Source: Solitalea lacus
GTDB taxonomy: Bacteria > Bacteroidota > Bacteroidia > Sphingobacteriales > Sphingobacteriaceae
Direction of reading: 5' to 3'
DNA length: 64,000 nucleotides
Assembly (NCBI RefSeq): GCF_022014595.1
Contig: NZ_CP091740.1
Coordinates: 3,088,200 to 3,152,199, forward strand
Of this stretch, positions 1 through 64,000 are shown one piece after another. Position 1 is the first letter of the stretch, and the number at the start of each line of letters is the position of its first letter. The notes below the pieces were generated by a model. That model did no database searches. It was given only the letters and a program-made list of their open reading frames with translations, and was not told the DNA's origin. The position numbers were made by a program, and so were the translations under genes.

Positions 1-900
1 AAAGCAGTTCTCAACAAATTGCTTGTACTTACCAAAAACGGTACCTTTTAAAATTTTATTGCCTCCATAAGTTTCATCATTAAACAACGGATGACCAATA
101 CTTTTCATATGAGCCCTTATTTGATGTGTACGACCTGTTTCCAACTCACACTCAATTAGTGTAACATAGTTCAGGCGCTCCAGAATACGGTAATGTGTTA
201 CACTCCATTTCCCTTTCTCTTCGGTATCAAACATATCCTGTACACGACGATCCTTTGCGCTTCTACCAATGTATCCAGTAATGGTACCATCTTCGGTCAA
301 ATCGCCCCAAACCAAAGCAAGGTATTTTCTGGTGATAGAGTGATCAAAAAACTGGCGGGCCAAATGTGTCATTGCCCATTCATTCTTTGAGATAAGCAAA
401 AGCCCAGAAGTATCTTTGTCAATACGATGAACCAAACCAGGCCGGCCATCATTGCCCGGCAGTGTTGGTAGCTGCTGGAAATGATATACCAATGCATTCA
501 CCAATGTACCGGTATAATTTCCGTACCCAGGATGAACAACCATGCCGGCAGCCTTATTAACAATCAACAGATCATTATCTTCATAAACAATCTCAATAGG
601 TAAATCTTCCGGATACACCTCCGTATCTCGGGGTGGGTGAGGCATTACAATTGATATCTCATCCAAAGGCTTTACCTTATAACTTGCTTTTACCGGTTTT
701 TCATTAACCAGTACGTTACCTGCATCTATAGAATTCTGAATCCGGTTACGGGAAAAGTTCTCCAACCGGTTCATCAAAAATTTATCAATACGCAACAACG
801 ATTGCCCTTTATCAACCACAATCCTGAAATGCTCATAAAGGTCGCTGGCCCCTTCAGGCTCATTAAACTCTTCTTCGTTGTATTCTTCGTTTTCAAGCAT
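1..900 (-). CDS. rluD: RluA/RluD-family 23S rRNA pseudouridine synthase (3' end outside window)
   Basis: Reading leftwards from an ATG at 900, the frame stays open to the window edge, so the C-terminus is missing. An acidic N-terminus rich in Glu is followed by an S4-like RNA-binding segment (FLMNRLENFSRNRIQ) and then the catalytic domain with the family signature GLVHRIDKDTSGLL, whose Asp is the catalytic residue. Further on, ETGRTHQIRAHM matches the conserved RluA/RluD block. Such enzymes isomerise uridines in 23S rRNA (RluD: helix 69). The exact target among RluA, RluC and RluD cannot be settled without the C-terminus; the S4 domain favours RluD or RluC. Confidence 0.9.
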   Translation of the reverse strand, partial: MLENEEYNEEEFNEPEGASDLYEHFRIVVDKGQSLLRIDKFLMNRLENFSRNRIQNSIDAGNVLVNEKPVKASYKVKPLDEISIVMPHPPRDTEVYPEDLPIEIVYEDNDLLIVNKAAGMVVHPGYGNYTGTLVNALVYHFQQLPTLPGNDGRPGLVHRIDKDTSGLLLISKNEWAMTHLARQFFDHSITRKYLALVWGDLTEDGTITGYIGRSAKDRRVQDMFDTEEKGKWSVTHYRILERLNYVTLIECELETGRTHQIRAHMKSIGHPLFNDETYGGNKILKGTVFGKYKQFVENCF

Positions 901-1035
901 GAGCACAAAGATAAAGCTCTGCGCTCAAAAACCCGATCTCTTGAAAAAATCAACCCAAACAGAGTCTTTTAAAACTTATTAACAATTACTAAAAAAAATA
1001 TCGCAATCAACCAATCACTTAACTGAAATGATAAT

Positions 1036-1043
1036 TAGCTTTG
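1036..1043 (+). promoter_or_regulatory. Possible -7 element (TAGCTTTG) of the DUF6588 gene
   Basis: TAGCTTTG matches the Bacteroidota -7 consensus TAnnTTTG and lies 28 bases before the start at 1072. No clear TTTG -33 element is seen at the right distance, so the call is weak. Confidence 0.3.
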
Positions 1044-1071
1044 TCGATAAATTAACTAAAGACCATATAGT

Positions 1072-2154
1072 ATGATTAAAACCTTTACAAAACTATTTGT
1101 AATAACTACTTCTTTGGTTTTGGGCAGTTTAAATCTATTTGCCCAGGATGAAGTGGTAAACGTATTAAAAGCTAAAGAAGATGCTGGTAAACTTGCCCAG
1201 GCTTATTTAAATCCATTTTTAAAAGGTTTCGGAACTGGTTTAAACAATGGCTGGTTTCAAACTGCTAAAACCCATGGATTAGGCCGTTTTGACATTACCA
1301 TCACTCCAAGTGTAAGTTTTGTTCCAACTGAAGGTCGTTCATTTGACTTGAAAACACTTGGACTTTCATCAAATGTTAGATACAGTCAAACCAATACTTT
1401 TTCGCCAACCTTAATGGGCGATAACAATGAAGGACCTGAGGTTGCTGTCTATGGCAAACATCCTGTAACCGGCAACGATGCGGAGCTGGCAAAATTTCGC
1501 TTACCTCAAGGATTAGGGTTTCATGTGGCTCCTGCCCCAATGGCGCAAGTTTCAGTGGGTTTAATTAAAGGAACTGAAGTTGGTGTACGTTTTATCCCTG
1601 CTCTTAATATGGGCGATGCCGGCAATATCAAACTTTTTGGTTTCGGCATTAAACATGATGTCAAGCAATGGATCCCAGGCATGAAGCTTCTTCCTTTTGA
1701 TTTAAGTGTAATGGCTGCATTTACCAATCTTACTTATAGAAAAGGAACAGAGCTTACCCCTGACCAGGGAGCTTTACCCAAGTCAGAAGTTTATAATCAA
1801 TCAACAGCTAACCAACGTTTAGAATTTACCAGCAAGGGCTTTATGACTAATGCTATCATCTCTAAGAAGATATCTGTTTTAACAGTATTTGGAGGCGTTG
1901 GTTACCAAAGTACAACATCGGAAGTGGGACTATTAGGAAAATATCCGATTACAACCGGAGTTAATGCTGTCGGTAATAAAACTTATGAAATTGTAACAGA
2001 CCCTATTTCATTCAGCAACCGCGAAAGCAGCAGTATGAATTTAACTGGTGGTTTCCGTTTGAAATTTGCTGTATTCACTTTCCATGCTAGTGGAACTTTA
2101 GCTAAATACCCAACCGCAAATGCTGGTATAGGCTTTAATTTCGACTGGAAATAA
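1072..2154 (+). CDS. DUF6588-type outer-membrane/secreted protein
   Basis: 360 residues with a clear Sec signal peptide ending near LNLFAQ (about residue 24). The rest is rich in alternating hydrophobic and polar residues and glycines (for example VSFVPTEGRSFDLKTLGLSSNVRYS) and ends in FNFDWK, as expected of an outer-membrane beta-barrel. It resembles the DUF6588 family common in Bacteroidota; no enzymatic motif is visible. The gene stands alone with its own terminator. Function is unknown; a small barrel or porin-like role is inference. Confidence 0.65.
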   Translation: MIKTFTKLFVITTSLVLGSLNLFAQDEVVNVLKAKEDAGKLAQAYLNPFLKGFGTGLNNGWFQTAKTHGLGRFDITITPSVSFVPTEGRSFDLKTLGLSSNVRYSQTNTFSPTLMGDNNEGPEVAVYGKHPVTGNDAELAKFRLPQGLGFHVAPAPMAQVSVGLIKGTEVGVRFIPALNMGDAGNIKLFGFGIKHDVKQWIPGMKLLPFDLSVMAAFTNLTYRKGTELTPDQGALPKSEVYNQSTANQRLEFTSKGFMTNAIISKKISVLTVFGGVGYQSTTSEVGLLGKYPITTGVNAVGNKTYEIVTDPISFSNRESSSMNLTGGFRLKFAVFTFHASGTLAKYPTANAGIGFNFDWK

Positions 2155-2177
2155 TACTACTTAGTTTTTGCTTTTCG

Positions 2178-2217
2178 GAAGTACAATTGAGCTAGGATCA
2201 ATTGTACTTCTTTTTTT
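2178..2217 (+). terminator. Rho-independent terminator of the DUF6588 gene
   Basis: A perfect 13-bp stem (2178-2190 with 2198-2210) with a 7-base loop is followed by a run of seven T, 24 bases after the stop codon. Confidence 0.85.
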
Positions 2218-2258
2218 AGTCAACCTGCAATTGTAATGGCAAAATCATAAATTACCTT

Positions 2259-3146
2259 ATGCATATTTACAGCCCTGTTGAAGAATTGAAAGATGATCTG
2301 TTTGATCAAAAGCAGGTTAGAGTTTTTATTAAACGTGACGATCTAATACATCCTTTCATTTCGGGCAATAAATGGCGTAAGCTGAAATATGTATTAGCCG
2401 ACGCCAGAAGCTTAGATAAAACTCATTTAGTTAGCTTCGGCGGTGCCTATTCCAACCATTTGCTGGCACTAGCCTGTGCCGGAGCAATGTTCAATTTCAA
2501 AACCACCGGTATTGTAAGGGGAGATGAGCCGAGAATATTAAACCATCAGCTGTTTCTATGCAAACAGTTTGGAATGGAGCTGCAATTTGTATCGAGGGAA
2601 AAGTATCGACAAAAAGAGGACTTGTACAACGATCGATTCGGTAATGATGCCCAAACATATTTTATTGATGAAGGTGGGGCTGGTAGCCTTGCACTTCCCG
2701 GATGCGCTGAAATCCTTAACGAGTTACATGAAAACTATGACCATATTTTTCTGGCCTGCGGAACAGGGACCACATTGGCCGGAATTGCTCTAGGTGCGGC
2801 ACAGCAGCATTTAACAACTCGAATAGAAGGAGTTGCAGTTTTAAAGGGAGCAGATTTCTTATATACCGATATTCAACAGCTCATAGGAAGCGAAGCGACA
2901 TATACTCTTCATTTGGATTATCATCAAGGCGGTTATGCTAAAACCAACCCAGGTTATCTGAACTGGCTTTATTCATTCAATAAAAAAGGCCTTCTACTTG
3001 ATCATGTTTACACGGGCAAAATGATGTATGCTGTTTTTGACCTTATTCAAAAAGATTATTTCAAGCCTGGTTCTAAAATACTCACAATCCACACCGGAGG
3101 TTTGATTGGACTTTTAGGCCTTGCCGACAAAGTTCAAATTGATTAA
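2259..3146 (+). CDS. PLP-dependent ACC deaminase / D-cysteine desulfhydrase family enzyme
   Basis: 295 residues of the fold-type II PLP family. KRDDLIHPFISGNKWRKLKY near residues 25-45 holds the PLP-binding lysine (GNK), and SFGGAYSNHLLALA near residue 60 is the conserved Ser-Asn-His loop. A glycine-rich phosphate loop (CGTGTTLAG) lies near residue 168. Family members open the ring of 1-aminocyclopropane-1-carboxylate or release H2S from D-cysteine. The short length and lack of an ACC-specific context make D-cysteine desulfhydrase or a broader desulfhydrase more likely, but substrate is not readable. It is probably a single-gene transcript. Confidence 0.85.
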   Translation: MHIYSPVEELKDDLFDQKQVRVFIKRDDLIHPFISGNKWRKLKYVLADARSLDKTHLVSFGGAYSNHLLALACAGAMFNFKTTGIVRGDEPRILNHQLFLCKQFGMELQFVSREKYRQKEDLYNDRFGNDAQTYFIDEGGAGSLALPGCAEILNELHENYDHIFLACGTGTTLAGIALGAAQQHLTTRIEGVAVLKGADFLYTDIQQLIGSEATYTLHLDYHQGGYAKTNPGYLNWLYSFNKKGLLLDHVYTGKMMYAVFDLIQKDYFKPGSKILTIHTGGLIGLLGLADKVQID

Positions 3147-3306
3147 CGATAGGTAGTATCCACTCGTTTTCCACGCTAACACCCAATATTTTATCATTCG
3201 ACCTCCTTTTCGTACCCTGTACCAAAATTCATCTTGGTTCAAAAACTAACTTTAAACTATTTAAACCAATTTTTATTTCGGTTCAAAAACCTTTACAAAA
3301 ACAAAA

Positions 3307-3338
3307 TTTGGCGCATTTCTGTTTGTTTTATAGATTTG
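3307..3338 (+). promoter_or_regulatory. Promoter of lysine 6-aminotransferase gene
   Basis: TTTG (3307-3310), a 20-base spacer and TAGATTTG (3331-3338) match the Bacteroidota sigma factor consensus. The start codon at 3355 follows 16 bases later, so the leader is short. Confidence 0.7.
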
Positions 3339-3354
3339 AGCAAACCCATCATTT

Positions 3355-4686
3355 ATGTACCAATTGAAAATAACACCAAATGACGTTCATGAAACATTAA
3401 GTAAGCATATTCAGGCTGATGGTTTTGATTTGATATTTGATTTGCAGAAAAGCCATGGATGCTACATTTATGATTCAAAATACAACCGTACGCTTCTTGA
3501 TTTCTTTACCTGTTTTGCATCTGTACCATTAGGGTATAATCATCCTAAGATGATAAACGATGAAGAGTTTAAGAAAAACCTGTTAATGGCTGCAATTATC
3601 AATCCGTCCAATTCTGATGTATATACCCAACAATATGCAGAGTTTGTTGAAACCTTTGCACGTGTAGGCATTCCTGATTATTTGCCTCATGCATTTTTCA
3701 TTTCTGGCGGAACATTAGCCGTGGAAAACGCCTTAAAAACTGCTATGGACTGGAAAGTCCAGAAAAACTTCAAAAAAGGTCACCGTGTTGAAAAAGGTTT
3801 CAAGGTAATCCATTTTGAACAATCATTTCACGGTCGTTCCGGCTATACTTTAAGTTTAACCAATACGCTTCCGGATAAAACCAAATGGTTCGCCAAATTT
3901 GACTGGCCACGAATTGTAAACCCAAAACTAAGTTTCCCTTATAGTGATGAGAAACACGAACAAGTAATTGAAAAAGAACTGTTAGCTATCAACCAGATTA
4001 AACAGGCTTTCATTGATAATCCAGATGATATTTGCGCCATTATTATTGAACCTATTCAGTCTGAAGGAGGAGACAATCATTTTCGTAAGGAGTTTTTAGA
4101 AAAATTACGCGAACAGTGTGATGAGAATGATGCCTTGCTAATTTATGATGAAGTGCAAACCGGCGTTGGATTAACAGGCAGATTTTGGGCCCATGAGCAT
4201 TTTGGGGAATATGCGCGTCCTGATATTTTAGCATTTGGAAAGAAAATGCAAGTTTGCGGTATTTTGGCCGGCGGAAAAGTAAATGAAGTTGAAACTAATG
4301 TATTTAATGTTCCTTCTCGTATCAATTCAACTTGGGGCGGCAACCTAGCTGATATGGTTCGATCGACCAAAGTAATGCAAATTATTGAAGAGGATCATTT
4401 GTTAGAGAACTCGATTGTTGTGGGCAACTACCTGCATGAATGTTTATACAACATTGTAGAATATACTGATAAAATAAGTAACGTTCGCGGCCGTGGCTTG
4501 ATGAATGCGTTCGATTTCCCCTCTAAAGAAATGAGAGATAAGTTCATTAAAATAGGTATGGAATATAATACAATGTTCCTTGGATGCGGTGATCGTTCAA
4601 TACGTTTCCGCCCTGCATTAATGATGGGACACAAACATATTGATGAAGGAATGGAAACCATCAGAAATATTTTAAAGAATCTATAA
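3355..4686 (+). CDS. lat: L-lysine 6-transaminase
   Basis: 443-residue class III PLP aminotransferase. The FGKKMQVCGILAGGKV segment near residue 296 carries the PLP lysine, IIEPIQSEGGDNHFR near residue 230 and the YDEVQTGVGLTGRFW block near residue 265 provide the cofactor-binding Asp. The N-terminal start and overall length match the lysine epsilon-aminotransferase subgroup better than ornithine or GABA aminotransferases. It moves the epsilon-amino group of lysine to 2-oxoglutarate, giving the semialdehyde that cyclises to piperideine-6-carboxylate. No pathway partner lies next to it, so whether it serves catabolism or an osmolyte/antibiotic precursor is open. Confidence 0.85.
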   Translation: MYQLKITPNDVHETLSKHIQADGFDLIFDLQKSHGCYIYDSKYNRTLLDFFTCFASVPLGYNHPKMINDEEFKKNLLMAAIINPSNSDVYTQQYAEFVETFARVGIPDYLPHAFFISGGTLAVENALKTAMDWKVQKNFKKGHRVEKGFKVIHFEQSFHGRSGYTLSLTNTLPDKTKWFAKFDWPRIVNPKLSFPYSDEKHEQVIEKELLAINQIKQAFIDNPDDICAIIIEPIQSEGGDNHFRKEFLEKLREQCDENDALLIYDEVQTGVGLTGRFWAHEHFGEYARPDILAFGKKMQVCGILAGGKVNEVETNVFNVPSRINSTWGGNLADMVRSTKVMQIIEEDHLLENSIVVGNYLHECLYNIVEYTDKISNVRGRGLMNAFDFPSKEMRDKFIKIGMEYNTMFLGCGDRSIRFRPALMMGHKHIDEGMETIRNILKNL

Positions 4687-4689
4687 AAA

Positions 4690-4730
4690 CAAACAAGACC
4701 CGAAGATTAATTTTCGGGTTTTGTTTTTAA
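4690..4730. terminator. Bidirectional terminator between lat and the TlpA-like gene
   Basis: Stem 4698-4704 with 4713-4719 (ACCCGAA/TTCGGGT) is extended by A-rich and T-rich arms on both sides. It lies between convergent genes and can serve both strands. Confidence 0.8.
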
Positions 4731-4762
4731 GTATAAAGACACCGTTAACAATTATTGTTAAA

Positions 4763-5896
4763 TCACTTTAGCACAGAGTCTAAGCTTTTGTGTAGATTTT
4801 CAGCACTATTATACCTACCAATAATTTTTCCATCAGGTCCAATGAGTACTTGCAAAGGTAATGTACGAACGTTGTAACTTGCCGCCAGCTTGCCTTCTTT
4901 ATCTTTAAAAAAGGCATTCACATTAGCACCTAACAATTTATCCGACCGAATGGCATTAACCCAATTGTCCAGATTTTTGTCTAAAGAAACGTTAATCAAT
5001 TGCAAATTTTTATCGCTGTATTGTTCAACAAGATTATTCAACATGATGTTGTCTTTACGAGACGTTACACACCACGAGGTCCAGAAATTCAATAGCACAT
5101 ACTTGCCACGGAATCCACTAAGATATACATCTTTCCCATCAACACCCTTACGGGCAAAATCAGGAGCCATAGTTCCTTTCTGCATGGTTTTATAGGCATA
5201 GAGTTGAGTATAAAGCTTTTTACCCCATGCAGATTGCTTTACCTCAGCTGAAAGTGAATTATAACATTGCTCCACCACCTGCATCGAACTCGTTTTGTAC
5301 ACAACATTACCAATTAACCAAGCGCTCAATAAATCATTGGGGTTGCGCTTAATAAATTGTATTGTTTGCAAAAACAATTTATCATTTGCCTTCTTTAACT
5401 CTTTTTTCAGGGTAAGTTGGTCTTCATCGGAAGCATTTTTAAGTTTACTCTCCACCACATTTTTTTCCCCATTTGCTAATTGTATTGCATTCAGGTAACG
5501 CTTATAGTCTGCATTAATTAAACCTCCGCTAACCATCGCTTTGTCCAGCGTGCCGTACCGCCCCTCAATCATGAAGGTATAGCCATTTTCAAGAAAGAAC
5601 TGTAAAGGAGTTTGCTTTTTGAAGCTGACGGCTGATGAGTAGTATTCAGACCGAGCCAGCAAATAGGTCAGTACAGGTTCCAATACTACTCCGGAAAAGA
5701 CAAAATCGCCATTATCGGCTCTGGTGGAATCAACTCTTAAACCTTTACTTTTATCATAGGAATACAAATACACTTTACCGTTACCAATGCCTTCAAGGTA
5801 TCCTTTTATTTTGTAGGGAATCACCACTTCATCCTGAGCGAATAAAGGGAAAGGCAGCAAAACCAGCAGCGTAATTAGAAGTATTTGAGCGCGCAT
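4763..5896 (-). CDS. DUF4369-TlpA-like periplasmic protein with CxxS instead of CxxC
   Basis: 377 residues: signal peptide (about 1-20, ending LFAQ), a DUF4369-like beta domain (about 25-115), a charged helical linker (about 130-215), then a thioredoxin-fold domain from about residue 240. The active site reads WCVTSR, so Cys276 is present but the resolving Cys is Ser279 (codon at 5060-5062). The cis-Pro loop (TLPLQVLIG) is kept. TlpA proteins are normally periplasmic thiol reductases; a CxxS form can do monothiol isomerase-type or glutaredoxin-like chemistry but not the normal two-Cys cycle. It stands alone between terminators. Confidence 0.85.
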   Translation of the reverse strand: MRAQILLITLLVLLPFPLFAQDEVVIPYKIKGYLEGIGNGKVYLYSYDKSKGLRVDSTRADNGDFVFSGVVLEPVLTYLLARSEYYSSAVSFKKQTPLQFFLENGYTFMIEGRYGTLDKAMVSGGLINADYKRYLNAIQLANGEKNVVESKLKNASDEDQLTLKKELKKANDKLFLQTIQFIKRNPNDLLSAWLIGNVVYKTSSMQVVEQCYNSLSAEVKQSAWGKKLYTQLYAYKTMQKGTMAPDFARKGVDGKDVYLSGFRGKYVLLNFWTSWCVTSRKDNIMLNNLVEQYSDKNLQLINVSLDKNLDNWVNAIRSDKLLGANVNAFFKDKEGKLAASYNVRTLPLQVLIGPDGKIIGRYNSAENLHKSLDSVLK

Positions 5897-5961
5897 ATTA
5901 TTAGCTAAAAATTCAATTACAGTAATTTACAATTTTTAAATGGTATAATTTCAACAAATAA

Positions 5962-5987
5962 AAAACCCGGACAATGCCCGGGTCATC
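5962..5987 (-). terminator. Terminator after bshB1
   Basis: On the minus strand a 6-bp GC stem (ACCCGG with CCGGGT) is followed by a run of T, 20-45 bases after the bshB1 stop codon. Confidence 0.75.
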
Positions 5988-6008
5988 TTATAGTTAATTT
6001 GATTTCCT

Positions 6009-6734
6009 TTAAAACAGATTGAACAAGTCTTTTACTCCCACCACTTTCTCAACTTCAAAACCTTCTCCATATGGAGCTCCAATCGGTTTACCCAACTCGC
6101 GTGCACGGCCGATAACAGATTCAAAAAACTCAGGAGTTGAAATATAGGTTTGAGGTTCACCCGACTGGTCTTCAGGGTTAAAAAACTGTGTTTTAAAAGC
6201 CTTTAATGAAGCGACTTTTTTGTCCATTTCTTCCTGTCCAAACCCAACAATTAAATCAGGTACAAACAAACGGTCTTGCATGTAATGATATATAGCTTTA
6301 GGGCGCCACTCATGTTGAATCTCTCCTTCAATAGAAGTGTTAACTTTTCGTAATCCGGAATAAAAAGCAGCATCACGCACCAATTGGCCTCCCCTACCAT
6401 GATCAGGATGACGATCAGCCAAAGAATTGGCAAGCACAATTTCAGGGCGATATTTACGAATCATTTTGATTACTTCGAGCTGATGAGTCTTATCATTTGC
6501 AAAGAATCCATCTGCAAAACCAAGATTTTCCCTAGCACTTAAACCCAACATAGCTGAAGACTCCTTTGCTTCAGCTGCTCTGGTTTCAGATGTACCCCTG
6601 GTTCCTAATTCTCCGCGTGTCAAGTCAACAACACCAACTTTTTTTCCCTGTTTTATGTGCAAAGCAATAGTTCCAGAACAACATAATTCTGCATCATCGG
6701 GATGAGCAGCAAAAACTAGTATATCAAGTTTCAT
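6009..6734 (-). CDS. bshB1: Bacillithiol biosynthesis deacetylase BshB1
   Basis: 241 residues of the LmbE/PIG-L zinc deacetylase family. FAAHPDDAELCCSGT at residues 8-22 is the AHPDDAE zinc motif, and DRHPDHGRGGQLVRDAAFYSG near residue 107 supplies the third ligand and matches BshB1 closely. It removes the acetyl group from N-acetylglucosaminyl-malate, the second step of bacillithiol synthesis. Length and the C-terminal EPQTYISTPEFFESV block fit BshB1 rather than generic PIG-L proteins. A gene for a glutathione-peroxidase-like protein lies just upstream on the same strand (46 bases away), so the two may be cotranscribed as a thiol/peroxide module. Confidence 0.9.
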   Translation of the reverse strand: MKLDILVFAAHPDDAELCCSGTIALHIKQGKKVGVVDLTRGELGTRGTSETRAAEAKESSAMLGLSARENLGFADGFFANDKTHQLEVIKMIRKYRPEIVLANSLADRHPDHGRGGQLVRDAAFYSGLRKVNTSIEGEIQHEWRPKAIYHYMQDRLFVPDLIVGFGQEEMDKKVASLKAFKTQFFNPEDQSGEPQTYISTPEFFESVIGRARELGKPIGAPYGEGFEVEKVVGVKDLFNLF

Positions 6735-6779
6735 TATTTATTAAGCTATAAATGATTGTGAAATAAAAGTGTTGGATTT

Positions 6780-7277
6780 CTATAAACTTAACAAGGCTCG
6801 AATCCTCTTCTTAACCCGTGCATTCATAGGTTTTGTTACCGGTAAAAAATAATCAACCACATGCCCTTCTTTATCAACCAAATATTTATGAAAATTCCAA
6901 AGCGGCTTGGAGCTTACTTTCCCGTTTTGCACTCTGTCAGACAGGAATTTAAATAAGGAGTGAGCATCACTTCCTTTTACTTTAACTTTTGAAAACATAG
7001 GAAAAGATACTCCGTAGTTAACTTGACAAAATGACTGAATTTCGTCCTCTTTCCTAGGTTCTTGATTCCCAAAATCATTAGATGGGAATCCTAGTACAAC
7101 AAAATTATGATCTTTAAATTCTTCGTATAGTTCTTCCAACTCATTAAGCTGTGGGGTGAATCCGCACTCGGTAGCTGTATTTACAATTAGTAATACTTTT
7201 CCTTTATATTTTTCCAGCGAAACTTCCTCGCCTTTAATATTTAATGCCTTGAGATGATAAATATTTGTAATACTCAT
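6780..7277 (-). CDS. Glutathione-peroxidase-like thiol peroxidase
   Basis: 165 residues. NTATECGFTPQ places the peroxidatic Cys at 38, FPSNDFGNQEP gives Gln72 and KPLWNFHKYL gives Trp127-Asn128, the complete Gpx tetrad. It reduces hydroperoxides, with thioredoxin or bacillithiol as likely reductant because the neighbour is BshB1 (inference). The start overlaps the upstream DUF4294 gene by 44 bases in another frame; the next in-frame start would cut into the fold, so the overlap appears real. Expected location is the cytoplasm, since no signal peptide is present. Confidence 0.9.
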   Translation of the reverse strand: MSITNIYHLKALNIKGEEVSLEKYKGKVLLIVNTATECGFTPQLNELEELYEEFKDHNFVVLGFPSNDFGNQEPRKEDEIQSFCQVNYGVSFPMFSKVKVKGSDAHSLFKFLSDRVQNGKVSSKPLWNFHKYLVDKEGHVVDYFLPVTKPMNARVKKRIRALLSL

Positions 7278-7887
7278 TGTATGCTTGCATATAATCGGGA
7301 TCCCCTACTGATTGAATAATGCCTTCAATGTCACTATCCTCCACCGGATCATAATGTTCTTTTAAACTGTTACCAAAAACACTAGCAATCGACTGCCAAA
7401 AAAAGGCTGTCAACCCGTTCCTTAAGTCTTTAAGTAACACATAACTGGTACGTCCTGTTTCCCGATCTATCAATTTTATTAAAATATGACCCTGCTTGAT
7501 GGTCATATTTCTTATATCGCGTTCAAAATTCCGCTTAATTTCTTCTTCACAATTTTTCACCAACGTTTTACGTTCGCTTTCATTTTTTGCCACAAGTAAT
7601 TGTTGTTCGAGTTGACGGTAGCGATGTCCGGCATATTTGGCATAGGGTAAGACTTTTAATACATCACGCTTAAGCTTGTTATATCGCTCACGTTGCCGAT
7701 CATTCTTCCAAATATGTTTGTCTAGAATTACTACTTCCGGTAACCAAATGTGTGGTATAGTGTCACCGTTGTTTATATAGGCCTGCACCTTAATGGTATC
7801 GTACTTCCCTTCCAATTGCTGAGCACTTGCAGCCTTAACCACAAATAACAACAAACTCAACATCAATATTTTTAAAGGGCCGTTCAT
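7234..7887 (-). CDS. DUF4294 exported protein
   Basis: 217 residues with a signal peptide (about 1-22, VVKAASAQ) followed by IPHIWLPEVVILDKHIWKNDRQRERYNKLKRDVLKVLPYAKYA, typical of the DUF4294 family found across Bacteroidota. The middle is basic and helical. No catalytic motif is known. It is the first gene of a minus-strand unit with the peroxidase and BshB1 genes downstream; the 44-base overlap suggests translational coupling. Function unknown. Confidence 0.8.
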   Translation of the reverse strand: MNGPLKILMLSLLLFVVKAASAQQLEGKYDTIKVQAYINNGDTIPHIWLPEVVILDKHIWKNDRQRERYNKLKRDVLKVLPYAKYAGHRYRQLEQQLLVAKNESERKTLVKNCEEEIKRNFERDIRNMTIKQGHILIKLIDRETGRTSYVLLKDLRNGLTAFFWQSIASVFGNSLKEHYDPVEDSDIEGIIQSVGDPDYMQAYNEYYKYLSSQGIKY

Positions 7888-7902
7888 TCTTTACAATAGT
7901 TG

Positions 7903-7933
7903 CAAATTTAATGCTATTGCATTCATTAAGCAA
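7903..7933 (-). promoter_or_regulatory. Promoter of the DUF4294-gpx-bshB1 unit
   Basis: On the minus strand, TTG (7933-7931), a 20-base spacer and TAAATTTG (7910-7903) match the Bacteroidota consensus. The ATG at 7887 follows 15 bases later. Confidence 0.65.
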
Positions 7934-8294
7934 TTATATCCATTTATACGATTATATCAATTCGTTGGTTTAAAATAATTAAATTACAATTTTTCCACAT
8001 TAACCTTGTACTTAACCTCTCAAAAACAGTAACGTAAAAATTTGCCGTTAAATATCAATCAGACAACACAAATTAAACATTACTAATACTGTTTGCGTTT
8101 TTTAGATTACAATCGTCATATTTAAAATCAGATAAAATAAACACATTCAAATTGTTGCAGATTGGTAAAAGCGTCACAAATTCAATAAAAATGAATAACT
8201 TTACCAACCCAAACAACCTGCACCGTTTTTAAAACAGTGTTTTACCACACATAAGATTAATTATTAGCAAACTCCTAAACAGGTGAACTGATTT
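7934..8294. other. Intergenic stretch between divergent units
   Basis: About 360 AT-rich bases. No ORF, strong hairpin or convincing TAnnTTTG promoter for the rel gene was found; a near match (TAACTTTA, about 8196) is too weak to call. Confidence 0.5.
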
Positions 8295-10508
8295 ATGAAG
8301 GAATTGGTAATAGACCTTGAAGCCGAAAAGAACGAGATAATTAAACGATACAGAGCCCTTTTGCGAGCATGTAAGCCAACAATGCAAAAAGGCGATAAGC
8401 GAGAGATTCGTAAAGCATTCGATATGGCTTTAGAAAGTCATAAGGATATGCGACGTAAATCGGGCGAACCTTATATTTATCATCCTATTGCTGTAGCGCA
8501 AATTTGTGCTGAGGAAATCGGGTTGGGAACAACCTCTATTGTTTGTGCGTTACTACATGACACAGTAGAAGATACTCATATCACGCTTGAAGATCTTGAG
8601 CGCGAATTTGGTAAAAAGGTTGCCTCCATTATTGACGGTTTAACAAAAATTTCAGGAGTTTTTGATCAAACCAGTTCAATTCAGGCTGAGAATTTCAGGA
8701 AAATGTTATTAACCCTTGCTGATGATGTCCGGGTTATCTTGATAAAGCTTGCTGATCGCTTGCACAATATGCGTACTATGGAGCATATGCCTCGCGATAA
8801 GCAATTAAAAATCTCATCTGAAACTATTTATCTTTATGCTCCTTTAGCCCACCGCCTCGGTTTATATGTTATCAAATCTGAATTAGAAGATTTGGCAATG
8901 AAGTATACCGAAACAGCTACGTATAAGTTTATTGCCCAAAAGCTGGCAGAGCGTAAAACAGAACGCAATAAGTACATTAAAGAGTTTGTTGATCCAATAA
9001 AGACAGCACTAACTGATCAAGGATTGCATGCTGAGGTGTTGGGTCGTCCGAAGTCAATCCATTCTATTTGGAATAAGATGCGCACTAAAGGTGTGCCTTT
9101 TGAAGAAGTTTACGACTTGTTTGCAATCAGGGTAATTTTAGACAGTACACCTGAAGCTGAAAAAGCTGATTGCTGGAAAGCGTATTCAATTATTACCGAT
9201 TTATATTTACCTAACCCAGACCGTTTGAAGGACTGGATTTCAAGCCCTAAAAGTAACGGTTATGAATCATTGCATACCACTGTAATGGGGCCCAAAGGTC
9301 GTTGGGTTGAAATTCAAATCCGTACGCAACGAATGAATGAAATTGCCGAAAAAGGTTTTGCAGCTCACTGGAAATATAAAGAATCATCTAACGAAAGTGG
9401 ATTAGATCAATGGATTCAAAAGGTTAGGGAAACATTGAACAGTCCTGAATCTAACGCACTTGATTTTCTGGATGATTTTAAAATGAACCTTTTCTCTGAT
9501 GAGGTATTCGCCTTTACGCCAAAAGGTTCATTGATAAAACTTCCAAATGGTGCTACCGCCCTCGATTTTGCCTTTGAAATTCATACCGATGTTGGAAGTA
9601 AGTGTATTGGAGCCAAAGTAAATCACAAACTGGTTCCGTTAAGTTATAAAATTCAAAACGGGGATCAGGTAGAGATATTAACATCTCAAAAACAAGCCCC
9701 TAAAGAAGACTGGCTGAATATTGTGATTACGGCTAAAGCCAAATCAAAGATAAAATCACAATTAAAGGAAGAAAAAAGACGGATTGCCGATGATGGTAAA
9801 GAAATTTTAGAGCGAAAAATGAAATCGCTTAAAATTCCTTTCAACCATGATATGTTGCACAAAATAGCCAACCATTACCGGATCCACAGCATTCAGGATT
9901 TGTATTATAAAGTGGCAGTTGGAAAGTTTGATCAACATAATTTAAAGGAATTCCTTGATTCAGAGCGAATACCCGAAAACAAGCCTGTTGAAAAAATCGA
10001 AACTCAATCACTTGAAAATTATGTTAAGAGCATAAAGAAAAAAGTCGACGATACGTTGGTTATTGGTGACGATATGACAAAACTTGACTATAAACTGGCT
10101 CCATGTTGTAATCCGATTCCGGGAGATGATGTTTTTGGTTTTGTAACGGTAAACGACGGAATTAAAATTCATAGAACCAATTGCCCTAATGCGGTAAAAT
10201 TAATGTCGAAATTTGGCTATCGGATTGTAAAAGCACGTTGGACCAGTCAACAAGAAATTGCCTTTTTAGCCGGCATCCGTGTTCGTGGCATTGATGATGT
10301 TGGGGTTATCAACAATATTACCAAGGTAATCTCCAGTGATTTTAAAGTAAACATACGTTCTATTACAGTAGATAGTCACGACGGCATTTTTGAAGGGTCA
10401 ATTATGGTGTATGTCCATGATACCGACCATTTGCATAATTTGATTAAGCAATTAGGAGATGCAAAAGGGGTTTTAAGCGTATACCGCTTTGATAATATGC
10501 AATCATAA
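8295..10508 (+). CDS. rel: Bifunctional (p)ppGpp synthetase/hydrolase, RelA/SpoT family
   Basis: 737 residues. The N-terminal HD hydrolase domain is intact: YHP (His63), HDTVED (88-93) and LADRLHNMRT (Asp154). The synthetase domain follows (RPKSIHSIWNKM near 253, YDLFAIRVIL, SPKSNGYESLHTTV, WVEIQIRT). A TGS domain (DEVFAFTPKGSLIKLPNGATALDFAF) starts near residue 405, then a helical/zinc-finger region (CCNPIPGDDVFGF) and an ACT domain at the C-terminus. It makes and degrades the stringent-response alarmone. Conserved residues for both activities are visible, so a true bifunctional Rel is expected. Confidence 0.96.
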   Translation: MKELVIDLEAEKNEIIKRYRALLRACKPTMQKGDKREIRKAFDMALESHKDMRRKSGEPYIYHPIAVAQICAEEIGLGTTSIVCALLHDTVEDTHITLEDLEREFGKKVASIIDGLTKISGVFDQTSSIQAENFRKMLLTLADDVRVILIKLADRLHNMRTMEHMPRDKQLKISSETIYLYAPLAHRLGLYVIKSELEDLAMKYTETATYKFIAQKLAERKTERNKYIKEFVDPIKTALTDQGLHAEVLGRPKSIHSIWNKMRTKGVPFEEVYDLFAIRVILDSTPEAEKADCWKAYSIITDLYLPNPDRLKDWISSPKSNGYESLHTTVMGPKGRWVEIQIRTQRMNEIAEKGFAAHWKYKESSNESGLDQWIQKVRETLNSPESNALDFLDDFKMNLFSDEVFAFTPKGSLIKLPNGATALDFAFEIHTDVGSKCIGAKVNHKLVPLSYKIQNGDQVEILTSQKQAPKEDWLNIVITAKAKSKIKSQLKEEKRRIADDGKEILERKMKSLKIPFNHDMLHKIANHYRIHSIQDLYYKVAVGKFDQHNLKEFLDSERIPENKPVEKIETQSLENYVKSIKKKVDDTLVIGDDMTKLDYKLAPCCNPIPGDDVFGFVTVNDGIKIHRTNCPNAVKLMSKFGYRIVKARWTSQQEIAFLAGIRVRGIDDVGVINNITKVISSDFKVNIRSITVDSHDGIFEGSIMVYVHDTDHLHNLIKQLGDAKGVLSVYRFDNMQS

Positions 10509-10595
10509 TAAAACCTATACGGGTACCAAATTGAAATTACACAATACTTATTTTTAGTGTATTCATATCTGTTTAAGTGTTTTATTAACAAAAAA

Positions 10596-10627
10596 TTGAT
10601 TTTAATCGGATAAATACGATATTTTTG
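10596..10627 (+). promoter_or_regulatory. Promoter of fur
   Basis: TTG (10596-10598), a 21-base spacer and TATTTTTG (10620-10627) match the consensus; the start codon lies 20 bases further on. Confidence 0.65.
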
Positions 10628-10647
10628 ACCTGCTTTTAAAAAGTTTT

Positions 10648-11133
10648 ATGCCATCAACAGCTGAAATAACGCAAACCGTAAGGAAAATTTTTGAAGGATA
10701 TCTGGAAAAAAACAGCCTTCGTAAAACACCTGAGCGCTTTGCTATCCTAGAAGAAATCTATTCTCGTAATGATCACTTCGATGTGGAATCATTGTATATC
10801 CACATGAAAAACAAAAAATACCGGGTAAGTCGTGCTACTGTATATAATACTTTGGAGTTATTAGTATCATGTGATTTGGTTACCAAACATCAGTTTGGTA
10901 AAAACATGGCACAATTTGAAAAATCGTATGGTTATCGTCAGCACGACCATATTATTTGCCTTGACTGTGGTAAAGTAGTTGAGTTTTGTGACCCTCGAGT
11001 ACAACAAATTCAGGCAATGATGGGTGATTTATTAAAATTCGAAATCAAACATCACTCATTAAATCTCTATGGAGCTTGCACCCGTTTAAGAGACGGTGGA
11101 CATTGTGATTCATACGTAAATAAAATCGCTTAA
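10648..11133 (+). CDS. fur: Fur-family metal-responsive transcriptional repressor
   Basis: 161 residues. A winged-helix DNA-binding domain (about 15-90, including [15 protein letters not shown], the recognition helix) is followed by a dimerisation domain with the His-rich metal site [16 protein letters not shown] and a second Cys pair ([13 protein letters not shown]). The CxxC pairs indicate a structural zinc site. It could be Fur, Zur or PerR; the HDHIIC block and C-terminal Cys pair fit Fur best. It probably senses iron or another divalent metal. Confidence 0.88.
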
Positions 11134-11254
11134 TTTAAATCTGATTCATAGTTAACAGATCATTGTCATACAAAATGGTGAAATGTTGTTTATTACAACA
11201 ACAACCAAAATCTGTTAATTATCAACCATTAACTATATATAATTTCCAAAAACT

Positions 11255-12532
11255 ATGCGCGTAGATGTGTTATTGGGCCTGCAGTGGGGTGATGAGGGTA
11301 AAGGTAAAATTGTAGACGTACTGAGCCCTGAGTATGATTTAATTGCCCGCTTTCAAGGCGGACCAAATGCCGGTCATACCCTTGAATTTGATGGCAAAAA
11401 ATATGTATTAAATACTATTCCATCTGGAGTATTCAACCCACATACTCATAACTTAATTGGCAACGGCGTGGTAATCGATCCGATTATCATCAAACGCGAA
11501 ATTGAAAACTTACAGTCAAACGGTTACGATCCTATCAAAACTGGTAAATTAATGATTGCCCGCAAAGCTCATTTAATTTTGCCTACCCACCAATTGCTTG
11601 ATGCTGCTTACGAAAGCAACATGGGTGATAAAAAAATCGGATCCACTCTTAAAGGAATCGGTCCTACCTATACTGATAAAATTGGTCGTAAAGGTCTTCG
11701 TGTAGGCGATATAAGTTTGCCTGACTTTGACCAAAAATACCAACGCATAAAAGCTCAACATTTGGGCATTTTAGATCAATACAAGTTTGACTACAGTGAT
11801 TTACCAGAGCGCGAAGCCAAGTTCTTCGAAGCCGTTGAACTTTTAAAGCAAATACCTCAGGTTGATGCCGAGCATTTGGTGAATTCTTATTTGAAGGATG
11901 GCAAGAAAGTACTTGCAGAGGGTGCTCAAGGAACAATGTTGGATGTAGACTTCGGATCATATCCATACGTTACCTCGTCTAACACTACCACCGCCGGAGC
12001 TTGTACAGGCTTAGGAGTTGCACCAAATCGTATTGGCGAAGTTATCGGTATTTTTAAAGCTTACTGCACCCGTGTTGGAGGTGGTCCATTCCCAACTGAG
12101 CTTAATGATGAGACTGGTGAAGAATTACGTCGCATAGGCCATGAGTTTGGGGCTACAACAGGTCGCGCACGCCGTACTGGCTGGATTGACTTGCCAGCTT
12201 TAAAATATGCGATCATGCTGAACGGTGTTACCGAATTAGTAATGACCAAAGCTGATGTATTAAGTGGTTTTGAGAAAATATATGTTTGTACCCATTACGA
12301 CTATAATGGAGAGCAAATCAATTTCATGCCATATGACATCAATACCATTGCCGCTAAACCTGTATTAAAAGAGCTGGATGGATGGCATGAAGACTTAACC
12401 GGAATTACCAAACCTGAGCAAATTCCGGCTAAACTGAAAGCTTATATTGAATACTTGGAAAAAGAACTTGAAGTTCCAATTAAATACTTATCAGTTGGTC
12501 CTGACCGTGTTCAAACATTAATTTTGAAGTAA
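11255..12532 (+). CDS. purA: Adenylosuccinate synthetase
   Basis: 425 residues. The GTP-binding loop GLQWGDEGKGKIVD at residues 8-21 holds the catalytic Asp, GPNAGHT holds the catalytic His, and GTMLDVDFGSYPYVTSSNTT and TGRARRTGWIDL are family blocks. It joins IMP and aspartate using GTP, the first committed step to AMP. The IMP dehydrogenase gene for the GMP branch is in the same window (26996-28471). Full length, cytoplasmic. Confidence 0.97.
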   Translation: MRVDVLLGLQWGDEGKGKIVDVLSPEYDLIARFQGGPNAGHTLEFDGKKYVLNTIPSGVFNPHTHNLIGNGVVIDPIIIKREIENLQSNGYDPIKTGKLMIARKAHLILPTHQLLDAAYESNMGDKKIGSTLKGIGPTYTDKIGRKGLRVGDISLPDFDQKYQRIKAQHLGILDQYKFDYSDLPEREAKFFEAVELLKQIPQVDAEHLVNSYLKDGKKVLAEGAQGTMLDVDFGSYPYVTSSNTTTAGACTGLGVAPNRIGEVIGIFKAYCTRVGGGPFPTELNDETGEELRRIGHEFGATTGRARRTGWIDLPALKYAIMLNGVTELVMTKADVLSGFEKIYVCTHYDYNGEQINFMPYDINTIAAKPVLKELDGWHEDLTGITKPEQIPAKLKAYIEYLEKELEVPIKYLSVGPDRVQTLILK

Positions 12533-12595
12533 GAAAACTACCAGTAGTTTTTTAACAGAAAAACTACTGTTGCATCTTTCACATTTCAATATATT

Positions 12596-13876
12596 TTGAC
12601 TTTGTTTAACAAACAAGATATAATCCTATTTAAAGAGAAAGCCCTTCATTGGGCTTCTTCTTTTAATACCTGTTGTTATCTCGATTCAAATAATTATTCA
12701 GACGCCTATGGTTCATATGACACCCTCATTGCAATTGATGCAATTGAAGAGTTAAAAATGAATACTACAGGCGCATTTGAGGCCCTGTACGCCTTTCAAA
12801 AGAAAGCAGGCAGGAACATATTCGGATTTTTGACTTACGACCTTAAAAATGAGCTTGAGGACCTACAGTCAAACAATCCGGATTACCTACATTTTCCTAT
12901 ACTTTACTTTTTTATTCCCCGCATTGAAATCCGGATTAAAGGACAACGGGTTGAGATTATTACCAATGATCCGCAATTAACTATTCACAACATTCTAGAA
13001 CAGATTGAAAATATAATACCTCAAAGGTTGGAGGGCTTAAAGCATGAAATCAATATTCAATCAAGAATCAGTCGTGAGCATTATATTCAAAAAGTAGCCA
13101 AAGTCATTGAGCATATTAATCGTGGAGATATCTATGAGATGAATCTTTGCCAGGAGTTTTATGCTGAAAACTGCCAGATTAATCCACTGCAAATCTGGAA
13201 AAAACTTAATGGGTTGTCTCCTACTCCTTTTGCCTCATTCTTCAAACACAATGAACACTACATTCTTTGTGCTTCGCCAGAAAGATACCTCCAAAAAAAA
13301 GGAACTCAACTAATATCGCAGCCGATAAAAGGAACTGCTCGTCGCAGCGAGGACAGTTTGAAGGATGAGATGATAAAACTGCAACTCTACAATGATCCTA
13401 AGGAACGTGCAGAAAACGTTATGATCGTTGATTTAGTACGAAATGATCTTACTCGTTGTGCTGAACCAGCAAGTGTGAAGACGGAAGAACTGTTTGGCAT
13501 ATATAGTTTCAAACAAGTACATCAAATGATATCCACAGTTTCGGCCACTATAAATCATAAACTCAATTTTATAGATGCACTTAAGTGCACCTATCCGATG
13601 GGATCAATGACTGGCGCACCTAAAATAAGGGCAATGCAACTGATAGAAAAGTATGAGGAGAGCTTGCGTGGGGTGTATTCAGGATCTATAGGTTACATAA
13701 CTACTGAAGGTGATTTCGATTTTAATGTAGTGATTAGAAGTATACTTTACAATTCCTTAAACAGTTATCTATCTTACCATGTTGGCGGAGCAATTACGGG
13801 CCAATCAATAGCGGAGAAAGAATACGATGAATGTTTGCTAAAAGCCCAAGCAATAAAGTTGGCGCTGGAATCTTAG
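12596..13876 (+). CDS. pabB: Aminodeoxychorismate synthase component I
   Basis: 426 residues of the chorismate-utilising family. The lysine of SQPIKGTARR marks aminodeoxychorismate synthase rather than anthranilate synthase. ENVMIVDLVRNDLTR and YPMGSMTGAPKIRAM are the metal/chorismate blocks. It aminates chorismate towards p-aminobenzoate and folate. The frame begins with TTG at 12596 (the next ATG is 53 residues in and would lose conserved sequence such as CYLDSNNY), so a TTG start is accepted. No glutaminase component lies nearby. Confidence 0.88.
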   Translation: MTLFNKQDIILFKEKALHWASSFNTCCYLDSNNYSDAYGSYDTLIAIDAIEELKMNTTGAFEALYAFQKKAGRNIFGFLTYDLKNELEDLQSNNPDYLHFPILYFFIPRIEIRIKGQRVEIITNDPQLTIHNILEQIENIIPQRLEGLKHEINIQSRISREHYIQKVAKVIEHINRGDIYEMNLCQEFYAENCQINPLQIWKKLNGLSPTPFASFFKHNEHYILCASPERYLQKKGTQLISQPIKGTARRSEDSLKDEMIKLQLYNDPKERAENVMIVDLVRNDLTRCAEPASVKTEELFGIYSFKQVHQMISTVSATINHKLNFIDALKCTYPMGSMTGAPKIRAMQLIEKYEESLRGVYSGSIGYITTEGDFDFNVVIRSILYNSLNSYLSYHVGGAITGQSIAEKEYDECLLKAQAIKLALES

Positions 13877-13991
13877 AATCAGATTGTATCGTCAGTATCA
13901 CGCAAAAAATTAGCACTATTTACCAAAAGGACCTTTTTTATTCTTAACTTTTAGCCGTCTTCAATATCAAAATTTAACTCCTCTCTCACTT

Positions 13992-15338
13992 TTGATATCT
14001 GATAATATGCTATTCAAAGTTCAAAGAATTCTTTTGAGTTTAAGTGGCAGCAAGCAGAACTTCAGCCTTGAGCACAGAATGTTCAATTTAGCTTGTTTGA
14101 TTAATATTTTTCTTGCCATTTTCAGCATTCTTGTTGGCAGTAATATTAAACCCTTTTCTACAGCTTCAATCATAATAATCGTAGCTATCGCTTTATTGAT
14201 TATTTTCTATTATTTATCAAGGTTTAAACATCAATTTAAATGGACAAGTCGTTTTTTTGGTGTTACGATATTCATCTTTAACCTCTTTATTTGGTTTCTA
14301 GCCGCCGGAAGCCAAGGTCCTGCTGTGTTCTATTTATTTTTTACAGTTATATTATTACTTGTAATTACGCATCCCAAATATCATATCCCTATTTTTCTAT
14401 CCTGTTTAGCTCTAGGCATATTCATTTATATAATTGAATATCGCAACCCTTGGCTGGTTATTGGCTACCCTAGCATCATATCAAAATATCTTCATCAAAT
14501 AATTATTTATACCCTTATTCTCATGGCCATATTTATTCTAATCTATTTCTTTAGAATTAATTATGATTATGAACGATTTATGGCTATTAAGAAAAAGGAG
14601 TCTGTAACAAATCAAAATGCAATCATTAGTGAGCAATATAAAAATCTAGAAAAAAGAGATCTGATAAAGATTAAAGTATTTTCCATTATTTCACACGATT
14701 TGCGGGGACCATTAAATTCATTACGAAGTCTTTTGGATTTACTCGATGAAAAATTAATCACACAAGTTGAATTTTCTGAGCTATCTCAGCAATTGACAGA
14801 CAGGGTAGACCAAAATCTCGAAATGCTGGATAATTTACTTTATTGGTCAAATACTCAAATGCAGGGATTAGAAATTGCCCCTACGAAAACGAATATTCAT
14901 CATTTAATTGAAGAGTTTATTCAGTTATTTAAAGGTGAGACAGAAAAAAAACATTTAAAATTAGTTAATCAAATGCCTAAAGAAAGCAATGCCTTTGCTG
15001 ATATTAACATGTTGAAAGTAGTAATTCGGAACTTAATTTCTAATGCTATAAAATTTACCCCCAGAAATGGCACAATAAGTTTTTCATCACAGATAGCAGA
15101 CAAAAAAATTATTGTCTCCATACATGATTCCGGAGTGGGAATAAAAAAAGAGCATCTTGACAAAATCTTTAACATTGGACATGCAACCACTCTCGGCACT
15201 GAAAATGAAATAGGAACTGGATTGGGACTGATTCTGTCGAAAGACTTCGTAGAGAGAAATGGTGGAACAATTTGGGTGGAAAGTGAAGAGAATAAAGGAA
15301 GCAACTTTTGCTTTTCATTACCCTTAAATGAAGCTTAA
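13992..15338 (+). CDS. Membrane sensor histidine kinase 1
   Basis: 448 residues. About six hydrophobic segments occupy residues 25-195, then a short coiled linker (NQNAIISEQYKNLEKRDLIK), a HisKA box FSIISHDLRGPLNS with phospho-acceptor His235, and a HATPase domain with N-box NLISNAIKFTP, G1 DSGVGI and G2 GTGLGL. No PAS, HAMP or receiver domain is seen. The sequence LEHRMFNLA before the first membrane segment is typical of this Bacteroidota kinase type. A paralogue follows 9 bases downstream; no response regulator is adjacent. Confidence 0.92.
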   Translation: MISDNMLFKVQRILLSLSGSKQNFSLEHRMFNLACLINIFLAIFSILVGSNIKPFSTASIIIIVAIALLIIFYYLSRFKHQFKWTSRFFGVTIFIFNLFIWFLAAGSQGPAVFYLFFTVILLLVITHPKYHIPIFLSCLALGIFIYIIEYRNPWLVIGYPSIISKYLHQIIIYTLILMAIFILIYFFRINYDYERFMAIKKKESVTNQNAIISEQYKNLEKRDLIKIKVFSIISHDLRGPLNSLRSLLDLLDEKLITQVEFSELSQQLTDRVDQNLEMLDNLLYWSNTQMQGLEIAPTKTNIHHLIEEFIQLFKGETEKKHLKLVNQMPKESNAFADINMLKVVIRNLISNAIKFTPRNGTISFSSQIADKKIIVSIHDSGVGIKKEHLDKIFNIGHATTLGTENEIGTGLGLILSKDFVERNGGTIWVESEENKGSNFCFSLPLNEA

Positions 15339-15347
15339 CTTAATAAG

Positions 15348-16673
15348 ATGCCTAGAATTAACTTTCATAAAGTTCTTAATATGTTTATGGGGGATCCTGA
15401 AAGAGTCCCCCTTGAACATAGAGTATTGAACTTGGCATTTTTTACAAATATCGCATATACCATTTCTTACATTTTTATTGATCCAAGTTATTTTTCTAGT
15501 GAAAATCTGTACATATCATTGACTTACAATGGCATTGTTTACTACATCTCCCGTTTCCTGTATCAATACAAAATCTCAGTTTTCATCTTCATATTTAACT
15601 CAATTTTCTTCAACACAATAGGATGGTTTTATGGAGGCATCTCGAGTCCTATACTATTAGGTTTACTCTCAAACTATGTATTCCTTTTGCTTATTGCAGA
15701 TTTTAAATACTACAAGTACATTTTCTTAGGAACATTTCTTCATGGAATTATTCTGTACGCCATAAACTACTATTCTCCAAATTCATTCACACCCTATTCA
15801 ACTGAGAGAGAACGACTTAGCGACATAATTAACACTTATATCTCAGAGATTTTTTCCGGATTCGCTTATATATCATTTTATATCATTAGTTATAGGATAG
15901 AACAGCGAAAAACCTATCTACTCAAAAAAGAAATCAGTAATCAGAATAAACTAATTAGTAGGCAATATAAAACCTTAGAAAATCAGGATTTAATAAAGGC
16001 CAAGATCTTTTCAATAATCTCTCATGATTTGCGAGGGCCACTAACTTCATTTAAAGGCTTGTTGAATTTGTTTAAGGAGCAACTTATTAATGCAAAAGAC
16101 TTTACTATTTATTCTAATGAACTAAAAAGTCAGATAGATCAAAACATGAAGCTTTTGGGTAATTTGTTATACTGGTCCAATACCCAAATGCTGGGTCAAC
16201 AGGTTAATCCAACAACAATTGATCTTCACGCCTTAATTGATGAATCAATTGAACTTTTTAAACCCGAAGCAAGCAATAAGAATATTGAATTAATTAATTC
16301 CGTTTCGAAACAAGCCGTTGCTATCGCCGATTTCAACATGATAAAAACAGTGGTAAGGAACCTGCTTTCGAACTCTATTAAATTTACCAATAGAAAAGGA
16401 ACAATCACCTTCTCTTCAAATTCTAAGAAACAAAAAATTGTTATCTCAGTAAATGATACAGGAATTGGAATACAGAAAGATAAACTGAATAAGTTATTCA
16501 GTTTAGATCATTTTTCTACAAAAGGAACTGAAAATGAATCGGGCACAGGCCTAGGTTTAATTTTATCGAAGGACTTCGTGGAGCGCAATAATGGAAAATT
16601 ATGGGTAGAGAATAATGGCGACCAAGGCACTATTTTTAGCTTTTCTTTACCGAGCATGGCTAATAACGAATGA
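15348..16673 (+). CDS. Membrane sensor histidine kinase 2 (tandem paralogue)
   Basis: 441 residues with the same plan as the upstream kinase: LEHRVLNLA motif, about six membrane segments, linker NQNKLISRQYKTLENQDLIK, HisKA box FSIISHDLRGPLTS (His226), N-box NLLSNSIKFTN, G1 DTGIGI and G2 GTGLGL. The cytoplasmic halves are very similar while the membrane sensor halves differ, so the two probably read different cues and share output. All catalytic boxes are intact. The 9-base gap points to one transcript ended by the terminator at 16682. Confidence 0.92.
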   Translation: MPRINFHKVLNMFMGDPERVPLEHRVLNLAFFTNIAYTISYIFIDPSYFSSENLYISLTYNGIVYYISRFLYQYKISVFIFIFNSIFFNTIGWFYGGISSPILLGLLSNYVFLLLIADFKYYKYIFLGTFLHGIILYAINYYSPNSFTPYSTERERLSDIINTYISEIFSGFAYISFYIISYRIEQRKTYLLKKEISNQNKLISRQYKTLENQDLIKAKIFSIISHDLRGPLTSFKGLLNLFKEQLINAKDFTIYSNELKSQIDQNMKLLGNLLYWSNTQMLGQQVNPTTIDLHALIDESIELFKPEASNKNIELINSVSKQAVAIADFNMIKTVVRNLLSNSIKFTNRKGTITFSSNSKKQKIVISVNDTGIGIQKDKLNKLFSLDHFSTKGTENESGTGLGLILSKDFVERNNGKLWVENNGDQGTIFSFSLPSMANNE

Positions 16674-16681
16674 CCTAAATC

Positions 16682-16717
16682 AAAAAGCGCGTAGTTAATT
16701 TAACATACGCGCTTTTT
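16682..16717. terminator. Bidirectional terminator between kinase 2 and the M48 gene
   Basis: A perfect 12-bp stem (16682-16693 with 16706-16717, AAAAAGCGCGTA and its complement) with an A tract on one side and a T tract on the other lies between convergent genes. Confidence 0.88.
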
Positions 16718-16737
16718 GATTCTTTATTTAAATGAAA

Positions 16738-17538
16738 CTATTTCTGATTATAATATCCTAAAGCTTCTGGCAAATATTTCTGAATACCTGAAATACGGGT
16801 TTCATCACTTGGGTGCGTACTTAAAAACTCAGGTGGTTTTTGCTGAGTTTTAGCGGACGCTGACATTCGTTGCCAAAAATCAACAGCTTTACGCGGATCG
16901 TAACCGGCAATAGCCATAAAAGTTAAGCCTAATCGATCAGCCTCAGATTCCTGATTTCGACCGTATTTCAATAAAGCCAATGGAGCACCTACCCCATAAA
17001 GCTCATTAAAAATTTGTTGGTTTTGAGAGCTGCTTGAAGTGGCAACATTGCCAACAACTGCACCCATTTGAGCAGCCATTTGTTGTGACATACGCTCAGC
17101 GCCATGACGGGCAATAGCATGCGCGATTTCATGTCCCATCACTGTGGCAAGGCCTGTTTCATCCTTTGTAACCGGTAAAATACCGGTATAAACCACAATT
17201 TTTCCTCCTGGCATACACCAAGCATTCAGCTCTTTGCTTTCAACAAGATTCACCTCCCATTTATAATCTTTTATCTGTTGGCTATAACCCTTTTGATTCA
17301 TAAAAACCTTAACAGCATTAATAAGATTATCACCTACTTTTTTAACAAAAACAGTTTGTTTATCAGAGGCTGGAACCACTTTATTTTCCTTTAAAAATTC
17401 AGCATAGCTAGCTTGTGCTAATGAGAGCATTTGCCCTTCATCAACTAAACTAAGCTGGCTCCTTCCTGTAAGTGGCACCTTAGAGCAAGCTTCAAACAAT
17501 AAGAAAGCAGCTGCTAGAAATACAATTTTCAACTTCAT
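16738..17538 (-). CDS. M48-family metalloprotease lipoprotein
   Basis: 266 residues from the ATG at 17538. An upstream in-frame TTG at 17550 is less likely because the ATG begins the lipoprotein signal MKLKIVFLAAAFLLFEACSK, with lipid-bearing Cys18. The zinc site is GHEIAHAIARHGAE (HExxH), and ESEADRLG gives the third ligand. Members such as LoiP/BepA-type lipoproteins act in envelope quality control. The gene starts 9 bases after plsY, so it is likely in one operon with it. Confidence 0.88.
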   Translation of the reverse strand: MKLKIVFLAAAFLLFEACSKVPLTGRSQLSLVDEGQMLSLAQASYAEFLKENKVVPASDKQTVFVKKVGDNLINAVKVFMNQKGYSQQIKDYKWEVNLVESKELNAWCMPGGKIVVYTGILPVTKDETGLATVMGHEIAHAIARHGAERMSQQMAAQMGAVVGNVATSSSSQNQQIFNELYGVGAPLALLKYGRNQESEADRLGLTFMAIAGYDPRKAVDFWQRMSASAKTQQKPPEFLSTHPSDETRISGIQKYLPEALGYYNQK

Positions 17539-17546
17539 GGCAAATA

Positions 17547-18188
17547 TCAATTTTGAGATTTTCTTTTAAAGAGATAAGATTTACTCTCTTTCCCTTTAAG
17601 TAAGCGTTCAATATTTTTCTGATGAGTAACCAAAACTAAAACAGCTACACATACACCAAACAAAATTACTGACTTATTTCCCACATGAAAAGCAAAAATC
17701 ATTAAAACTGGATACGAAAAGCTGGCCACCATTGAGCCTAATGACACGTAGTGGCTGAATATCAGTATAACTAAAAAAATAAGGCAGCAAATTAATGCAG
17801 CCTGTAAATGTATGGCAAGTACCATACCGAACAAGGTCGCAATACCTTTTCCGCCTCTGAACCCTGCAAACACAGGAAAAATATGCCCCACTATGGCAAT
17901 AATTCCTAAGGAAAGCTGAAAATTAGCAAACTGAATAGAGTCCGGATTATAATTTGAGAACCAATGAGCCAGGAAGCAAGCCAACCAACCTTTAAATACA
18001 TCAATAAGCATCACCGGAATTCCGGCCTTTTTACCTAAAATCCGAAAGGTATTGGTAGCTCCAGCATTACCACTTCCATACTCACGAACGTCAATACCGT
18101 AAAATATCTGACCAACCCACACTGCCGTAGGAACTGATCCAATCAAATAAGCTAAAAAAAGAGCGATTAACGATTGAGTTGATATCAT
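17547..18188 (-). CDS. plsY: Glycerol-3-phosphate acyltransferase PlsY
   Basis: 213 residues, multi-pass membrane protein. GSVPTAVWVGQIFYGIDVREYGSGNAGATNTFR (about 17-50) holds the SGNxGATN motif, FKGWLA follows, and FRGGKGIATLFG near residue 108 is the second active-site loop. It transfers acyl from acyl-phosphate to glycerol-3-phosphate, starting phospholipid synthesis. Full length for the family. Confidence 0.95.
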   Translation of the reverse strand: MISTQSLIALFLAYLIGSVPTAVWVGQIFYGIDVREYGSGNAGATNTFRILGKKAGIPVMLIDVFKGWLACFLAHWFSNYNPDSIQFANFQLSLGIIAIVGHIFPVFAGFRGGKGIATLFGMVLAIHLQAALICCLIFLVILIFSHYVSLGSMVASFSYPVLMIFAFHVGNKSVILFGVCVAVLVLVTHQKNIERLLKGKESKSYLFKRKSQN

Positions 18189-18254
18189 CAGAATCGTTTT
18201 CTATTCAAGTAAATTAATTAAAAATATTAAAAAACGTTGAGAGCGACAATTAAA

Positions 18255-19097
18255 CTAAATAGCCTTAAGACTCATGTCTAAGCTTTTAACTGAATGGGTT
18301 AAGGCACCCATTGATATGTAATTCACACCGGTAAGTGCGTACTCACGTGCATTTTCAAGAGTAATTCCACCAGATGCTTCGGTTATGAATTTACCACTAA
18401 TCAAATTAATTGCTTTACGTAAATTATCAAAACTAAAGTTATCAAGCATGATCCTATCAACACCGCCAGTATTTAAAACTTGCTGTACTTCTTCCAAATT
18501 TCGTGTTTCAATCTCAATTTGCAGGTTCTTGCCTGTTCGTTTCAAATATGCATGGGCATTTTCTATGGCATTTTTAATTCCTCCGGCATAATCAACGTGG
18601 TTATCTTTGATCAATATCATATCATACAAACCAAAGCGATGATTTACTCCACCGCCGATTTGCACAGCCCATTTTTCAAGAAAACGTATTCCAGGAGTTG
18701 TTTTACGAGTATCCAGAACCTTTGTTGAAGTACCTTTTAATTCTTCTGCAACTTTATTGGTAACGGTAGCAATTCCGCTCATACGTTGCATGGTGTTAAG
18801 TACCAAACGTTCGGCTTTTAAAATTGAATGAACGCTCCCTGTTACCACTAAGGCTATATCACCTTTCTTAACATAAGCGCCATCATTAAGTAAAATTTCA
18901 AGTTGAAGAGCTGCATCAACGGTAGCAAAAATCTCCTTTGCTAAATCAACTCCAGCAAGAATCCCATCATCCTTAATCAATAATCGAGCAGATCCCTGGG
19001 TTCCTTCGGGAATACTTGAAAGCGATGTATGGTCGCCATCTCCCACATCCTCAGCCAAAGCACTAAGGATAAACTGTTTAACTTGTTCCTTTTCCAA
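18255..19097 (-). CDS. nadC: Nicotinate-nucleotide pyrophosphorylase (carboxylating)
   Basis: 280 residues. Conserved blocks EDVGDGDHTS, LNTMQRMSGIAT, DTRKTTPGIRFLEKWAVQIGGGVNHRFGLYDMILIKDNH and EIETRNLEEVQ are all present, including the Arg, Lys and His that bind quinolinate and PRPP. It converts quinolinate to nicotinate mononucleotide in NAD synthesis. The start is TTG at 19097: an in-frame stop lies four codons upstream of that TTG's preceding codons and no ATG is available. nadA and nadB are not in the window. Confidence 0.94.
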   Translation of the reverse strand: MEKEQVKQFILSALAEDVGDGDHTSLSSIPEGTQGSARLLIKDDGILAGVDLAKEIFATVDAALQLEILLNDGAYVKKGDIALVVTGSVHSILKAERLVLNTMQRMSGIATVTNKVAEELKGTSTKVLDTRKTTPGIRFLEKWAVQIGGGVNHRFGLYDMILIKDNHVDYAGGIKNAIENAHAYLKRTGKNLQIEIETRNLEEVQQVLNTGGVDRIMLDNFSFDNLRKAINLISGKFITEASGGITLENAREYALTGVNYISMGALTHSVKSLDMSLKAI

Positions 19098-19153
19098 AAC
19101 CTCGCATTTTTAATGCGCCAAGATAAAAAAATGTTGGCAAAGTTGCCGCAAAC

Positions 19154-19546
19154 TCATTTTTCCTGCTCAACTCTTAGCTCGTTAATTAGGCTAGAATTAC
19201 CACTTTGCTTCATATAGAAAAACAGACGATAGGTAGCATTAGAGGTTTTATAAACACATATGGCATATTGCATTCCTTCAGGTGAAGATCCGGTATGTTT
19301 TAATTTTACTTGAACAGGGGGATATTTTATAAAGAAATTCTTGAGAATCATTTCCGACTGTGTTTTACTGTACACATTCTCATCTTCTAGAATGGACAAA
19401 ATCACAGAAGAGTTAAGGTATTTGGCAATTTCTTTCGTATTGGCAGCTTCAATCGATTTTGTAATCATTTCTATAGTATCATTTTGATGCGGCCATTTAG
19501 TATGGGCAATAAAGATGAAGGATACTATAAAAAGTATTTTACTCAC
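19154..19546 (-). CDS. DUF4783-type secreted protein
   Basis: 130 residues starting with GTG at 19546 (no ATG in frame). A short hydrophobic N-terminus (MSKILFIVSFIFIAHT) looks like a signal peptide. The body (IEAANTKEIAKYLNSSVILSIL, KNFFIKYPPVQVKLKHTGSSPEGMQYAI) resembles DUF4783, an NTF2-like fold found in Bacteroidota next to nadC. It ends 57 bases before the nadC start on the same strand. Function unknown. Confidence 0.7.
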   Translation of the reverse strand: MSKILFIVSFIFIAHTKWPHQNDTIEMITKSIEAANTKEIAKYLNSSVILSILEDENVYSKTQSEMILKNFFIKYPPVQVKLKHTGSSPEGMQYAICVYKTSNATYRLFFYMKQSGNSSLINELRVEQEK

Positions 19547-19667
19547 GTTGTGATTAAATTTTAAAAATTACCTGCTTTTTGTTGCAGGTTTGAAACACAA
19601 ATAATGCCAAAAAATTACACAATCGTTTGCTATTATATTTTTTTAAGTAAAATACTTGCTAAAAAAA

Positions 19668-19675
19668 TATATTTG
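19668..19675 (+). promoter_or_regulatory. Possible -7 element (TATATTTG) of gpmI
   Basis: TATATTTG fits TAnnTTTG and ends 4 bases before the likely GTG start at 19680, which would make the mRNA leaderless or nearly so. No clear -33 element is seen. Confidence 0.35.
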
Positions 19676-19679
19676 TAAG

Positions 19680-21203
19680 GTGGAAAATAGCAAAAAAATC
19701 GCCCTTATCATCCTAGACGGATGGGGCTACGGACGCAAAGATGAGTCTAATGCCATCTACAAAGCAAATACTCCCTTTTTTGATTCATTAATTAATGAAT
19801 ATCCAAACTCAAAGTTGGAAGCTTCAGGCGAAGCGGTAGGTTTACCTGAAGGCCAAATGGGTAATTCAGAAGTTGGCCACATGAACCTCGGTGCCGGACG
19901 TGTTGTTTATCAAGAACTTGTGCGAATCAACAAAGCAGTTCGCGAGCATGAAATCGATCAAAATGAGGTTCTTATTGAAGCTTTTGACTATGCAAAGCAA
20001 AATAATAAAAGTGTTCACTTTATAGGATTGGTTTCTGACGGAGGTGTACACTCTCATATTAACCACTTAAAAGGCTTACTAACGGTTGCTGCCAGCAAGC
20101 AATTAAATAATGTATTTGTTCATGCATTTTTAGACGGCAGAGATACCGACCCAAAAAGCGGGTTGGGCTTCATGAGCAATCTTGAACTACATATAGCACA
20201 AACTACCGGAAAGGTAGCTTCAGCTATCGGCCGTTATTATGCCATGGACCGCGATAATCGCTGGGAAAGGGTAAAATTAGCCTATGATGTAATGGTAAAA
20301 GGTGTTGGCAAACCTGTGTCAAATATTGAAAAAGCCATAGAAGATTCATATGCTGAAAATGTTACTGATGAGTTTGTAAAACCAATTGTTAAAGTTGATG
20401 CTAACGGGCAACCAGTTGGCACCATTAAAAATGGCGATGTGGTTATATGTTTTAATTTCCGTACCGACCGTGGTCGTGAAATTACCAAAGCTCTTACTCA
20501 GGAGGACTTCCCTGAACAGGACATGAAGAAACTTGACCTATTTTATGTTACCATGACTAATTATGATGAAACGTTCAAAAATGTTAAGGTAATTTTTAAT
20601 AAGGAAGATTTAACCATGACCTTAGGTGAAGTTTTAGAGCAGGCTGGTAAAAATCAAATACGAATTGCAGAAACCGAAAAATACCCTCATGTTACGTTCT
20701 TCTTCTCTGGAGGTCGGGAAACACCTTTTGAAAACGAAAAACGGTTACTGTGTCCTTCACCCAAAGTGGCAACCTACGATTTAAAACCCGAAATGAGTGC
20801 GTTTGATATCAAAGATGCAATCATTCCAGAACTAAAAAGTCAATGGGTTGATTTCATTTGTTTAAACTTTGCCAATACAGATATGGTTGGCCATACAGGT
20901 GTATTTAGCGCTGCAATTAAAGCCGCAGAAACGGTAGATACTTGTTTAAAAGAGGTTGTAGAAACAGGAATTGATAACGGTTACTCATTTATCATTATAG
21001 CTGACCATGGTAATGCAGATTACATGATTAATGATGATGGAACGCCAAACACAGCACATACTACAAACTTGGTTCCGTGCATTGTAATTGATAAAGACGT
21101 TAAAACGGTGAAGGATGGCAAATTAGGTGATATTGCACCTACAATCTTAAAACTTATGCACATTCAAAAACCGGAAGAAATGAACGGCAATGAATTGGTA
21201 TAA
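19680..21203 (+). CDS. gpmI: 2,3-bisphosphoglycerate-independent phosphoglycerate mutase
   Basis: 507 residues from GTG at 19680 (VENSKKIALIILDGWGYG); an upstream in-frame TTG at 19656 adds eight residues not expected in the family. The catalytic Ser lies in QMGNSEVGHMNLGAGR; metal ligands include LDGWG, FLDGRDTDPKSG, NFANTDMVGHTG and ADHGNADYM. It interconverts 3- and 2-phosphoglycerate in glycolysis using two Mn ions. The full set of alkaline-phosphatase-type metal motifs is visible. Confidence 0.95.
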   Translation: MENSKKIALIILDGWGYGRKDESNAIYKANTPFFDSLINEYPNSKLEASGEAVGLPEGQMGNSEVGHMNLGAGRVVYQELVRINKAVREHEIDQNEVLIEAFDYAKQNNKSVHFIGLVSDGGVHSHINHLKGLLTVAASKQLNNVFVHAFLDGRDTDPKSGLGFMSNLELHIAQTTGKVASAIGRYYAMDRDNRWERVKLAYDVMVKGVGKPVSNIEKAIEDSYAENVTDEFVKPIVKVDANGQPVGTIKNGDVVICFNFRTDRGREITKALTQEDFPEQDMKKLDLFYVTMTNYDETFKNVKVIFNKEDLTMTLGEVLEQAGKNQIRIAETEKYPHVTFFFSGGRETPFENEKRLLCPSPKVATYDLKPEMSAFDIKDAIIPELKSQWVDFICLNFANTDMVGHTGVFSAAIKAAETVDTCLKEVVETGIDNGYSFIIIADHGNADYMINDDGTPNTAHTTNLVPCIVIDKDVKTVKDGKLGDIAPTILKLMHIQKPEEMNGNELV

Positions 21204-21227
21204 CACCTAGAGAAATTTAAAAATATA

Positions 21228-21270
21228 AACAAGCGGCTGGTGAAAATTCATCAGCCGCTTGTTATTTTTA
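21228..21270 (+). terminator. Terminator after gpmI
   Basis: A long stem (about 16 bp with one mismatch; arms ACAAGCGGCTGGTGAA and its near complement) is followed by a T-rich tail. It ends just before the next gene at 21275. Confidence 0.8.
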
Positions 21271-21274
21271 AGGC

Positions 21275-21808
21275 ATGAACAAATTTGTGTCTTTTTCACT
21301 ATTGCTTGTTGTTGTAACCATTTCAGCATGCACTAATTCAATCAATAAAAAACCAAACACATCTACTTATTTTGATTTAAAGGAGTACTTTGAGAACGAA
21401 GCGAAAAGACTCAACAGAGAGAATCCGAAAGTAGAAAAAACGGTAAATGATAATGGTAAGCAAGAAACAAAGGCCGTTCTAAATACTATCTGGCTGAATG
21501 AACTCAGCGTTTTCATCAACTCAAACATCAATAAACCGGCCTGGAGCAAAAGTTATTCTGTAACATCAACAGACTCCACAGAAGAATACAAGGCCCTGGA
21601 CTCGAGCTTAAAAACTCAATTTATTAAAATATCCAAGGGCAAAACAGGTATAGACAAAATCTTTATCCAAAATCATACAACCAATGAATTGTATGAGTTA
21701 GATGAAAAACTCTATTACGAAAGCAAAAAAATATATAGAATTGAGCGCGTACAAAAAGCTACCATGTTAAAAGAAAGCACATTTAGCATAGTAGGGAAGT
21801 TTTTGTAA
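21275..21808 (+). CDS. Small lipoprotein of unknown function; 3' end altered by mobile element
   Basis: 177 residues. The lipobox TISACTNS places the lipidated Cys at about residue 19. The rest is hydrophilic and Lys/Glu-rich with no recognised domain. The stop codon lies at the junction with the group II intron remnant. A 10-base repeat of the gene's last bases (21795-21804) recurs at 25275-25284 on the far side, where the sequence would give a nearly identical end (GKFF then stop). The original protein was therefore probably the same length and little harm was done. Confidence 0.65.
   Translation: MNKFVSFSLLLVVVTISACTNSINKKPNTSTYFDLKEYFENEAKRLNRENPKVEKTVNDNGKQETKAVLNTIWLNELSVFINSNINKPAWSKSYSVTSTDSTEEYKALDSSLKTQFIKISKGKTGIDKIFIQNHTTNELYELDEKLYYESKKIYRIERVQKATMLKESTFSIVGKFL
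21795..21804 (+). repeat. Left copy of 10-bp direct repeat flanking the intron remnant
   Basis: GGAAGTTTTT here recurs at 25275-25284, immediately beyond the right end of the intron remnant. It is short and AT-rich, so chance is possible. Confidence 0.45.
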
Positions 21809-22401
21809 TCGAGTAGGAAGATAGGGATTATTTCCCTATCTGTCCTCTCACACCACCGTACGTACGGTTCTCGTATACGGCGGTTTCTTAATTTACACAA
21901 CGCAATTTTTGATAGTAGTCAGTAAAGAACAGGTAGCCCGATTGCTTAAGACGTTCGTTGGTGATACTTCTGCTAAGGATTTGGCTATTAGCTGTACGCC
22001 AGTAGCTTTTCCTCGTGTTGCCGTATTCCTTTGCCTTGTTTTTCGGGATACCCAGTTTTATCAGATTCCTAATTCGGGTTTTGATACTTTTCCATTGTTT
22101 CCATATCAATGACCTGATTCTTCTTCGATACCATTCATCTATGCGTTCCAACAATCCTTTCATGTCTGCCAGCTGAAAATAGTTAAGCCAGCCTGTGATG
22201 TACTGTCTTATTGATTCCTTTCGGCGTTCATTGCCCCATCCGTTGCTCCGTGAGGTCAGTTCTCGGATTTTGTCTTTCATCTTTTCAACACTTTTCTTAT
22301 GGGTGCGCATTTTGCAACCATTTTTGTTGAAATAGAATCCATACCCCAAGAACTTAACATCCTTGACGTGTGCAACTGTGGTTTTCTCTCTATTTACTTT
22401 C

Positions 22402-22448
22402 AGATAAAGCTTTTGTTCGATATAGTTTGTAAGGCTGACAAGCACTCT
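22402..22448. repeat. Left copy of 47-bp target-site duplication
   Basis: 47 bases identical to 24053-24099, directly abutting the IS left end at 22449. They encode the RT residues LVSLTNYIEQKLYL on the minus strand, so the duplication is of maturase sequence. Confidence 0.92.
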
Positions 22449-24052
22449 CCTGACTTGTTCAAATTAGGTCAGCAAATTTAGTTTCTCAATTAGTGTTATA
22501 ATTTTGGAGTTTGAATTAGCTCTCATCGTGATTTCCTTTCCTGTAATTTTGTTCTTTAACCGAGCGTCCGTTATCTTTTTACATTCGTGAATAAAGCTTT
22601 TAATAGATGTTTCAGTTTTTAGTTCAATATTTTTCGATATGATCAAAGCCATGAAGCATATTAATAAATGAAGCTTTATCGGCTCCTCCTTATAATGGAA
22701 TATTGGCCTTGTCTGCAAGTCGCTTTTAGATATCCTAAAAGCCTGCTCAATCCTGTAAAGCTCGTGATATCGATCTATGATGTTTTGATTATTAGCCGCT
22801 GATTCTGGAAGATTCGTATAATAACCTTTAATTCCCAGCAGTTTATGGGTTTTATCGATAAGCTTCTGGTTGAGCTCCATTTTTTGTCCTAATGATTTGG
22901 TAAACTTGAGCTTCTTGTTTTTAGATGGGTTATCAATCAAATATTTTGCCTTTTCCATCTGTTTCTCCATTTCATATTTATCTTTTCGATAGCGCAAGGA
23001 TGAATAGCTGCAGATTAGATCCCCGTTAGACGTTTTTATCCGGATATTTTGTCCATCTTTTCTAGTGATGTTGCCATTAATTTCAGCCAGTAAATCACTA
23101 GATATATTTCCCAACCGCGCACCTACAATATAGTTGATGCCATTTTCGTTTAAAGCCATACTGTTTTCAGTACTTATCATTGCAGCATCCGCAACCACGG
23201 TAAGGATTTCTACATTGTGTTTCTTGATAAAGCTTTGTATTACCGGAATAAAGGTATGGCCTTCGAAAGTATTGCCTGGAAATACTTCATACCCGATAGG
23301 TAATCCTTCCTTGCTTACCATCAATGCGATGAGAATCTGTGGCTGTTGTGATTTGTTATCTTTAGAAAACCCATTTTTACGCAGATCATCTGACTCAAAG
23401 GTCTCAAAGTAAAGTGTGGTTACATCATAAAAAACAAGGTTATAGTCAAAGTTATAGTGTTCCTGAGCAAACTTAACAGCAATGTTCTCGGCCTTTGTTT
23501 TTAGGTCCAACCATTGTGGAGCAGAGTCATAATACTTTTGCCTACGATGTTTTATGCCAAAATATTCTTCCAACAAACCAATAGAACGAAGTTTTGATCC
23601 AGGTTCAATCATTCTCATAATTACCAGATCCAGAAGAAAGTTGTTTTTCAACTTATCAAATCCAATGTAAATAATCAGCTTGGAGATCAATTCATGAAAG
23701 AATGAATAATATACGCCTATAAACTCGGTCTGTTTGATGTTTATAATATTGTCAGACTGAGCGTCATTGAATAGGAATAGTTGCTTAGTAACTGTTTTGA
23801 TATAATCGTTAGCAAGTGTGAGTAAACCTGCAAGTTCATCGGGAGAGCGAGCAGTGCCTATATGCCTTAAAATAACTCTTTTACGATTTTCAATCTTATA
23901 AATTTGAACTGAAGTCGATCCTGCTGCGTACTGGATTTGCCTAATTTTATACACTTTTTAACTTTAGGTCAGCAAAACGCCAAAATAATGAAAATAAACA
24001 CAACAATATCAAGTACTTATATTTTAATCATAAGTACCCCGGACAAGTCAGG
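22449..24052 (-). mobile_element. IS1634-type (IS4 superfamily) insertion sequence
   Basis: 1604 bp with one transposase gene. Ends carry a perfect 10-bp inverted repeat, CCTGACTTGT at 22449-22458 and its complement at 24043-24052. The element is flanked by 47-bp direct repeats inside the maturase gene. Inside it, a 13-bp direct repeat (TTAGGTCAGCAAA) sits at both edges of the transposase gene, near 22465 and 23964. Confidence 0.9.
22464..23954 (-). CDS. IS1634-family transposase
   Basis: 496 residues, apparently intact. VFYDVTTLYFET holds the first catalytic Asp of the DDE triad, TVVADAAMIS the second, and YHELYRIEQAFRISKSDLQTRPIFHY is the C-terminal Y-(2)-R-(3)-E-(6)-K-like block. LICFMALIISKNIE follows, as in IS1634/IS1549-type enzymes. 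The start is GTG at 23954 (MYKIRQIQYA). Because the gene and both IS ends are whole, the element may still be mobile. Confidence 0.9.
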   Translation of the reverse strand: MYKIRQIQYAAGSTSVQIYKIENRKRVILRHIGTARSPDELAGLLTLANDYIKTVTKQLFLFNDAQSDNIINIKQTEFIGVYYSFFHELISKLIIYIGFDKLKNNFLLDLVIMRMIEPGSKLRSIGLLEEYFGIKHRRQKYYDSAPQWLDLKTKAENIAVKFAQEHYNFDYNLVFYDVTTLYFETFESDDLRKNGFSKDNKSQQPQILIALMVSKEGLPIGYEVFPGNTFEGHTFIPVIQSFIKKHNVEILTVVADAAMISTENSMALNENGINYIVGARLGNISSDLLAEINGNITRKDGQNIRIKTSNGDLICSYSSLRYRKDKYEMEKQMEKAKYLIDNPSKNKKLKFTKSLGQKMELNQKLIDKTHKLLGIKGYYTNLPESAANNQNIIDRYHELYRIEQAFRISKSDLQTRPIFHYKEEPIKLHLLICFMALIISKNIELKTETSIKSFIHECKKITDARLKNKITGKEITMRANSNSKIITLIEKLNLLT

Positions 24053-24099
24053 AGATAAAGCTTTTGTTCGATATAGTTTGTAAGGCTGACAAGCACTCT
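24053..24099. repeat. Right copy of 47-bp target-site duplication
   Basis: Identical to 22402-22448 and abutting the right end of the IS1634-type element. Confidence 0.92.
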
Positions 24100-25274
24100 T
24101 TCAGCAGCTCGGCGGCTTTTACAGAATACCATACAGTCGTCAGCGTATCTGACAAAACGATGTCCTCTTTCCTTTAGTTCCTTGTCCAGTTCGTTGAGCA
24201 TTACATTGCTCAACAGCGGACTTAGGTTTCCTCCTTGCGGAACTCCCATCGATGTCTCTTGAAATTTCCCCTGTATCATTACGCCTGCTTTTAGGTATTT
24301 ATGTATCAATGATACTACCCTGCCATCAGGGATGGTTCGGGATAAAATCTCTATCAGCTTGCTTTGGTTAACAGTATCGAAGAATTTTTCCAGATCCATG
24401 TCCACAACGTAACGATAACCGTCGTTTGCGTTGGTTTGGCACTGCTTTATGGCCTGATGAGCACTGCGTTTTGGACGGAAGCCGTAACTGTTGGGCGAGA
24501 ATTGTCGTTCGTAAATAGGTGTTAATTGTTGGGTGATTGCCTGCTGAATGACTCTTTCCACTACTGTAGGGATGCCTAAAGCTCGCTTTTTGCCGTTCTC
24601 TTTGGATATCTCGACCCTACGAACGGCTTGCGGTTTATACCGCCCATTTTGTAGTGAGTCAAGCAGTTCTTCTCGATGGGATTGTAAGTAGGGCAAAAGC
24701 TTTTCCACATTCATCCCATCAACCCCGCCTGTTCCATTGTTACGCTTAACTTGTTTGTAGGCCGCATTAAGGTTGGATGGCGAGAGTATATACTCTAAAA
24801 GTTGGGCTTGTTGCCCTTGCGTTGTGTTGGTGTTTCCTTTTTCAGTCATCCATAGATATGTCTGCCCTCCAGAGCCTGATTCGGTTTCCGACCTATTTCC
24901 GCTCTGCCAGGTGTCTTGCTCCGTTTTCTGCTTTCTACCATTCATACAGTAACCTTCATTTGATGCTCACCTCTTAAGATTCGACCCTTCCCCTGCTAAC
25001 TCGTAGCAGCGTACTTTGATCTCTGCTGATTTCTGACAGCAATTGTTAGCCGTGTTTCATACTGCTTGTTTCCGCACGTCTGCCAGACCTCCCGTGGTAA
25101 ACCTATACACTTTCTCCCCATGTAACCGCCTTATTTACACTCCAGTATCCGGGTAGTTATTGGACTTCGATTTGTTTTGCAACCTCATCCTGCTGGATAT
25201 GCCTGATAGGGTTCGTGTTCCTCGGTTCAGGGATTTGCCTCAAGCTTCCTTCTATGTTGTAAAGCAAGAGATCT

Positions 25275-25284
25275 GGAAGTTTTT
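25275..25284 (+). repeat. Right copy of 10-bp direct repeat flanking the intron remnant
   Basis: GGAAGTTTTT as at 21795-21804; the bases that follow (TTTAATG) complete a plausible original 3' end of the lipoprotein gene. Confidence 0.45.
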
Positions 25285-25292
25285 TTAATGAT

Positions 25293-25409
25293 TACCTTTG
25301 TGATATAAATCCGAAGAGGAAGTGGGCGCTGCTGGAGAGCAACTCACCAGCAATAGGATTTATGACGGTGAATATAGCTTTGAAGCCCCACAATGACAGG
25401 GGCTTTTTT
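25293..25409 (+). ncRNA. Candidate small structured RNA
   Basis: TACCTTTG (25293-25300) fits the -7 consensus. About 5 bases later begins a segment with nested pairing: ATAAATCC (25305-25312) with GGATTTAT (25356-25363), enclosing GCTGG (25331-25335) with CCAGC (25347-25351). It ends in a strong terminator (AAGCCCC 25383-25389 with GGGGCTT 25399-25405, then T's). No ORF fits. No known RNA family was recognised, and no -33 element is visible, perhaps because the intron insertion separated it. Confidence 0.4.
25383..25409 (+). terminator. Rho-independent terminator
   Basis: 7-bp GC-rich stem, 9-base loop and six T's on the plus strand. It may end the candidate small RNA or originally the lipoprotein transcript. 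Confidence 0.75.
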
Positions 25410-25495
25410 GCTGTATTCATTGTCCTAAATGGCTAAAGAAAACTCTCTTGCCCTGAATCTTCAGACACACCTGTCTTTTCAATGAACTAAAAGCC

Positions 25496-25655
25496 TATAA
25501 AAACATCCTTCTATTAGCAGAACCGGTAAATCGGGCTGCAATGCCGTGTTTAATTTTTTATAGATAGTGAGCTGTAGCCTTCAGATAGCAGATACAGAAT
25601 GACCAGCACTGCAGGAAGCGTGTTATCAGTCTCAGATTAAAAGGATGTTTTTATA
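25496..25655. repeat. 160-bp element bounded by perfect 15-bp inverted repeats
   Basis: TATAAAAACATCCTT at 25496-25510 is exactly complementary to 25641-25655. The 130 bases between have no ORF. It lies just downstream of the IS110 transposase stop. It could be a MITE-like element or the 3' non-coding end of the IS110 element; no clear target duplication is visible. Confidence 0.5.
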
Positions 25656-25668
25656 TGGCGTTTTAGTT

Positions 25669-26748
25669 TTATTTAACCACTGCACACTCATATTCTTGTT
25701 TGTTTATTAATACATACCTGATTCTGTTGAGTAATTTCCGGGCTATTCTTACGATGGCCTTATTCGGTTCCATTCGCCGGCAATACTCATGAAAACTTTT
25801 AGTCAGTGCCGGATCCAGGCGTGCGGCTACCCATGCACTTTCAATCAGGGCGCTGCGCAGCACGCTATGCCCCCGTCGGGTGATAGTACCGGCTAGTTCT
25901 TTTTCCCCACTTGAATGCGTCGAGGGGATGAGTCCTATAAAACTGCAGAGTTGATCCGTGTTTTTAAACCGGTTAATCGTCTCCAGCTCGGTTAATAAGG
26001 TCATGGCCGTTAATAATCCGATGCCAGGGATACTTCGCAGTAAAGCGATGGCTTCCTGGTAAGTACCTGTTTTTGATAGCTCTAGTAAATGCCGGGTGAG
26101 TTGCAATACAGAGGCTCTCAAATGTTTCGCTTCTAAAATCATGGCCTGCAGGGCCGTTTTACTACTCTGCTCAGCCATAGCGATGCTTTCCAGCCAATCA
26201 ACAAAAGGTTTCGACCAGTGGGACTGTTTTTTGGTGAAGGGCGCAGGTAGTTCAATGCCATGAAAGTACAGGAACGATTTTACCCGGTTTTTATACCGGG
26301 CAAGGTCCTTGGTCAGTATGGACCGGGTGCGAACTAAACAACGGTCCTCTAGGGTTTTACTGGAAGGAACATAAATCGGGATTAAGGCGCCACTTCTTAA
26401 TGAGTGTGCGATTTTACGGCTATCCCTGGAATCCTCTTTTTGCACTTTTTCTTTATCGGTGGTGGGAATATCGGCAGGATTGACCACGATGGAGTGAATG
26501 CCCAGAGCCTCCAAGCGGTTATGGATCCAGTAGCCGCAGAAGCCTGCTTCGTAGGCGGAATGATAGGTGCCGCCGGGGAAATTCTGCCGGAGATACTGGT
26601 GTAATACTTCGGGTTTAGGTGGCTGCGAAAAGGTTTTATGGGTGAGCAGTTCAGTCATAACGGTAACCTGCCAGCTTTTTAAGTGCACGTCAAAACCAAC
26701 ATAAATGTTTTGACCGCTAAAATCTAATTGATTAACTTGTGGTTGCAT
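25669..26748 (-). CDS. IS110-family transposase (DEDD recombinase)
   Basis: 359 residues. The N-terminal RuvC-like domain has IYVGFDVHLKSWQV (first Asp), YEAGFCGYWIHNRLEALGI (Glu) and TTDKEKVQKEDSRDSRKIAHSLRSG (paired Asp). The C-terminal domain RSIPGIGLLTAMTLLTEL and FIGLIPSTHSSGEKELAGTITRRGHSVLRSALIESAW carries the conserved Ser region. Full length, no frameshift, so probably functional. Confidence 0.93.
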   Translation of the reverse strand: MQPQVNQLDFSGQNIYVGFDVHLKSWQVTVMTELLTHKTFSQPPKPEVLHQYLRQNFPGGTYHSAYEAGFCGYWIHNRLEALGIHSIVVNPADIPTTDKEKVQKEDSRDSRKIAHSLRSGALIPIYVPSSKTLEDRCLVRTRSILTKDLARYKNRVKSFLYFHGIELPAPFTKKQSHWSKPFVDWLESIAMAEQSSKTALQAMILEAKHLRASVLQLTRHLLELSKTGTYQEAIALLRSIPGIGLLTAMTLLTELETINRFKNTDQLCSFIGLIPSTHSSGEKELAGTITRRGHSVLRSALIESAWVAARLDPALTKSFHEYCRRMEPNKAIVRIARKLLNRIRYVLINKQEYECAVVK

Positions 26749-26811
26749 AAGTTCCAGTGTTATAAAATTTTAGGGGTTCTTTCTTAAATTTACATAACTT
26801 CCTGGAACTTA
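26748..26811 (-). promoter_or_regulatory. Inverted repeat overlapping the IS110 transposase start
   Basis: TAAGTTCCAG (26748-26757) is complementary to CTGGAACTTA (26802-26811). The hairpin it would form in the mRNA reaches the ATG (26748-26746) and could limit translation. Confidence 0.45.
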
Positions 26812-26935
26812 TTCCTTTACAAACATACGGCCTGCAGATTCCGCTTCGCAACGGACACCCTTGCTCTTGGCTAATGGTTGGTAACTACCGACCCCCATAG
26901 AGGACTTGCACCTCCTAGTTTATAGATATGCACGG
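26812..26935 (-). ncRNA. Candidate IS110 bridge RNA
   Basis: The minus-strand leader upstream of the transposase has several local hairpins: AGGA/TCCT around GGTGCAAG (about 26900), GGTCGGTA/TACCAACC (about 26870-26888), and TCCG/CGGA (about 26840). IS110 elements are known to encode a bridge RNA in this place that pairs with target and donor DNA. Boundaries and loops are inferred, not computed. Confidence 0.5.
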
Positions 26936-26944
26936 CACACAAAA

Positions 26945-26979
26945 AAAACGGGCTTTGGAGAAACTCCAAAGCCCGTTTT
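26945..26979. terminator. Terminator of guaB
   Basis: Perfect 16-bp stem (26945-26960 with 26964-26979) with a 3-base loop and A/T tracts on both sides, 17 bases after the guaB stop. Confidence 0.9.
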
Positions 26980-26995
26980 CAAAATATAAAGTGCA

Positions 26996-28471
26996 TTATG
27001 ATTTTGTAGAATAATTTGGCGCTTCTTTAGTAACGGTTACATCGTGCGGGTGACTTTCGCGCATACCTGCAGCTGTAATACGAACAAATTTGGCTTCTTG
27101 CAGATCTTCAATTGTACGTGCTCCACAATAACCCATACCTGCTTTTAATCCGCCAATATATTGGTACATTACCTCAGCTAAGGTACCTTTATACGGAACA
27201 CGACCAACTATACCTTCTGGTACAAGTTTCTTAATATCATCTTCAACGTCTTGGAAGTAACGATCTTTTGAACCTTGCTCCATTGCTTCTACTGAGCCCA
27301 TTCCACGGTAAGATTTAAACTTACGTCCTTCAAAAATGATGGTTTCACCAGGAGATTCCTCAACACCGGCAAATAATGAACCTGCCATAATTGAACTTGC
27401 TCCAGCTGCAATAGCTTTCACAATATCACCGGTTTGTTTAATACCACCGTCAGCAATTACCGGAATGCCAGTGCCTTTTAACACTTTGGCAACCTCAAAT
27501 ACAGCTGTTAATTGCGGCACCCCTACTCCGGCAATTATACGAGTTGTACAAATTGAGCCAGGACCAATACCAACCTTCACGCCATCAACCCCTGCATCAG
27601 CAAGTGCCAATGCAGCATCCGCTGTTGCAATATTACCGGCAATAACTTCCAACTTAGGGAATGTTGCTTTTACTTTTTTCACCATCTCAATAACACCTTT
27701 TGAGTGTCCGTGAGCAGTATCAATAGTAATTACGTCTACTCCGGAATTTACCAAAGCAGTTACACGCTCAAGAGTATCATGAGTAACACCAACAGCTGCA
27801 CCAACGCGCAAACGACCATGCTCGTCTTTACAAGCAATTGGATAAGCTTTAAATTTCTGAATATCTTTAAAAGTAATTAGGCCGGCTAGTGTTCCATCGG
27901 CTTTAACTACTGGCAATTTTTCAATTTTATATTTTTGAAGAATTTCTTCAGCCTTTAGCAAATCTGTTCCCTCAGGTGCGGTAATGAGGTTTTGCGTAGT
28001 CATTACTTCACTTACAGAAAGGGTAACATCCTTTTGGAAACGCAAATCTCGGTTTGTTAAAATACCTACCAGTTTAGTACTGCCATTAACAATAGGAATA
28101 CCGCCAATTTTATTTTCCTTCATTAAACGCAGTGCATCACTCAGCTTAGCATCTTCTGTTAAAGTAACAGGATCCTGGATCATACCGCTTTCAGAACGCT
28201 TTACTTTACGAACAGCTGCCGCTTGTTTTTCAATGCTCATATTTTTATGAATCATTCCTAAACCACCTGCCTGAGCAATGGCAATAGCCAAATCAGCATC
28301 GGTAACAGTGTCCATCGCTGCTGAAATAATAGGAACATTTATTTTGATATTGCGCGTTAACTGTGATTGGGTATTAACTTCACGAGGTAAAACTTCTGAA
28401 TAAGCCGGAATCAACAACACATCGTCGTAAGTAAGGCCTTCGAGAACAAATTTTGACGGATCTAAATGCAT
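26996..28471 (-). CDS. guaB: IMP dehydrogenase
   Basis: 491 residues. The TIM-barrel is interrupted by two CBS domains (about 95-210). The catalytic Cys lies in [28 protein letters not shown] near residue 305; [30 protein letters not shown] and [11 protein letters not shown] bind the phosphate and form the flap region. It oxidises IMP to XMP with NAD, the committed step to GMP. A good promoter lies upstream and a terminator follows, so it is a single-gene transcript. Confidence 0.97.
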
Positions 28472-28504
28472 GGCAAATAATTTTAGGAGTTATTATTTGC
28501 GGGG

Positions 28505-28536
28505 CAAAGGTAACAATACTTTCCTAAAATAGCAAA
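28505..28536 (-). promoter_or_regulatory. Promoter of guaB
   Basis: On the minus strand TTTG (28536-28533), a 20-base spacer and TACCTTTG (28512-28505) form a full consensus match; the ATG at 28471 is 33 bases on. Confidence 0.78.
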
Positions 28537-28669
28537 TACATTCTAAAAAAGCCTTTTCTCTCGTTTAAATCATCAAATTATTGCAATTATTACAAAGTTG
28601 ACAACAGTTTTATATATGCCTGATATTCGTTAACTTGTAGTGAATGTTATACTATAAGTTACCCATATC

Positions 28670-29734
28670 ATGAAAAAGTTTCTTTTACTGGCAGTTGTAA
28701 TCATGCTAAGTCTGCCGGCTTTTTCTCAAAAAAATAGTCAGGATTCAATTCCCCCATTAGGACTACCCGGAGACAACTTAGATCTTTATGCCGTTTTAGA
28801 TTTGTTTCAAAAGTCAAAAACGATTGAAGGCTTTGAAAAATCGTTAAATGATGAGAAAACAAAGATCAACAACCTCGATTTAAACCTGGATAAAAAAATT
28901 GATTTTATCAAAGTGGTCACTAAACAAAAAGATGAGTCGTATTCATTTATTCTTCAAGTTGACGTTACCAAATCAGAAACACAGGATGTTGCGGTCATTT
29001 TATTAGACAGAGATAAAAATAAAAAAGTCAGCTTGCAGATTGTTGGCGACGAAGAATTATACGGTAAGGATTACGTTATTGAACCCAAAGGCAATTCGTC
29101 AATTACCGCTAATCCCGGATATACCGGAGAAAACCCTGTTACTGAAAATGTTCCGGCAACAACTGTAGTTGTTCAATCTGCACCAATCGTGCAGTATGTG
29201 TATTCGCCCGCTTATGTTCCTTATTATCCACCGTATTATTACGGATATTATCCACCTTGGTTCGGATTTGCAACAGTTATGGCAGTTGGTATATATCGTA
29301 GTAATCATTATTACTATCATCATGGTTATTATGGAGGGCATTATAGTCATAATACTGTAGTTATTAACAATAGGAACAATTTCAATAATTACAATAACAA
29401 TAAGATGAGGTCAACTACCGTGTCAAACAATATGGCCAGAGGCAATTATGGTAATGGATCATCAAATCGGCGAGGAAGTGGAGCTTCCGCAACTACACGT
29501 CCGTCCAATACACCATCAAATAAAGCTGGTAACAAAGCTGGAAATAATGCTTCAGTTTCGAACCGGCAATCTCCATCGGTTTCGAATCGTCAATCTCCAT
29601 CGACTTCAACCCGGCAGTCACCCAGCTATACTTCTCCATCATCCAGGTCCGGTTCGGGAGGCGGCGGTCGTTCAATGGGAGGCGGCCGATCAGGCGGTGG
29701 CATGAGAGGAGGTGGTGGCGGAAGAATACGGTAA
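28670..29734 (+). CDS. Secreted low-complexity protein (Tyr/His- and Gly/Ser/Asn-rich C-terminal half)
   Basis: 354 residues. A signal peptide (1-19, LPAFSQ) leads to a compact domain (about 25-130, KINNLDLNLDKKIDFIKVVTKQKDESYSFILQVDV). Then comes a Pro/Tyr tract (YSPAYVPYYPPYYYGYYPPWFG), a hydrophobic stretch, a His/Tyr-rich stretch, Asn-rich sequence, repeats of SVSNRQSPS (about 293-315) and a Gly/Arg-rich tail (GGGRSMGGGRSGGGMRGGGGGRIR). No enzymatic motif. Secreted Bacteroidota proteins of this make-up are common and uncharacterised; a surface or matrix role is only a guess. Confidence 0.7.
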   Translation: MKKFLLLAVVIMLSLPAFSQKNSQDSIPPLGLPGDNLDLYAVLDLFQKSKTIEGFEKSLNDEKTKINNLDLNLDKKIDFIKVVTKQKDESYSFILQVDVTKSETQDVAVILLDRDKNKKVSLQIVGDEELYGKDYVIEPKGNSSITANPGYTGENPVTENVPATTVVVQSAPIVQYVYSPAYVPYYPPYYYGYYPPWFGFATVMAVGIYRSNHYYYHHGYYGGHYSHNTVVINNRNNFNNYNNNKMRSTTVSNNMARGNYGNGSSNRRGSGASATTRPSNTPSNKAGNKAGNNASVSNRQSPSVSNRQSPSTSTRQSPSYTSPSSRSGSGGGGRSMGGGRSGGGMRGGGGGRIR

Positions 29735-29758
29735 TAACATCAAATAGCTTTATAAGTG

Positions 29759-29793
29759 AAGAGGCTTTCCGAATGTCGTTCGAAAAGCCTCTT
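29759..29793. terminator. Terminator between the low-complexity gene and the DUF4440 gene
   Basis: 15-bp stem with one mismatch (29759-29773 with 29779-29793, GAGGCTTTCCGAA type) located between convergent genes. Confidence 0.8.
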
Positions 29794-29812
29794 AAAATAT
29801 ATAATATCCTTT

Positions 29813-30289
29813 TTATTTGACAGACATACCATCCGAAGCACTCATGTCCCTTACTGCAACGTATTTACCATTTCTTTTCTCAAACAGAGTTATGTAATTT
29901 CCTGTATTGACCGGAGTACTGATAGAATCGACAACTTTAAAAGCACCAATTTCTACAACCAGATTTCCATCATTTGATACAAAAACTTCTTTAGTAGTAA
30001 ATGAAATTTTGTTTGTTTTTGAAGTTACGTCGGACAGTAAAAAAGCTATAATTGCATCTTTCCCTACCAGTGGTTCCCTATTCTGAAAAAAGCTTGTCGC
30101 ATCTTCTGCGTAATAACCAATATTTTTTAACACCCCGCTATTATAAGTTTCAGCAAATTCATCTTCCTTAGCCTGAATTTCTTTTTTGATTTGTTCTTTA
30201 TCAATCACCACAGCTGCCGGTTCTTCTTTTTTTTCGTTACAGGCGAACATTAGACTTATTAAACATCCTATTACAATCATGTTTTTCAT
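29813..30289 (-). CDS. DUF4440/NTF2-like lipoprotein
   Basis: 158 residues. The lipobox LMFACNEKK gives Cys17. The NTF2-like domain (KEDEFAETYNSGVLKNIGYYAEDATSFFQNREPLVGKDAIIAFL and ITLFEKRNGKYVAVRDMSAS) matches the DUF4440/SnoaL-like group. No catalytic dyad can be assigned. Expected location is the outer face of the inner or outer membrane. Function unknown. Confidence 0.75.
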   Translation of the reverse strand: MKNMIVIGCLISLMFACNEKKEEPAAVVIDKEQIKKEIQAKEDEFAETYNSGVLKNIGYYAEDATSFFQNREPLVGKDAIIAFLLSDVTSKTNKISFTTKEVFVSNDGNLVVEIGAFKVVDSISTPVNTGNYITLFEKRNGKYVAVRDMSASDGMSVK

Positions 30290-30420
30290 AACTAATACCT
30301 TATTTAACTAATTGAATATTAAACCCATCAGCTTAAAAGTAATAAAAAAACCTGTATCATTTGATAAAAACAATGACTAAAAATTTAAGAAAAATGCAGA
30401 AATTGTTTAATCAAGGTGAT

Positions 30421-30483
30421 CGTTCCTGAAATAAGTTGACGTTTTTTCCAGTTTCATAAGAGGCTGGAATTTTCTCTTTAGAC
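30421..30483 (-). repeat. Remnant resembling the 3' end of the IS3-family element at 60.8 kb
   Basis: On the minus strand this stretch closely parallels 60798-60870: GTCTAAAGAGAAAA, CCAGCCTCTTATGAAACTGG and GTCAACTTATTTCAGGA each have near-identical counterparts there. It looks like a solo 3' end left by an IS3-type element. Confidence 0.6.
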
Positions 30484-30508
30484 ACAGTTTGACGTTTCAA
30501 CTGCAGTG

Positions 30509-30541
30509 AAAAGGCAAACCTGAAATGTGGGTTTGCCTTTT
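30509..30541 (-). terminator. Terminator downstream of the M16 protease pair
   Basis: 12-bp perfect stem (30509-30520 with 30530-30541, AAAAGGCAAACC) followed by a short T run, 40 bases after the M16 stop. Confidence 0.7.
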
Positions 30542-30580
30542 GATATGCTCTATATTTCTCAGTCAAAAATCCATTTCAAT

Positions 30581-31864
30581 TTACTTCTTCCCTACTACAA
30601 CTTCATAAAAATCGCCTGTAAAGTACTCATTGGCCAGTTGTTGTAATCGTTGTGGGGTAATGGATTTTATAGTATCGAAGAAACGATCATAAAAATCATA
30701 ATCCAAACCGTAGAAAAGAATTCCTTTAAATTTATCCGCATGTGAAAAAGCATTCTCCAAGCTTCCCAAAAACGATCCTTGCATGTAGTTTCTCACCAGA
30801 TTCAGCTCTTGCTCCGGAATCAGTTCATTCTTCAACAATTCAATCTCCTTATATATTTCCGTTAAAGCATTTGCACATACATCGGCCCCTACTTCGGTTG
30901 CCACAAAGAAATAACCTGCATCTTTTAACGAAACTATTGCTGACCCAATGCCGTAGGTATAGCCTTTATCTTCCCTGATGTTTGACATTAAGCGAGAACC
31001 AAAATAACCACCTAAAACTGTATTCAACACTTGTACAGCCTGAAAATCAGGATGAGTTTTGTTGATCAACGGCTTACCTAATCGTATTGCCGACTGTAAT
31101 GCATCTGGTTTTTCTACTAAATGAGCTATTGTTTGCGAAGATGAAAAGACAGATTTATTTAATTCAATCTTTTCATTTGAAAGCCAGTCAGCAGTACCAA
31201 ATAATTCAGCTACCAATGCCCGTTCTTCTGCTTTAACCTTACCTGAAATGATTATAGTACAATTACTTGCGGTGTATTGCCTGTTACGAATCTGAACCAA
31301 TTGCTCACGGGTTAAGCCTTGATAATCGGCTAATGACACATTGTAACCATAATAAGCACCGGCACCAAACAAAACCTCATTAAATTTCTTACGGGCTACA
31401 AAATCATTCTTTTGCAAGTTAACCTGCAGCTTCTGCTTACTATTTTGTATGTAAGTGGCCAGCTCTTGCTCGGGGAAAGAAGCTTCAGTAATAATTTCCT
31501 TAATAATTGGCAGCGTGCTTTTCAGGTGTTTATTTAAACTGTATAGGGTTACACTTGAATGATCAAAACCTGCCTCATGTTGATAGAAAGCTCCATAGAA
31601 ATCAATCTTATCAGCCAGTTGTGATGCTGAATAATGCGTTGTACCCTCATTTAACATGGAATTGGCTGCTCCAATGGCCAACGGTTCCGAGGCCCTCCAT
31701 TGCAAATTTGGAAACATGAATTCCACTCTTACCAAATCAGCATCAGATGCATCGATATAATACAAATTGATACCATTGGGTAACACTTCTGTTTCCGGCT
31801 TAATTAACTTTATATTTTCAATAGCCTTTGATTCAGGCGCAGACTTTCTGTTTAAAATTTCCAT
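30581..31864 (-). CDS. M16 peptidase-like protein, non-catalytic partner
   Basis: 427 residues with the M16 two-domain fold, but the position of the zinc motif reads AANSMLNEGTTHYSAS, with no HxxEH. The later SRLMSNIREDKGYTYGIGS block keeps the Arg/Tyr pair that the inactive subunit of M16B heterodimers supplies to its partner's active site. The catalytic subunit gene lies 21 bases upstream on the same strand. The two should form one processing peptidase. No signal peptide is visible. Confidence 0.9.
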   Translation of the reverse strand: MEILNRKSAPESKAIENIKLIKPETEVLPNGINLYYIDASDADLVRVEFMFPNLQWRASEPLAIGAANSMLNEGTTHYSASQLADKIDFYGAFYQHEAGFDHSSVTLYSLNKHLKSTLPIIKEIITEASFPEQELATYIQNSKQKLQVNLQKNDFVARKKFNEVLFGAGAYYGYNVSLADYQGLTREQLVQIRNRQYTASNCTIIISGKVKAEERALVAELFGTADWLSNEKIELNKSVFSSSQTIAHLVEKPDALQSAIRLGKPLINKTHPDFQAVQVLNTVLGGYFGSRLMSNIREDKGYTYGIGSAIVSLKDAGYFFVATEVGADVCANALTEIYKEIELLKNELIPEQELNLVRNYMQGSFLGSLENAFSHADKFKGILFYGLDYDFYDRFFDTIKSITPQRLQQLANEYFTGDFYEVVVGKK

Positions 31865-31885
31865 TAAATTCGTTTGCTTAAGCGA

Positions 31886-33121
31886 TTAATTGGCAAGGTA
31901 ATACAGTGTTGAACAATTATTTTCGGTAAAGATAGCATTGGCCTGCTCCTGAATCTGAAAAGCGGTAACCTGTTGATATTTCTCCTTTTCAAGGTTATAA
32001 TTAGCCGCATTTCCCATCAATTCAAAATAAGCTAGATTCATGGCTTTATCGAGCAGATTAAGTTCTGAAAACACCATGGTTGACTCAATTTTATTTTTGA
32101 CCTTGGTAAGCTCTTCAACTGGAATTTGCTCATTCTTCATTCTATTAAGCTCTTCAAGAATAGCTTTCTCAGCTTCTTCCATAACTATTCCTTCAACCAG
32201 TTTACCCTCAACAATGAAAAGTCCAGGATCCATATCACCTGAAACGTAGGCATTTATTTCACTAAACAATTGTTGTTCTTTTACTAAGGAACGGTATAAG
32301 CGTGAAGAATCCCCACGTGAAAGAATGTCTGAAATCAGATCTGTTGCATAGAATTCTTTCTCCTTACGGCTTCCAATATGAAAAGCTTTGTAAATTGCAT
32401 TTAAAGGCACTTTTGCAGTAATTGTTTGCACTTGGGCGTTGGATTGAACAGGCTCCTGCGGTAAATTACGATTATACTTTTCTCCGCCTGGTATAGGACC
32501 AAACCATTTTTGCGCCAATCGTTTTACTTCTTCCAGGGTAACTTTGCCTGCAACTACCAAAATAGCATTCTGAGGATTATAATGCTTAGCAAAAAACGCC
32601 TTCACATCATCCAAGGTAGCATTTTCAATATGAGAAAGTTCTTTGCCAATGGTAGCCCATTGATACGGGTGTTTTTTAAAAGCCAATGGACGAAGGTTTA
32701 GCCAAACATCGCCATAGGGTTGATTTAAATAACGTTGCTTAAATTCTTCACAAACCACATTGCGCTGTACTTCTAAACTTTTCTCTGAAAAAGCCAAACT
32801 TAACATCCGGTCAGACTCAAGCCAAAAAGCAGTTTCAATATTTACCGCCGGAACCTGAATATAGTAATTGGTAATATCATTAGTGGTAAAGGCATTGTTC
32901 TCCCCTCCTACACGTTGTAAAGGCTCATCGTACGAAGGAATATTAATGGATCCTCCGAACATTAAATGCTCAAATAGATGGGCAAAGCCTGTTTTATCAG
33001 GATCTTCATCTCGTGCTCCAACGTCATATAATACATTGAGCACAGCCATTGGAGTAGTTGGATCCTCGTGCACCAACACACGAAGTCCGTTATCTAGAGT
33101 AAAACGTTCAAAATGAATCAT
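31886..33121 (-). CDS. M16 zinc peptidase, catalytic subunit
   Basis: 411 residues. GFAHLFEHLMFGG holds the inverted zinc motif HxxEH (His48, Glu51, His52), and the downstream Glu ligand lies in LEVQRNVVCEEF near residue 128. The C-terminal half (ISDILSRGDSSRLYRSLVKEQQL) completes the clamshell. It is the upstream gene of a pair with the non-catalytic partner and probably degrades or processes peptides inside the cell. Confidence 0.93.
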   Translation of the reverse strand: MIHFERFTLDNGLRVLVHEDPTTPMAVLNVLYDVGARDEDPDKTGFAHLFEHLMFGGSINIPSYDEPLQRVGGENNAFTTNDITNYYIQVPAVNIETAFWLESDRMLSLAFSEKSLEVQRNVVCEEFKQRYLNQPYGDVWLNLRPLAFKKHPYQWATIGKELSHIENATLDDVKAFFAKHYNPQNAILVVAGKVTLEEVKRLAQKWFGPIPGGEKYNRNLPQEPVQSNAQVQTITAKVPLNAIYKAFHIGSRKEKEFYATDLISDILSRGDSSRLYRSLVKEQQLFSEINAYVSGDMDPGLFIVEGKLVEGIVMEEAEKAILEELNRMKNEQIPVEELTKVKNKIESTMVFSELNLLDKAMNLAYFELMGNAANYNLEKEKYQQVTAFQIQEQANAIFTENNCSTLYYLAN

Positions 33122-33277
33122 CAGGATTATGCTTATATCGGAATTGCAAAAGTAATAAGTAAATTGATAAATTGATAAATGGTCTATTGCACTTGATTCA
33201 CGGAAACACTTCTGTTTTATTTACCTTGTCATCATAATTCTCTCCATTAATCATTCTTTCATTAATTCACTAAGGGT

Positions 33278-33285
33278 TATATTTG
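33278..33285 (+). promoter_or_regulatory. Possible -7 element (TATATTTG) of mqnC
   Basis: TATATTTG matches TAnnTTTG, 46 bases before the start at 33332. The -33 element is not clear. Confidence 0.35.
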
Positions 33286-33331
33286 CCAACTATTGTTGCG
33301 TATACCCTATTAGGGTTATTTTTCCGTAAAA

Positions 33332-34456
33332 ATGAATATTGAAAAACTACTAGAAAGGGCCTTAAATTTTGAGTTCTTAACTGCCGATGAAGGTTTGTTT
33401 TTATTTAAACATGCTTCAACCGCACAGTTAATGCACGTAGGCCATCAGCTTCGTTTAATCCAGAAACCTGATAATATTGTCACCTGGATTATTGACCGCA
33501 ACCTGAATACTACTAACGTTTGTATTGCCAACTGTAAGTTTTGCAACTTCTTCCGCCGTCCGGGACATGAGGAAAGTTACATTACTGATATAGAAACCTA
33601 TAAAATTAAGATTGAAGAGACTTTCCGTTTAGGGGGTGAACAGCTTTTGCTTCAAGGTGGCCATCACCCTGATTTAGGTTTAAGTTATTATACTGATCTG
33701 TTTAATGAACTAAAAAGACTTTATCCAACTTTAAAACTGCACGCTTTAGGTCCGCCCGAAATTGCCCATATCGCTAAGTTAGATAAGCTTTCGCATACTG
33801 AAGTGCTTCAGGCATTGAAAGAAGCCGGTTTGGATTCACTTCCAGGTGCCGGAGCAGAAATATTAAATGACCGTGTTCGCCGCCTGATTTCAAAAGGAAA
33901 ATGCAGTGGCCGTGAATGGTTGGATGTTATGCGTGCTGCACACCAACTGCACTTGACTACTTCTGCAACCATGATGTTTGGTCATGTGGAGACATTGGAA
34001 GAACGCTTTGAACATTTAGTATGGCTGCGTGAGGTTCAATCAGAAAAACCAGCAGATGCCAAAGGGTTCTTGGCCTTTATACCATGGCCATTCCAGGATG
34101 ATGGAACATTATTACGTCGTATCAGGAATGTTAGAAACACGGTTACCGGAGATGAATACGTTCGTATGATTGCCTTAAGTCGTATCATGCTTCCTAATGT
34201 TAAAAATATTCAGGCGTCATGGTTAACCGTAGGTAAACAAGTGGCTCAACTTTGTTTGCATGCAGGAGCAAATGACTTTGGCTCTATTATGATTGAAGAA
34301 AATGTGGTTTCAGCTGCCGGAGCTCCGCATCGTTTTACAGCGAGTGGAATTCAGCAAGCAATCAAAGAAGCAGGATTTACCCCTCAACTTCGTAATCAAC
34401 AATACGAATTCAGAGAGTTACCGGAACATTTGGAAGATCAGGTAATCAGTTATTAA
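33332..34456 (+). CDS. mqnC: Cyclic dehypoxanthinyl futalosine synthase
   Basis: 374-residue radical SAM enzyme. NVCIANCKFCNFFRRP holds the CxxxCxxC cluster (Cys64, Cys68, Cys71), LGGEQLLLQGGHHPDLGLSYY and HALGPPEIAHIAK are typical of the MqnC/MqnE group, and GAGAEILNDRVRRLI supports MqnC. It cyclises dehypoxanthine futalosine in the futalosine route to menaquinone. Other mqn genes are not in the window. Confidence 0.92.
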   Translation: MNIEKLLERALNFEFLTADEGLFLFKHASTAQLMHVGHQLRLIQKPDNIVTWIIDRNLNTTNVCIANCKFCNFFRRPGHEESYITDIETYKIKIEETFRLGGEQLLLQGGHHPDLGLSYYTDLFNELKRLYPTLKLHALGPPEIAHIAKLDKLSHTEVLQALKEAGLDSLPGAGAEILNDRVRRLISKGKCSGREWLDVMRAAHQLHLTTSATMMFGHVETLEERFEHLVWLREVQSEKPADAKGFLAFIPWPFQDDGTLLRRIRNVRNTVTGDEYVRMIALSRIMLPNVKNIQASWLTVGKQVAQLCLHAGANDFGSIMIEENVVSAAGAPHRFTASGIQQAIKEAGFTPQLRNQQYEFRELPEHLEDQVISY

Positions 34457-34464
34457 TATTTTAG

Positions 34465-34494
34465 AAAGCTCCTATCACCCAATAGGAGCTTTTT
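34465..34494 (+). terminator. Terminator of mqnC
   Basis: 11-bp stem AAAGCTCCTAT (34465-34475) with its complement (34482-34492), then T's. Confidence 0.82.
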
Positions 34495-34536
34495 AATTTC
34501 AATTAACTATATTGAGAACTTATTCAGTATTCTATT

Positions 34537-34827
34537 ATGGAAACCGACTTAATAATTACACAAACCGACAAGCATTTTGAGACAGTGGTAGATGGTTATA
34601 AAGCTTTCATAGAGTACCTACAATCAGGCGATAGTATTTACTTAACACATACTGAAGTGGCTCCAGAGTTAGAAGGAAAAGGAATTGCCAAAAAACTAGT
34701 CGAAACTGTACTTAAAATGATAGAAAGAGATGGAAAGCAACTGGTTCCGCTTTGTCCCTATGTAGCTTCCTACCTAAATCGTCACCCCGACTGGAAACGG
34801 ATTGTGGCACCAGGATATAATGTTTAG
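34537..34827 (+). CDS. Small GNAT-like N-acetyltransferase
   Basis: 96 residues. SIYLTHTEVAPELEGKGIAKKLVETVLKMI is a compact acetyl-CoA-binding motif, and LVPLCPYVASYLNRHPDWKRIV is the typical C-terminal block of the YjdJ-like minimal GNAT family (Acetyltransf_CG type). The Cys in LCPYV is conserved in the group. Substrate unknown. The gene stands alone between terminators. Confidence 0.85.
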   Translation: METDLIITQTDKHFETVVDGYKAFIEYLQSGDSIYLTHTEVAPELEGKGIAKKLVETVLKMIERDGKQLVPLCPYVASYLNRHPDWKRIVAPGYNV

Positions 34828-35153
34828 AAGGATCAACATTATCAATTCTAAAAAACAGTTGGATCAAATAATTTGCCCCCCCCTGCACTTACTGTTTACA
34901 TTTACAAGGCAACACTTGTTCGAGCTTTAATTGGTTTGCTTATAACTTGTGCTCATCCATCCTAATTTCAATGTTACCAACCTTCATTAAAGTATAAAAA
35001 TCATTACTAAATAGGGGCATCAGAAAATACCTCGTATCTTCGCAGCAAGCTTTCATAGCTTATTTTATCAATCAATAGTTTAAAATCAGAAGTTAAGGTC
35101 GTGTTAAAACATCCTGGTAACAACGACTAATTGTTTACTTAGAGAAAACCTGC
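34828..35153. other. Intergenic stretch with no feature found
   Basis: About 325 bases. Apart from a C-rich run near 34877 there is no ORF, strong hairpin or consensus promoter that I could support. Confidence 0.45.
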
Positions 35154-36740
35154 ATGAGAAAAGGATTCATTATCAGCGCTATTGCTGGTATTTTTGTCAG
35201 TTCACTTTTAAGTTATTACGAAAGTCCTTATTGGCTGGTATTGCTGGCAATTATTATTGTACTTACTGTAATAGGCTTTAGGGATATGATGCAAACCAAA
35301 CATTCTATTATGCGTACCTATCCGGTTTTTGGCCGTATGCGTTATTGGATGGAAGCTTTGCGCCCTAAATTGTATCAATATTTTATTGAATCAGATATTG
35401 ATGGACGGCCAATTAACCGTATCGACCGTTCTACCATTTACCAGCGAGCTAAAAAAGAAACAGATTCAATGCCTTTTGGAACGCAAATGGACGTTTACGC
35501 GGAAGGATATGAATGGATGAGTCATTCTATAGCTCCTAAAAACTTCCATATCCTGGATAAAAACCCTCGCGTAATTATTGGCAATAAAGACTGCAAACAA
35601 CCTTATTCATCAAGTGTATTTAACGTTTCGGCGATGAGCTTTGGATCATTGAGCTCAAATGCCATTGAAGCACTTAATGCAGGAGCTAAAATTGGCGGCT
35701 TTGCACATAACACCGGCGAAGGTGGTATTAGCCCTCACCATTTGAGAAATGGAGGTGACATTATTTGGCAAATTGGAACCGGTTATTTTGGTTGTCGTGA
35801 TGATGAGGGCAATTTCTCTCCTGAAGTATTTAAACAAAATGCACTTAGGCCGGAGGTAAAAATGATTGAGCTTAAAATTTCGCAAGGAGCCAAACCTGGC
35901 CATGGAGGTATTTTGCCTGCAAGTAAAAACACCCCGGAAATTGCAGCCATTCGTCATATTAAACCAGGCATTACCGTAGCTTCTCCTCCTTATCACTCGG
36001 CATTTGATTCACCAATTGAATTGATCAAATTCATAAAACAATTACGTGATTTATCTGGAGGCAAACCGGTTGGGTTTAAATTGTGTATTGGCCGCGGAAA
36101 TGAGTTTATAGGTATTTGTAAAGCAATGATTGAACTGGACACCTTCCCAGACTTTATTACTGTTGATGGCGGTGAAGGTGGAACAGGTGCAGCACCTCAG
36201 GAATTTTCCAACTACGTTGGTGCACCGTTATTAGATGGCTTGGCCTTTGTACATAATATGCTCGTTGGATACAACATTCGTCATCATATTAAAATTATTG
36301 CATCGGGTAAAATCCTATCAGGATTTAGTATTGTTAGGGCTGTAGCAATTGGAGCTGATGCATGTAACTCGGCCCGTGCTATGATGATGGCCTTGGGTTG
36401 TATTCAGGCCCTGCAGTGCAATACCAACAAATGCCCTACCGGTGTGGCAACGCAAAACCCTGAATTGGCTGTTGGATTAGTGATTGATGACAAGAAACAG
36501 CGTGTTGCTAACTACCATGCCGAAACGGTAAAGAATTTTGTGGAGCTAATGGGTGCAGCAGGTATCGAAAACCCTAGAGAGCTAACCCGTTCTCATATTT
36601 ACCGTCGTGTATTTATGAATGAAATTAGAACGTATGAAGATATTTTCCCATCGGTAGAACCGGGAGGAATGATCAGCGGCAATATGCCTGATCGTTACAA
36701 GTTAGATTTAGCAACTGCCTATATAGATCGTTGGAATTAA
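35154..36740 (+). CDS. FMN-binding glutamate synthase-like protein with membrane anchor
   Basis: 528 residues. Two hydrophobic segments at the N-terminus (about 5-22 and 26-42) anchor a GltB-like FMN/TIM-barrel domain: NVSAMSFGSLSSNAIEALNAGAK, HNTGEGGISPHH, KPGHGGILPASK, TVDGGEGGTGAAP. Three Cys (ALGCIQALQCNTNKCPTGVATQ) match the 3Fe-4S site of glutamate synthase. It has no glutaminase domain. This stand-alone family occurs widely with unknown substrate; true glutamate synthase activity is not implied. Confidence 0.88.
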   Translation: MRKGFIISAIAGIFVSSLLSYYESPYWLVLLAIIIVLTVIGFRDMMQTKHSIMRTYPVFGRMRYWMEALRPKLYQYFIESDIDGRPINRIDRSTIYQRAKKETDSMPFGTQMDVYAEGYEWMSHSIAPKNFHILDKNPRVIIGNKDCKQPYSSSVFNVSAMSFGSLSSNAIEALNAGAKIGGFAHNTGEGGISPHHLRNGGDIIWQIGTGYFGCRDDEGNFSPEVFKQNALRPEVKMIELKISQGAKPGHGGILPASKNTPEIAAIRHIKPGITVASPPYHSAFDSPIELIKFIKQLRDLSGGKPVGFKLCIGRGNEFIGICKAMIELDTFPDFITVDGGEGGTGAAPQEFSNYVGAPLLDGLAFVHNMLVGYNIRHHIKIIASGKILSGFSIVRAVAIGADACNSARAMMMALGCIQALQCNTNKCPTGVATQNPELAVGLVIDDKKQRVANYHAETVKNFVELMGAAGIENPRELTRSHIYRRVFMNEIRTYEDIFPSVEPGGMISGNMPDRYKLDLATAYIDRWN

Positions 36741-36754
36741 AAACAAACACATCA

Positions 36755-36791
36755 TAAGTAAAAGCCCCTGAAACACGTTTAGGGGCTTTTA
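36755..36791 (+). terminator. Terminator of the glutamate synthase-like gene
   Basis: 13-bp perfect stem (36755-36767 with 36779-36791, AGTAAAAGCCCCT) followed by T-rich sequence. Confidence 0.85.
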
Positions 36792-36830
36792 CTTTATAAT
36801 TTCGATAATTTAACACATTAAACTATCCTG

Positions 36831-37250
36831 TTAATTAATATACGCTTTGGCAACAGTCAGCGTATCGAGAATTTCACTGCAACTTAGCGGATGCCCATCT
36901 TCATCGAACTCCCAAACATGGCACCAATTCGTTTCATATGTCTTCCCTGTACTTCTTACCTTCCCTCTATAAACACCTGTAGACACTACCATATTATGTC
37001 CGTTTTCCGATTCTTCAAAATAATGCTTAGGAGTAAATTCAAGGACTTCCTCATACTTATCTAAATCAGTAAAAAATGCCTGGGCTCCTTCTCGCCCCTT
37101 ATAATTATGACCATGTGGAATATCGGGTGCACCCGTAAAATAGAATGTAAATTGAGGAGCAATCTCAGAAAGGATGGTTCCAACATCTCCTCTATTGAAA
37201 GCTTCATAAAGCTCCCTAACCTTAAGGTCGTTATGCACTAAAACTTCCAT
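36831..37250 (-). CDS. SnoaL-like NTF2-family protein
   Basis: 139 residues from the ATG at 37250; an upstream in-frame TTG at 37289 would add a hydrophobic stretch not typical of the family. VRELYEAFNRGDVGTILSEIAPQFTFYFTG and FEESENGHNMVVSTGVYRGKVRSTGKTYETNWCHVWEFDEDG are typical of the SnoaL-like fold. Such proteins include isomerases and binding proteins; the role cannot be assigned. Confidence 0.8.
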   Translation of the reverse strand: MEVLVHNDLKVRELYEAFNRGDVGTILSEIAPQFTFYFTGAPDIPHGHNYKGREGAQAFFTDLDKYEEVLEFTPKHYFEESENGHNMVVSTGVYRGKVRSTGKTYETNWCHVWEFDEDGHPLSCSEILDTLTVAKAYIN

Positions 37251-37447
37251 GATTAAAATTATTATAGTTAAACAATAAGTAAGTATCAACTAATTCAATC
37301 CAGTTTTGACCGACTTTCACCACCACTCAGCTGGAAATAACTAATTAAAAACAAATTAAGGCTCTTTTCAAGGGAATTAAAGTTACAAAAAGGAGAAAGG
37401 AAGTTTTGCACAAAGTTTGGTTAACTAAAGTTTATTTAAGTCAACAA

Positions 37448-37852
37448 TTAAGGGTTAAGCGGCCGTTGGAAACAGAGTTTATAACCATCAGGATCCGCTA
37501 AATCGAGCGCTTGCCATCCGTAACCGGTTATATAAGGTTCATTTAGCTCAAGCTTCTTGCTTTTAAGCGACTGGTACAGTGCATCAATATCATTGCAACC
37601 AAAATACAGACAAGTGTCAGCATGATGCCCATTCCTTAATAGTTCCTTTTCACTTGGACGATCAGACATTTCATATTGGGTGTTCAACATTAATTCAATA
37701 TCATTCAATCGTAAGAAAGCCCAACCAATATATTCTTTAGGCCCCGTAGATTCGATTAAATTAAACCCTAACACACCACAATAAAAAGATAAAGAGGCTT
37801 GCATATCGTAAACCATTAAAAGTGGCGTCATTCCAACAATTCTGTGCTTCAT
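37448..37852 (-). CDS. VOC-family (glyoxalase/bleomycin-resistance type) protein
   Basis: 134 residues from the ATG at 37852 (an in-frame TTG two codons earlier is ignored). Two beta-alpha-beta-beta-beta modules: MTPLLMVYDMQASLSFYCGVLGFNLIE and CLYFGCNDIDALYQSLKSKKLELNEPYITGYGWQALDLADPDGYKLCFQRP. The DPDGYKL end is the usual metal-site motif of the family. Substrate unknown. Confidence 0.85.
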   Translation of the reverse strand: MKHRIVGMTPLLMVYDMQASLSFYCGVLGFNLIESTGPKEYIGWAFLRLNDIELMLNTQYEMSDRPSEKELLRNGHHADTCLYFGCNDIDALYQSLKSKKLELNEPYITGYGWQALDLADPDGYKLCFQRPLNP

Positions 37853-37969
37853 GGTCAATCCTTACATTTTTAATAAAAGTAAAAACCAATGATTTCGGTG
37901 CAATCATAAATACTTCAGAAACACATTGGCCAAGAAAACCTCATTTTAAAGACTTAAAAATCAATCATG

Positions 37970-38959
37970 CTAATCAAAAGAAAATATCTTTTTCCAGTCT
38001 TTTTTCATATCAATAAGTAACCACCCTCTTTTGGGAGCTTCAGTCAGCGCTTTATCAAGTGTTCCGATAGAAGATTGATGGTCATAAGCTACTTCTCTTA
38101 ACGAATCAGTATGATGTACGATCAATCCCATTCGGGGTCCGGGAGCAGATGTTGTCCACTCCAGCATTTGAAAATCACCATCTGAGTTGCCAAATGCTAA
38201 TACTGGACGTTTACCAATATACTTATGTATCCCAATTGGTTTTCCCTCTTTATCGTCAATAAAATCCACTTCCGGTAGTTTTACCAAAACGGGCTTTCCA
38301 TTTCGGAATTCATATTTTACTTTACCCATACTTCCCACAATCTGATCCGGAGGAATCCCATACATCTCTGGGGCAAATGCACGCATAAAATCGAGACCAC
38401 CACCAGAAACAATATAGGTTTTATATTCATAGGCTCTCAAATAGGCCAGCAATTCAACCATGGGCTTGTAAATCATTTCATAATAATAATGTTTGGTAGT
38501 AGGGTGTCTGGCTGTTTTAAACCAATCAGTAACAAGCTGATCATATTCATCAGTGGTCATCCCGGAATGAGTAGCAATTATAATTTCCAGTAAACCCTTT
38601 TCTCCAGAAGCAATAATGCCTTTCATATCGTTTGCAAGAACTGATTTGAATGGCTCTTTGGTTTTCCACTCCGGATGCTGTGGAGACATTGCTTTAATAC
38701 GGTCAATAGCGAAGAATAACTGAAAATAAACCGGTTGCTCACTCCAAAGGGTACCGTCATTATCGAATGTAGCTATGCGATCCTCTTTTCTTATAAAATC
38801 TGAAGTACCTTCCTTGGTGGTTTTTTCAACAAAAGCAATAATTGCCTTTTTAACTTCTCCGTCATTCCAGGATGGTAATGGATCGCTTTGAGCAAAAACA
38901 CTGCTTATAAAAAGGTTAATGAGCAGTAATATCAATAATCTTCTATACGTCCTTTTCAT
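37970..38959 (-). CDS. Exported HAD-family phosphatase
   Basis: 329 residues from ATG 38959, which begins a clear signal peptide (MKRTYRRLLILLLINLFISSVFAQ); an upstream ATG at 38983 would only add eight residues before it. FDNDGTLW gives the nucleophile Asp66 and Asp68, YIVSGGGLDF is motif II and FGNSDGDFQML is motif IV. This places it in the haloacid dehalogenase superfamily, probably as a periplasmic phosphatase. It ends a minus-strand group with two sulfatase genes and starts 86 bases after the sulfatase. Confidence 0.85.
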   Translation of the reverse strand: MKRTYRRLLILLLINLFISSVFAQSDPLPSWNDGEVKKAIIAFVEKTTKEGTSDFIRKEDRIATFDNDGTLWSEQPVYFQLFFAIDRIKAMSPQHPEWKTKEPFKSVLANDMKGIIASGEKGLLEIIIATHSGMTTDEYDQLVTDWFKTARHPTTKHYYYEMIYKPMVELLAYLRAYEYKTYIVSGGGLDFMRAFAPEMYGIPPDQIVGSMGKVKYEFRNGKPVLVKLPEVDFIDDKEGKPIGIHKYIGKRPVLAFGNSDGDFQMLEWTTSAPGPRMGLIVHHTDSLREVAYDHQSSIGTLDKALTEAPKRGWLLIDMKKDWKKIFSFD

Positions 38960-39044
38960 AATTGTACTTTTTAGTCTTTCCATTTACCGCTAAGAAGAAA
39001 AACTCAATCTCCTTTTAAACTCAGATCATATACTCTTTCCAATT

Positions 39045-40628
39045 CTAATTACTTGATTTTACCGTCACCTTTCGCATCACTTCATCCAGATTAAAACTAC
39101 CCGGTTTTTGCCTTGGTGGAAATTCTTTGAAGGAGGAAAGCCATTTAGTCGCAAAACCGAGCGCTCCATAAGTTAGGTAAATATGACGCACCTGCCATTC
39201 AGGGTATTCAAATGAATATGGCCCCCTTTCAAATGGATCAGCTAGAAGATCATATACCATTGGCACCCTAAGTTTAGTATAATCCTTTGCCCAAATATCA
39301 AGCCCTTCATGGTATTGTTCGATAAATGAAATCTTCCAACGACCATAGCGGATTGCAAATAGATCTCCGTCATCGCTCCAATAAACAAACTCCTTACGAG
39401 GATTTTCTTTCACCTCACCTTTAAAAAAAGGCAGCATATTATATCCATCTAAGTGAACCTTATAAGTTTTGCCGCCAGCAGAATAACCCGAAAGGCATTT
39501 TTGTACAATATCGGCTTGGCCGGCAGCAGCACAAAATGTTGGAATAAAGTCTTCATGAGCAAATACATCGTTGGATATAGTACCTGGTTTAATTACGCCC
39601 GGCCAGCGAATAACAGTTGGCACCCGGAATCCTCCTTCCCAGTTGGTTGCTTTTTCACCCCGAAAAGGAGTACTTCCACCGTCGGGCCAGGTCATCGTTT
39701 CAGCCCCATTATCAGTTGTGAAGACAACAATTGTATTATCTGCTATACCTAGGTCATCTAACATTTTCAACAACTTACCGACATTGTCATCCAATTCAGT
39801 CATTCCATCAGCCTGTAAGCCTAAGCCGGTTTTGCCATTGTACTTCGGACTAAGATGTGTGTTGATGTGCATTCGAGTAGAATTGAAGTAACAAAAGAAA
39901 GGTTTACCGGCTTTTACTTGTTTATCCATAAAATCAATTGCCGCAGTTGTAAACTCTTCATCAACAGTCTCCATGCGTTTAATGGTAAGAGGTCCTGTAT
40001 CTTCTATTCTTTGTTTACCTACTTTCCCAAATTTGCCAAGCTCTTTAGGATCGTCAGTTGTTGAGGCATAACAATGCAATACTCCCCGGGGGCCAAATTG
40101 TTCTTTATATCTAGGATCCTTAGGATAATCAGGATCTTCAGGTTCTTCTTCTGCATTCAAATGATAAAGGTTCCCTAAAAACTCATCGAAACCATGAACA
40201 GTAGGCAAAAATTTATTGAGATCACCAAGGTGGTTCTTACCAAATTGCCCACACATATAGCCCAGAGGTTTTAAGAATTCTGCAATAGAGGGATCTTTAT
40301 CGCTAAGTCCAATATCAGATCCTGGCATACCTACTTTAGTAAGACCAGTACGAATAGGCGATTGTCCTGTAATAAAAGCAGCGCGCCCGGCCGTGCAACT
40401 CTGTTGCCCGTACCAGGTCATAAACATCGTCCCTTCATTGGCGATACGGTCGATATTAGGTGTTCTAAAACCCATCATGCCACGATTGTAGCAACTAGAG
40501 TTGAACCAACCGATATCATCGGCCATAATGAAGAGAATATTAGGCTTTTGTTGGGCAAAGGTTCGATTACCCAAGCTACCCAACAGCAATAATAAATAAC
40601 AACCTATTTGAATTGAGATGCGTTTCAT
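39045..40628 (-). CDS. Exported arylsulfatase
   Basis: 527 residues from ATG 40628 (upstream TTG at 40637 discarded). Signal peptide MKRISIQIGCYLLLLLGSLGNRTFAQ, then KPNILFIMADDIGWFN with metal-binding Asp pair. SCTAGRAAFITGQ (Cys78-Arg82) is the CxAxR-type site where Cys becomes formylglycine. VFTTDNGAETMTWPDGG gives the second Asp-Asn metal pair. Acts in the periplasm on sulfate esters; the substrate is unknown. A wrecked paralogue lies immediately upstream and an HAD phosphatase downstream. Confidence 0.92.
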   Translation of the reverse strand: MKRISIQIGCYLLLLLGSLGNRTFAQQKPNILFIMADDIGWFNSSCYNRGMMGFRTPNIDRIANEGTMFMTWYGQQSCTAGRAAFITGQSPIRTGLTKVGMPGSDIGLSDKDPSIAEFLKPLGYMCGQFGKNHLGDLNKFLPTVHGFDEFLGNLYHLNAEEEPEDPDYPKDPRYKEQFGPRGVLHCYASTTDDPKELGKFGKVGKQRIEDTGPLTIKRMETVDEEFTTAAIDFMDKQVKAGKPFFCYFNSTRMHINTHLSPKYNGKTGLGLQADGMTELDDNVGKLLKMLDDLGIADNTIVVFTTDNGAETMTWPDGGSTPFRGEKATNWEGGFRVPTVIRWPGVIKPGTISNDVFAHEDFIPTFCAAAGQADIVQKCLSGYSAGGKTYKVHLDGYNMLPFFKGEVKENPRKEFVYWSDDGDLFAIRYGRWKISFIEQYHEGLDIWAKDYTKLRVPMVYDLLADPFERGPYSFEYPEWQVRHIYLTYGALGFATKWLSSFKEFPPRQKPGSFNLDEVMRKVTVKSSN

Positions 40629-40674
40629 AAGGAACAATTTAGATTAAGGAATAAACTAAAATTAGATTGATTAA

Positions 40675-40988
40675 TTAACGTGGTGCCGATAAATTCTCCA
40701 GTTCCTGCAAGCGCTTTATTGCTTCTTGCTGTGAAAGAAGCTCGGCCTGCGGTGCACCTTTGTTGAGCATACGAATCAGTGAAAATTGCCTTCTTTAGCA
40801 ATTCGATCAATATTGGGAGTCTGATATCCCATTAACCCCATCGTATTGGTGCTAATTTGTGGAACAACAATATCATCACCAAAAATGACTAAAATATTGG
40901 GCTTTTTTTGCTGGGCGTAAGATGGGGAACCCAAGACTACCCCCAGTAAAAGTATACTGAGAATACTTCGGAATAGAGAGCGGACCAT
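40675..40988 (-). pseudogene. Wrecked arylsulfatase: N-terminus fused to C-terminal tail
   Basis: From ATG 40988 the frame has a signal peptide (MVRSLFRSILSILLLGVVLGSPSYAQ) and KPNILVIFGDDIVVPQIS...TPNIDRIAKEG, then stops after NFH. In a shifted frame the sequence goes on as AIFTDSYAQQRCTAGRASF, the sulfatase active-site region. This joins directly to QQEAIKRLQELENLSAPR and a stop at 40675, which looks like a sulfatase C-terminal tail. So there is one frameshift and a large internal deletion (roughly 400 codons). It cannot make an enzyme. Confidence 0.85.
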
Positions 40989-41151
40989 AAGTTTAGAGTT
41001 TGTTTTTCAGTCGTTAAACCTTACTCTTAATAGGAACTTACAGAAATTGAAAGTGAGTTAATTTTAATTCAAAGGCTACAACTGACGTTTAATGTAATTT
41101 ACAACTTTTTTTTAAAACCAATATCAAGCCTTCCGTTTAATTAAAAGTTAG

Positions 41152-43266
41152 TTATTCAACTTTCAGTTCAAATCGTTCATTCATGATAAGTTTTCCTTCT
41201 ATCTCCTTTCCGTCTACCTTCAGCCCTTTTATCTTACCTGTTTTGCCTTTTAAGACTAAATCGATTAGCTGCTTATCAGTTATTTTTTTCTCATACACTT
41301 CAAAAGGAATTTTTAAGCCGCAAACCTTAAAATTTGTACAACCGTAGGCCGAATTTCCTTTTTTTAGGAAATGCACTTTACATTTAGGGCAGCTAAGGGA
41401 TTCAATGGAAACTGTTTCTTTGGGAGCTTTGGCTTTAGCATCCTTTTTTGGTTTTTCATCCGGTTTGGAAACAGTTTGATCAGCAATAGTTATTACTTTG
41501 CCAACATTACTTTTCACTTCAGCTGTAAGTCCAACCACCATTTGAATCAACTCCTGTTTAAAAAGTTCCAGTTGATACTCCCCTTTTTCTATAAGTCGTA
41601 GTTTTCGTTCCCAGGTACCAGTTAACTCAGCACTTTTAAGTAATTCATTTTGTATAGTATCAATCAGATCGATACCGGTTTGAGTAGCATGGATGTTTTT
41701 TTTCTTTTTTTCTATGTACTTGCGCTTAAACAATGTTTCAATGATGTTAGCACGTGTTGAAGGTCGCCCAATACCGTTGTCTTTCATCAACTCACGCATT
41801 TCTTCATCATCTACCTGCTTGCCCGCTGTTTCCATAGCCCGCAGCAAGGTGGCTTCCGTATAAGGCTTAGGGGGAGATGTTTTACCCTGATGTATACGAG
41901 GTTCATGAGGTCCACTCTCTCCTACTTCAAAAACCGGCATTATGCGTTCCTCATCTTCTCCTTCTTTTTTTTCAGTTTTATCATTGGCATATAATTCTTT
42001 CCAACCGGCTTCTAAAATTTGTTTACCTGAGGCTTTAAACTCTACCTGCCCAACTTTACCTAAAACTGTAGTGTTTGACACCTTACACTCTGAATAAAAA
42101 GCTGCAATAAAGCGACGGGTGATTAAATCGTAAACTCGCTTTTCATCAATACTTAGACCTGCAGGAGTAACACCGGTAGGAATAATTGCATGGTGATCGG
42201 TTACCTTCTTATCGTCAAAAACTGTTTTAAGCTTAGGGATTGGTTTTGCTAATACAGGATCCGTAAATTTACTGTAGAAAGTCAACTGCCCCATAATACC
42301 AGCTATTTTAGGATGAAGATCTTCAGAAAGATAAGTAGTATCAACCCTTGGATAGGTAACGAGTTTCTTTTCGTATAAATTCTGTATATATTTCAGCGTA
42401 TCATCTGCTGAATAAGCATATTTTTTATTGGCATCTACCTGTAAGGATGTTAAATCATACAGCCGCGGATTTCCTTCTTTACCTTCCTTTTTCTCAAACG
42501 AGGTAATTTCGAAAAGATGTTGCTTTAAATACTCCAAGCCTTTTTCAGCTTTTTCCAAAGTTTTAAGCCTATCAATGGTAGCTGTAAATTCCGTTTCGCG
42601 GTAAAGAGTTTTCAGTTCCCAATATTCTTCTGATACGAAAGCATTGATCTCTTTCTGCCGTTGCACAATCATAGCCAGGGTTGGCGTTTGCACCCTCCCT
42701 ATAGACAGTACAACTTTACCCTGTCCAAATCGTTTGGTAAACAAACGAGTGGCATTCATACCCAACAACCAATCACCTATTGCACGTGCACTTCCGGCAG
42801 CATACAGGTTATTAAACTGCTCACTTTCTTTCAGCTTTTGAAACCCTTCACGTATGGCTTCTTCTGTCAAAGATGAAATCCATAATCGTTTTACAGGAAC
42901 TGAGCATTTGGCTTTAAGCAAAACCCAACGCTGGATCAATTCTCCTTCCTGCCCGGCGTCACCACAGTTAATCACCTCTTCACATTTGCTCACCAGATCT
43001 TCTATAACCTTAAACTGTTTGTGTACGCCCCCATTATCAATCAACTTAATGCCAAAACTTTTAGGAATCATGGGTAAATCTTCCAAACGCCATGCTTTCC
43101 ATCGTTCAGTATAGTCATGGGGCTCTTTTAAGGTGCAAAAGTGACCAAATGTCCAAGTTACCTGAAAACCATTACCTTCATAATAGCCGTCCTTACGCTG
43201 TTTAGCACCAATTACTTCAGCAATATCCTTGGCTACACTTGGTTTTTCGGCAATGCAAACTTTCAT
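41152..43266 (-). CDS. topB: DNA topoisomerase III (type IA)
   Basis: 704 residues. The Toprim domain begins MKVCIAEKPSVAKDIAEVIGA and holds NCGDAGQEGELI (metal Asp/Glu). GDWLLGMNATRLFT and the active-site Tyr block KKLVTYPRVDTTYLSED follow, as does DNGIGRPSTRANIIETL. The C-terminus has a zinc-ribbon-like segment (SCPKCKVHFLKKGNSAYGCTNFKVCG). It decatenates and relaxes negatively supercoiled DNA via single-strand breaks. Bacteroidota often carry this type on chromosomes as well as on mobile elements; here no conjugation genes are adjacent. Confidence 0.93.
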   Translation of the reverse strand: MKVCIAEKPSVAKDIAEVIGAKQRKDGYYEGNGFQVTWTFGHFCTLKEPHDYTERWKAWRLEDLPMIPKSFGIKLIDNGGVHKQFKVIEDLVSKCEEVINCGDAGQEGELIQRWVLLKAKCSVPVKRLWISSLTEEAIREGFQKLKESEQFNNLYAAGSARAIGDWLLGMNATRLFTKRFGQGKVVLSIGRVQTPTLAMIVQRQKEINAFVSEEYWELKTLYRETEFTATIDRLKTLEKAEKGLEYLKQHLFEITSFEKKEGKEGNPRLYDLTSLQVDANKKYAYSADDTLKYIQNLYEKKLVTYPRVDTTYLSEDLHPKIAGIMGQLTFYSKFTDPVLAKPIPKLKTVFDDKKVTDHHAIIPTGVTPAGLSIDEKRVYDLITRRFIAAFYSECKVSNTTVLGKVGQVEFKASGKQILEAGWKELYANDKTEKKEGEDEERIMPVFEVGESGPHEPRIHQGKTSPPKPYTEATLLRAMETAGKQVDDEEMRELMKDNGIGRPSTRANIIETLFKRKYIEKKKKNIHATQTGIDLIDTIQNELLKSAELTGTWERKLRLIEKGEYQLELFKQELIQMVVGLTAEVKSNVGKVITIADQTVSKPDEKPKKDAKAKAPKETVSIESLSCPKCKVHFLKKGNSAYGCTNFKVCGLKIPFEVYEKKITDKQLIDLVLKGKTGKIKGLKVDGKEIEGKLIMNERFELKVE

Positions 43267-43586
43267 ACTTCGGCTTGAACAATTTTAAGGGGCACAAATG
43301 TCGTATAAAAGTTCAGAAAGTTTATCAAAAGAACTCAAATTCTGACCAATACCCTTCGCAATTTAATGTTCCAAAAAGTATTTTTTGATGAACCTAGCAT
43401 TTAAAATTAAAAAAGTCCTTTCAGTTTGTTCTCATGGATAAGCTAAAAAACATTTTATTATAGCCCTCGCTCTTCGTTAAGTGTTTAAACAATTGTTTTT
43501 TTTCATAAAATTATTCATTCTACCAACCCTCACAAATAGTAGATACCCTCTGATTAACAGCCATTTATCAAAATTTAACATTTTTT
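43267..43586. other. Intergenic stretch between divergent topB and scpB
   Basis: About 320 AT-rich bases with homopolymer T runs; nothing beyond the scpB promoter at its right end could be supported. Confidence 0.45.
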
Positions 43587-43616
43587 TTTGCTGCTTTAAC
43601 AGATGTTTTATTTTTG
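43587..43616 (+). promoter_or_regulatory. Promoter of scpB, very close to the start codon
   Basis: TTTG (43587-43590), an 18-base spacer and TATTTTTG (43609-43616) fit the consensus. The ATG at 43623 follows only 6 bases later, so the mRNA would have almost no leader. Confidence 0.65.
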
Positions 43617-43622
43617 CGACAG

Positions 43623-44189
43623 ATGGAGATGATTCAACAACATATTGAAGCACTGATATTTGCCTCTGAGCAAAGCATAACTTCAGCCGAGATCGTAGCT
43701 TGTTTAAGCCAAGTTAATGGAGAGGAGGTTGCAGATGTACTAGTTGATGAAACTATTGAAGCCATAAGTAAAAAGTATGAGGCTGAAGAGCATTTCTTTG
43801 AATTGGTAGCCCTGAGTGGAGGTTATCAGTTTATGACAAAAAAAAGATATGCCCCTACAGTAAGCTCTTTAATACAGCACCGCAATAAGAAAAAATTATC
43901 GGCGGCAGCTATGGAAACCTTAGCAATTATTGCATACAAGCAACCAATTACCAAGGCCGAAATTGAACAGATAAGGGGTGTAAATTGTGATTATAGTGTT
44001 CATAAGTTACTTGAGAAAGAGCTAATCACCATTGAGGGAAAAAGCGATGCCCCAGGTAGGCCTTTGCTCTATGGAACCAGCAAATTATTTATGGACTATT
44101 TCAGTCTAAACTCGTTAAAAGACTTGCCACAACTAAAAGACATACAATCAATTAACGAAAACGAAATAGGACAACAGACAGAAAATTAA
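43623..44189 (+). CDS. scpB: Segregation and condensation protein B
   Basis: 188 residues from ATG 43623 (an in-frame TTG at 43614 is part of the promoter). Two winged-helix domains: HIEALIFASEQSITSAEIVACLSQ, then LSAAAMETLAIIAYKQPITKAEIEQIRGVNCDYSVHKLLEKELI and GRPLLYGTSKLFMDYFSLNSLKDLP. This is the classic ScpB pattern. It partners ScpA and SMC in chromosome condensation. ScpA and SMC are not adjacent. Confidence 0.93.
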   Translation: MEMIQQHIEALIFASEQSITSAEIVACLSQVNGEEVADVLVDETIEAISKKYEAEEHFFELVALSGGYQFMTKKRYAPTVSSLIQHRNKKKLSAAAMETLAIIAYKQPITKAEIEQIRGVNCDYSVHKLLEKELITIEGKSDAPGRPLLYGTSKLFMDYFSLNSLKDLPQLKDIQSINENEIGQQTEN

Positions 44190-44334
44190 TTGCAAACTTG
44201 TTTTTGAGAAGTTAAAAACTTTTTAATTTTACAAATGATGATTTTAAACATATTTTTTTCTTAAAAATCATCAAAAAGCTTAGTAAATTCAGCTCAAGAA
44301 TCAATAAGTAGAAAATTTAAATTTGAAGAGGTAA

Positions 44335-44547
44335 ATGAAAACGCCAAAGAAACCAATTAAAAAAACCAGCGGCAAAAGTGCTTCAGAAGATGCGAAGAAA
44401 GGTATGAAGCCTCTTAATCCAAAAGAAGCCAAAAACGCTAAGAACCGTCTTTTAGATGATGACGATGATGATGATTTAGGAATTCCGATGGATGATTTCG
44501 GTGCATTTGACGATATTGACGATTTTGATGATGATGACAGATTTTAA
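44335..44547 (+). CDS. Small basic-acidic hypothetical protein
   Basis: 70 residues. The first 45 are rich in Lys and Ala (KKPIKKTSGKSASEDAKKGMKPLNPKEAKNAKNR); the last 25 are almost all Asp with a few hydrophobic residues (LLDDDDDDDLGIPMDDFGAFDDIDDFDDDDRF). It has its own terminator and a plausible ATG, so it is likely expressed. No domain recognised; the charge-split, disordered make-up suggests binding to nucleic acid or basic proteins, but that is a guess. Confidence 0.75.
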   Translation: MKTPKKPIKKTSGKSASEDAKKGMKPLNPKEAKNAKNRLLDDDDDDDLGIPMDDFGAFDDIDDFDDDDRF

Positions 44548-44567
44548 TATTTACATTTAATACATAA

Positions 44568-44602
44568 AAAAATCCCTGCCATAATAAATGACAGGGATTT
44601 TT
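44568..44602. terminator. Terminator of the small acidic-protein gene
   Basis: 11-bp perfect stem AAAAATCCCTG (44568-44578) with its complement (44592-44602) and A/T tracts on both sides, between convergent genes. Confidence 0.85.
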
Positions 44603-44651
44603 ATTTTAAATGGACAGTAAGAATGAAGTTTCCTAAACCATCTATTACCTA

Positions 44652-45173
44652 CTAATTCCAAATAATATCACAACCCACCGGTTCAATTTCAGGATAATCC
44701 ACATCTATACCATCTAAAGCTGCCTCAATTGCATCTTCCAGGTATACGCGTGTTACCATATTTTCATTTTCCCAGCTATCGTCAATGGCTCCTTTATACA
44801 CCAATTCTCTTTTAGAGTTAAACAAATATGCCTCAGGCACTTTGGTAGCACCGAAAGCTTTGGCAACTTGCTGATCTCCATCAACCAAATACAAATGAGG
44901 CAGCTTGAGATCATCGTACATTTTCTTCATTTGTTCTAATGATTCAGCATCACTGTTTTTGGAAGTTGAATTAACACGAATAATACCTAAATTATCTTCC
45001 TCATATCTTTTTAGCAAATTCCTAATTCGATTTCGGTAAGCCTGTGCCACAGGACATGTATTATTGGTGAAAATTATCAGCAAGGCATATCTATCGGCAT
45101 ATGCATATTGGTTATACATTTCGCCATCTACACCCTTTAAATTAAACGCAGGTAGTTTATCGCCTATGATCAT
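44652..45173 (-). CDS. Redoxin-family protein with a single active-site Cys
   Basis: 173 residues with an AhpC/TSA-redoxin fold. FTNNTCPVAQAYRNRIRNL replaces a CxxC motif with CPVA, so only one Cys sits at the active site. KVPEAYLFNSKRELVYKGAIDDS holds the conserved Pro loop, and the C-terminus PVGCDIIWN matches the conserved GCxIxW end of this small redoxin subfamily. No signal peptide. Its partner and activity are unknown. Confidence 0.82.
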   Translation of the reverse strand: MIIGDKLPAFNLKGVDGEMYNQYAYADRYALLIIFTNNTCPVAQAYRNRIRNLLKRYEEDNLGIIRVNSTSKNSDAESLEQMKKMYDDLKLPHLYLVDGDQQVAKAFGATKVPEAYLFNSKRELVYKGAIDDSWENENMVTRVYLEDAIEAALDGIDVDYPEIEPVGCDIIWN

Positions 45174-45211
45174 AAGATTATTGAATGGTTATTTTGGCAA
45201 ATCTCTGTTTT

Positions 45212-45246
45212 TTTGGCTAAGCCACAAGGCAAAATTTATATTTTTG
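45212..45246 (+). promoter_or_regulatory. Possible promoter of the GNAT-like gene
   Basis: TTTG (45212-45215), a 23-base spacer and TATTTTTG (45239-45246); the ATG lies 18 bases on. The spacing is at the long end. Confidence 0.45.
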
Positions 45247-45264
45247 GACCACTAAAATTGTTCT

Positions 45265-46386
45265 ATGAGAATTATCGAGGTTCAAGACGCTAAAACCAAA
45301 AAAGACTTTCTGGAGGTAGCTAAATTAATTTATAAAAATGATCCTGTTTGGGTTCAGCCACTTGATAGTGATATCGAAGGAATCTTTGATCCTCTGCGAA
45401 ATAACTTCCATTCATTTGGTGAAGCTACCCGTTGGGTACTTTATGATAAGAATGACAAAGCCATTGGTCGTGTTTCAGCCTTTATTAATCAACGTAAAGC
45501 GTATCAATACGATCAACCTACCGGCGGCATGGGTTTTTTCGAATGTATTGATGATGAATCTGCAGCTTTCTTGTTGTTCGATACTTGCCAAAAATGGCTA
45601 ATCGAGCGTGGAATGAAAGCTATGGACGGCCCTATTAATTTTGGTGAGAACGATACGTATTGGGGCTTATTAATTGAAGGGTTTATTCATCCTTCATTTG
45701 GTATGCAATACAATCAGCCTTATTATCAAAAGTTCTTTGAAACTTATGGATTTAAGCAATCCTATCAACAGTACACCAATACTATGCCTATTGCACTACC
45801 TAAACGGGTAGAAAAAATCGCAGACTGGGTAATTACAAAACCAGGTTACACCTTTGAATATTTAACTGTAAATAACTTCGATAAGTTCACAGCAGATTTC
45901 GAAGAAATTTATAACGATGCATGGAAAGACTTTGAAAACTTTGTTCCAATCACAAAGGAAATCTTACTGGATAGTTTCGAAAAAATGAAACCCATAATGG
46001 ATGAGCAGTTAATTTGGTTTGCCTATGTTAATGGCGAACCGGCTTCGTTTATTGTGTGTCTGCCTGATGCAAATCAAATTATAAAGCATTTGAACGGCAA
46101 ACTTAACCTTTGGGGTAAGCTAAAATTTGTGTATTACAAATGGAAAGGTAAAATGAATCGGATTCGTGTTGTGGTAATGGGCACTAAACAAGCTTATCAG
46201 AATCATGGGTTGGAGTCGGCATTGTTTAGAAAATTGCAATTTTATGTTTTGCCACAAAATCATTATACCGAGGCGGAGCTTTCGTGGGTTGGTGATTTTA
46301 ACACTAAAATGCAGGCTATTCATGCTGCATTAGGGGCAACCCGATCTAAAACCCATGCAACTTTTAGATTTATTTTCCCTGAATAA
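45265..46386 (+). CDS. GNAT-like hypothetical protein
   Basis: 373 residues. MRIIEVQDAKTKKDFLEVAKLIYKNDPVWVQPLDSDIEGIFDP and RWVLYDKNDKAIGRVSAFINQRK resemble the first half of an acyltransferase fold. A second half (LIWFAYVNGEPASFIVCLPDANQI, VVVMGTKQAYQNHGLESALFRKLQFYV, ELSWVGDFNTKMQAIHAALGA) looks like an acetyl-CoA-binding domain. Widespread and uncharacterised in Bacteroidota. No neighbour gives a clue to the substrate. Confidence 0.7.
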   Translation: MRIIEVQDAKTKKDFLEVAKLIYKNDPVWVQPLDSDIEGIFDPLRNNFHSFGEATRWVLYDKNDKAIGRVSAFINQRKAYQYDQPTGGMGFFECIDDESAAFLLFDTCQKWLIERGMKAMDGPINFGENDTYWGLLIEGFIHPSFGMQYNQPYYQKFFETYGFKQSYQQYTNTMPIALPKRVEKIADWVITKPGYTFEYLTVNNFDKFTADFEEIYNDAWKDFENFVPITKEILLDSFEKMKPIMDEQLIWFAYVNGEPASFIVCLPDANQIIKHLNGKLNLWGKLKFVYYKWKGKMNRIRVVVMGTKQAYQNHGLESALFRKLQFYVLPQNHYTEAELSWVGDFNTKMQAIHAALGATRSKTHATFRFIFPE

Positions 46387-46420
46387 CAGCCACTTAATTT
46401 TAAATTAAAAAAAGCTGAAC

Positions 46421-46440
46421 ATTTAGTTTGCAAACTAAAT
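46421..46440. promoter_or_regulatory. Perfect 20-bp palindrome over the tRNA promoter
   Basis: ATTTAGTTTG followed directly by its exact complement CAAACTAAAT. It covers the -33 element of the tRNA-Lys promoter and could be an operator. Confidence 0.5.
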
Positions 46441-46457
46441 CAAAGCCTGTATATTTG
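46427..46457 (+). promoter_or_regulatory. Promoter of the tRNA-Lys cluster
   Basis: TTTG (46427-46430), 19-base spacer, TATATTTG (46450-46457), a full consensus match 45 bases before the first tRNA. Confidence 0.75.
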
Positions 46458-46502
46458 CAGTCCCAAAACAAACCGCCTTTAACGGCAGTTAAAAAGGGAA
46501 AA

Positions 46503-46575
46503 GATTCCGTAGCTCAGCTGGTAGAGCAATACACTTTTAATGTATGGGTCCTGGGTTCGAATCCCAGCGGGATCA
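46503..46575 (+). tRNA. tRNA-Lys (TTT), copy 1
   Basis: 73 bases with complete cloverleaf: acceptor GATTCCG/CGGGATC, D stem GCTC/GAGC, anticodon stem ATACA/TGTAT around CTTTTAA (anticodon TTT), T arm CTGGG/CCCAG with TTCGAAT. The 3' CCA is not encoded. Confidence 0.97.
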
Positions 46576-46615
46576 CAAAACTGAAAGTTGAACAGTTTTC
46601 AATAAAATCAACAAC

Positions 46616-46688
46616 GATTCCGTAGCTCAGCTGGTAGAGCAATACACTTTTAATGTATGGGTCCTGGGTTCGAATCCCAGCGGGATCA
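46616..46688 (+). tRNA. tRNA-Lys (TTT), copy 2
   Basis: Identical to copy 1; separated from it by 40 bases. Confidence 0.97.
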
Positions 46689-46728
46689 CAAAACTGAAAG
46701 TTGAACAGTTTTCAATAAAATCAACAAT

Positions 46729-46801
46729 GATTCCGTAGCTCAGCTGGTAGAGCAATACACTTTTAATGTATGGGTCCTGGGTTCGAATCCCAGCGGGATC
46801 A
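46729..46801 (+). tRNA. tRNA-Lys (TTT), copy 3
   Basis: Identical to copies 1 and 2; the 40-base spacer before it differs from the first spacer at one position only. Confidence 0.97.
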
Positions 46802-46826
46802 CAAAACAAGTGATCAAATTCACCTA

Positions 46827-46863
46827 AAACCTCACTAAACGCATGATTAGTGAGGTTTTTTAT
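46827..46863 (+). terminator. Terminator of the tRNA-Lys cluster
   Basis: 12-bp stem AAACCTCACTAA (46827-46838) with its complement (46847-46858), then T's, 25 bases after the last tRNA. Confidence 0.85.
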
Positions 46864-46978
46864 TCTGGGCTTCTGTCAAAAATTGCACCCATAATCAATG
46901 TGCAGGTTTTGATGGATCAAGTGCAAAAGTTGTGGAGTAAGCAATAAAAGTTCATTTTTGTGCATCCTAAAAAACACC

Positions 46979-47344
46979 ATGCACGAGTCCTATAAAGCCC
47001 TGATCCCACTGATCCTTCCTGAATCCATTGAGGAATATTTTGAATTAACCGAGGTGGAGAAAAAAGACGCCGCTATCCATATCTATTTAAAGGAAGTAAA
47101 CAAGACCCCTGAAGAGCATGCGGCAAACAAATTGCACTCCAAAGGCTTTTTTGAGCCCATCACCCTGCAGGATTTTCCCATTCGTGGTTTTCAGGTGTAC
47201 CTCCACATTACCCGCCGCCGCTGGATGAACGAGGATACCGGCAAAGTCGTTTACCGCAATTGGGATTTAGTGGCCCAAGGCACCCGCATTACCAAGGGTT
47301 TTGCGGCTTTTTTAAAAGCATTCAGCCGATACACAGGCGCATAG
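46979..47344 (+). CDS. ISAon1-type transposase N-terminal region protein
   Basis: 121 residues from ATG 46979 (an in-frame TTG at 46958 is less likely). HESYKALIPLILPESIEEYFELTEVEKKD and FQVYLHITRRRWMNEDTGKVVYRNWDLVAQGTRITKGFAAFLKAFSRYTGA match the N-terminal partner of ISAon1-type transposases. The catalytic ORF continues in another frame right after its stop, as is usual for this group, where a frameshift may join the two. Confidence 0.8.
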   Translation: MHESYKALIPLILPESIEEYFELTEVEKKDAAIHIYLKEVNKTPEEHAANKLHSKGFFEPITLQDFPIRGFQVYLHITRRRWMNEDTGKVVYRNWDLVAQGTRITKGFAAFLKAFSRYTGA

Positions 47345-48310
47345 CCTGCAAACCATCGCCGGTTTCTATGGCGTGAATGGCAAGAAACTTCATCGCAGCT
47401 ACCGGAACCGCTTAAGTAATTTTAACTCCTGGAAAGCGGGCAACGATATCGAAAAAGGACTTTTGTTTCCCCAAAACATGGGACCTTATCTTTCCATTGA
47501 CGAAACTTCGTTGTCCTTAGGGGAACTCTATACCATCATCACAAATAAAGACGCCAGGGGCAAAAAAGGGACCGTTGTGGCCATCGTCAAGGGCACACAG
47601 TCCGATGGGATTATTCCCCTGCTCAAGCGGCTTCCCAAACGGTTACGGAACGAAGTAAAAGAAGTAACCATGGACCTGGCAGGAAGCATGAACCTTATTG
47701 TCAAACATTGTTTTCCCTATGCGCCAAACAGGTGATCGATCGTTTTCATGTGCAACAACTGGGGGGAGAGGCCTTGCAGGAAATTCGCATCCAGCATCGC
47801 TGGAAGGCCATAGAGGCGGAAAACAAGGCCTTGGAAAAGGCCCGAAAAACCCAAGCAGAATATCATCCGAAGATCTATGCCAACGGGGATACGCTCAAGC
47901 AATTGCTGGCCCGCAGCCGCCACCTGCTGTATAAAGCCCAGGTGAACTGGAGCCAGGAACAAGAAAAACGGGCAAGTCTCCTCTTTGAGCTATATCCAGA
48001 TCTGGGACAGGCTTATGCATTGGCTCAAAAGCTCTCCTGGATTTACAACCACTCCTCATCTAAATCCCTGGCCTTAACACGCTTGGCCCAATGGTATGAC
48101 CAGGTAGAAAAGGCCGGCTTTAAAACGTTTAATACCCTGTCCAAAACCATACAGCTCCATTACGAACGGATCCTGAACTACTTTGACAACCGCAGCACCA
48201 ACGCTTCGGCCGAATCGTTCAATGCTAAAATCAAAGCCTTCCGGAGTCAATTCAGGGGTGTAAAGGATGTACCTTTTTTCCTTTTCAGGCTTACTAAATT
48301 ATTTGCTTAA
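47345..48310 (+). pseudogene. ISAon1-type transposase catalytic part, frameshifted
   Basis: The frame carrying HSLQTIAGFYGVNGKKLHRSYRNRLSNFNSW, YLSIDETSLS (first Asp) and EVTMDLAGSMN (second Asp) runs to a stop at 47735. The continuation QVIDRFHVQQLGGEALQEIRIQHRW to NASAESFNAKIKAFRSQFRGV lies in another frame up to 48310. One base appears missing near 47721. Since the break falls within the catalytic core, the enzyme is probably dead, unless recoding occurs. Confidence 0.82.
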
Positions 48311-48954
48311 GAAAGGGTTGCTCCACAGGTTTTGGGATTGATCCAAAGCCAGCTCATGCGCTTTCAACAGTTCCAGGTCTTTCTCTATAGTGTAAACCCT
48401 TTTCTGAAGCTCTGACTTCCTTTTTCTTAACTGAGCGATTGGGATTAGGCCTTCCTGGTAAGCTTCTGTTTTACCAAAACAAGCTTTGCCACTGACACTT
48501 ACATTGCCTGATTTAGCTTTAAACCGTTTCCCTCTCCTGGAGCGTTCCTTGATAATTGCCCGTTCGTATTCTGCAATCATCCCCTGAAACTGTAGCAACA
48601 AGGCCTCTTCCGGCGTTTCGGCTTGGGCGAATTAACTAACATCACTTCTATACCACAGGAATGAAATTCGTCGATTAAAACCACCTAATACGCATAATTC
48701 CGGCTCAAACGATCGGGACTATAGACCAAAACAGCTTGTATTTGTCCTTCGGCACTTAGATCTCTCACTTTTTCCAATCCAGGACGAACCAAAATCGCTC
48801 CACTGTAACCCTCATCTTTAAAGATATATTCTTCTGGGACCACATAACCGTTTTCTTTGGCAAATTCTAATAAAGCATCTACCTGGCTGTCGATGGTTTT
48901 ATTCTCCTTCTGCTGATCGGAGGATACTCGCGTATAAATGGCTGCAGTTTTCAT
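48299..48954 (-). pseudogene. Serine recombinase, broken
   Basis: Starts well at 48954: MKTAAIYTRVSSDQQKENKTIDSQ with catalytic Ser in YTRVSS, then EEYIFKDEGYSGAILVRPGLEKVRDL and YSPDRLSRNYAY. An in-frame TAG then interrupts it (48688-48686), VVLIDEFHSCGIEVMLVNSP goes on, and a frameshift leads to ETPEEALLLQFQGMIAEYERAIIKERSRRGKRFKAKSGNVSVSGKACFG. The C-terminal DNA-binding region is reduced and ends at the ISAon1-type IR. At least three lesions make it non-functional. Confidence 0.85.
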
Positions 48955-49082
48955 ATACCTGATCTTCTATGGGTTGATTAATAGAATTTGCTGAGGAAAT
49001 GATTTCCGACTAGCCTGGGACGAGAAGATGGTAGACCTGTGTGAGTTTTTGCTCCCACAAGCGGTCATAGGAGAACGATATC

Positions 49083-49430
49083 TTAGCGATCCTCTCCTTT
49101 TTGGCCATAGTGTTGTTTTTTTGCTAAAAACTCTTCCAATGCCACCCTGACTATTTTGCTGATTGAAGTCCCCTGAGAGACTGCAAATTCCCTTATCCGA
49201 CCGATCAGACTGGGCGGAAGTTTTACTGTAAAGACAACTGAACGCTCCGGAATGGTTAACTTCTCCTTATGCGCTTTGGCTTGCTGAACATAACGATAGG
49301 CCTGTATTTGGGACACACCATAGGTTTCCATCAACTGCTCTACAATATTTATATACGGCTTCCGCTGCTCCAATAAGGCATGCGCCTGATTGATTCTTTC
49401 CGCCAATTCCGAATTCGGTGATCTTTTCAT
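49083..49430 (-). CDS. Ribbon-helix-helix-like protein next to the recombinase
   Basis: 115 residues. The N-terminal half is a small helical region (LAERINQAHALLEQRKPYINIVEQLMETYGVSQIQAYRYVQQA), HTH-like in look. The C-terminal half (SVVFTVKLPPSLIGRIREFAVSQGTSISKIVRVALEEFLA) matches the ribbon-helix-helix (CopG/Arc) pattern of a beta strand and two helices. Likely DNA-binding. It lies 128 bases upstream of the broken serine recombinase and appears intact, so it may be a regulator or recombination factor left over from that element. Confidence 0.7.
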   Translation of the reverse strand: MKRSPNSELAERINQAHALLEQRKPYINIVEQLMETYGVSQIQAYRYVQQAKAHKEKLTIPERSVVFTVKLPPSLIGRIREFAVSQGTSISKIVRVALEEFLAKKQHYGQKGEDR

Positions 49431-49536
49431 TTGTCATAAAAATAATACTTTTTATGAAATATACAAAACTAAAATCTACCTCTTTTAATGACAAGTCGCT
49501 TAACAAAGTCAATGTTTGTGAGTGTGTACGTAAAGC

Positions 49537-49640
49537 TAGCGGGCTCCCTTGTGGGGTGCCAGAGGTACGTACTCCGATGACTCCATCGACCAGTATTCCA
49601 CTTCCAAGGTACCTTCGTATCACAAGGACTTGCACCTTGT
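49537..49640 (-). pseudogene. Fragment of a group II intron-type reverse transcriptase
   Basis: The minus-strand translation LVIRRYLGSGILVDGVIGVRTSGTPQGSPLA matches the RT palm region before and including the GTPQGSPL motif, a part that in the maturase at 24 kb reads KYLKAGVMIQGKFQETSMGVPQGGNLSPL. Nothing else of the gene is present on either side, so it is a short remnant. The larger open frame around it is not a gene. Confidence 0.65.
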
Positions 49641-49858
49641 TAGAATAATACCATGCCCGACATACAAAGGCGCCGAATATCAATTCGACGCCCATTGATT
49701 TAGGGTATGAAGAAAAGATCTTTTTTGTTGTTATTGGTGAGGTTTAATAGAAGAAGGTGGCGCACTCCCAGTTTGCGCCACTCCTTCAACAACCAAAAAC
49801 ACAAACTATTATAAACTAATCACTACTATCTTTAATGCTGACTTACCTGTTCTTTGTT

Positions 49859-49883
49859 AAAAAAGGGGCCATTTCAGACCCCC
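49859..49883 (-). terminator. Terminator-like stem in repeat unit 1
   Basis: On the minus strand GGGGTC pairs with GGCCCC (two wobble-tolerant positions), followed by a run of T's. It is the counterpart of the one at 50050-50075. Confidence 0.55.
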
Positions 49884-50049
49884 ATGGTTTATTTAGGATA
49901 TAAAAGCAAAGGTCTTTTTTGTTGTTATTGGTGAGGCTTAATAGAAGGAGGTGGTGCACTCCTAATTTGCACCACTCCTTCAACAACCAACAACACAAAC
50001 TATTGTAAACTAACAACTATCTTTAATGCTGACTTACATGTTCTTTGTT

Positions 50050-50075
50050 AAAAAGAGGGGCCATTTCAGACCCCC
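50050..50075 (-). terminator. Terminator downstream of the TraB-family gene
   Basis: Same stem in repeat unit 2 (GGGGGTCTGAAATGGCCCC on the minus strand) followed by TCTTTTT. It ends 39-64 bases after the TraB-family gene stop. Confidence 0.6.
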
Positions 50076-50113
50076 ATGATTTATTTAGGGTATATGAAGA
50101 AGATCTTATCTTT

Positions 50114-51049
50114 CTAATTATTAACCACACCTTCTACTGTATAGCCTTTATTGCGTAACAGTTGAAGCAATCCCTTATCACCCAGCAAATGGGCAAAACC
50201 TACGGCAATAAAGGCCGAATTCTGCTTTATTTTTTCTTCGATGCGGGGCACCCATAGTAGGTTGCGATCATCGCGTACAAATTTAACCCAGGGATCGTTA
50301 AGTTTTGTATCCGCATTTATGCCCTTAAAAAGTTCGGTTGCTTTTTGCTGCTTATATAGCTCATACAGTTTTTGTATGGAATAATTATCCTGTTTTGCAT
50401 TAATGTCTGGATTATTCAGCTTTCTAATGACCCCTAACAACATCTTCGCCTGGTCTCTATACGGAACACTATCCAGGTAACTCATCTGTTCTGTATAGGT
50501 AGAAAGGCCGCTACAAGGTTTATAAAACAGCCTCGCTAAATACTGCAACTCTTCTTCCATACTGGTTTGTTCCCCTTCACAAAGCATTCTTTTTTTGCCA
50601 ATCATACCGGCAACAAGAACAGGTTTCGTCTCTTTCAGCATCTGATATATCGCTCCCTTAATAGGGTTTGCTTTGAAATACCGATTAATCGTATCCATCT
50701 CCTGTGGCGACACCAAACTATCCAATGTCATATGTCCGCGCATCAGATTAGCTTGCATAGATTCCTTAGCCATTTTGTCTGGATCATCATTATACACTTC
50801 AAAAACTGCTTCGTTAGCCGACAAAATCGCTTTTTTCAGCGCTGCCGGAAGCAGGATACCCAGATCTGCTTTACAAACCAGGTGTGTAGTACCAAACAAG
50901 TAGGATGGTTTGGCTAACCCTTTGCCGCTTATTTTCCAAAGCAGGGTATTTTGAACAGTAGTATCCGCTGTTGGCCGGGCAACAGCAACAAATGAACAAA
51001 CAAAAAACAAACATCCTAAAAAGAAGCTACGCACAATAGTAGGTTTCAT
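50114..51049 (-). CDS. TraB/GumN-family protein, exported
   Basis: 311 residues. Signal peptide about 1-24 (VAVARP), then the TraB/GumN hallmark LLWKISGKGLAKPSYLFGTTHL near residues 38-57, EVYNDDPDKM, and the C-terminal SAFIAVGFAHLLGDKGLLQLLRNKGYTVEGV with the GxAHL motif. Family members are putative metal-dependent, Tiki-like hydrolases; the GTTH and GFAHL His residues fit metal binding. Last gene of the leftward accessory cluster, 30 bases after the subtilase. Confidence 0.88.
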   Translation of the reverse strand: MKPTIVRSFFLGCLFFVCSFVAVARPTADTTVQNTLLWKISGKGLAKPSYLFGTTHLVCKADLGILLPAALKKAILSANEAVFEVYNDDPDKMAKESMQANLMRGHMTLDSLVSPQEMDTINRYFKANPIKGAIYQMLKETKPVLVAGMIGKKRMLCEGEQTSMEEELQYLARLFYKPCSGLSTYTEQMSYLDSVPYRDQAKMLLGVIRKLNNPDINAKQDNYSIQKLYELYKQQKATELFKGINADTKLNDPWVKFVRDDRNLLWVPRIEEKIKQNSAFIAVGFAHLLGDKGLLQLLRNKGYTVEGVVNN

Positions 51050-51079
51050 ACAAAATATATTAGAATTATAAATACCTGT

Positions 51080-52612
51080 TTATCGTTTCTGAATTTTTAA
51101 GATCTTTTTTACGGCACGTTTGCTTAGCTCACCCTTTAAGGTAGCAGCCAGCTTTACCGCTTCATAAGCATTCACAATTCCTCCGGATGTACAGATGTCG
51201 TTTAATTCAACTTTCTCCGGCTGTACCCCCTTTGGCCTGCGCAGTCCCGGTTTGGTTACTTTATCTACAGGTTTTACCACCGATTGCTCAATCACATATT
51301 TTACCTGTCGGGCCGAGAGACGGGGAAAATACTCGCGTATGATAGTAGCAATGCCCGAAACAACTGGGGCTGCCATACTTGTTCCATCCATAAACTCATA
51401 CTTATTCTTTTTAGAAATCGTTGCATAAATATTAGTACCGGGAGCAAATACATTCACCACCTTCTTTCCGTAGTTAGAGAAAGATGCTAAAGCAGAGGGT
51501 TTCACATCGCTGGCCCCCACAGTAATGAAGTTAGTTGCCGAATAGTCAGCATTAATAAAGAAAGGTGAAGGGTAACGCTGACTTGTATCCACATTTACAC
51601 CTTCGTTTCCGGAAGCATGGATCAGCAAAACATCGTGAGCTTGTGCATATTTTACGGCATCATCCACCCATTGTTTCTGTGGCGAAAAGTCTTTACCGAA
51701 ACTCATATTTACCACCCTTGCACCATTGTCAACTGCATATCGTATGGACAGGGCAACATCCTTATCCCGTTCGTCGCCATCAGGTATAGCTCTAATGGGC
51801 ATAATGCGGGCTTTATCGGCTATACCATCCATTCCCAGGTTGTTGTTACGTTCGGCGGCAATAGTACCGGCCACATGCGTACCGTGCTTTGGATTGCCCG
51901 CCCCAACAGTAGGATTACCGTAGTTCCGGTCGTTTATATCTTCCCAGTTATCCCCTACCAAATCCTTGCGCCGTTTGTTTACCTTATCGTATGATTTATG
52001 CAATTGCATCATTACACTAACAGCGGAATCTGATGATACATATGCAGGGTTGTTAATGGCTTGAGATGCCTGTTTCCACACACTATATTCCTTCTGTTCA
52101 TTGACCGACAGACTTGAACTACTACTGTCATCGAATTTATCCCATTTTGAACGTAAGGATTGGTAGGCCCGTTGATTTTCTCTGTCTTTTTCCGAAGATT
52201 CTGTCGTAAGGTTTTTTCCTTCCTTATTTCCTAAAAAGTTCCACCCACACACATCGTCAACATAGCCATTACCATCATCGTCTTTACCGTTACCGGCTAT
52301 CTCGCGATTGTTTCTCCACAACACATTTTTAAGATCTTCATGAGTGGTATCTACTCCATTGTCAATAACAGCTACAATTACAGGATTTACTTTGTACCTG
52401 TGCTCTTTTAAAAAGTCATAAGCTTTTTGCAGGCTGATGCCTGGTACGTTATCGCTGGCTTTATCCTTTAGGTGCCAGCCTTGTAACGATGCATTCATCC
52501 GGAGCTGAGCATTGGCTTCTTTACATAACACAACTCCAAGAAGTAGTACTACTGCACAACAGATTCCTTTGCTCATACTTAAGCGATTACTTTTTTCCAT
52601 TTTGATTTTCAT
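51080..52612 (-). CDS. Subtilisin-like (S8) serine protease, exported
   Basis: 510 residues from ATG 52612; ATGs at 52600 and 52576 are alternatives, the last giving MSKGICCAVVLLLGVVLCKEANAQ, a neat signal peptide. Catalytic triad: VIAVIDNGVDTTHED (Asp84), PKHGTHVAGT (His243) and DGTSMAAPVVSG (Ser412), with ASGNEG for the oxyanion Asn335. About 155 residues between the Asp and His hold an acidic, Ser-rich insertion not typical of simple subtilases. The 5' end overlaps the S41 stop by up to 26 bases, pointing to coupled translation. It probably acts outside the inner membrane on peptides. Confidence 0.92.
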   Translation of the reverse strand: MKIKMEKSNRLSMSKGICCAVVLLLGVVLCKEANAQLRMNASLQGWHLKDKASDNVPGISLQKAYDFLKEHRYKVNPVIVAVIDNGVDTTHEDLKNVLWRNNREIAGNGKDDDGNGYVDDVCGWNFLGNKEGKNLTTESSEKDRENQRAYQSLRSKWDKFDDSSSSSLSVNEQKEYSVWKQASQAINNPAYVSSDSAVSVMMQLHKSYDKVNKRRKDLVGDNWEDINDRNYGNPTVGAGNPKHGTHVAGTIAAERNNNLGMDGIADKARIMPIRAIPDGDERDKDVALSIRYAVDNGARVVNMSFGKDFSPQKQWVDDAVKYAQAHDVLLIHASGNEGVNVDTSQRYPSPFFINADYSATNFITVGASDVKPSALASFSNYGKKVVNVFAPGTNIYATISKKNKYEFMDGTSMAAPVVSGIATIIREYFPRLSARQVKYVIEQSVVKPVDKVTKPGLRRPKGVQPEKVELNDICTSGGIVNAYEAVKLAATLKGELSKRAVKKILKIQKR

Positions 52613-54659
52613 TAGCCATTAATATAATTGCATCGGCTGCTACATCTACTTCCCGGTCAGTTTCTACGTTTTCCTTCAGTAAATTTTGGCTGGCCAGTTG
52701 CTTTATGTTCACAACATTTTTGTTTGTATTAGTGGCAGACAAACTCAGTTTCTGCGTGACAGTCAATTTTTGCAGTTTTCTACATGCCTCAAGCAGCGTA
52801 TTGGCTGTTTGCTGGCCTTCCATGTATTTATTCCAGCTGAGGCTTGCGGGAGTTTTGTATATATTTTGTAACTGCTCCTGATTTTGTTGCAACTGTTTAA
52901 ACTCGGGCATTTCATTTACTCGGGCTTGCAGCTTGCTTTTTATTTCCGCCAGGTTATAACCTACATTCCAAGTTGTATAATCTGCCGGTTTAATTTCGTC
53001 GTAAGGGAGGGCGTTAAGCTTATTCCTTTCTCTTCTGTCATTAGTATAGTCCAGGTAATCGGGCAGTAATACATCGGGCGTTACACCCTTTAATTGAACC
53101 GAGGCGCCGCTAATGCGATAAAACTTTTGAACAGTCATCCAAAACTCGCCCCCCAGCGGATCGGTATACAGAAAGCCCCCATTAAAGTTGGGTACTTTTT
53201 CCACGATGGCCTGGCTGGTTTGAACAGTACCTTTGCCAAAGCTGGGTGATCCCACAATCAATGCCCGTTTATAATCCTGCATGGCCGAAGAAAATAATTC
53301 CGATGCCGATGCCGATCCACTGTTCACCATCACTACCAGGGGCCCGTCATAAATTGTTTTACCATCGGTATCAAGGTTAGAATCAATCTTTCCTTCTTTG
53401 TCTTTTATTTGTACTCTCGGTCCCATAGGAATGAAGTCTCCTATCATTTGCGAAACATCCATAAACGAACCGCCTTCATTGTTACGCAAATCAATGATAA
53501 TGCCTTCTACATTCTCAGCCTTCAGTTTTTTCACTTCCTTTCTTATATCCATGAAACAACTTCTTTCCCCGCTATAGAACATGGGCAATTTCAGGTAACC
53601 GATTTTTTTGCCCTCCTTTTCAATCAGCAGGCTACTGGCCCACTGCGGATCCTGAGGCAATTCGGCTCTTTGTAAGGTAACAGCCCGGGAACTGCCATCG
53701 GGTTTTCTGATGTGCAGTGTTACTTTGGTTCCTTCCTGTCCAAGAACGAGGTAAACAATTTCAGAAATTGTGTGACCAGCTACAGGTTCTTTCTTTCCAT
53801 TTTGTTCTACGGCCAGCAAAATATCGCCTGCGCCTATCTGCCCCGAAGCGGCTGCCGCCCCACCTGCAATTGTTGAAATTACTTTTACATATCCGTCCTC
53901 TTCTTTCAATGGCAGGCCTACGCCATAATAAGCCGCTTTCTCTCCTCCCATGGCAGATCTCCAGGCCTTCATTTCTTCTGCGGTGTTGTAAAATGAGTGT
54001 GGATCGGCCGAAAATGGTATCATCTTCAGGTATTGACCAGCAAACAGACTGTCGGGATAATGAGTACACTCGGCAAACTTCTTTTGCATGTTATCACGCA
54101 AAATTTTGCGTACTACCTGCTCTGCATCGGCCTTTCCCATTTCTTTTACCGGCATTTTTGCCAGGCGTTCAAGCGCCTGCCATTTCAACCACCTGTTCAA
54201 TTTCTCAATCTGTTCGGTTTTGTTAGCAGGAAAATTAAGTGAACCCGGCATTGGGTTCTGCCAGGTTTCTTCTTTGCTGAAACGAAAAGGTTTATTCAAA
54301 ATGGCATTACAAATGGCTTCCGATTCCAATACTCGTTTTCTGTAAATGGCTGCTGCCTGCAATTGAAACTGAGCAGGGGCGCCATTGAGCTCATCATCAA
54401 TCTGCAATCCGGCTTGCTGCAAAGCTGCAATATCGGGCTGCTGAAAAATGAGTTGATCTTTATCGAGCCAGCCCAAGTATTGTGTAAATAGTTTTAAGGC
54501 AAAGGAATCGTTGTACGAGCGTTGGCTGTAATGATTAGCCTTAAACACATTGGCTACACCATGAAACAGCTTGTCGAAATTATTTTCTTTCGGTTGAGCC
54601 GCCCCGGCAAAAGGCAACACCAAACCCAACACCCCCAGTATTTTTACTTTAATCTTCAT
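52587..54659 (-). CDS. S41-family C-terminal processing protease (Prc-like)
   Basis: 690 residues. Signal peptide 1-21 (PFAGAAQ), N-terminal helical domain, PDZ domain (about 245-320, DGYVKVISTIAGGAAAASGQIGAGDILLAV), and the S41 core with VNSGSASASELFSSAMQDYKRALIVGSPSFGKGTVQ. By comparison with Prc, Ser451 and Lys476 form the dyad. The C-terminal part (YNLAEIKSKLQARVNEMPEFKQLQQ) resembles the DUF3340 region of Prc. It cuts non-polar C-termini in the periplasm. It lies 103 bases after the DUF4369-TlpA gene and overlaps the subtilase gene. Confidence 0.92.
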   Translation of the reverse strand: MKIKVKILGVLGLVLPFAGAAQPKENNFDKLFHGVANVFKANHYSQRSYNDSFALKLFTQYLGWLDKDQLIFQQPDIAALQQAGLQIDDELNGAPAQFQLQAAAIYRKRVLESEAICNAILNKPFRFSKEETWQNPMPGSLNFPANKTEQIEKLNRWLKWQALERLAKMPVKEMGKADAEQVVRKILRDNMQKKFAECTHYPDSLFAGQYLKMIPFSADPHSFYNTAEEMKAWRSAMGGEKAAYYGVGLPLKEEDGYVKVISTIAGGAAAASGQIGAGDILLAVEQNGKKEPVAGHTISEIVYLVLGQEGTKVTLHIRKPDGSSRAVTLQRAELPQDPQWASSLLIEKEGKKIGYLKLPMFYSGERSCFMDIRKEVKKLKAENVEGIIIDLRNNEGGSFMDVSQMIGDFIPMGPRVQIKDKEGKIDSNLDTDGKTIYDGPLVVMVNSGSASASELFSSAMQDYKRALIVGSPSFGKGTVQTSQAIVEKVPNFNGGFLYTDPLGGEFWMTVQKFYRISGASVQLKGVTPDVLLPDYLDYTNDRRERNKLNALPYDEIKPADYTTWNVGYNLAEIKSKLQARVNEMPEFKQLQQNQEQLQNIYKTPASLSWNKYMEGQQTANTLLEACRKLQKLTVTQKLSLSATNTNKNVVNIKQLASQNLLKENVETDREVDVAADAIILMANENQNGKK

Positions 54660-54762
54660 TTGTTTAATTCGTGTTTATACTTCTTACATGCCTGCTCGCC
54701 TGGCAATTCCCTTCATTTATTATTCAACTCTTTCCCTATCATATAGCAACTTTAAGTGAGTG

Positions 54763-55962
54763 CTAACGGGCAAACAATTCCTTCAGTTTGGCAGCTAGTT
54801 CTTGCCTTGGCAAATTTTTGGCAATAATCTTTCCCTCAGGGTTAATCAGAAAGTTTTGAGGTACACTATTAACGTGATAAAGGTTAGCTACAGCTCCATC
54901 GGTAGTTACCACCTGCGGCCAGCTAAGCTTATCATCCACAATGGCTTTTTTCCAGGCTTTTACCTGCGACTTGCTATCGATGGATACACTTAGGATGGTA
55001 AAACCTTTGTCTTTGTATTGCTCATAGAGTTTGCGCACATGTGGATTTTCGGCCCTACAGGGTCCGCACCAACTGGCCCAGAAATCAACCAATACATATT
55101 TTCCTCTGAATGACTCGAGTGAAACCATTGTGTTGGTGGTATCGGGCAATGAAAATACCGGTGCAACTACATCAGAGGCTGTTTTGGAAGCAATATCCAG
55201 CAGTCGTGTAAATGGCTTTGCAAGTGGCATTTGCTTTACATCATTCGATAAAGATTCATATAAGGCCTTAACTGTCTGATAATCGTCAACCCGATCACCG
55301 GCATAAATTTTTAGTACCCAAAGCGAGAGTGGTGAACCTGGATTTTTTCTAATATAGGGTATCAGGATATTTTCATTCAGATGTTTGCTCAACAATATAT
55401 ATTCGTTGTCAATCTTTTTTACCTGTATTGAATCCTTTTCTCTGTCAGCAGCCGTGTAGCCTACCGGCTGCGGCTTGGCCTGTAACCGCAAGGAAGCCTC
55501 TCGATAGTCATGCACCATAGTTTGCCCGCTATCCTTTGTCAATTGCTGCTGCTTTGCCAGGTACACGTAATCCTTTTGCCATTTTGCACCCGATCCCGAA
55601 GCCTGCATATTTGCAAACTGACCGATGGACTGCAGCACAATCTCACCTGGATTAATGTACAGTTCAGTCATTTCACCTTTTTTCGGGTATTTTACCCGGC
55701 CGTACTCATTGGGCGCATGAAGAATGTTTATCCATGTCAATTGAGGTTCTGTTATCTGACCTGCAAAACTGTACTTCCCTTCAATAGGCTTTACAGTATC
55801 GCTCTTAAGCCCGTTGGCGGTACGATAACGGAGTACAATTTTGTCCACATCGGCAATACCACTAACACTTCCTTTGATTTGAAATGATCCTGCAAACTGC
55901 CCGTAACTTGAAACAGCTGTCAGAAGAATCGCAATGCACTGAAATAATATTTTCTTAAACAT
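54763..55962 (-). CDS. DUF4369-TlpA disulfide reductase
   Basis: 399 residues from ATG 55962 (an in-frame GTG at 55995 is ignored). Signal peptide MFKKILFQCIAILLTAVSSYGQ, DUF4369-like beta domain (about 25-120), helical linker and a TlpA thioredoxin domain with WASWCGPCRAEN (Cys299, Cys302). The conserved Pro loop is SVPQNFLINPEG. It should reduce or exchange disulfides in the periplasm. Unlike the relative at 4763-5896, both Cys are present. It follows the DUF6263 gene by 65 bases. Confidence 0.92.
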   Translation of the reverse strand: MFKKILFQCIAILLTAVSSYGQFAGSFQIKGSVSGIADVDKIVLRYRTANGLKSDTVKPIEGKYSFAGQITEPQLTWINILHAPNEYGRVKYPKKGEMTELYINPGEIVLQSIGQFANMQASGSGAKWQKDYVYLAKQQQLTKDSGQTMVHDYREASLRLQAKPQPVGYTAADREKDSIQVKKIDNEYILLSKHLNENILIPYIRKNPGSPLSLWVLKIYAGDRVDDYQTVKALYESLSNDVKQMPLAKPFTRLLDIASKTASDVVAPVFSLPDTTNTMVSLESFRGKYVLVDFWASWCGPCRAENPHVRKLYEQYKDKGFTILSVSIDSKSQVKAWKKAIVDDKLSWPQVVTTDGAVANLYHVNSVPQNFLINPEGKIIAKNLPRQELAAKLKELFAR

Positions 55963-56027
55963 ATCTTGTCGCTTTATACTGAGCCGGCAATACACATACC
56001 GTTGCTACAGATGTAAACATTAGCAGT

Positions 56028-56930
56028 CTATACTTTTTTCACCGTTAAGATTGTAATGGTATTCGTTTCAGTGTTTTGCTTACCCTGATCGTTAACCATT
56101 TGTCTTAAGCCTTTTTCATCAAACCTGCTCTCTATCAGTAAACCGGTAGCCTGGTCAACGGTTTTCTTACCGGTTGCGGAGGTCTTTGAATCGATAGCCA
56201 TACCATCGCCACCATCTGGGCTACCAGCCACCGTAACGGTTTGATCGATAGTAATAAAAAGTTTAGACGCTTCTATCTTCGTAATCGAAGAATGTCGCGA
56301 AACCTTTGTTTCCATACCCCCATTTGTATTGTTGTTGTTTTGATCCCACTTATATCCAACTTCCAATTTTGCATCGGCAGGAAGATCGCCACCAAAAATT
56401 TTGGGAGCAAACACACGCAGGGCGTCTTCATTGAAGAAGAAAAGTCCAACCGCAGGGCCTCCCTGGCTTCGTTGCGGTTCAATACCGGGATCCTCATCTA
56501 CACTCACCATTTTTTTAGTAGTAGCATCAAACGTAAACACCAACGATTTTCCCACCACTTCTTTTACAGCTTCGCCCATTTCACCATCGAGGTCTTCGGG
56601 CTTACCCGAGTCGAATTGCACAAGTTCAGCACCCGTTCCTGCAGGGGGAATCGCTTTAAAAACCAGAGACATGTAAGTGGCTTTTATCTGGTACAGGTTA
56701 TTATTGACCGAAATAATTTCGTAAACAGTACCCAGTATATTTTCCGTGGACATGACCACTGCACTATCAGGATTGTCACCGCTTATGCGGGCTGTAGCAT
56801 TCGTTTTATACTCTACCAGGTACTTATCACCCTTTTTCAGGTGTAAAGGCAGACCCGTTTGAGCTTGGCTAGAATAGGCAAGGCAGGTAGACAGCGTTAC
56901 AATTGTGATTATCATCAGTTTCTTAAACAT
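56028..56930 (-). CDS. DUF6263 exported protein
   Basis: 300 residues. Signal peptide 1-23 (AYSSQAQ), then LHLKKGDKYLVEYKTNATARISGD and a mostly beta-rich body (EIISVNNNLYQIKATYMSLVFKA, KLEVGYKWDQNNNNTNGG, SSITKIEASKLFITIDQTVTV, SKTSATGKKTVDQATGLLIESRFDEKG), typical of DUF6263. No catalytic motif. Between a TlpA gene and a DUF4369-TlpA gene, it may be a binding partner of the redox proteins (inference). Confidence 0.72.
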   Translation of the reverse strand: MFKKLMIITIVTLSTCLAYSSQAQTGLPLHLKKGDKYLVEYKTNATARISGDNPDSAVVMSTENILGTVYEIISVNNNLYQIKATYMSLVFKAIPPAGTGAELVQFDSGKPEDLDGEMGEAVKEVVGKSLVFTFDATTKKMVSVDEDPGIEPQRSQGGPAVGLFFFNEDALRVFAPKIFGGDLPADAKLEVGYKWDQNNNNTNGGMETKVSRHSSITKIEASKLFITIDQTVTVAGSPDGGDGMAIDSKTSATGKKTVDQATGLLIESRFDEKGLRQMVNDQGKQNTETNTITILTVKKV

Positions 56931-57019
56931 GGATCAATAATTTGAATAATTAAAAAATTAGCTAATTGTAAAAAACTTGGAAGAGGATACCCCCTTGCCG
57001 TTCCGCTTAATCAACGGGG

Positions 57020-57065
57020 TAAAAAAATACCTGCAAACGAGAGCTTATCTTCGATTTACAGGCAT
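57020..57065 (-). terminator. Terminator or attenuator inside the accessory cluster
   Basis: On the minus strand CCTGTAAA (57062-57055) pairs with TTTGCAGG (57037-57030; one wobble pair) and is followed by seven T's (57027-57021). It lies between the TlpA gene and the DUF6263 gene. Confidence 0.65.
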
Positions 57066-57080
57066 TTTTACTGGGCATTC

Positions 57081-58382
57081 TTATTTTGAGCCTTTGGCAA
57101 TTTCTGCCTTAATATCTTTAATAAGATCGTCAGAAAAACTTGTTTGACGCAATACAATGTTTCCTTTCTTATCAACTACCATGTGTGTAGGAAAACCTAC
57201 TACGCCATATTTACCGGCAATTGAGTTCGCTCCGGGAATACAACGGTATTTAAATGCCATTTTTTCAAAAAACTTTTCAACATCTTCTTTCTTGTCCAAA
57301 CAAATAGAAATAAACTCTACATTCTTATTGTCTTTGTATTCATCAACCAGCTTATTCAACTCGGGCATTTCCATTACACAGGGTTTACACTGAATAAACC
57401 AAAAATTGAGTACTACCACTTTTTTACCCGCAAAAGATGAAAGCTCTACCTCTTTACCATTAATATCTGTTGCTTTAAAGTTAAAAGCTTTTGCCTTTTC
57501 TGTTTTTGACGCATTTTCTCCCTTAAACTCAGCAGGTTTACCGCCGCCAGCCGCTTTCTCGCCAGGCTGTGCTAAACGAGCCGTTGCGGACATTTCACCG
57601 CCGCCGCCAATATCACTACCTTCATCTCCTCCCACTGAAGCCTCCCTGATATTGGTTCTTGTCTCTCCACCACCGTTTCGCTTACGTTCTTCCATGGTCG
57701 CTTTCCGGTAAACCATGGCTCGTATCACTTCATCTTCATCAATATATAAGTCCGATTCAAAAAGGGCACTGCGTTGATATTTATGTACCACCGGATTCAT
57801 TTTACCATCAATTTCCAGCGGAATCAGGTTGCCTTTCTCATCAAATATGGCAACACGGCCTATGTTGATAGATGTCATAGCCACTTCCGATTGGTTAACC
57901 TTTTTCAACCCTTTCAAAAAGTCGGCTGCTTTAAGATTCGGATCAAACTTAATGGCCATACTCGATTCCGGATCATCAATAGAACCTTCACTTGAATAAG
58001 TTTTCCGTTTCTGTAAGGCTTCTGTCACTCCTTTTAACTGCATCTGCTCTTCGATTGTGGCCTTACGCACCAGCATGGCTACCACTTTGTTAGGATCGGC
58101 AGCATTGGCATAAGGTATCACCACATAATCCTTTTCGGGCCTTGAAGCGTATTGCATAAACTGCTCAAAGCTAAGTGTAGTACCATCTTCGAGGTAAAGA
58201 CCTTTTCCTTGAGAAGGATCGAAACTCTTAGCCTGATCAGGGCTCAGTTTAAAAGGATTGAGTGCCACCATATTTTTTAATACCTCCACTTTTACAACGG
58301 GATTGGTTTGTGCCTTACCATGTTGCTGTACTGCTGTGAGTAACAAAACAGTAAGAAGGAATGCTAATGTTTTACGTTTCAT
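57081..58382 (-). CDS. TlpA-like thiol protein with a duplicated novel N-terminal domain
   Basis: 433 residues from ATG 58382 (an in-frame TTG at 58415 is ignored). Signal peptide ends at HGKAQ (about 24). Two related blocks precede the redox domain: NKVVAMLVRKATIEEQMQL (about 98-116) and DEVIRAMVYRKATMEERKRN (about 217-236), so residues 30-240 look duplicated. A Gly/Glu-rich linker (about 237-297) leads to a TlpA domain with FWFIQCKPCVMEMP (Cys332, Cys335) and GFPTHMVVD. First intact gene downstream of SusD. Confidence 0.85.
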   Translation of the reverse strand: MKRKTLAFLLTVLLLTAVQQHGKAQTNPVVKVEVLKNMVALNPFKLSPDQAKSFDPSQGKGLYLEDGTTLSFEQFMQYASRPEKDYVVIPYANAADPNKVVAMLVRKATIEEQMQLKGVTEALQKRKTYSSEGSIDDPESSMAIKFDPNLKAADFLKGLKKVNQSEVAMTSINIGRVAIFDEKGNLIPLEIDGKMNPVVHKYQRSALFESDLYIDEDEVIRAMVYRKATMEERKRNGGGETRTNIREASVGGDEGSDIGGGGEMSATARLAQPGEKAAGGGKPAEFKGENASKTEKAKAFNFKATDINGKEVELSSFAGKKVVVLNFWFIQCKPCVMEMPELNKLVDEYKDNKNVEFISICLDKKEDVEKFFEKMAFKYRCIPGANSIAGKYGVVGFPTHMVVDKKGNIVLRQTSFSDDLIKDIKAEIAKGSK

Positions 58383-58516
58383 ATTCAAGTTTTTTTTATT
58401 ATTACAAATAGGCAAGAATTAATTAACCATAAAGTAATCTTACCTAATACTAGAAAGACGATTTAATTAATGTTAACTACTACCGACATTTACTTTTTTT
58501 CATTTATTAGATTAAA

Positions 58517-58870
58517 AAAAAGAGGCTGTCCAAAAAAAAGGGTGACCTTTGTTTTTAAGCTGCTGACCAAAAACGTGCTGTGCTTGGATTTTGATCACGC
58601 GGACAGGGTGATGGTGAGTTTTAGAGCCTATAACTTATGTATCGTTGTTGTACCTATAACACGATTTCTGATAGGCTTGTCAACAGGGCATGGTTTCCCC
58701 TGAGAAGGGCCTTTTAGCTAGTTTTCTCAGGTTGTGGCAAGGGCCATCAAAGCCAAACTCAAGATTGACTTTTGCTAAACCTTTTCATGGTAAATCGGTC
58801 CGGTTGTTGGATTTTAGTTGTCCGAATACGGCTTCTACTTCCTCCGGCCGTTTACTGTGGTGCATCAGTT
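58517..58870 (-). pseudogene. IS1182-type transposase C-terminal remnant
   Basis: On the minus strand, from about 58870: HSKRPEEVEAVFGQLKSNNRTDLP, stop, KGLAKVNLEFGFDGPCHNLRKLAK. This matches the C-terminus of IS1182-type transposases, with an in-frame stop. The sequence GAGGCTGTCC near 58522 is typical of the IS1182 end. The N-terminal part is gone, cut off where the IS3 fragment begins. Confidence 0.75.
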
Positions 58871-59261
58871 ACTTGTTCTTCTCGATGGAGCCGTTCCATA
58901 CGAAAGTATGCCGATTTGAGGTCGATTCAATCTTGGATAAGTTCTTTAAGATATTGAAAAAGCACGGCCTGCTTATTTTACCCAAGCGACAGTATGTGCA
59001 AACTACTTTTTCCAAACACTGGCTGCGCAAATACCCCAATCTGTTAAAAAACCGTTCGGTGGAGCACCCTGATCAAGTGTGGGTGAGTGACATTATTGCA
59101 GTGCCGAATACGTCAGCTTGGCCCAGGAGCATCGCATTCAATTGAGCATGACCGAACAGTCGGATCCGTATGAAAACGCATTGGCCGAACGGATGAGCCG
59201 AACGTTGAAAGAAGAATTAGGCTTGGGCAAAGTGTTGAAGTCAAGACTGCATGCAAAATTA

Positions 59262-60724
59262 TCCCAAAAAAGTCATTAGCCTCAATTTCTAATGACCGCC
59301 ATTAGAAATTAAGAGTGTTAACTTGTTGATAACTATTGGTTTTATACCAATGTAAATTGGAGGAAATTGCAGTAAGTAAACCTTATTTGAACTTGGACCT
59401 GAAAATTGACTTTACAGACAAAGAAATAACTCCTTGGTCGGGTATTATTTTGATGAAAAAAATGTTGGACAGGATGGATTTTGAAGCTGCATTGGATCAG
59501 TTGCCATTGCCTGCCCCAGGGTCAAACCGGGGGTATTCTCCGCATCAACTCATCCAACAGTTTATGACCAGTATATGGTGTGGGGCCAACAAGTTTGAAC
59601 ATTGCGAGGTAACGCGCCATGATGCGGTCATGAAACAATGCTGGGGTTTCAAACAAATGGCAGGCAGTAAAGCCATCCAGCGCTTTTTTAATAAACATAC
59701 CCTGGCCACCAACCAGCAGATCTTCACCCCTTTATACCAATGGTTTTTTGGCAATCTGCAGTATGATAATTACACGCTGGATGTCGACTCCACCATCCTT
59801 ACCCGATACGGCGGGCAACAGGGTAGTAAAAAAGGATACAACCCCCTTAAGCCAGGCCGCAACAGTCATCATCCTTTAATCGCCTTTATAGAGGAAACAA
59901 AAATGGTCGCCAACTTTTGGCTGCGAAGCGGCGACAGCTATACGAGCAATAATTTTCAGGGCTTTTTAGCCGATACGATAGAAAAACTAAACGGTAAAAA
60001 AATAGGCTTATTCAGGGCCGACAGTGGATTTTACGGTAAAGAAGTATTTGAGTATCTGGAGCAAAGTCCACAAGTGGGCAACTACATCATTGCCGCCCGG
60101 CAGTACAAACCGATCCAACAAAAACTCGCCGCACAACACCTGTAGGTAAAAGTTACTGCTGGTATCGAAGTGGCCGAAAGCACTTATCAAAGTCCCCTGT
60201 GGGATCAACCCAGAAGGCTGGTCATGGTCCGCCAGCAAATCAGTGAACGCCCCTGTGCAACGGGCAAAACGCTGAAACTATTTGAAGACGAGGGCATTTA
60301 TAAAAATTACCGCTACAGTTGTTTTGTCACCGATTTAACCCTGCCGGCACTTCAGGTGTGGAATCTGTACCGGCAAAGGGCCAATTGCGAAAACCAGATC
60401 AAAGAACTGAAATACGATTTTGGGGCAGACAGCTTCAATCTTAAAAACTTTGATGCCACCGAAGCGGCCCTGAACTGGGTGATGATGGCCTATAACTTCA
60501 TCAGCCTTTTCAGGCAGGTCGTGCTTAATACCCAAGTAGAACAACGCCTGAAACATTACGCTACAAGGTGTTTGCCATTGGCGGGTATATGGTAAAAAAC
60601 GGCAGCCAGAAAATCCTAAAACTGTCGCTGGCCATGAAACGAAGAGAATGGTTTACCGGCCTATGGAATTGTAATAAAACATTTGACTTGACAAAAACTT
60701 AAATCCCTAATGACTTTTTTGGGA
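59262..60724 (+). mobile_element. IS1380-type insertion sequence, defective
   Basis: Perfect 19-bp inverted repeats (59261-59279 and 60707-60725; the outermost base may belong to the target). Removing it with one copy of TTA (59259-59261, 60725-60727) rebuilds the IS3 reading frame HAKLLLQEAV exactly, which fixes the ends and a 3-bp target duplication. Contains one damaged transposase gene. Confidence 0.9.
59336..60702 (+). pseudogene. IS1380-family transposase with two lesions
   Basis: The first part (YLNLDLKIDFTDKEITPWSGIILMKKMLDRM, TLDVDSTILTRYGGQQGSKKGYNP, GLFRADSGFYGKEVFEYLEQ) ends at an in-frame TAG (60143-60145). The same frame continues with YKNYRYSCFVTDL and VWNLYRQRANCENQIKELKYDFGADSF. 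Near 60550 a base is missing and VFAIGGYMVKNGSQKILKLSLAMKRREWFTGLW follows in another frame. Catalytic motifs are present, but both lesions must be bypassed for activity. Confidence 0.85.
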
Positions 60725-60894
60725 TTATTGTTGCAGGAAGCGGTCGACCTGTATAATTATCGGCCGCATTTATCTTTGCAGATGAAAACACCTCAGCGTG
60801 TCTATAAAGAAAAATCCCAGCCTCTTTTGAAACTGGGATAAGTATTAAAAACCGTCAACTTATTTCAGGACGATTCAAACCTAGTAAGCAATTA

Positions 60895-62760
60895 TCATTT
60901 CCACTCAGCGTTCTGTACAAGATTGGTATTCGCCTGCAATTCTTTCGGTGTAAAGGGGAATACATAATACCTTGGTGTAAACTGGCGGGAAAATTTTGCC
61001 GAGCTTGAATTAGGAGTGAGCCAAAGGTTTCCATTGCTTCTATCAACGAAACCATTGAGACAATCATACACATTTTTAATTACCTGAGGCCCTATTTGCC
61101 AACGCACAATATCAAACCAACGCAAGCCTTCACCTGCAAGTTCAACTCTGCGTTCACGCCTTACAAGCGCCCTTAAGGAAGCCTTATCAGGGTGAGTAGT
61201 AGCATCAGCATTGGGAAGACCGGCTCTTTGACGAAGCTGATTGATAGCAGCGTATACAGAATAGTCTATTTGTCCGGCTTCAATTTTGGCTTCGGCATAC
61301 ATCAGCAATACTTCGGCATAACGAAACACAATAACATTACCTCCGGTACTGCTTAATGCTGTTGTTCCGTAGGCAGTGTTCCAGTAGTCGCTTAAATTAC
61401 TCAGGTATTTTTTTAAGTTATAACCGGTAGGTGAATTGCCCATCGCAGTTTTATCATTACTGGGGTTTAACGTATAGCCTGAAGACGTTCCGCCACCTGT
61501 AGGAGTACCGCCACCGCCAATAGGAGTACCACCACCAATGGAACCGCCGCCTCCACCAATGGGACTACCGCCTCCCCCAATGGAACCGCCGCCTCCACCA
61601 ATGGAACCGCCGCCTCCACCAATGGGACTACCGCCTCCACCCATGGGACCACCGCCAAAACCACCGCCACCATTAGGGGTAATCGGGTCAAAATAAATGC
61701 CATTGTAGAGTAATCCAGGGCGAATAATGGTAGCGTCAAGGCGTCTGTCGCGATTCATATACGGTTGCAGCGCATTGTAAGAGGGGTCGTTCTGGATTGT
61801 TTTTCCGTTCAGGGTTTCAAACTCATCCACCAGGCTTTGGCTAATGGCCACAGCAGATGATCCTGCCGGCGCAATGGCTATTTCTGCAAGGGTACTTTTA
61901 TAATTATTAGTGCCTAGCATATACTGAACATCCATAATTACTTCCTGATTCATAGGGCTGTTCTCAAATTGCGGGCGAAAAAGATCTTGATAGTCGGGAT
62001 ACAATGAATAGCTGAAAGGGGGATTCATTAATTGCTGACAGGTAGCAATACAATCACTGTATTTACCACTAAACAATTCAATACGGGCTTTCAGGGCCAG
62101 CGCTGCCCCCCTGGTAGCTCTTCCTTTATCACTGCCAGAGTAATTAACAGGCAAAACGGGGGCAATCAATTCCAGCTCTTTGATAATCGAATCGCGAATC
62201 ACTTCTCTTTTCACCTGTTTTTGCATCCGGCTTTGCTCCGCTGTCATAGTGTGTGTTACAAAAGGTACATCACGATAAAACTGGGTAAGTATAAAATAAC
62301 GGTAAGCACGCAGGAAACGTGCCTCCGCCTTCATACGATTTTTTAATGCGGGAGCAATAATGTTGTCGCCGGCTCTGTCTACATTCTCCAAAAACCAGTT
62401 ACAGGTATTAATGGTTTGATAAGTATAGTTGTTGGGGCTATTGCTATTGCCGGAAGCAGTCAACATGCCATTGGCAAATGCTTCATAATTATTGGCAAAT
62501 GGCCCTCCGCTAAACATACTTGAATAAGCAGCATTATCCGTATAACAATCGTTATACAAAATATTATCCGCGCTTTCCCAGTTTAAGTAGCAACCATTAA
62601 TGGCTGCCGTTACATCTCTACTGGTGGTCCAGAATGTTTCATTGGTATAAACATCTTTAGGAGTTCTGTCAAGAAAATCCTTTGTACATGCTACCAGCAG
62701 GCTGCTGCAAATAATTGCTATTACAGCTATCATAGCGTATTTATCTTGTTTAATAGTCAT
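60895..62760 (-). CDS. SusD/RagB-family outer-membrane lipoprotein with glycine-rich insertion
   Basis: 621 residues. Lipobox SSLLVACTKDFLDRTPKDVYTNETFW gives Cys25, and the usual SusD features follow (VTAAINGCYLNWESADN, KNRMKAEARFLRAYRYFILTQFYRDVPFVTHT, IVFRYAEVLLMYAEAKIEAGQ, LRALVRRERRVELAGEGLRWFDIVRW). Residues about 360-425 are an unusual tract of GGGGGSIGGGGSPI-type repeats. SusD-type proteins sit on the cell surface and lid the SusC barrel. The SusC gene lies 49 bases upstream; the downstream operon is separated by IS debris. Confidence 0.93.
   Translation of the reverse strand: MTIKQDKYAMIAVIAIICSSLLVACTKDFLDRTPKDVYTNETFWTTSRDVTAAINGCYLNWESADNILYNDCYTDNAAYSSMFSGGPFANNYEAFANGMLTASGNSNSPNNYTYQTINTCNWFLENVDRAGDNIIAPALKNRMKAEARFLRAYRYFILTQFYRDVPFVTHTMTAEQSRMQKQVKREVIRDSIIKELELIAPVLPVNYSGSDKGRATRGAALALKARIELFSGKYSDCIATCQQLMNPPFSYSLYPDYQDLFRPQFENSPMNQEVIMDVQYMLGTNNYKSTLAEIAIAPAGSSAVAISQSLVDEFETLNGKTIQNDPSYNALQPYMNRDRRLDATIIRPGLLYNGIYFDPITPNGGGGFGGGPMGGGGSPIGGGGGSIGGGGGSIGGGGSPIGGGGGSIGGGTPIGGGGTPTGGGTSSGYTLNPSNDKTAMGNSPTGYNLKKYLSNLSDYWNTAYGTTALSSTGGNVIVFRYAEVLLMYAEAKIEAGQIDYSVYAAINQLRQRAGLPNADATTHPDKASLRALVRRERRVELAGEGLRWFDIVRWQIGPQVIKNVYDCLNGFVDRSNGNLWLTPNSSSAKFSRQFTPRYYVFPFTPKELQANTNLVQNAEWK
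61535..61639 (-). repeat. 21-bp minisatellite inside the SusD gene
   Basis: Five consecutive 21-bp units (61535, 61556, 61577, 61598, 61619), each encoding a 7-residue Gly-rich unit (GGGGGSI or GGGGSPI). A degenerate sixth unit follows to 61660 and related sequence lies on both sides. Confidence 0.9.
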
Positions 62761-62809
62761 GATCGTAAAATTTAAAACATGAGAATAGTACTACTTCTTT
62801 TTACAAAAT

Positions 62810-64000
62810 TTAGAAACCAACGCTGATGCCAAAACTGTGCAACGACGTAGCAGGATAACCATTCGAAGAAGCCTGCAACATTGTTGTTTCGGGATCAAGC
62901 CAATTCCAAAAACCAGGGGCAATAACAAAAAGGTTGCTTCCAGTGTAGTACATACGCACGTTACCCAACCCTACACGTTTGCAGGCCGCAGCCGGCAGAT
63001 TGTATGAAAACGTAAGATTAGCCAATTTTATGTAATTTGCCTTACGCATCCAAAAATCCGAAACGGTGGCAGTGGGGTTATTCTGTGTGTAGTTATTCCA
63101 GGAGCGAGGAAATTTGCTACTAGGGTTATCTGTTGTCCATCTATCCCAGTAGTCGGTCACCACTTTATTGTCTGCATTGGACACTTGTCCAAGCGACTGA
63201 CCCATCAATACTTTTCTGCCAATATCACCACGGAACAACAGGCGTAGGCCAAAGTTTTTCCAGCCTCCCTCAAGAGCTAAACCATACTTCACAGGTGCTG
63301 TAGCTTGACCAAGATTTACACGGTCGTTTCCGTCAATTTTCCCATCTTTGTTAATATCCACATAGCGGATATCGCCGGGACCTACAGTGCTGTTTAAAAC
63401 AGGTGATCCGGTTACTTCCTGCTGGTTTTGATAAATACCGTCAGATACCAATCCCCAAATGGTGTACAAACTCTCTCCTTCTACTCTGTCATAAGCTGTG
63501 GAAAGATCAGTAGAACGCTCCTTAACACGATATGAAGTTATCTTATTGATGTTGTAAGCTGCGTTGGCACTCACGCTCCAAATAAAAGCTTTAATTTTAT
63601 CACTATACCTTAAATCCATTTCCAAGCCCTTGTTGTACATGCTGCCTGAGTTTTCAAATGGAGCTGATAATCCATAATTGGCAGGCACCCCCACCTGCTG
63701 CATTAACCCATTGGTTTGTTTATGGTAAGCATCAAATGCAAGGCTCAGCTTATCGCGAAACATGCGGGCATCCAAACCAAAATTAATCGTTCTGGTCTCT
63801 TCCCATCTCACATCAGGATTGTAACCTCCATTTGGATATACTGAAGTTTGCAATTGATTATTAAAAGAATAACTTCCCACTCCCAACTGTTGCAAGTAGG
63901 TATAATATCCGACTGAACTATTACCCAGAATACCCCAGGAAGCCCGTAGTTTCAGGAAACTAAGCGTTTTGTTCAGGCGTTCCGCATCTTTATAAAAATC
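62810..64000 (-). CDS. SusC/RagA-family TonB-dependent transporter, C-terminal part
   Basis: The frame is open to the right edge (about 397 residues seen), so the N-terminus is outside. RWEETRTINFGLDARMFRDKLSLAFDAYHKQTNGLMQQVGVP, GPGDIRYVDINKDGKIDGNDRVNLG (the usual Asp-rich SusC loop), and FWMRKANYIKLANLTFSYNLP to HSFGISVGF with terminal Phe are typical of the SusC barrel. It should import a large substrate with the SusD lid encoded next. The preceding bases (LRASWGILGNSSVGYYTYLQQ) continue in frame, confirming that it is partial. Confidence 0.95.
   Translation of the reverse strand, partial: DFYKDAERLNKTLSFLKLRASWGILGNSSVGYYTYLQQLGVGSYSFNNQLQTSVYPNGGYNPDVRWEETRTINFGLDARMFRDKLSLAFDAYHKQTNGLMQQVGVPANYGLSAPFENSGSMYNKGLEMDLRYSDKIKAFIWSVSANAAYNINKITSYRVKERSTDLSTAYDRVEGESLYTIWGLVSDGIYQNQQEVTGSPVLNSTVGPGDIRYVDINKDGKIDGNDRVNLGQATAPVKYGLALEGGWKNFGLRLLFRGDIGRKVLMGQSLGQVSNADNKVVTDYWDRWTTDNPSSKFPRSWNNYTQNNPTATVSDFWMRKANYIKLANLTFSYNLPAAACKRVGLGNVRMYYTGSNLFVIAPGFWNWLDPETTMLQASSNGYPATSLHSFGISVGF

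Follow-up and report, generated by a model that had tools for sequence, protein, structure and literature searches.

The window, the whole 64,000-nucleotide stretch of the Solitalea lacus genome analysed here, contains a group II intron on the minus strand (21808..25267), recognizable at its outer ends by domain V (RF00029, 21808-21885) and domains D1-D4 (RF02001, 25101-25267) and broken by an insertion sequence (IS) of 1,604 bp (22449..24052, minus strand). The IS separates two parts of the intron reverse transcriptase (RT)/maturase open reading frame (ORF), both on the minus strand: a 5′ part with the RVT_1 domain (24028..24945; PF00078, E=8e-38) and a 3′ part with the maturase domain, GIIM (21888..22445; PF08388, E=1e-19). 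The edges of the IS, as defined by its inverted repeats and by the borders of the flanking direct repeats, carry 10-bp terminal inverted repeats, read on the plus strand as CCTGACTTGT at the transposase-downstream end (22449..22458) and as ACAAGTCAGG at the transposase-upstream end (24043..24052). Between them lies a gene for a DDE transposase of 496 aa (22464..23954, minus strand; PF01609, E=2e-12). Each inverted repeat is directly abutted by one copy of a 47-bp direct repeat (22402..22448 and 24053..24099), and the two copies are identical at 47/47 positions.

An IS1634-family element with a 47-bp target duplication

An earlier note, made from the sequence alone, had described an IS1634-type insertion inside a maturase, enclosed by perfect 47-base repeats that run up to 10-bp inverted repeats, and had proposed that excising the IS plus one repeat copy restores the reading frame and that the insertion is recent. 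The arrangement described above agrees with this account, and so do the following results. The transposase scores 294.8 bits against the NCBIfam IS1634 model NF033559 (cut-off 100), which assigns the element to the IS1634 family, and both its length and its ends, CCTGACTT, match the family's size of 1,500-2,000 bp and terminal pattern C-----YT. Alignment of conserved residues places the catalytic triad at D177 (YDVTTLYFE), D256 and E403 and a leucine, L399, at the arginine of the YREK motif (Y396-x2-L399-x3-E403-x6-K410); a DDE triad together with a YREK motif that lacks the arginine is a family trait (PMC2266710). Unlike the 5-6 bp usual in the family, the 47-bp duplication is of its long and variable kind.

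The same genome also holds an empty site, an uninterrupted intron copy (C1:2592658) in which the 47 bp occur a single time; its gap-free alignment to the rejoined intron sequence covers 1,814 bp at 99.2% identity. Because the 47-mer is single in this closest intron copy and the alignment has no gap there, the repeat is a target duplication, and we are almost certain that it was made by the insertion. A perfect 47-base repeat that touches both inverted repeats and occurs once at the empty site also excludes chance. In silico removal of the IS and one 47-mer left a 475-codon open frame (467 codons from Met) in which RVT_1 is joined to GIIM. A recent event fits the data, given that the repeats are 100% identical and that the two genome copies of the element have 100% identical transposases.

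The genome contains six other copies of the intron, with 92-100% identity; the seven copies fall into three sequence groups (100%, 95% and 92%; L239, L233-L237), which points to recent spread of the intron. An IS110-type element adjoins the intron (25244-26840, transposase 25669-26748), and a 99.8% identical copy of it (L041, 5510-7107) is nested in an IS1634-type copy that has a 406-bp duplication.

Duplication lengths in the genome and across the family

The genome, a single contig of 4.40 Mb, has 11 intact IS1634-type copies and one fragment. Three types make up the intact copies: the window element, whose two copies (the second being L002) have duplications of 47 and 28 bp; a 61% identical type with the same ends (four copies, L003-L006; 165, 155, 50 and 886 bp); and a 34% identical type with ends CTTGAGTTTGACAG (five copies; 495, 368, 128, 1,353 and 406 bp). 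The earlier note had suggested surveying the other copies for short, fixed duplications, and the result was the opposite: all 11 intact copies have long duplications, each of a different length and each with perfect repeats. A separate, short element (L042, 5721-6224; 444 bp) has ends of the CCTG type, a direct repeat of 30 bp and the decayed fragment of a transposase; it may be an internally deleted, non-autonomous derivative of the long-duplication type.

Across the family, 56 long duplications of 27-1,353 bp (median about 128) were measured in Bacteroidota, Actinomycetota, Campylobacterota, Mycoplasmatota and viral contigs, the contributors including further Bacteroidota, Persicobacter, Aliarcobacter, Rhodococcus, Actinomyces, Mycobacterium riyadhense and Mycoplasmopsis gallopavonis. 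In G009, a complete genome from a different genus within the host's bacterial family, the duplications of five copies measure 580, 567, 418, 149 and 38 bp. In older copies, with repeat identities of 97-99%, the direct repeats still stop precisely where the inverted repeats begin. A short class, with duplications of 4-7 bp, was found in Geobacillus, Alicyclobacillus, Sphingobium, Mesorhizobium, Bradyrhizobium, Paraburkholderia, Pseudonocardia, Dietzia, Rhodococcus opacus and one Bacteroidota group, as well as for ISAzo6, and no surveyed IS1634 element gave a confident measurement of 8-26 bp. We do not claim a hard lower limit at 27 bp (P=0.005 for none shorter among 46, under an exponential distribution with the same mean), because 8 bp has been reported for known elements. 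DNA wrapping or helical phasing as the setter of length was rejected, as the first 46 duplications had no 10.5-bp periodicity (R=0.06).

In some ten copies from the long clade both ends could be read, but the flanks examined contained no duplication (for example L048, L117, L118, L140, L252, L264 and L272). Only two duplication-less copies, both in G195, a complete genome from the same bacterial class, could be traced to recombination, so some of the others may be deletion or other products. Of the four copies in G195, one has a duplication of 325 bp and one of 131 bp; the remaining two (L153 and L154) lie in opposite orientation without duplications of their own. Their left flanks share 281 bp and their right flanks 156 bp, inverted in both cases, which indicates an inversion through recombination between the two copies. 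The exchanged flanks, with their mismatched long duplications, thus record a 43-kb inversion, and long duplications could help to polarise such rearrangements. L048 has A-purine sequence at both junctions despite having no duplication, and could have arisen by deletion or by recombination.

A single change of duplication class

IQ-TREE analyses of 45 and then 65 transposases placed a single change of duplication class on the tree, the branch between the classes having support of 99/99 and then 100/99 (the 65-protein tree is unrooted). One element with a 7-bp duplication (L218) was left out because its ORF is probably on the wrong strand; an intermediate quick tree had two class changes, which we attribute to a misread L218 row and to long branches. 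The window transposase groups with the long-duplication elements across the 100/99 split, and long duplication is very probably a trait of the whole clade within the IS1634 family. The proposal in the earlier note that the element extends a habit of IS1634 and IS1549 to a Bacteroidota host is supported, with a shift of emphasis: Bacteroidota elements do make long duplications, but the trait is clade-wide rather than one element's extension. A 616-aa IS1634-family transposase from a Lactobacillus johnsonii plasmid (L143), with motif DCTNFYFE and a long branch, is placed weakly with Mycoplasmopsis elements.

The known elements were compared with this clade. IS1549 and IS1634 make long, variable direct repeats of 8-514 bp (Plikaytis 1998, via PMC2266710), and IS1634 of Mycoplasma mycoides subsp. 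mycoides, likewise with long variable repeats, is the type element of the family (Vilei 1999, via PMC2266710), both papers being cited here as the family review reports them. That review, from 2008, offered no model for these variable duplications (PMC2266710). IS1549 of Mycobacterium smegmatis resembles the window element in family and in its long variable repeats, but has an Actinomycetota host and a longest reported repeat of 514 bp, as opposed to 1,353 bp in the present survey. A relative of IS1549 in Mycobacterium riyadhense has a 608-bp duplication, and relatives of IS1634 in Mycoplasmopsis gallopavonis have ends CCTGAGTTTCC and duplications of 43-400 bp. The IS1634 transposase is distant, the motif at the first catalytic Asp being DNTTVYF in its relatives and DVTTLYF in the window element. 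Judging from the positions of these M. riyadhense and M. gallopavonis relatives as proxies, IS1549 and IS1634 themselves probably fall in the long-duplication clade. ISGka5, ISPfe2 and ISAzo6 share the family model, related ends and the DDE triad with the window element, but they make 6-bp duplications (PMC8024623 for ISGka5; PMC3281130 for ISPfe2; ISAzo6 measured in the present survey). ISAzo6 and one Geobacillus element lie on the opposite side of the 100/99 branch from the long class.

The classes also differ at the first catalytic Asp, where long-class proteins read D-x-T-T-[LVI] and most short-class proteins have T-S in place of T-T. All 12 elements with determinable repeats among those examined after the motif had been noticed fit their duplication class, four T-T-L elements having duplications of 93, 47, 52 and 86 bp and eight others of 5-6 bp, although two viral elements among those counted had been measured beforehand. 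Two T-T-L copies (L252 and L245) had no repeat in the flanks examined. The motif is a sequence marker of the long class and not evidence of cause, because the class changes only once on the tree; a minor change next to the first catalytic Asp is a possible mark of the switch in duplication mode.

Both ends join the same kind of target site

At 102 junctions from 51 insertions, the 3′ end of the IS was joined to a target strand whose first base (+1) was A in 79% (background 29%). This A is a target base, because the far repeat copy carries the same A. Positions +2 to +6 of the joined strand were purine-rich, and bases outside the duplication had little preference. The A was found at 33/44 junctions of duplications shorter than 100 bp and at 48/58 of longer ones, and was weaker in high-GC hosts (12/24). 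At all duplication lengths, both ends thus join the same kind of site, a 5′-A within a purine tract. T was present at +5 and +6 at only 14% and 22% of the 102 junctions.

A proposed sequential scheme and its rivals

The survey shows that the spacing of the two joinings is uncoupled. The polarity of insertion was uniform, with all 20 insertions enumerated in the three complete genomes G000, G009 and G195 being duplications and none a deletion. The predicted model of the window transposase (pTM 0.70) has the Tn5 transposase (1muh) as its nearest solved fold (E=3e-6, TM 0.39-0.42); a sequence search against solved structures found no relative. Tn5 (IS50, IS4 family) differs in having only ~11% identity and the full YREK motif, and IS50 makes duplications of 8-9 bp (PMC2266710). 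The Tn5-like fold of the model makes cut-and-paste excision of the element likely.

Whether the transposase of this clade leaves the distance between its two target cuts unfixed, with the second joining occurring later and repair copying the gap, we regard as an evenly balanced question. In such a scheme, the Tn5-like transposase would excise the element and one IS end would join the target first. The target would then be unwound, or copied from its freed 3′ end by strand-displacement synthesis from the first nick, until the second end meets an acceptable A-purine site further along and joins the opposite strand there. Host polymerase would fill both single strands and so produce the long repeat, and the duplication length would be set by the extent of unwinding or synthesis before the second joining. 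We infer these sequential strand transfers, with unwinding or synthesis between them and repair making the repeat, at a confidence that ranges from tentative to even, and the same holds for the sequence in which the ends join and for the part that a polymerase or helicase would play. In its fullest form the scheme is a two-ended DDE transposition, by one clade of IS1634 transposases, whose transfers keep a fixed polarity but no fixed distance (27 to at least 1,353 bp) and in which the second end joins once unwinding, or synthesis from the first nick, has taken place; to this we give somewhat less than even credence. If true, it would represent a pathway between simple cut-and-paste and replicative transposition, with a logic like that of target-primed retroelements.

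The main rival to the sequential scheme is simultaneous joining of both ends at a target that is already open, such as a replication fork, a lagging-strand gap or an R-loop, where the size of the opening would set the length. Okazaki fragments have lengths of the order of 1,353 bp, the upper end of the duplications measured; the geometry of a gap would also give strict polarity, and the sites look normal at both ends. However, joining to double-stranded DNA would be expected to give just such a shared sequence choice at the two ends, and the link of the sites to replication or transcription is an assumption. We consider a pre-opened target rather less likely than not. It is improbable that each end picks its place and polarity independently and at random, with half of the products being deletions that are lost by selection. 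Such joining would accommodate the broad, continuous length distribution and the copies without a duplication, but not the absence of deletions among the 20 insertions, given that most would have removed only 50-500 bp and that many sites are non-coding. Even less probable is a secondary rearrangement, in which two neighbouring insertions with 5-6 bp duplications recombine with each other and leave one IS and a long repeat. Recombination between copies does occur, as in the G195 inversion, but it would be needed for 11/11 copies in the Solitalea genome with no short-duplication copy left, the symmetric 5-6 bp half-sites would predict a T at +5/+6, facing the +1 A, that is mostly missing, and duplication class tracks the transposase phylogeny; this explanation was rejected. 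The same applies to an assembly artefact, which, together with a chance repeat, we give next to no credence, the general caution that repeats assemble badly being outweighed by long duplications in several single-contig genomes, plasmids and several phyla, by the exact coincidence of the repeat edges with the inverted repeats and by the empty site in the same genome.

Novelty and consequences for the host

Long variable duplications by IS1549 and IS1634 have been known since 1998. The literature searched, from which subscription papers were mostly absent, contained no description of them in Bacteroidota; relative to this literature, the Bacteroidota members, the lengths up to 1,353 bp, the restriction to one clade, the motif, the site rule and the polarity all appear new. 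A clade-wide trait, a sister clade with 4-7 bp duplications, a candidate motif and a target rule together provide a testable contrast between related enzymes.

A long duplication also alters the cost of insertion, as genes that start or end inside the duplicated stretch remain intact on one side; in an arrangement A-D-IS-D-B, a gene is broken only if it extends across the whole of D. Judging from crude ORF calls, a predicted gene spans the whole duplication at 11 of 44 reconstructed sites, and a 5-bp duplication would instead have broken a gene at 27 (left junction) and 20 (right junction) of them. For duplications of at least 120 bp, the same crude calls gave a broken gene in 3/23 cases, compared with 16 and 10 for a 5-bp duplication. 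Selection may contribute to this low count of broken genes.
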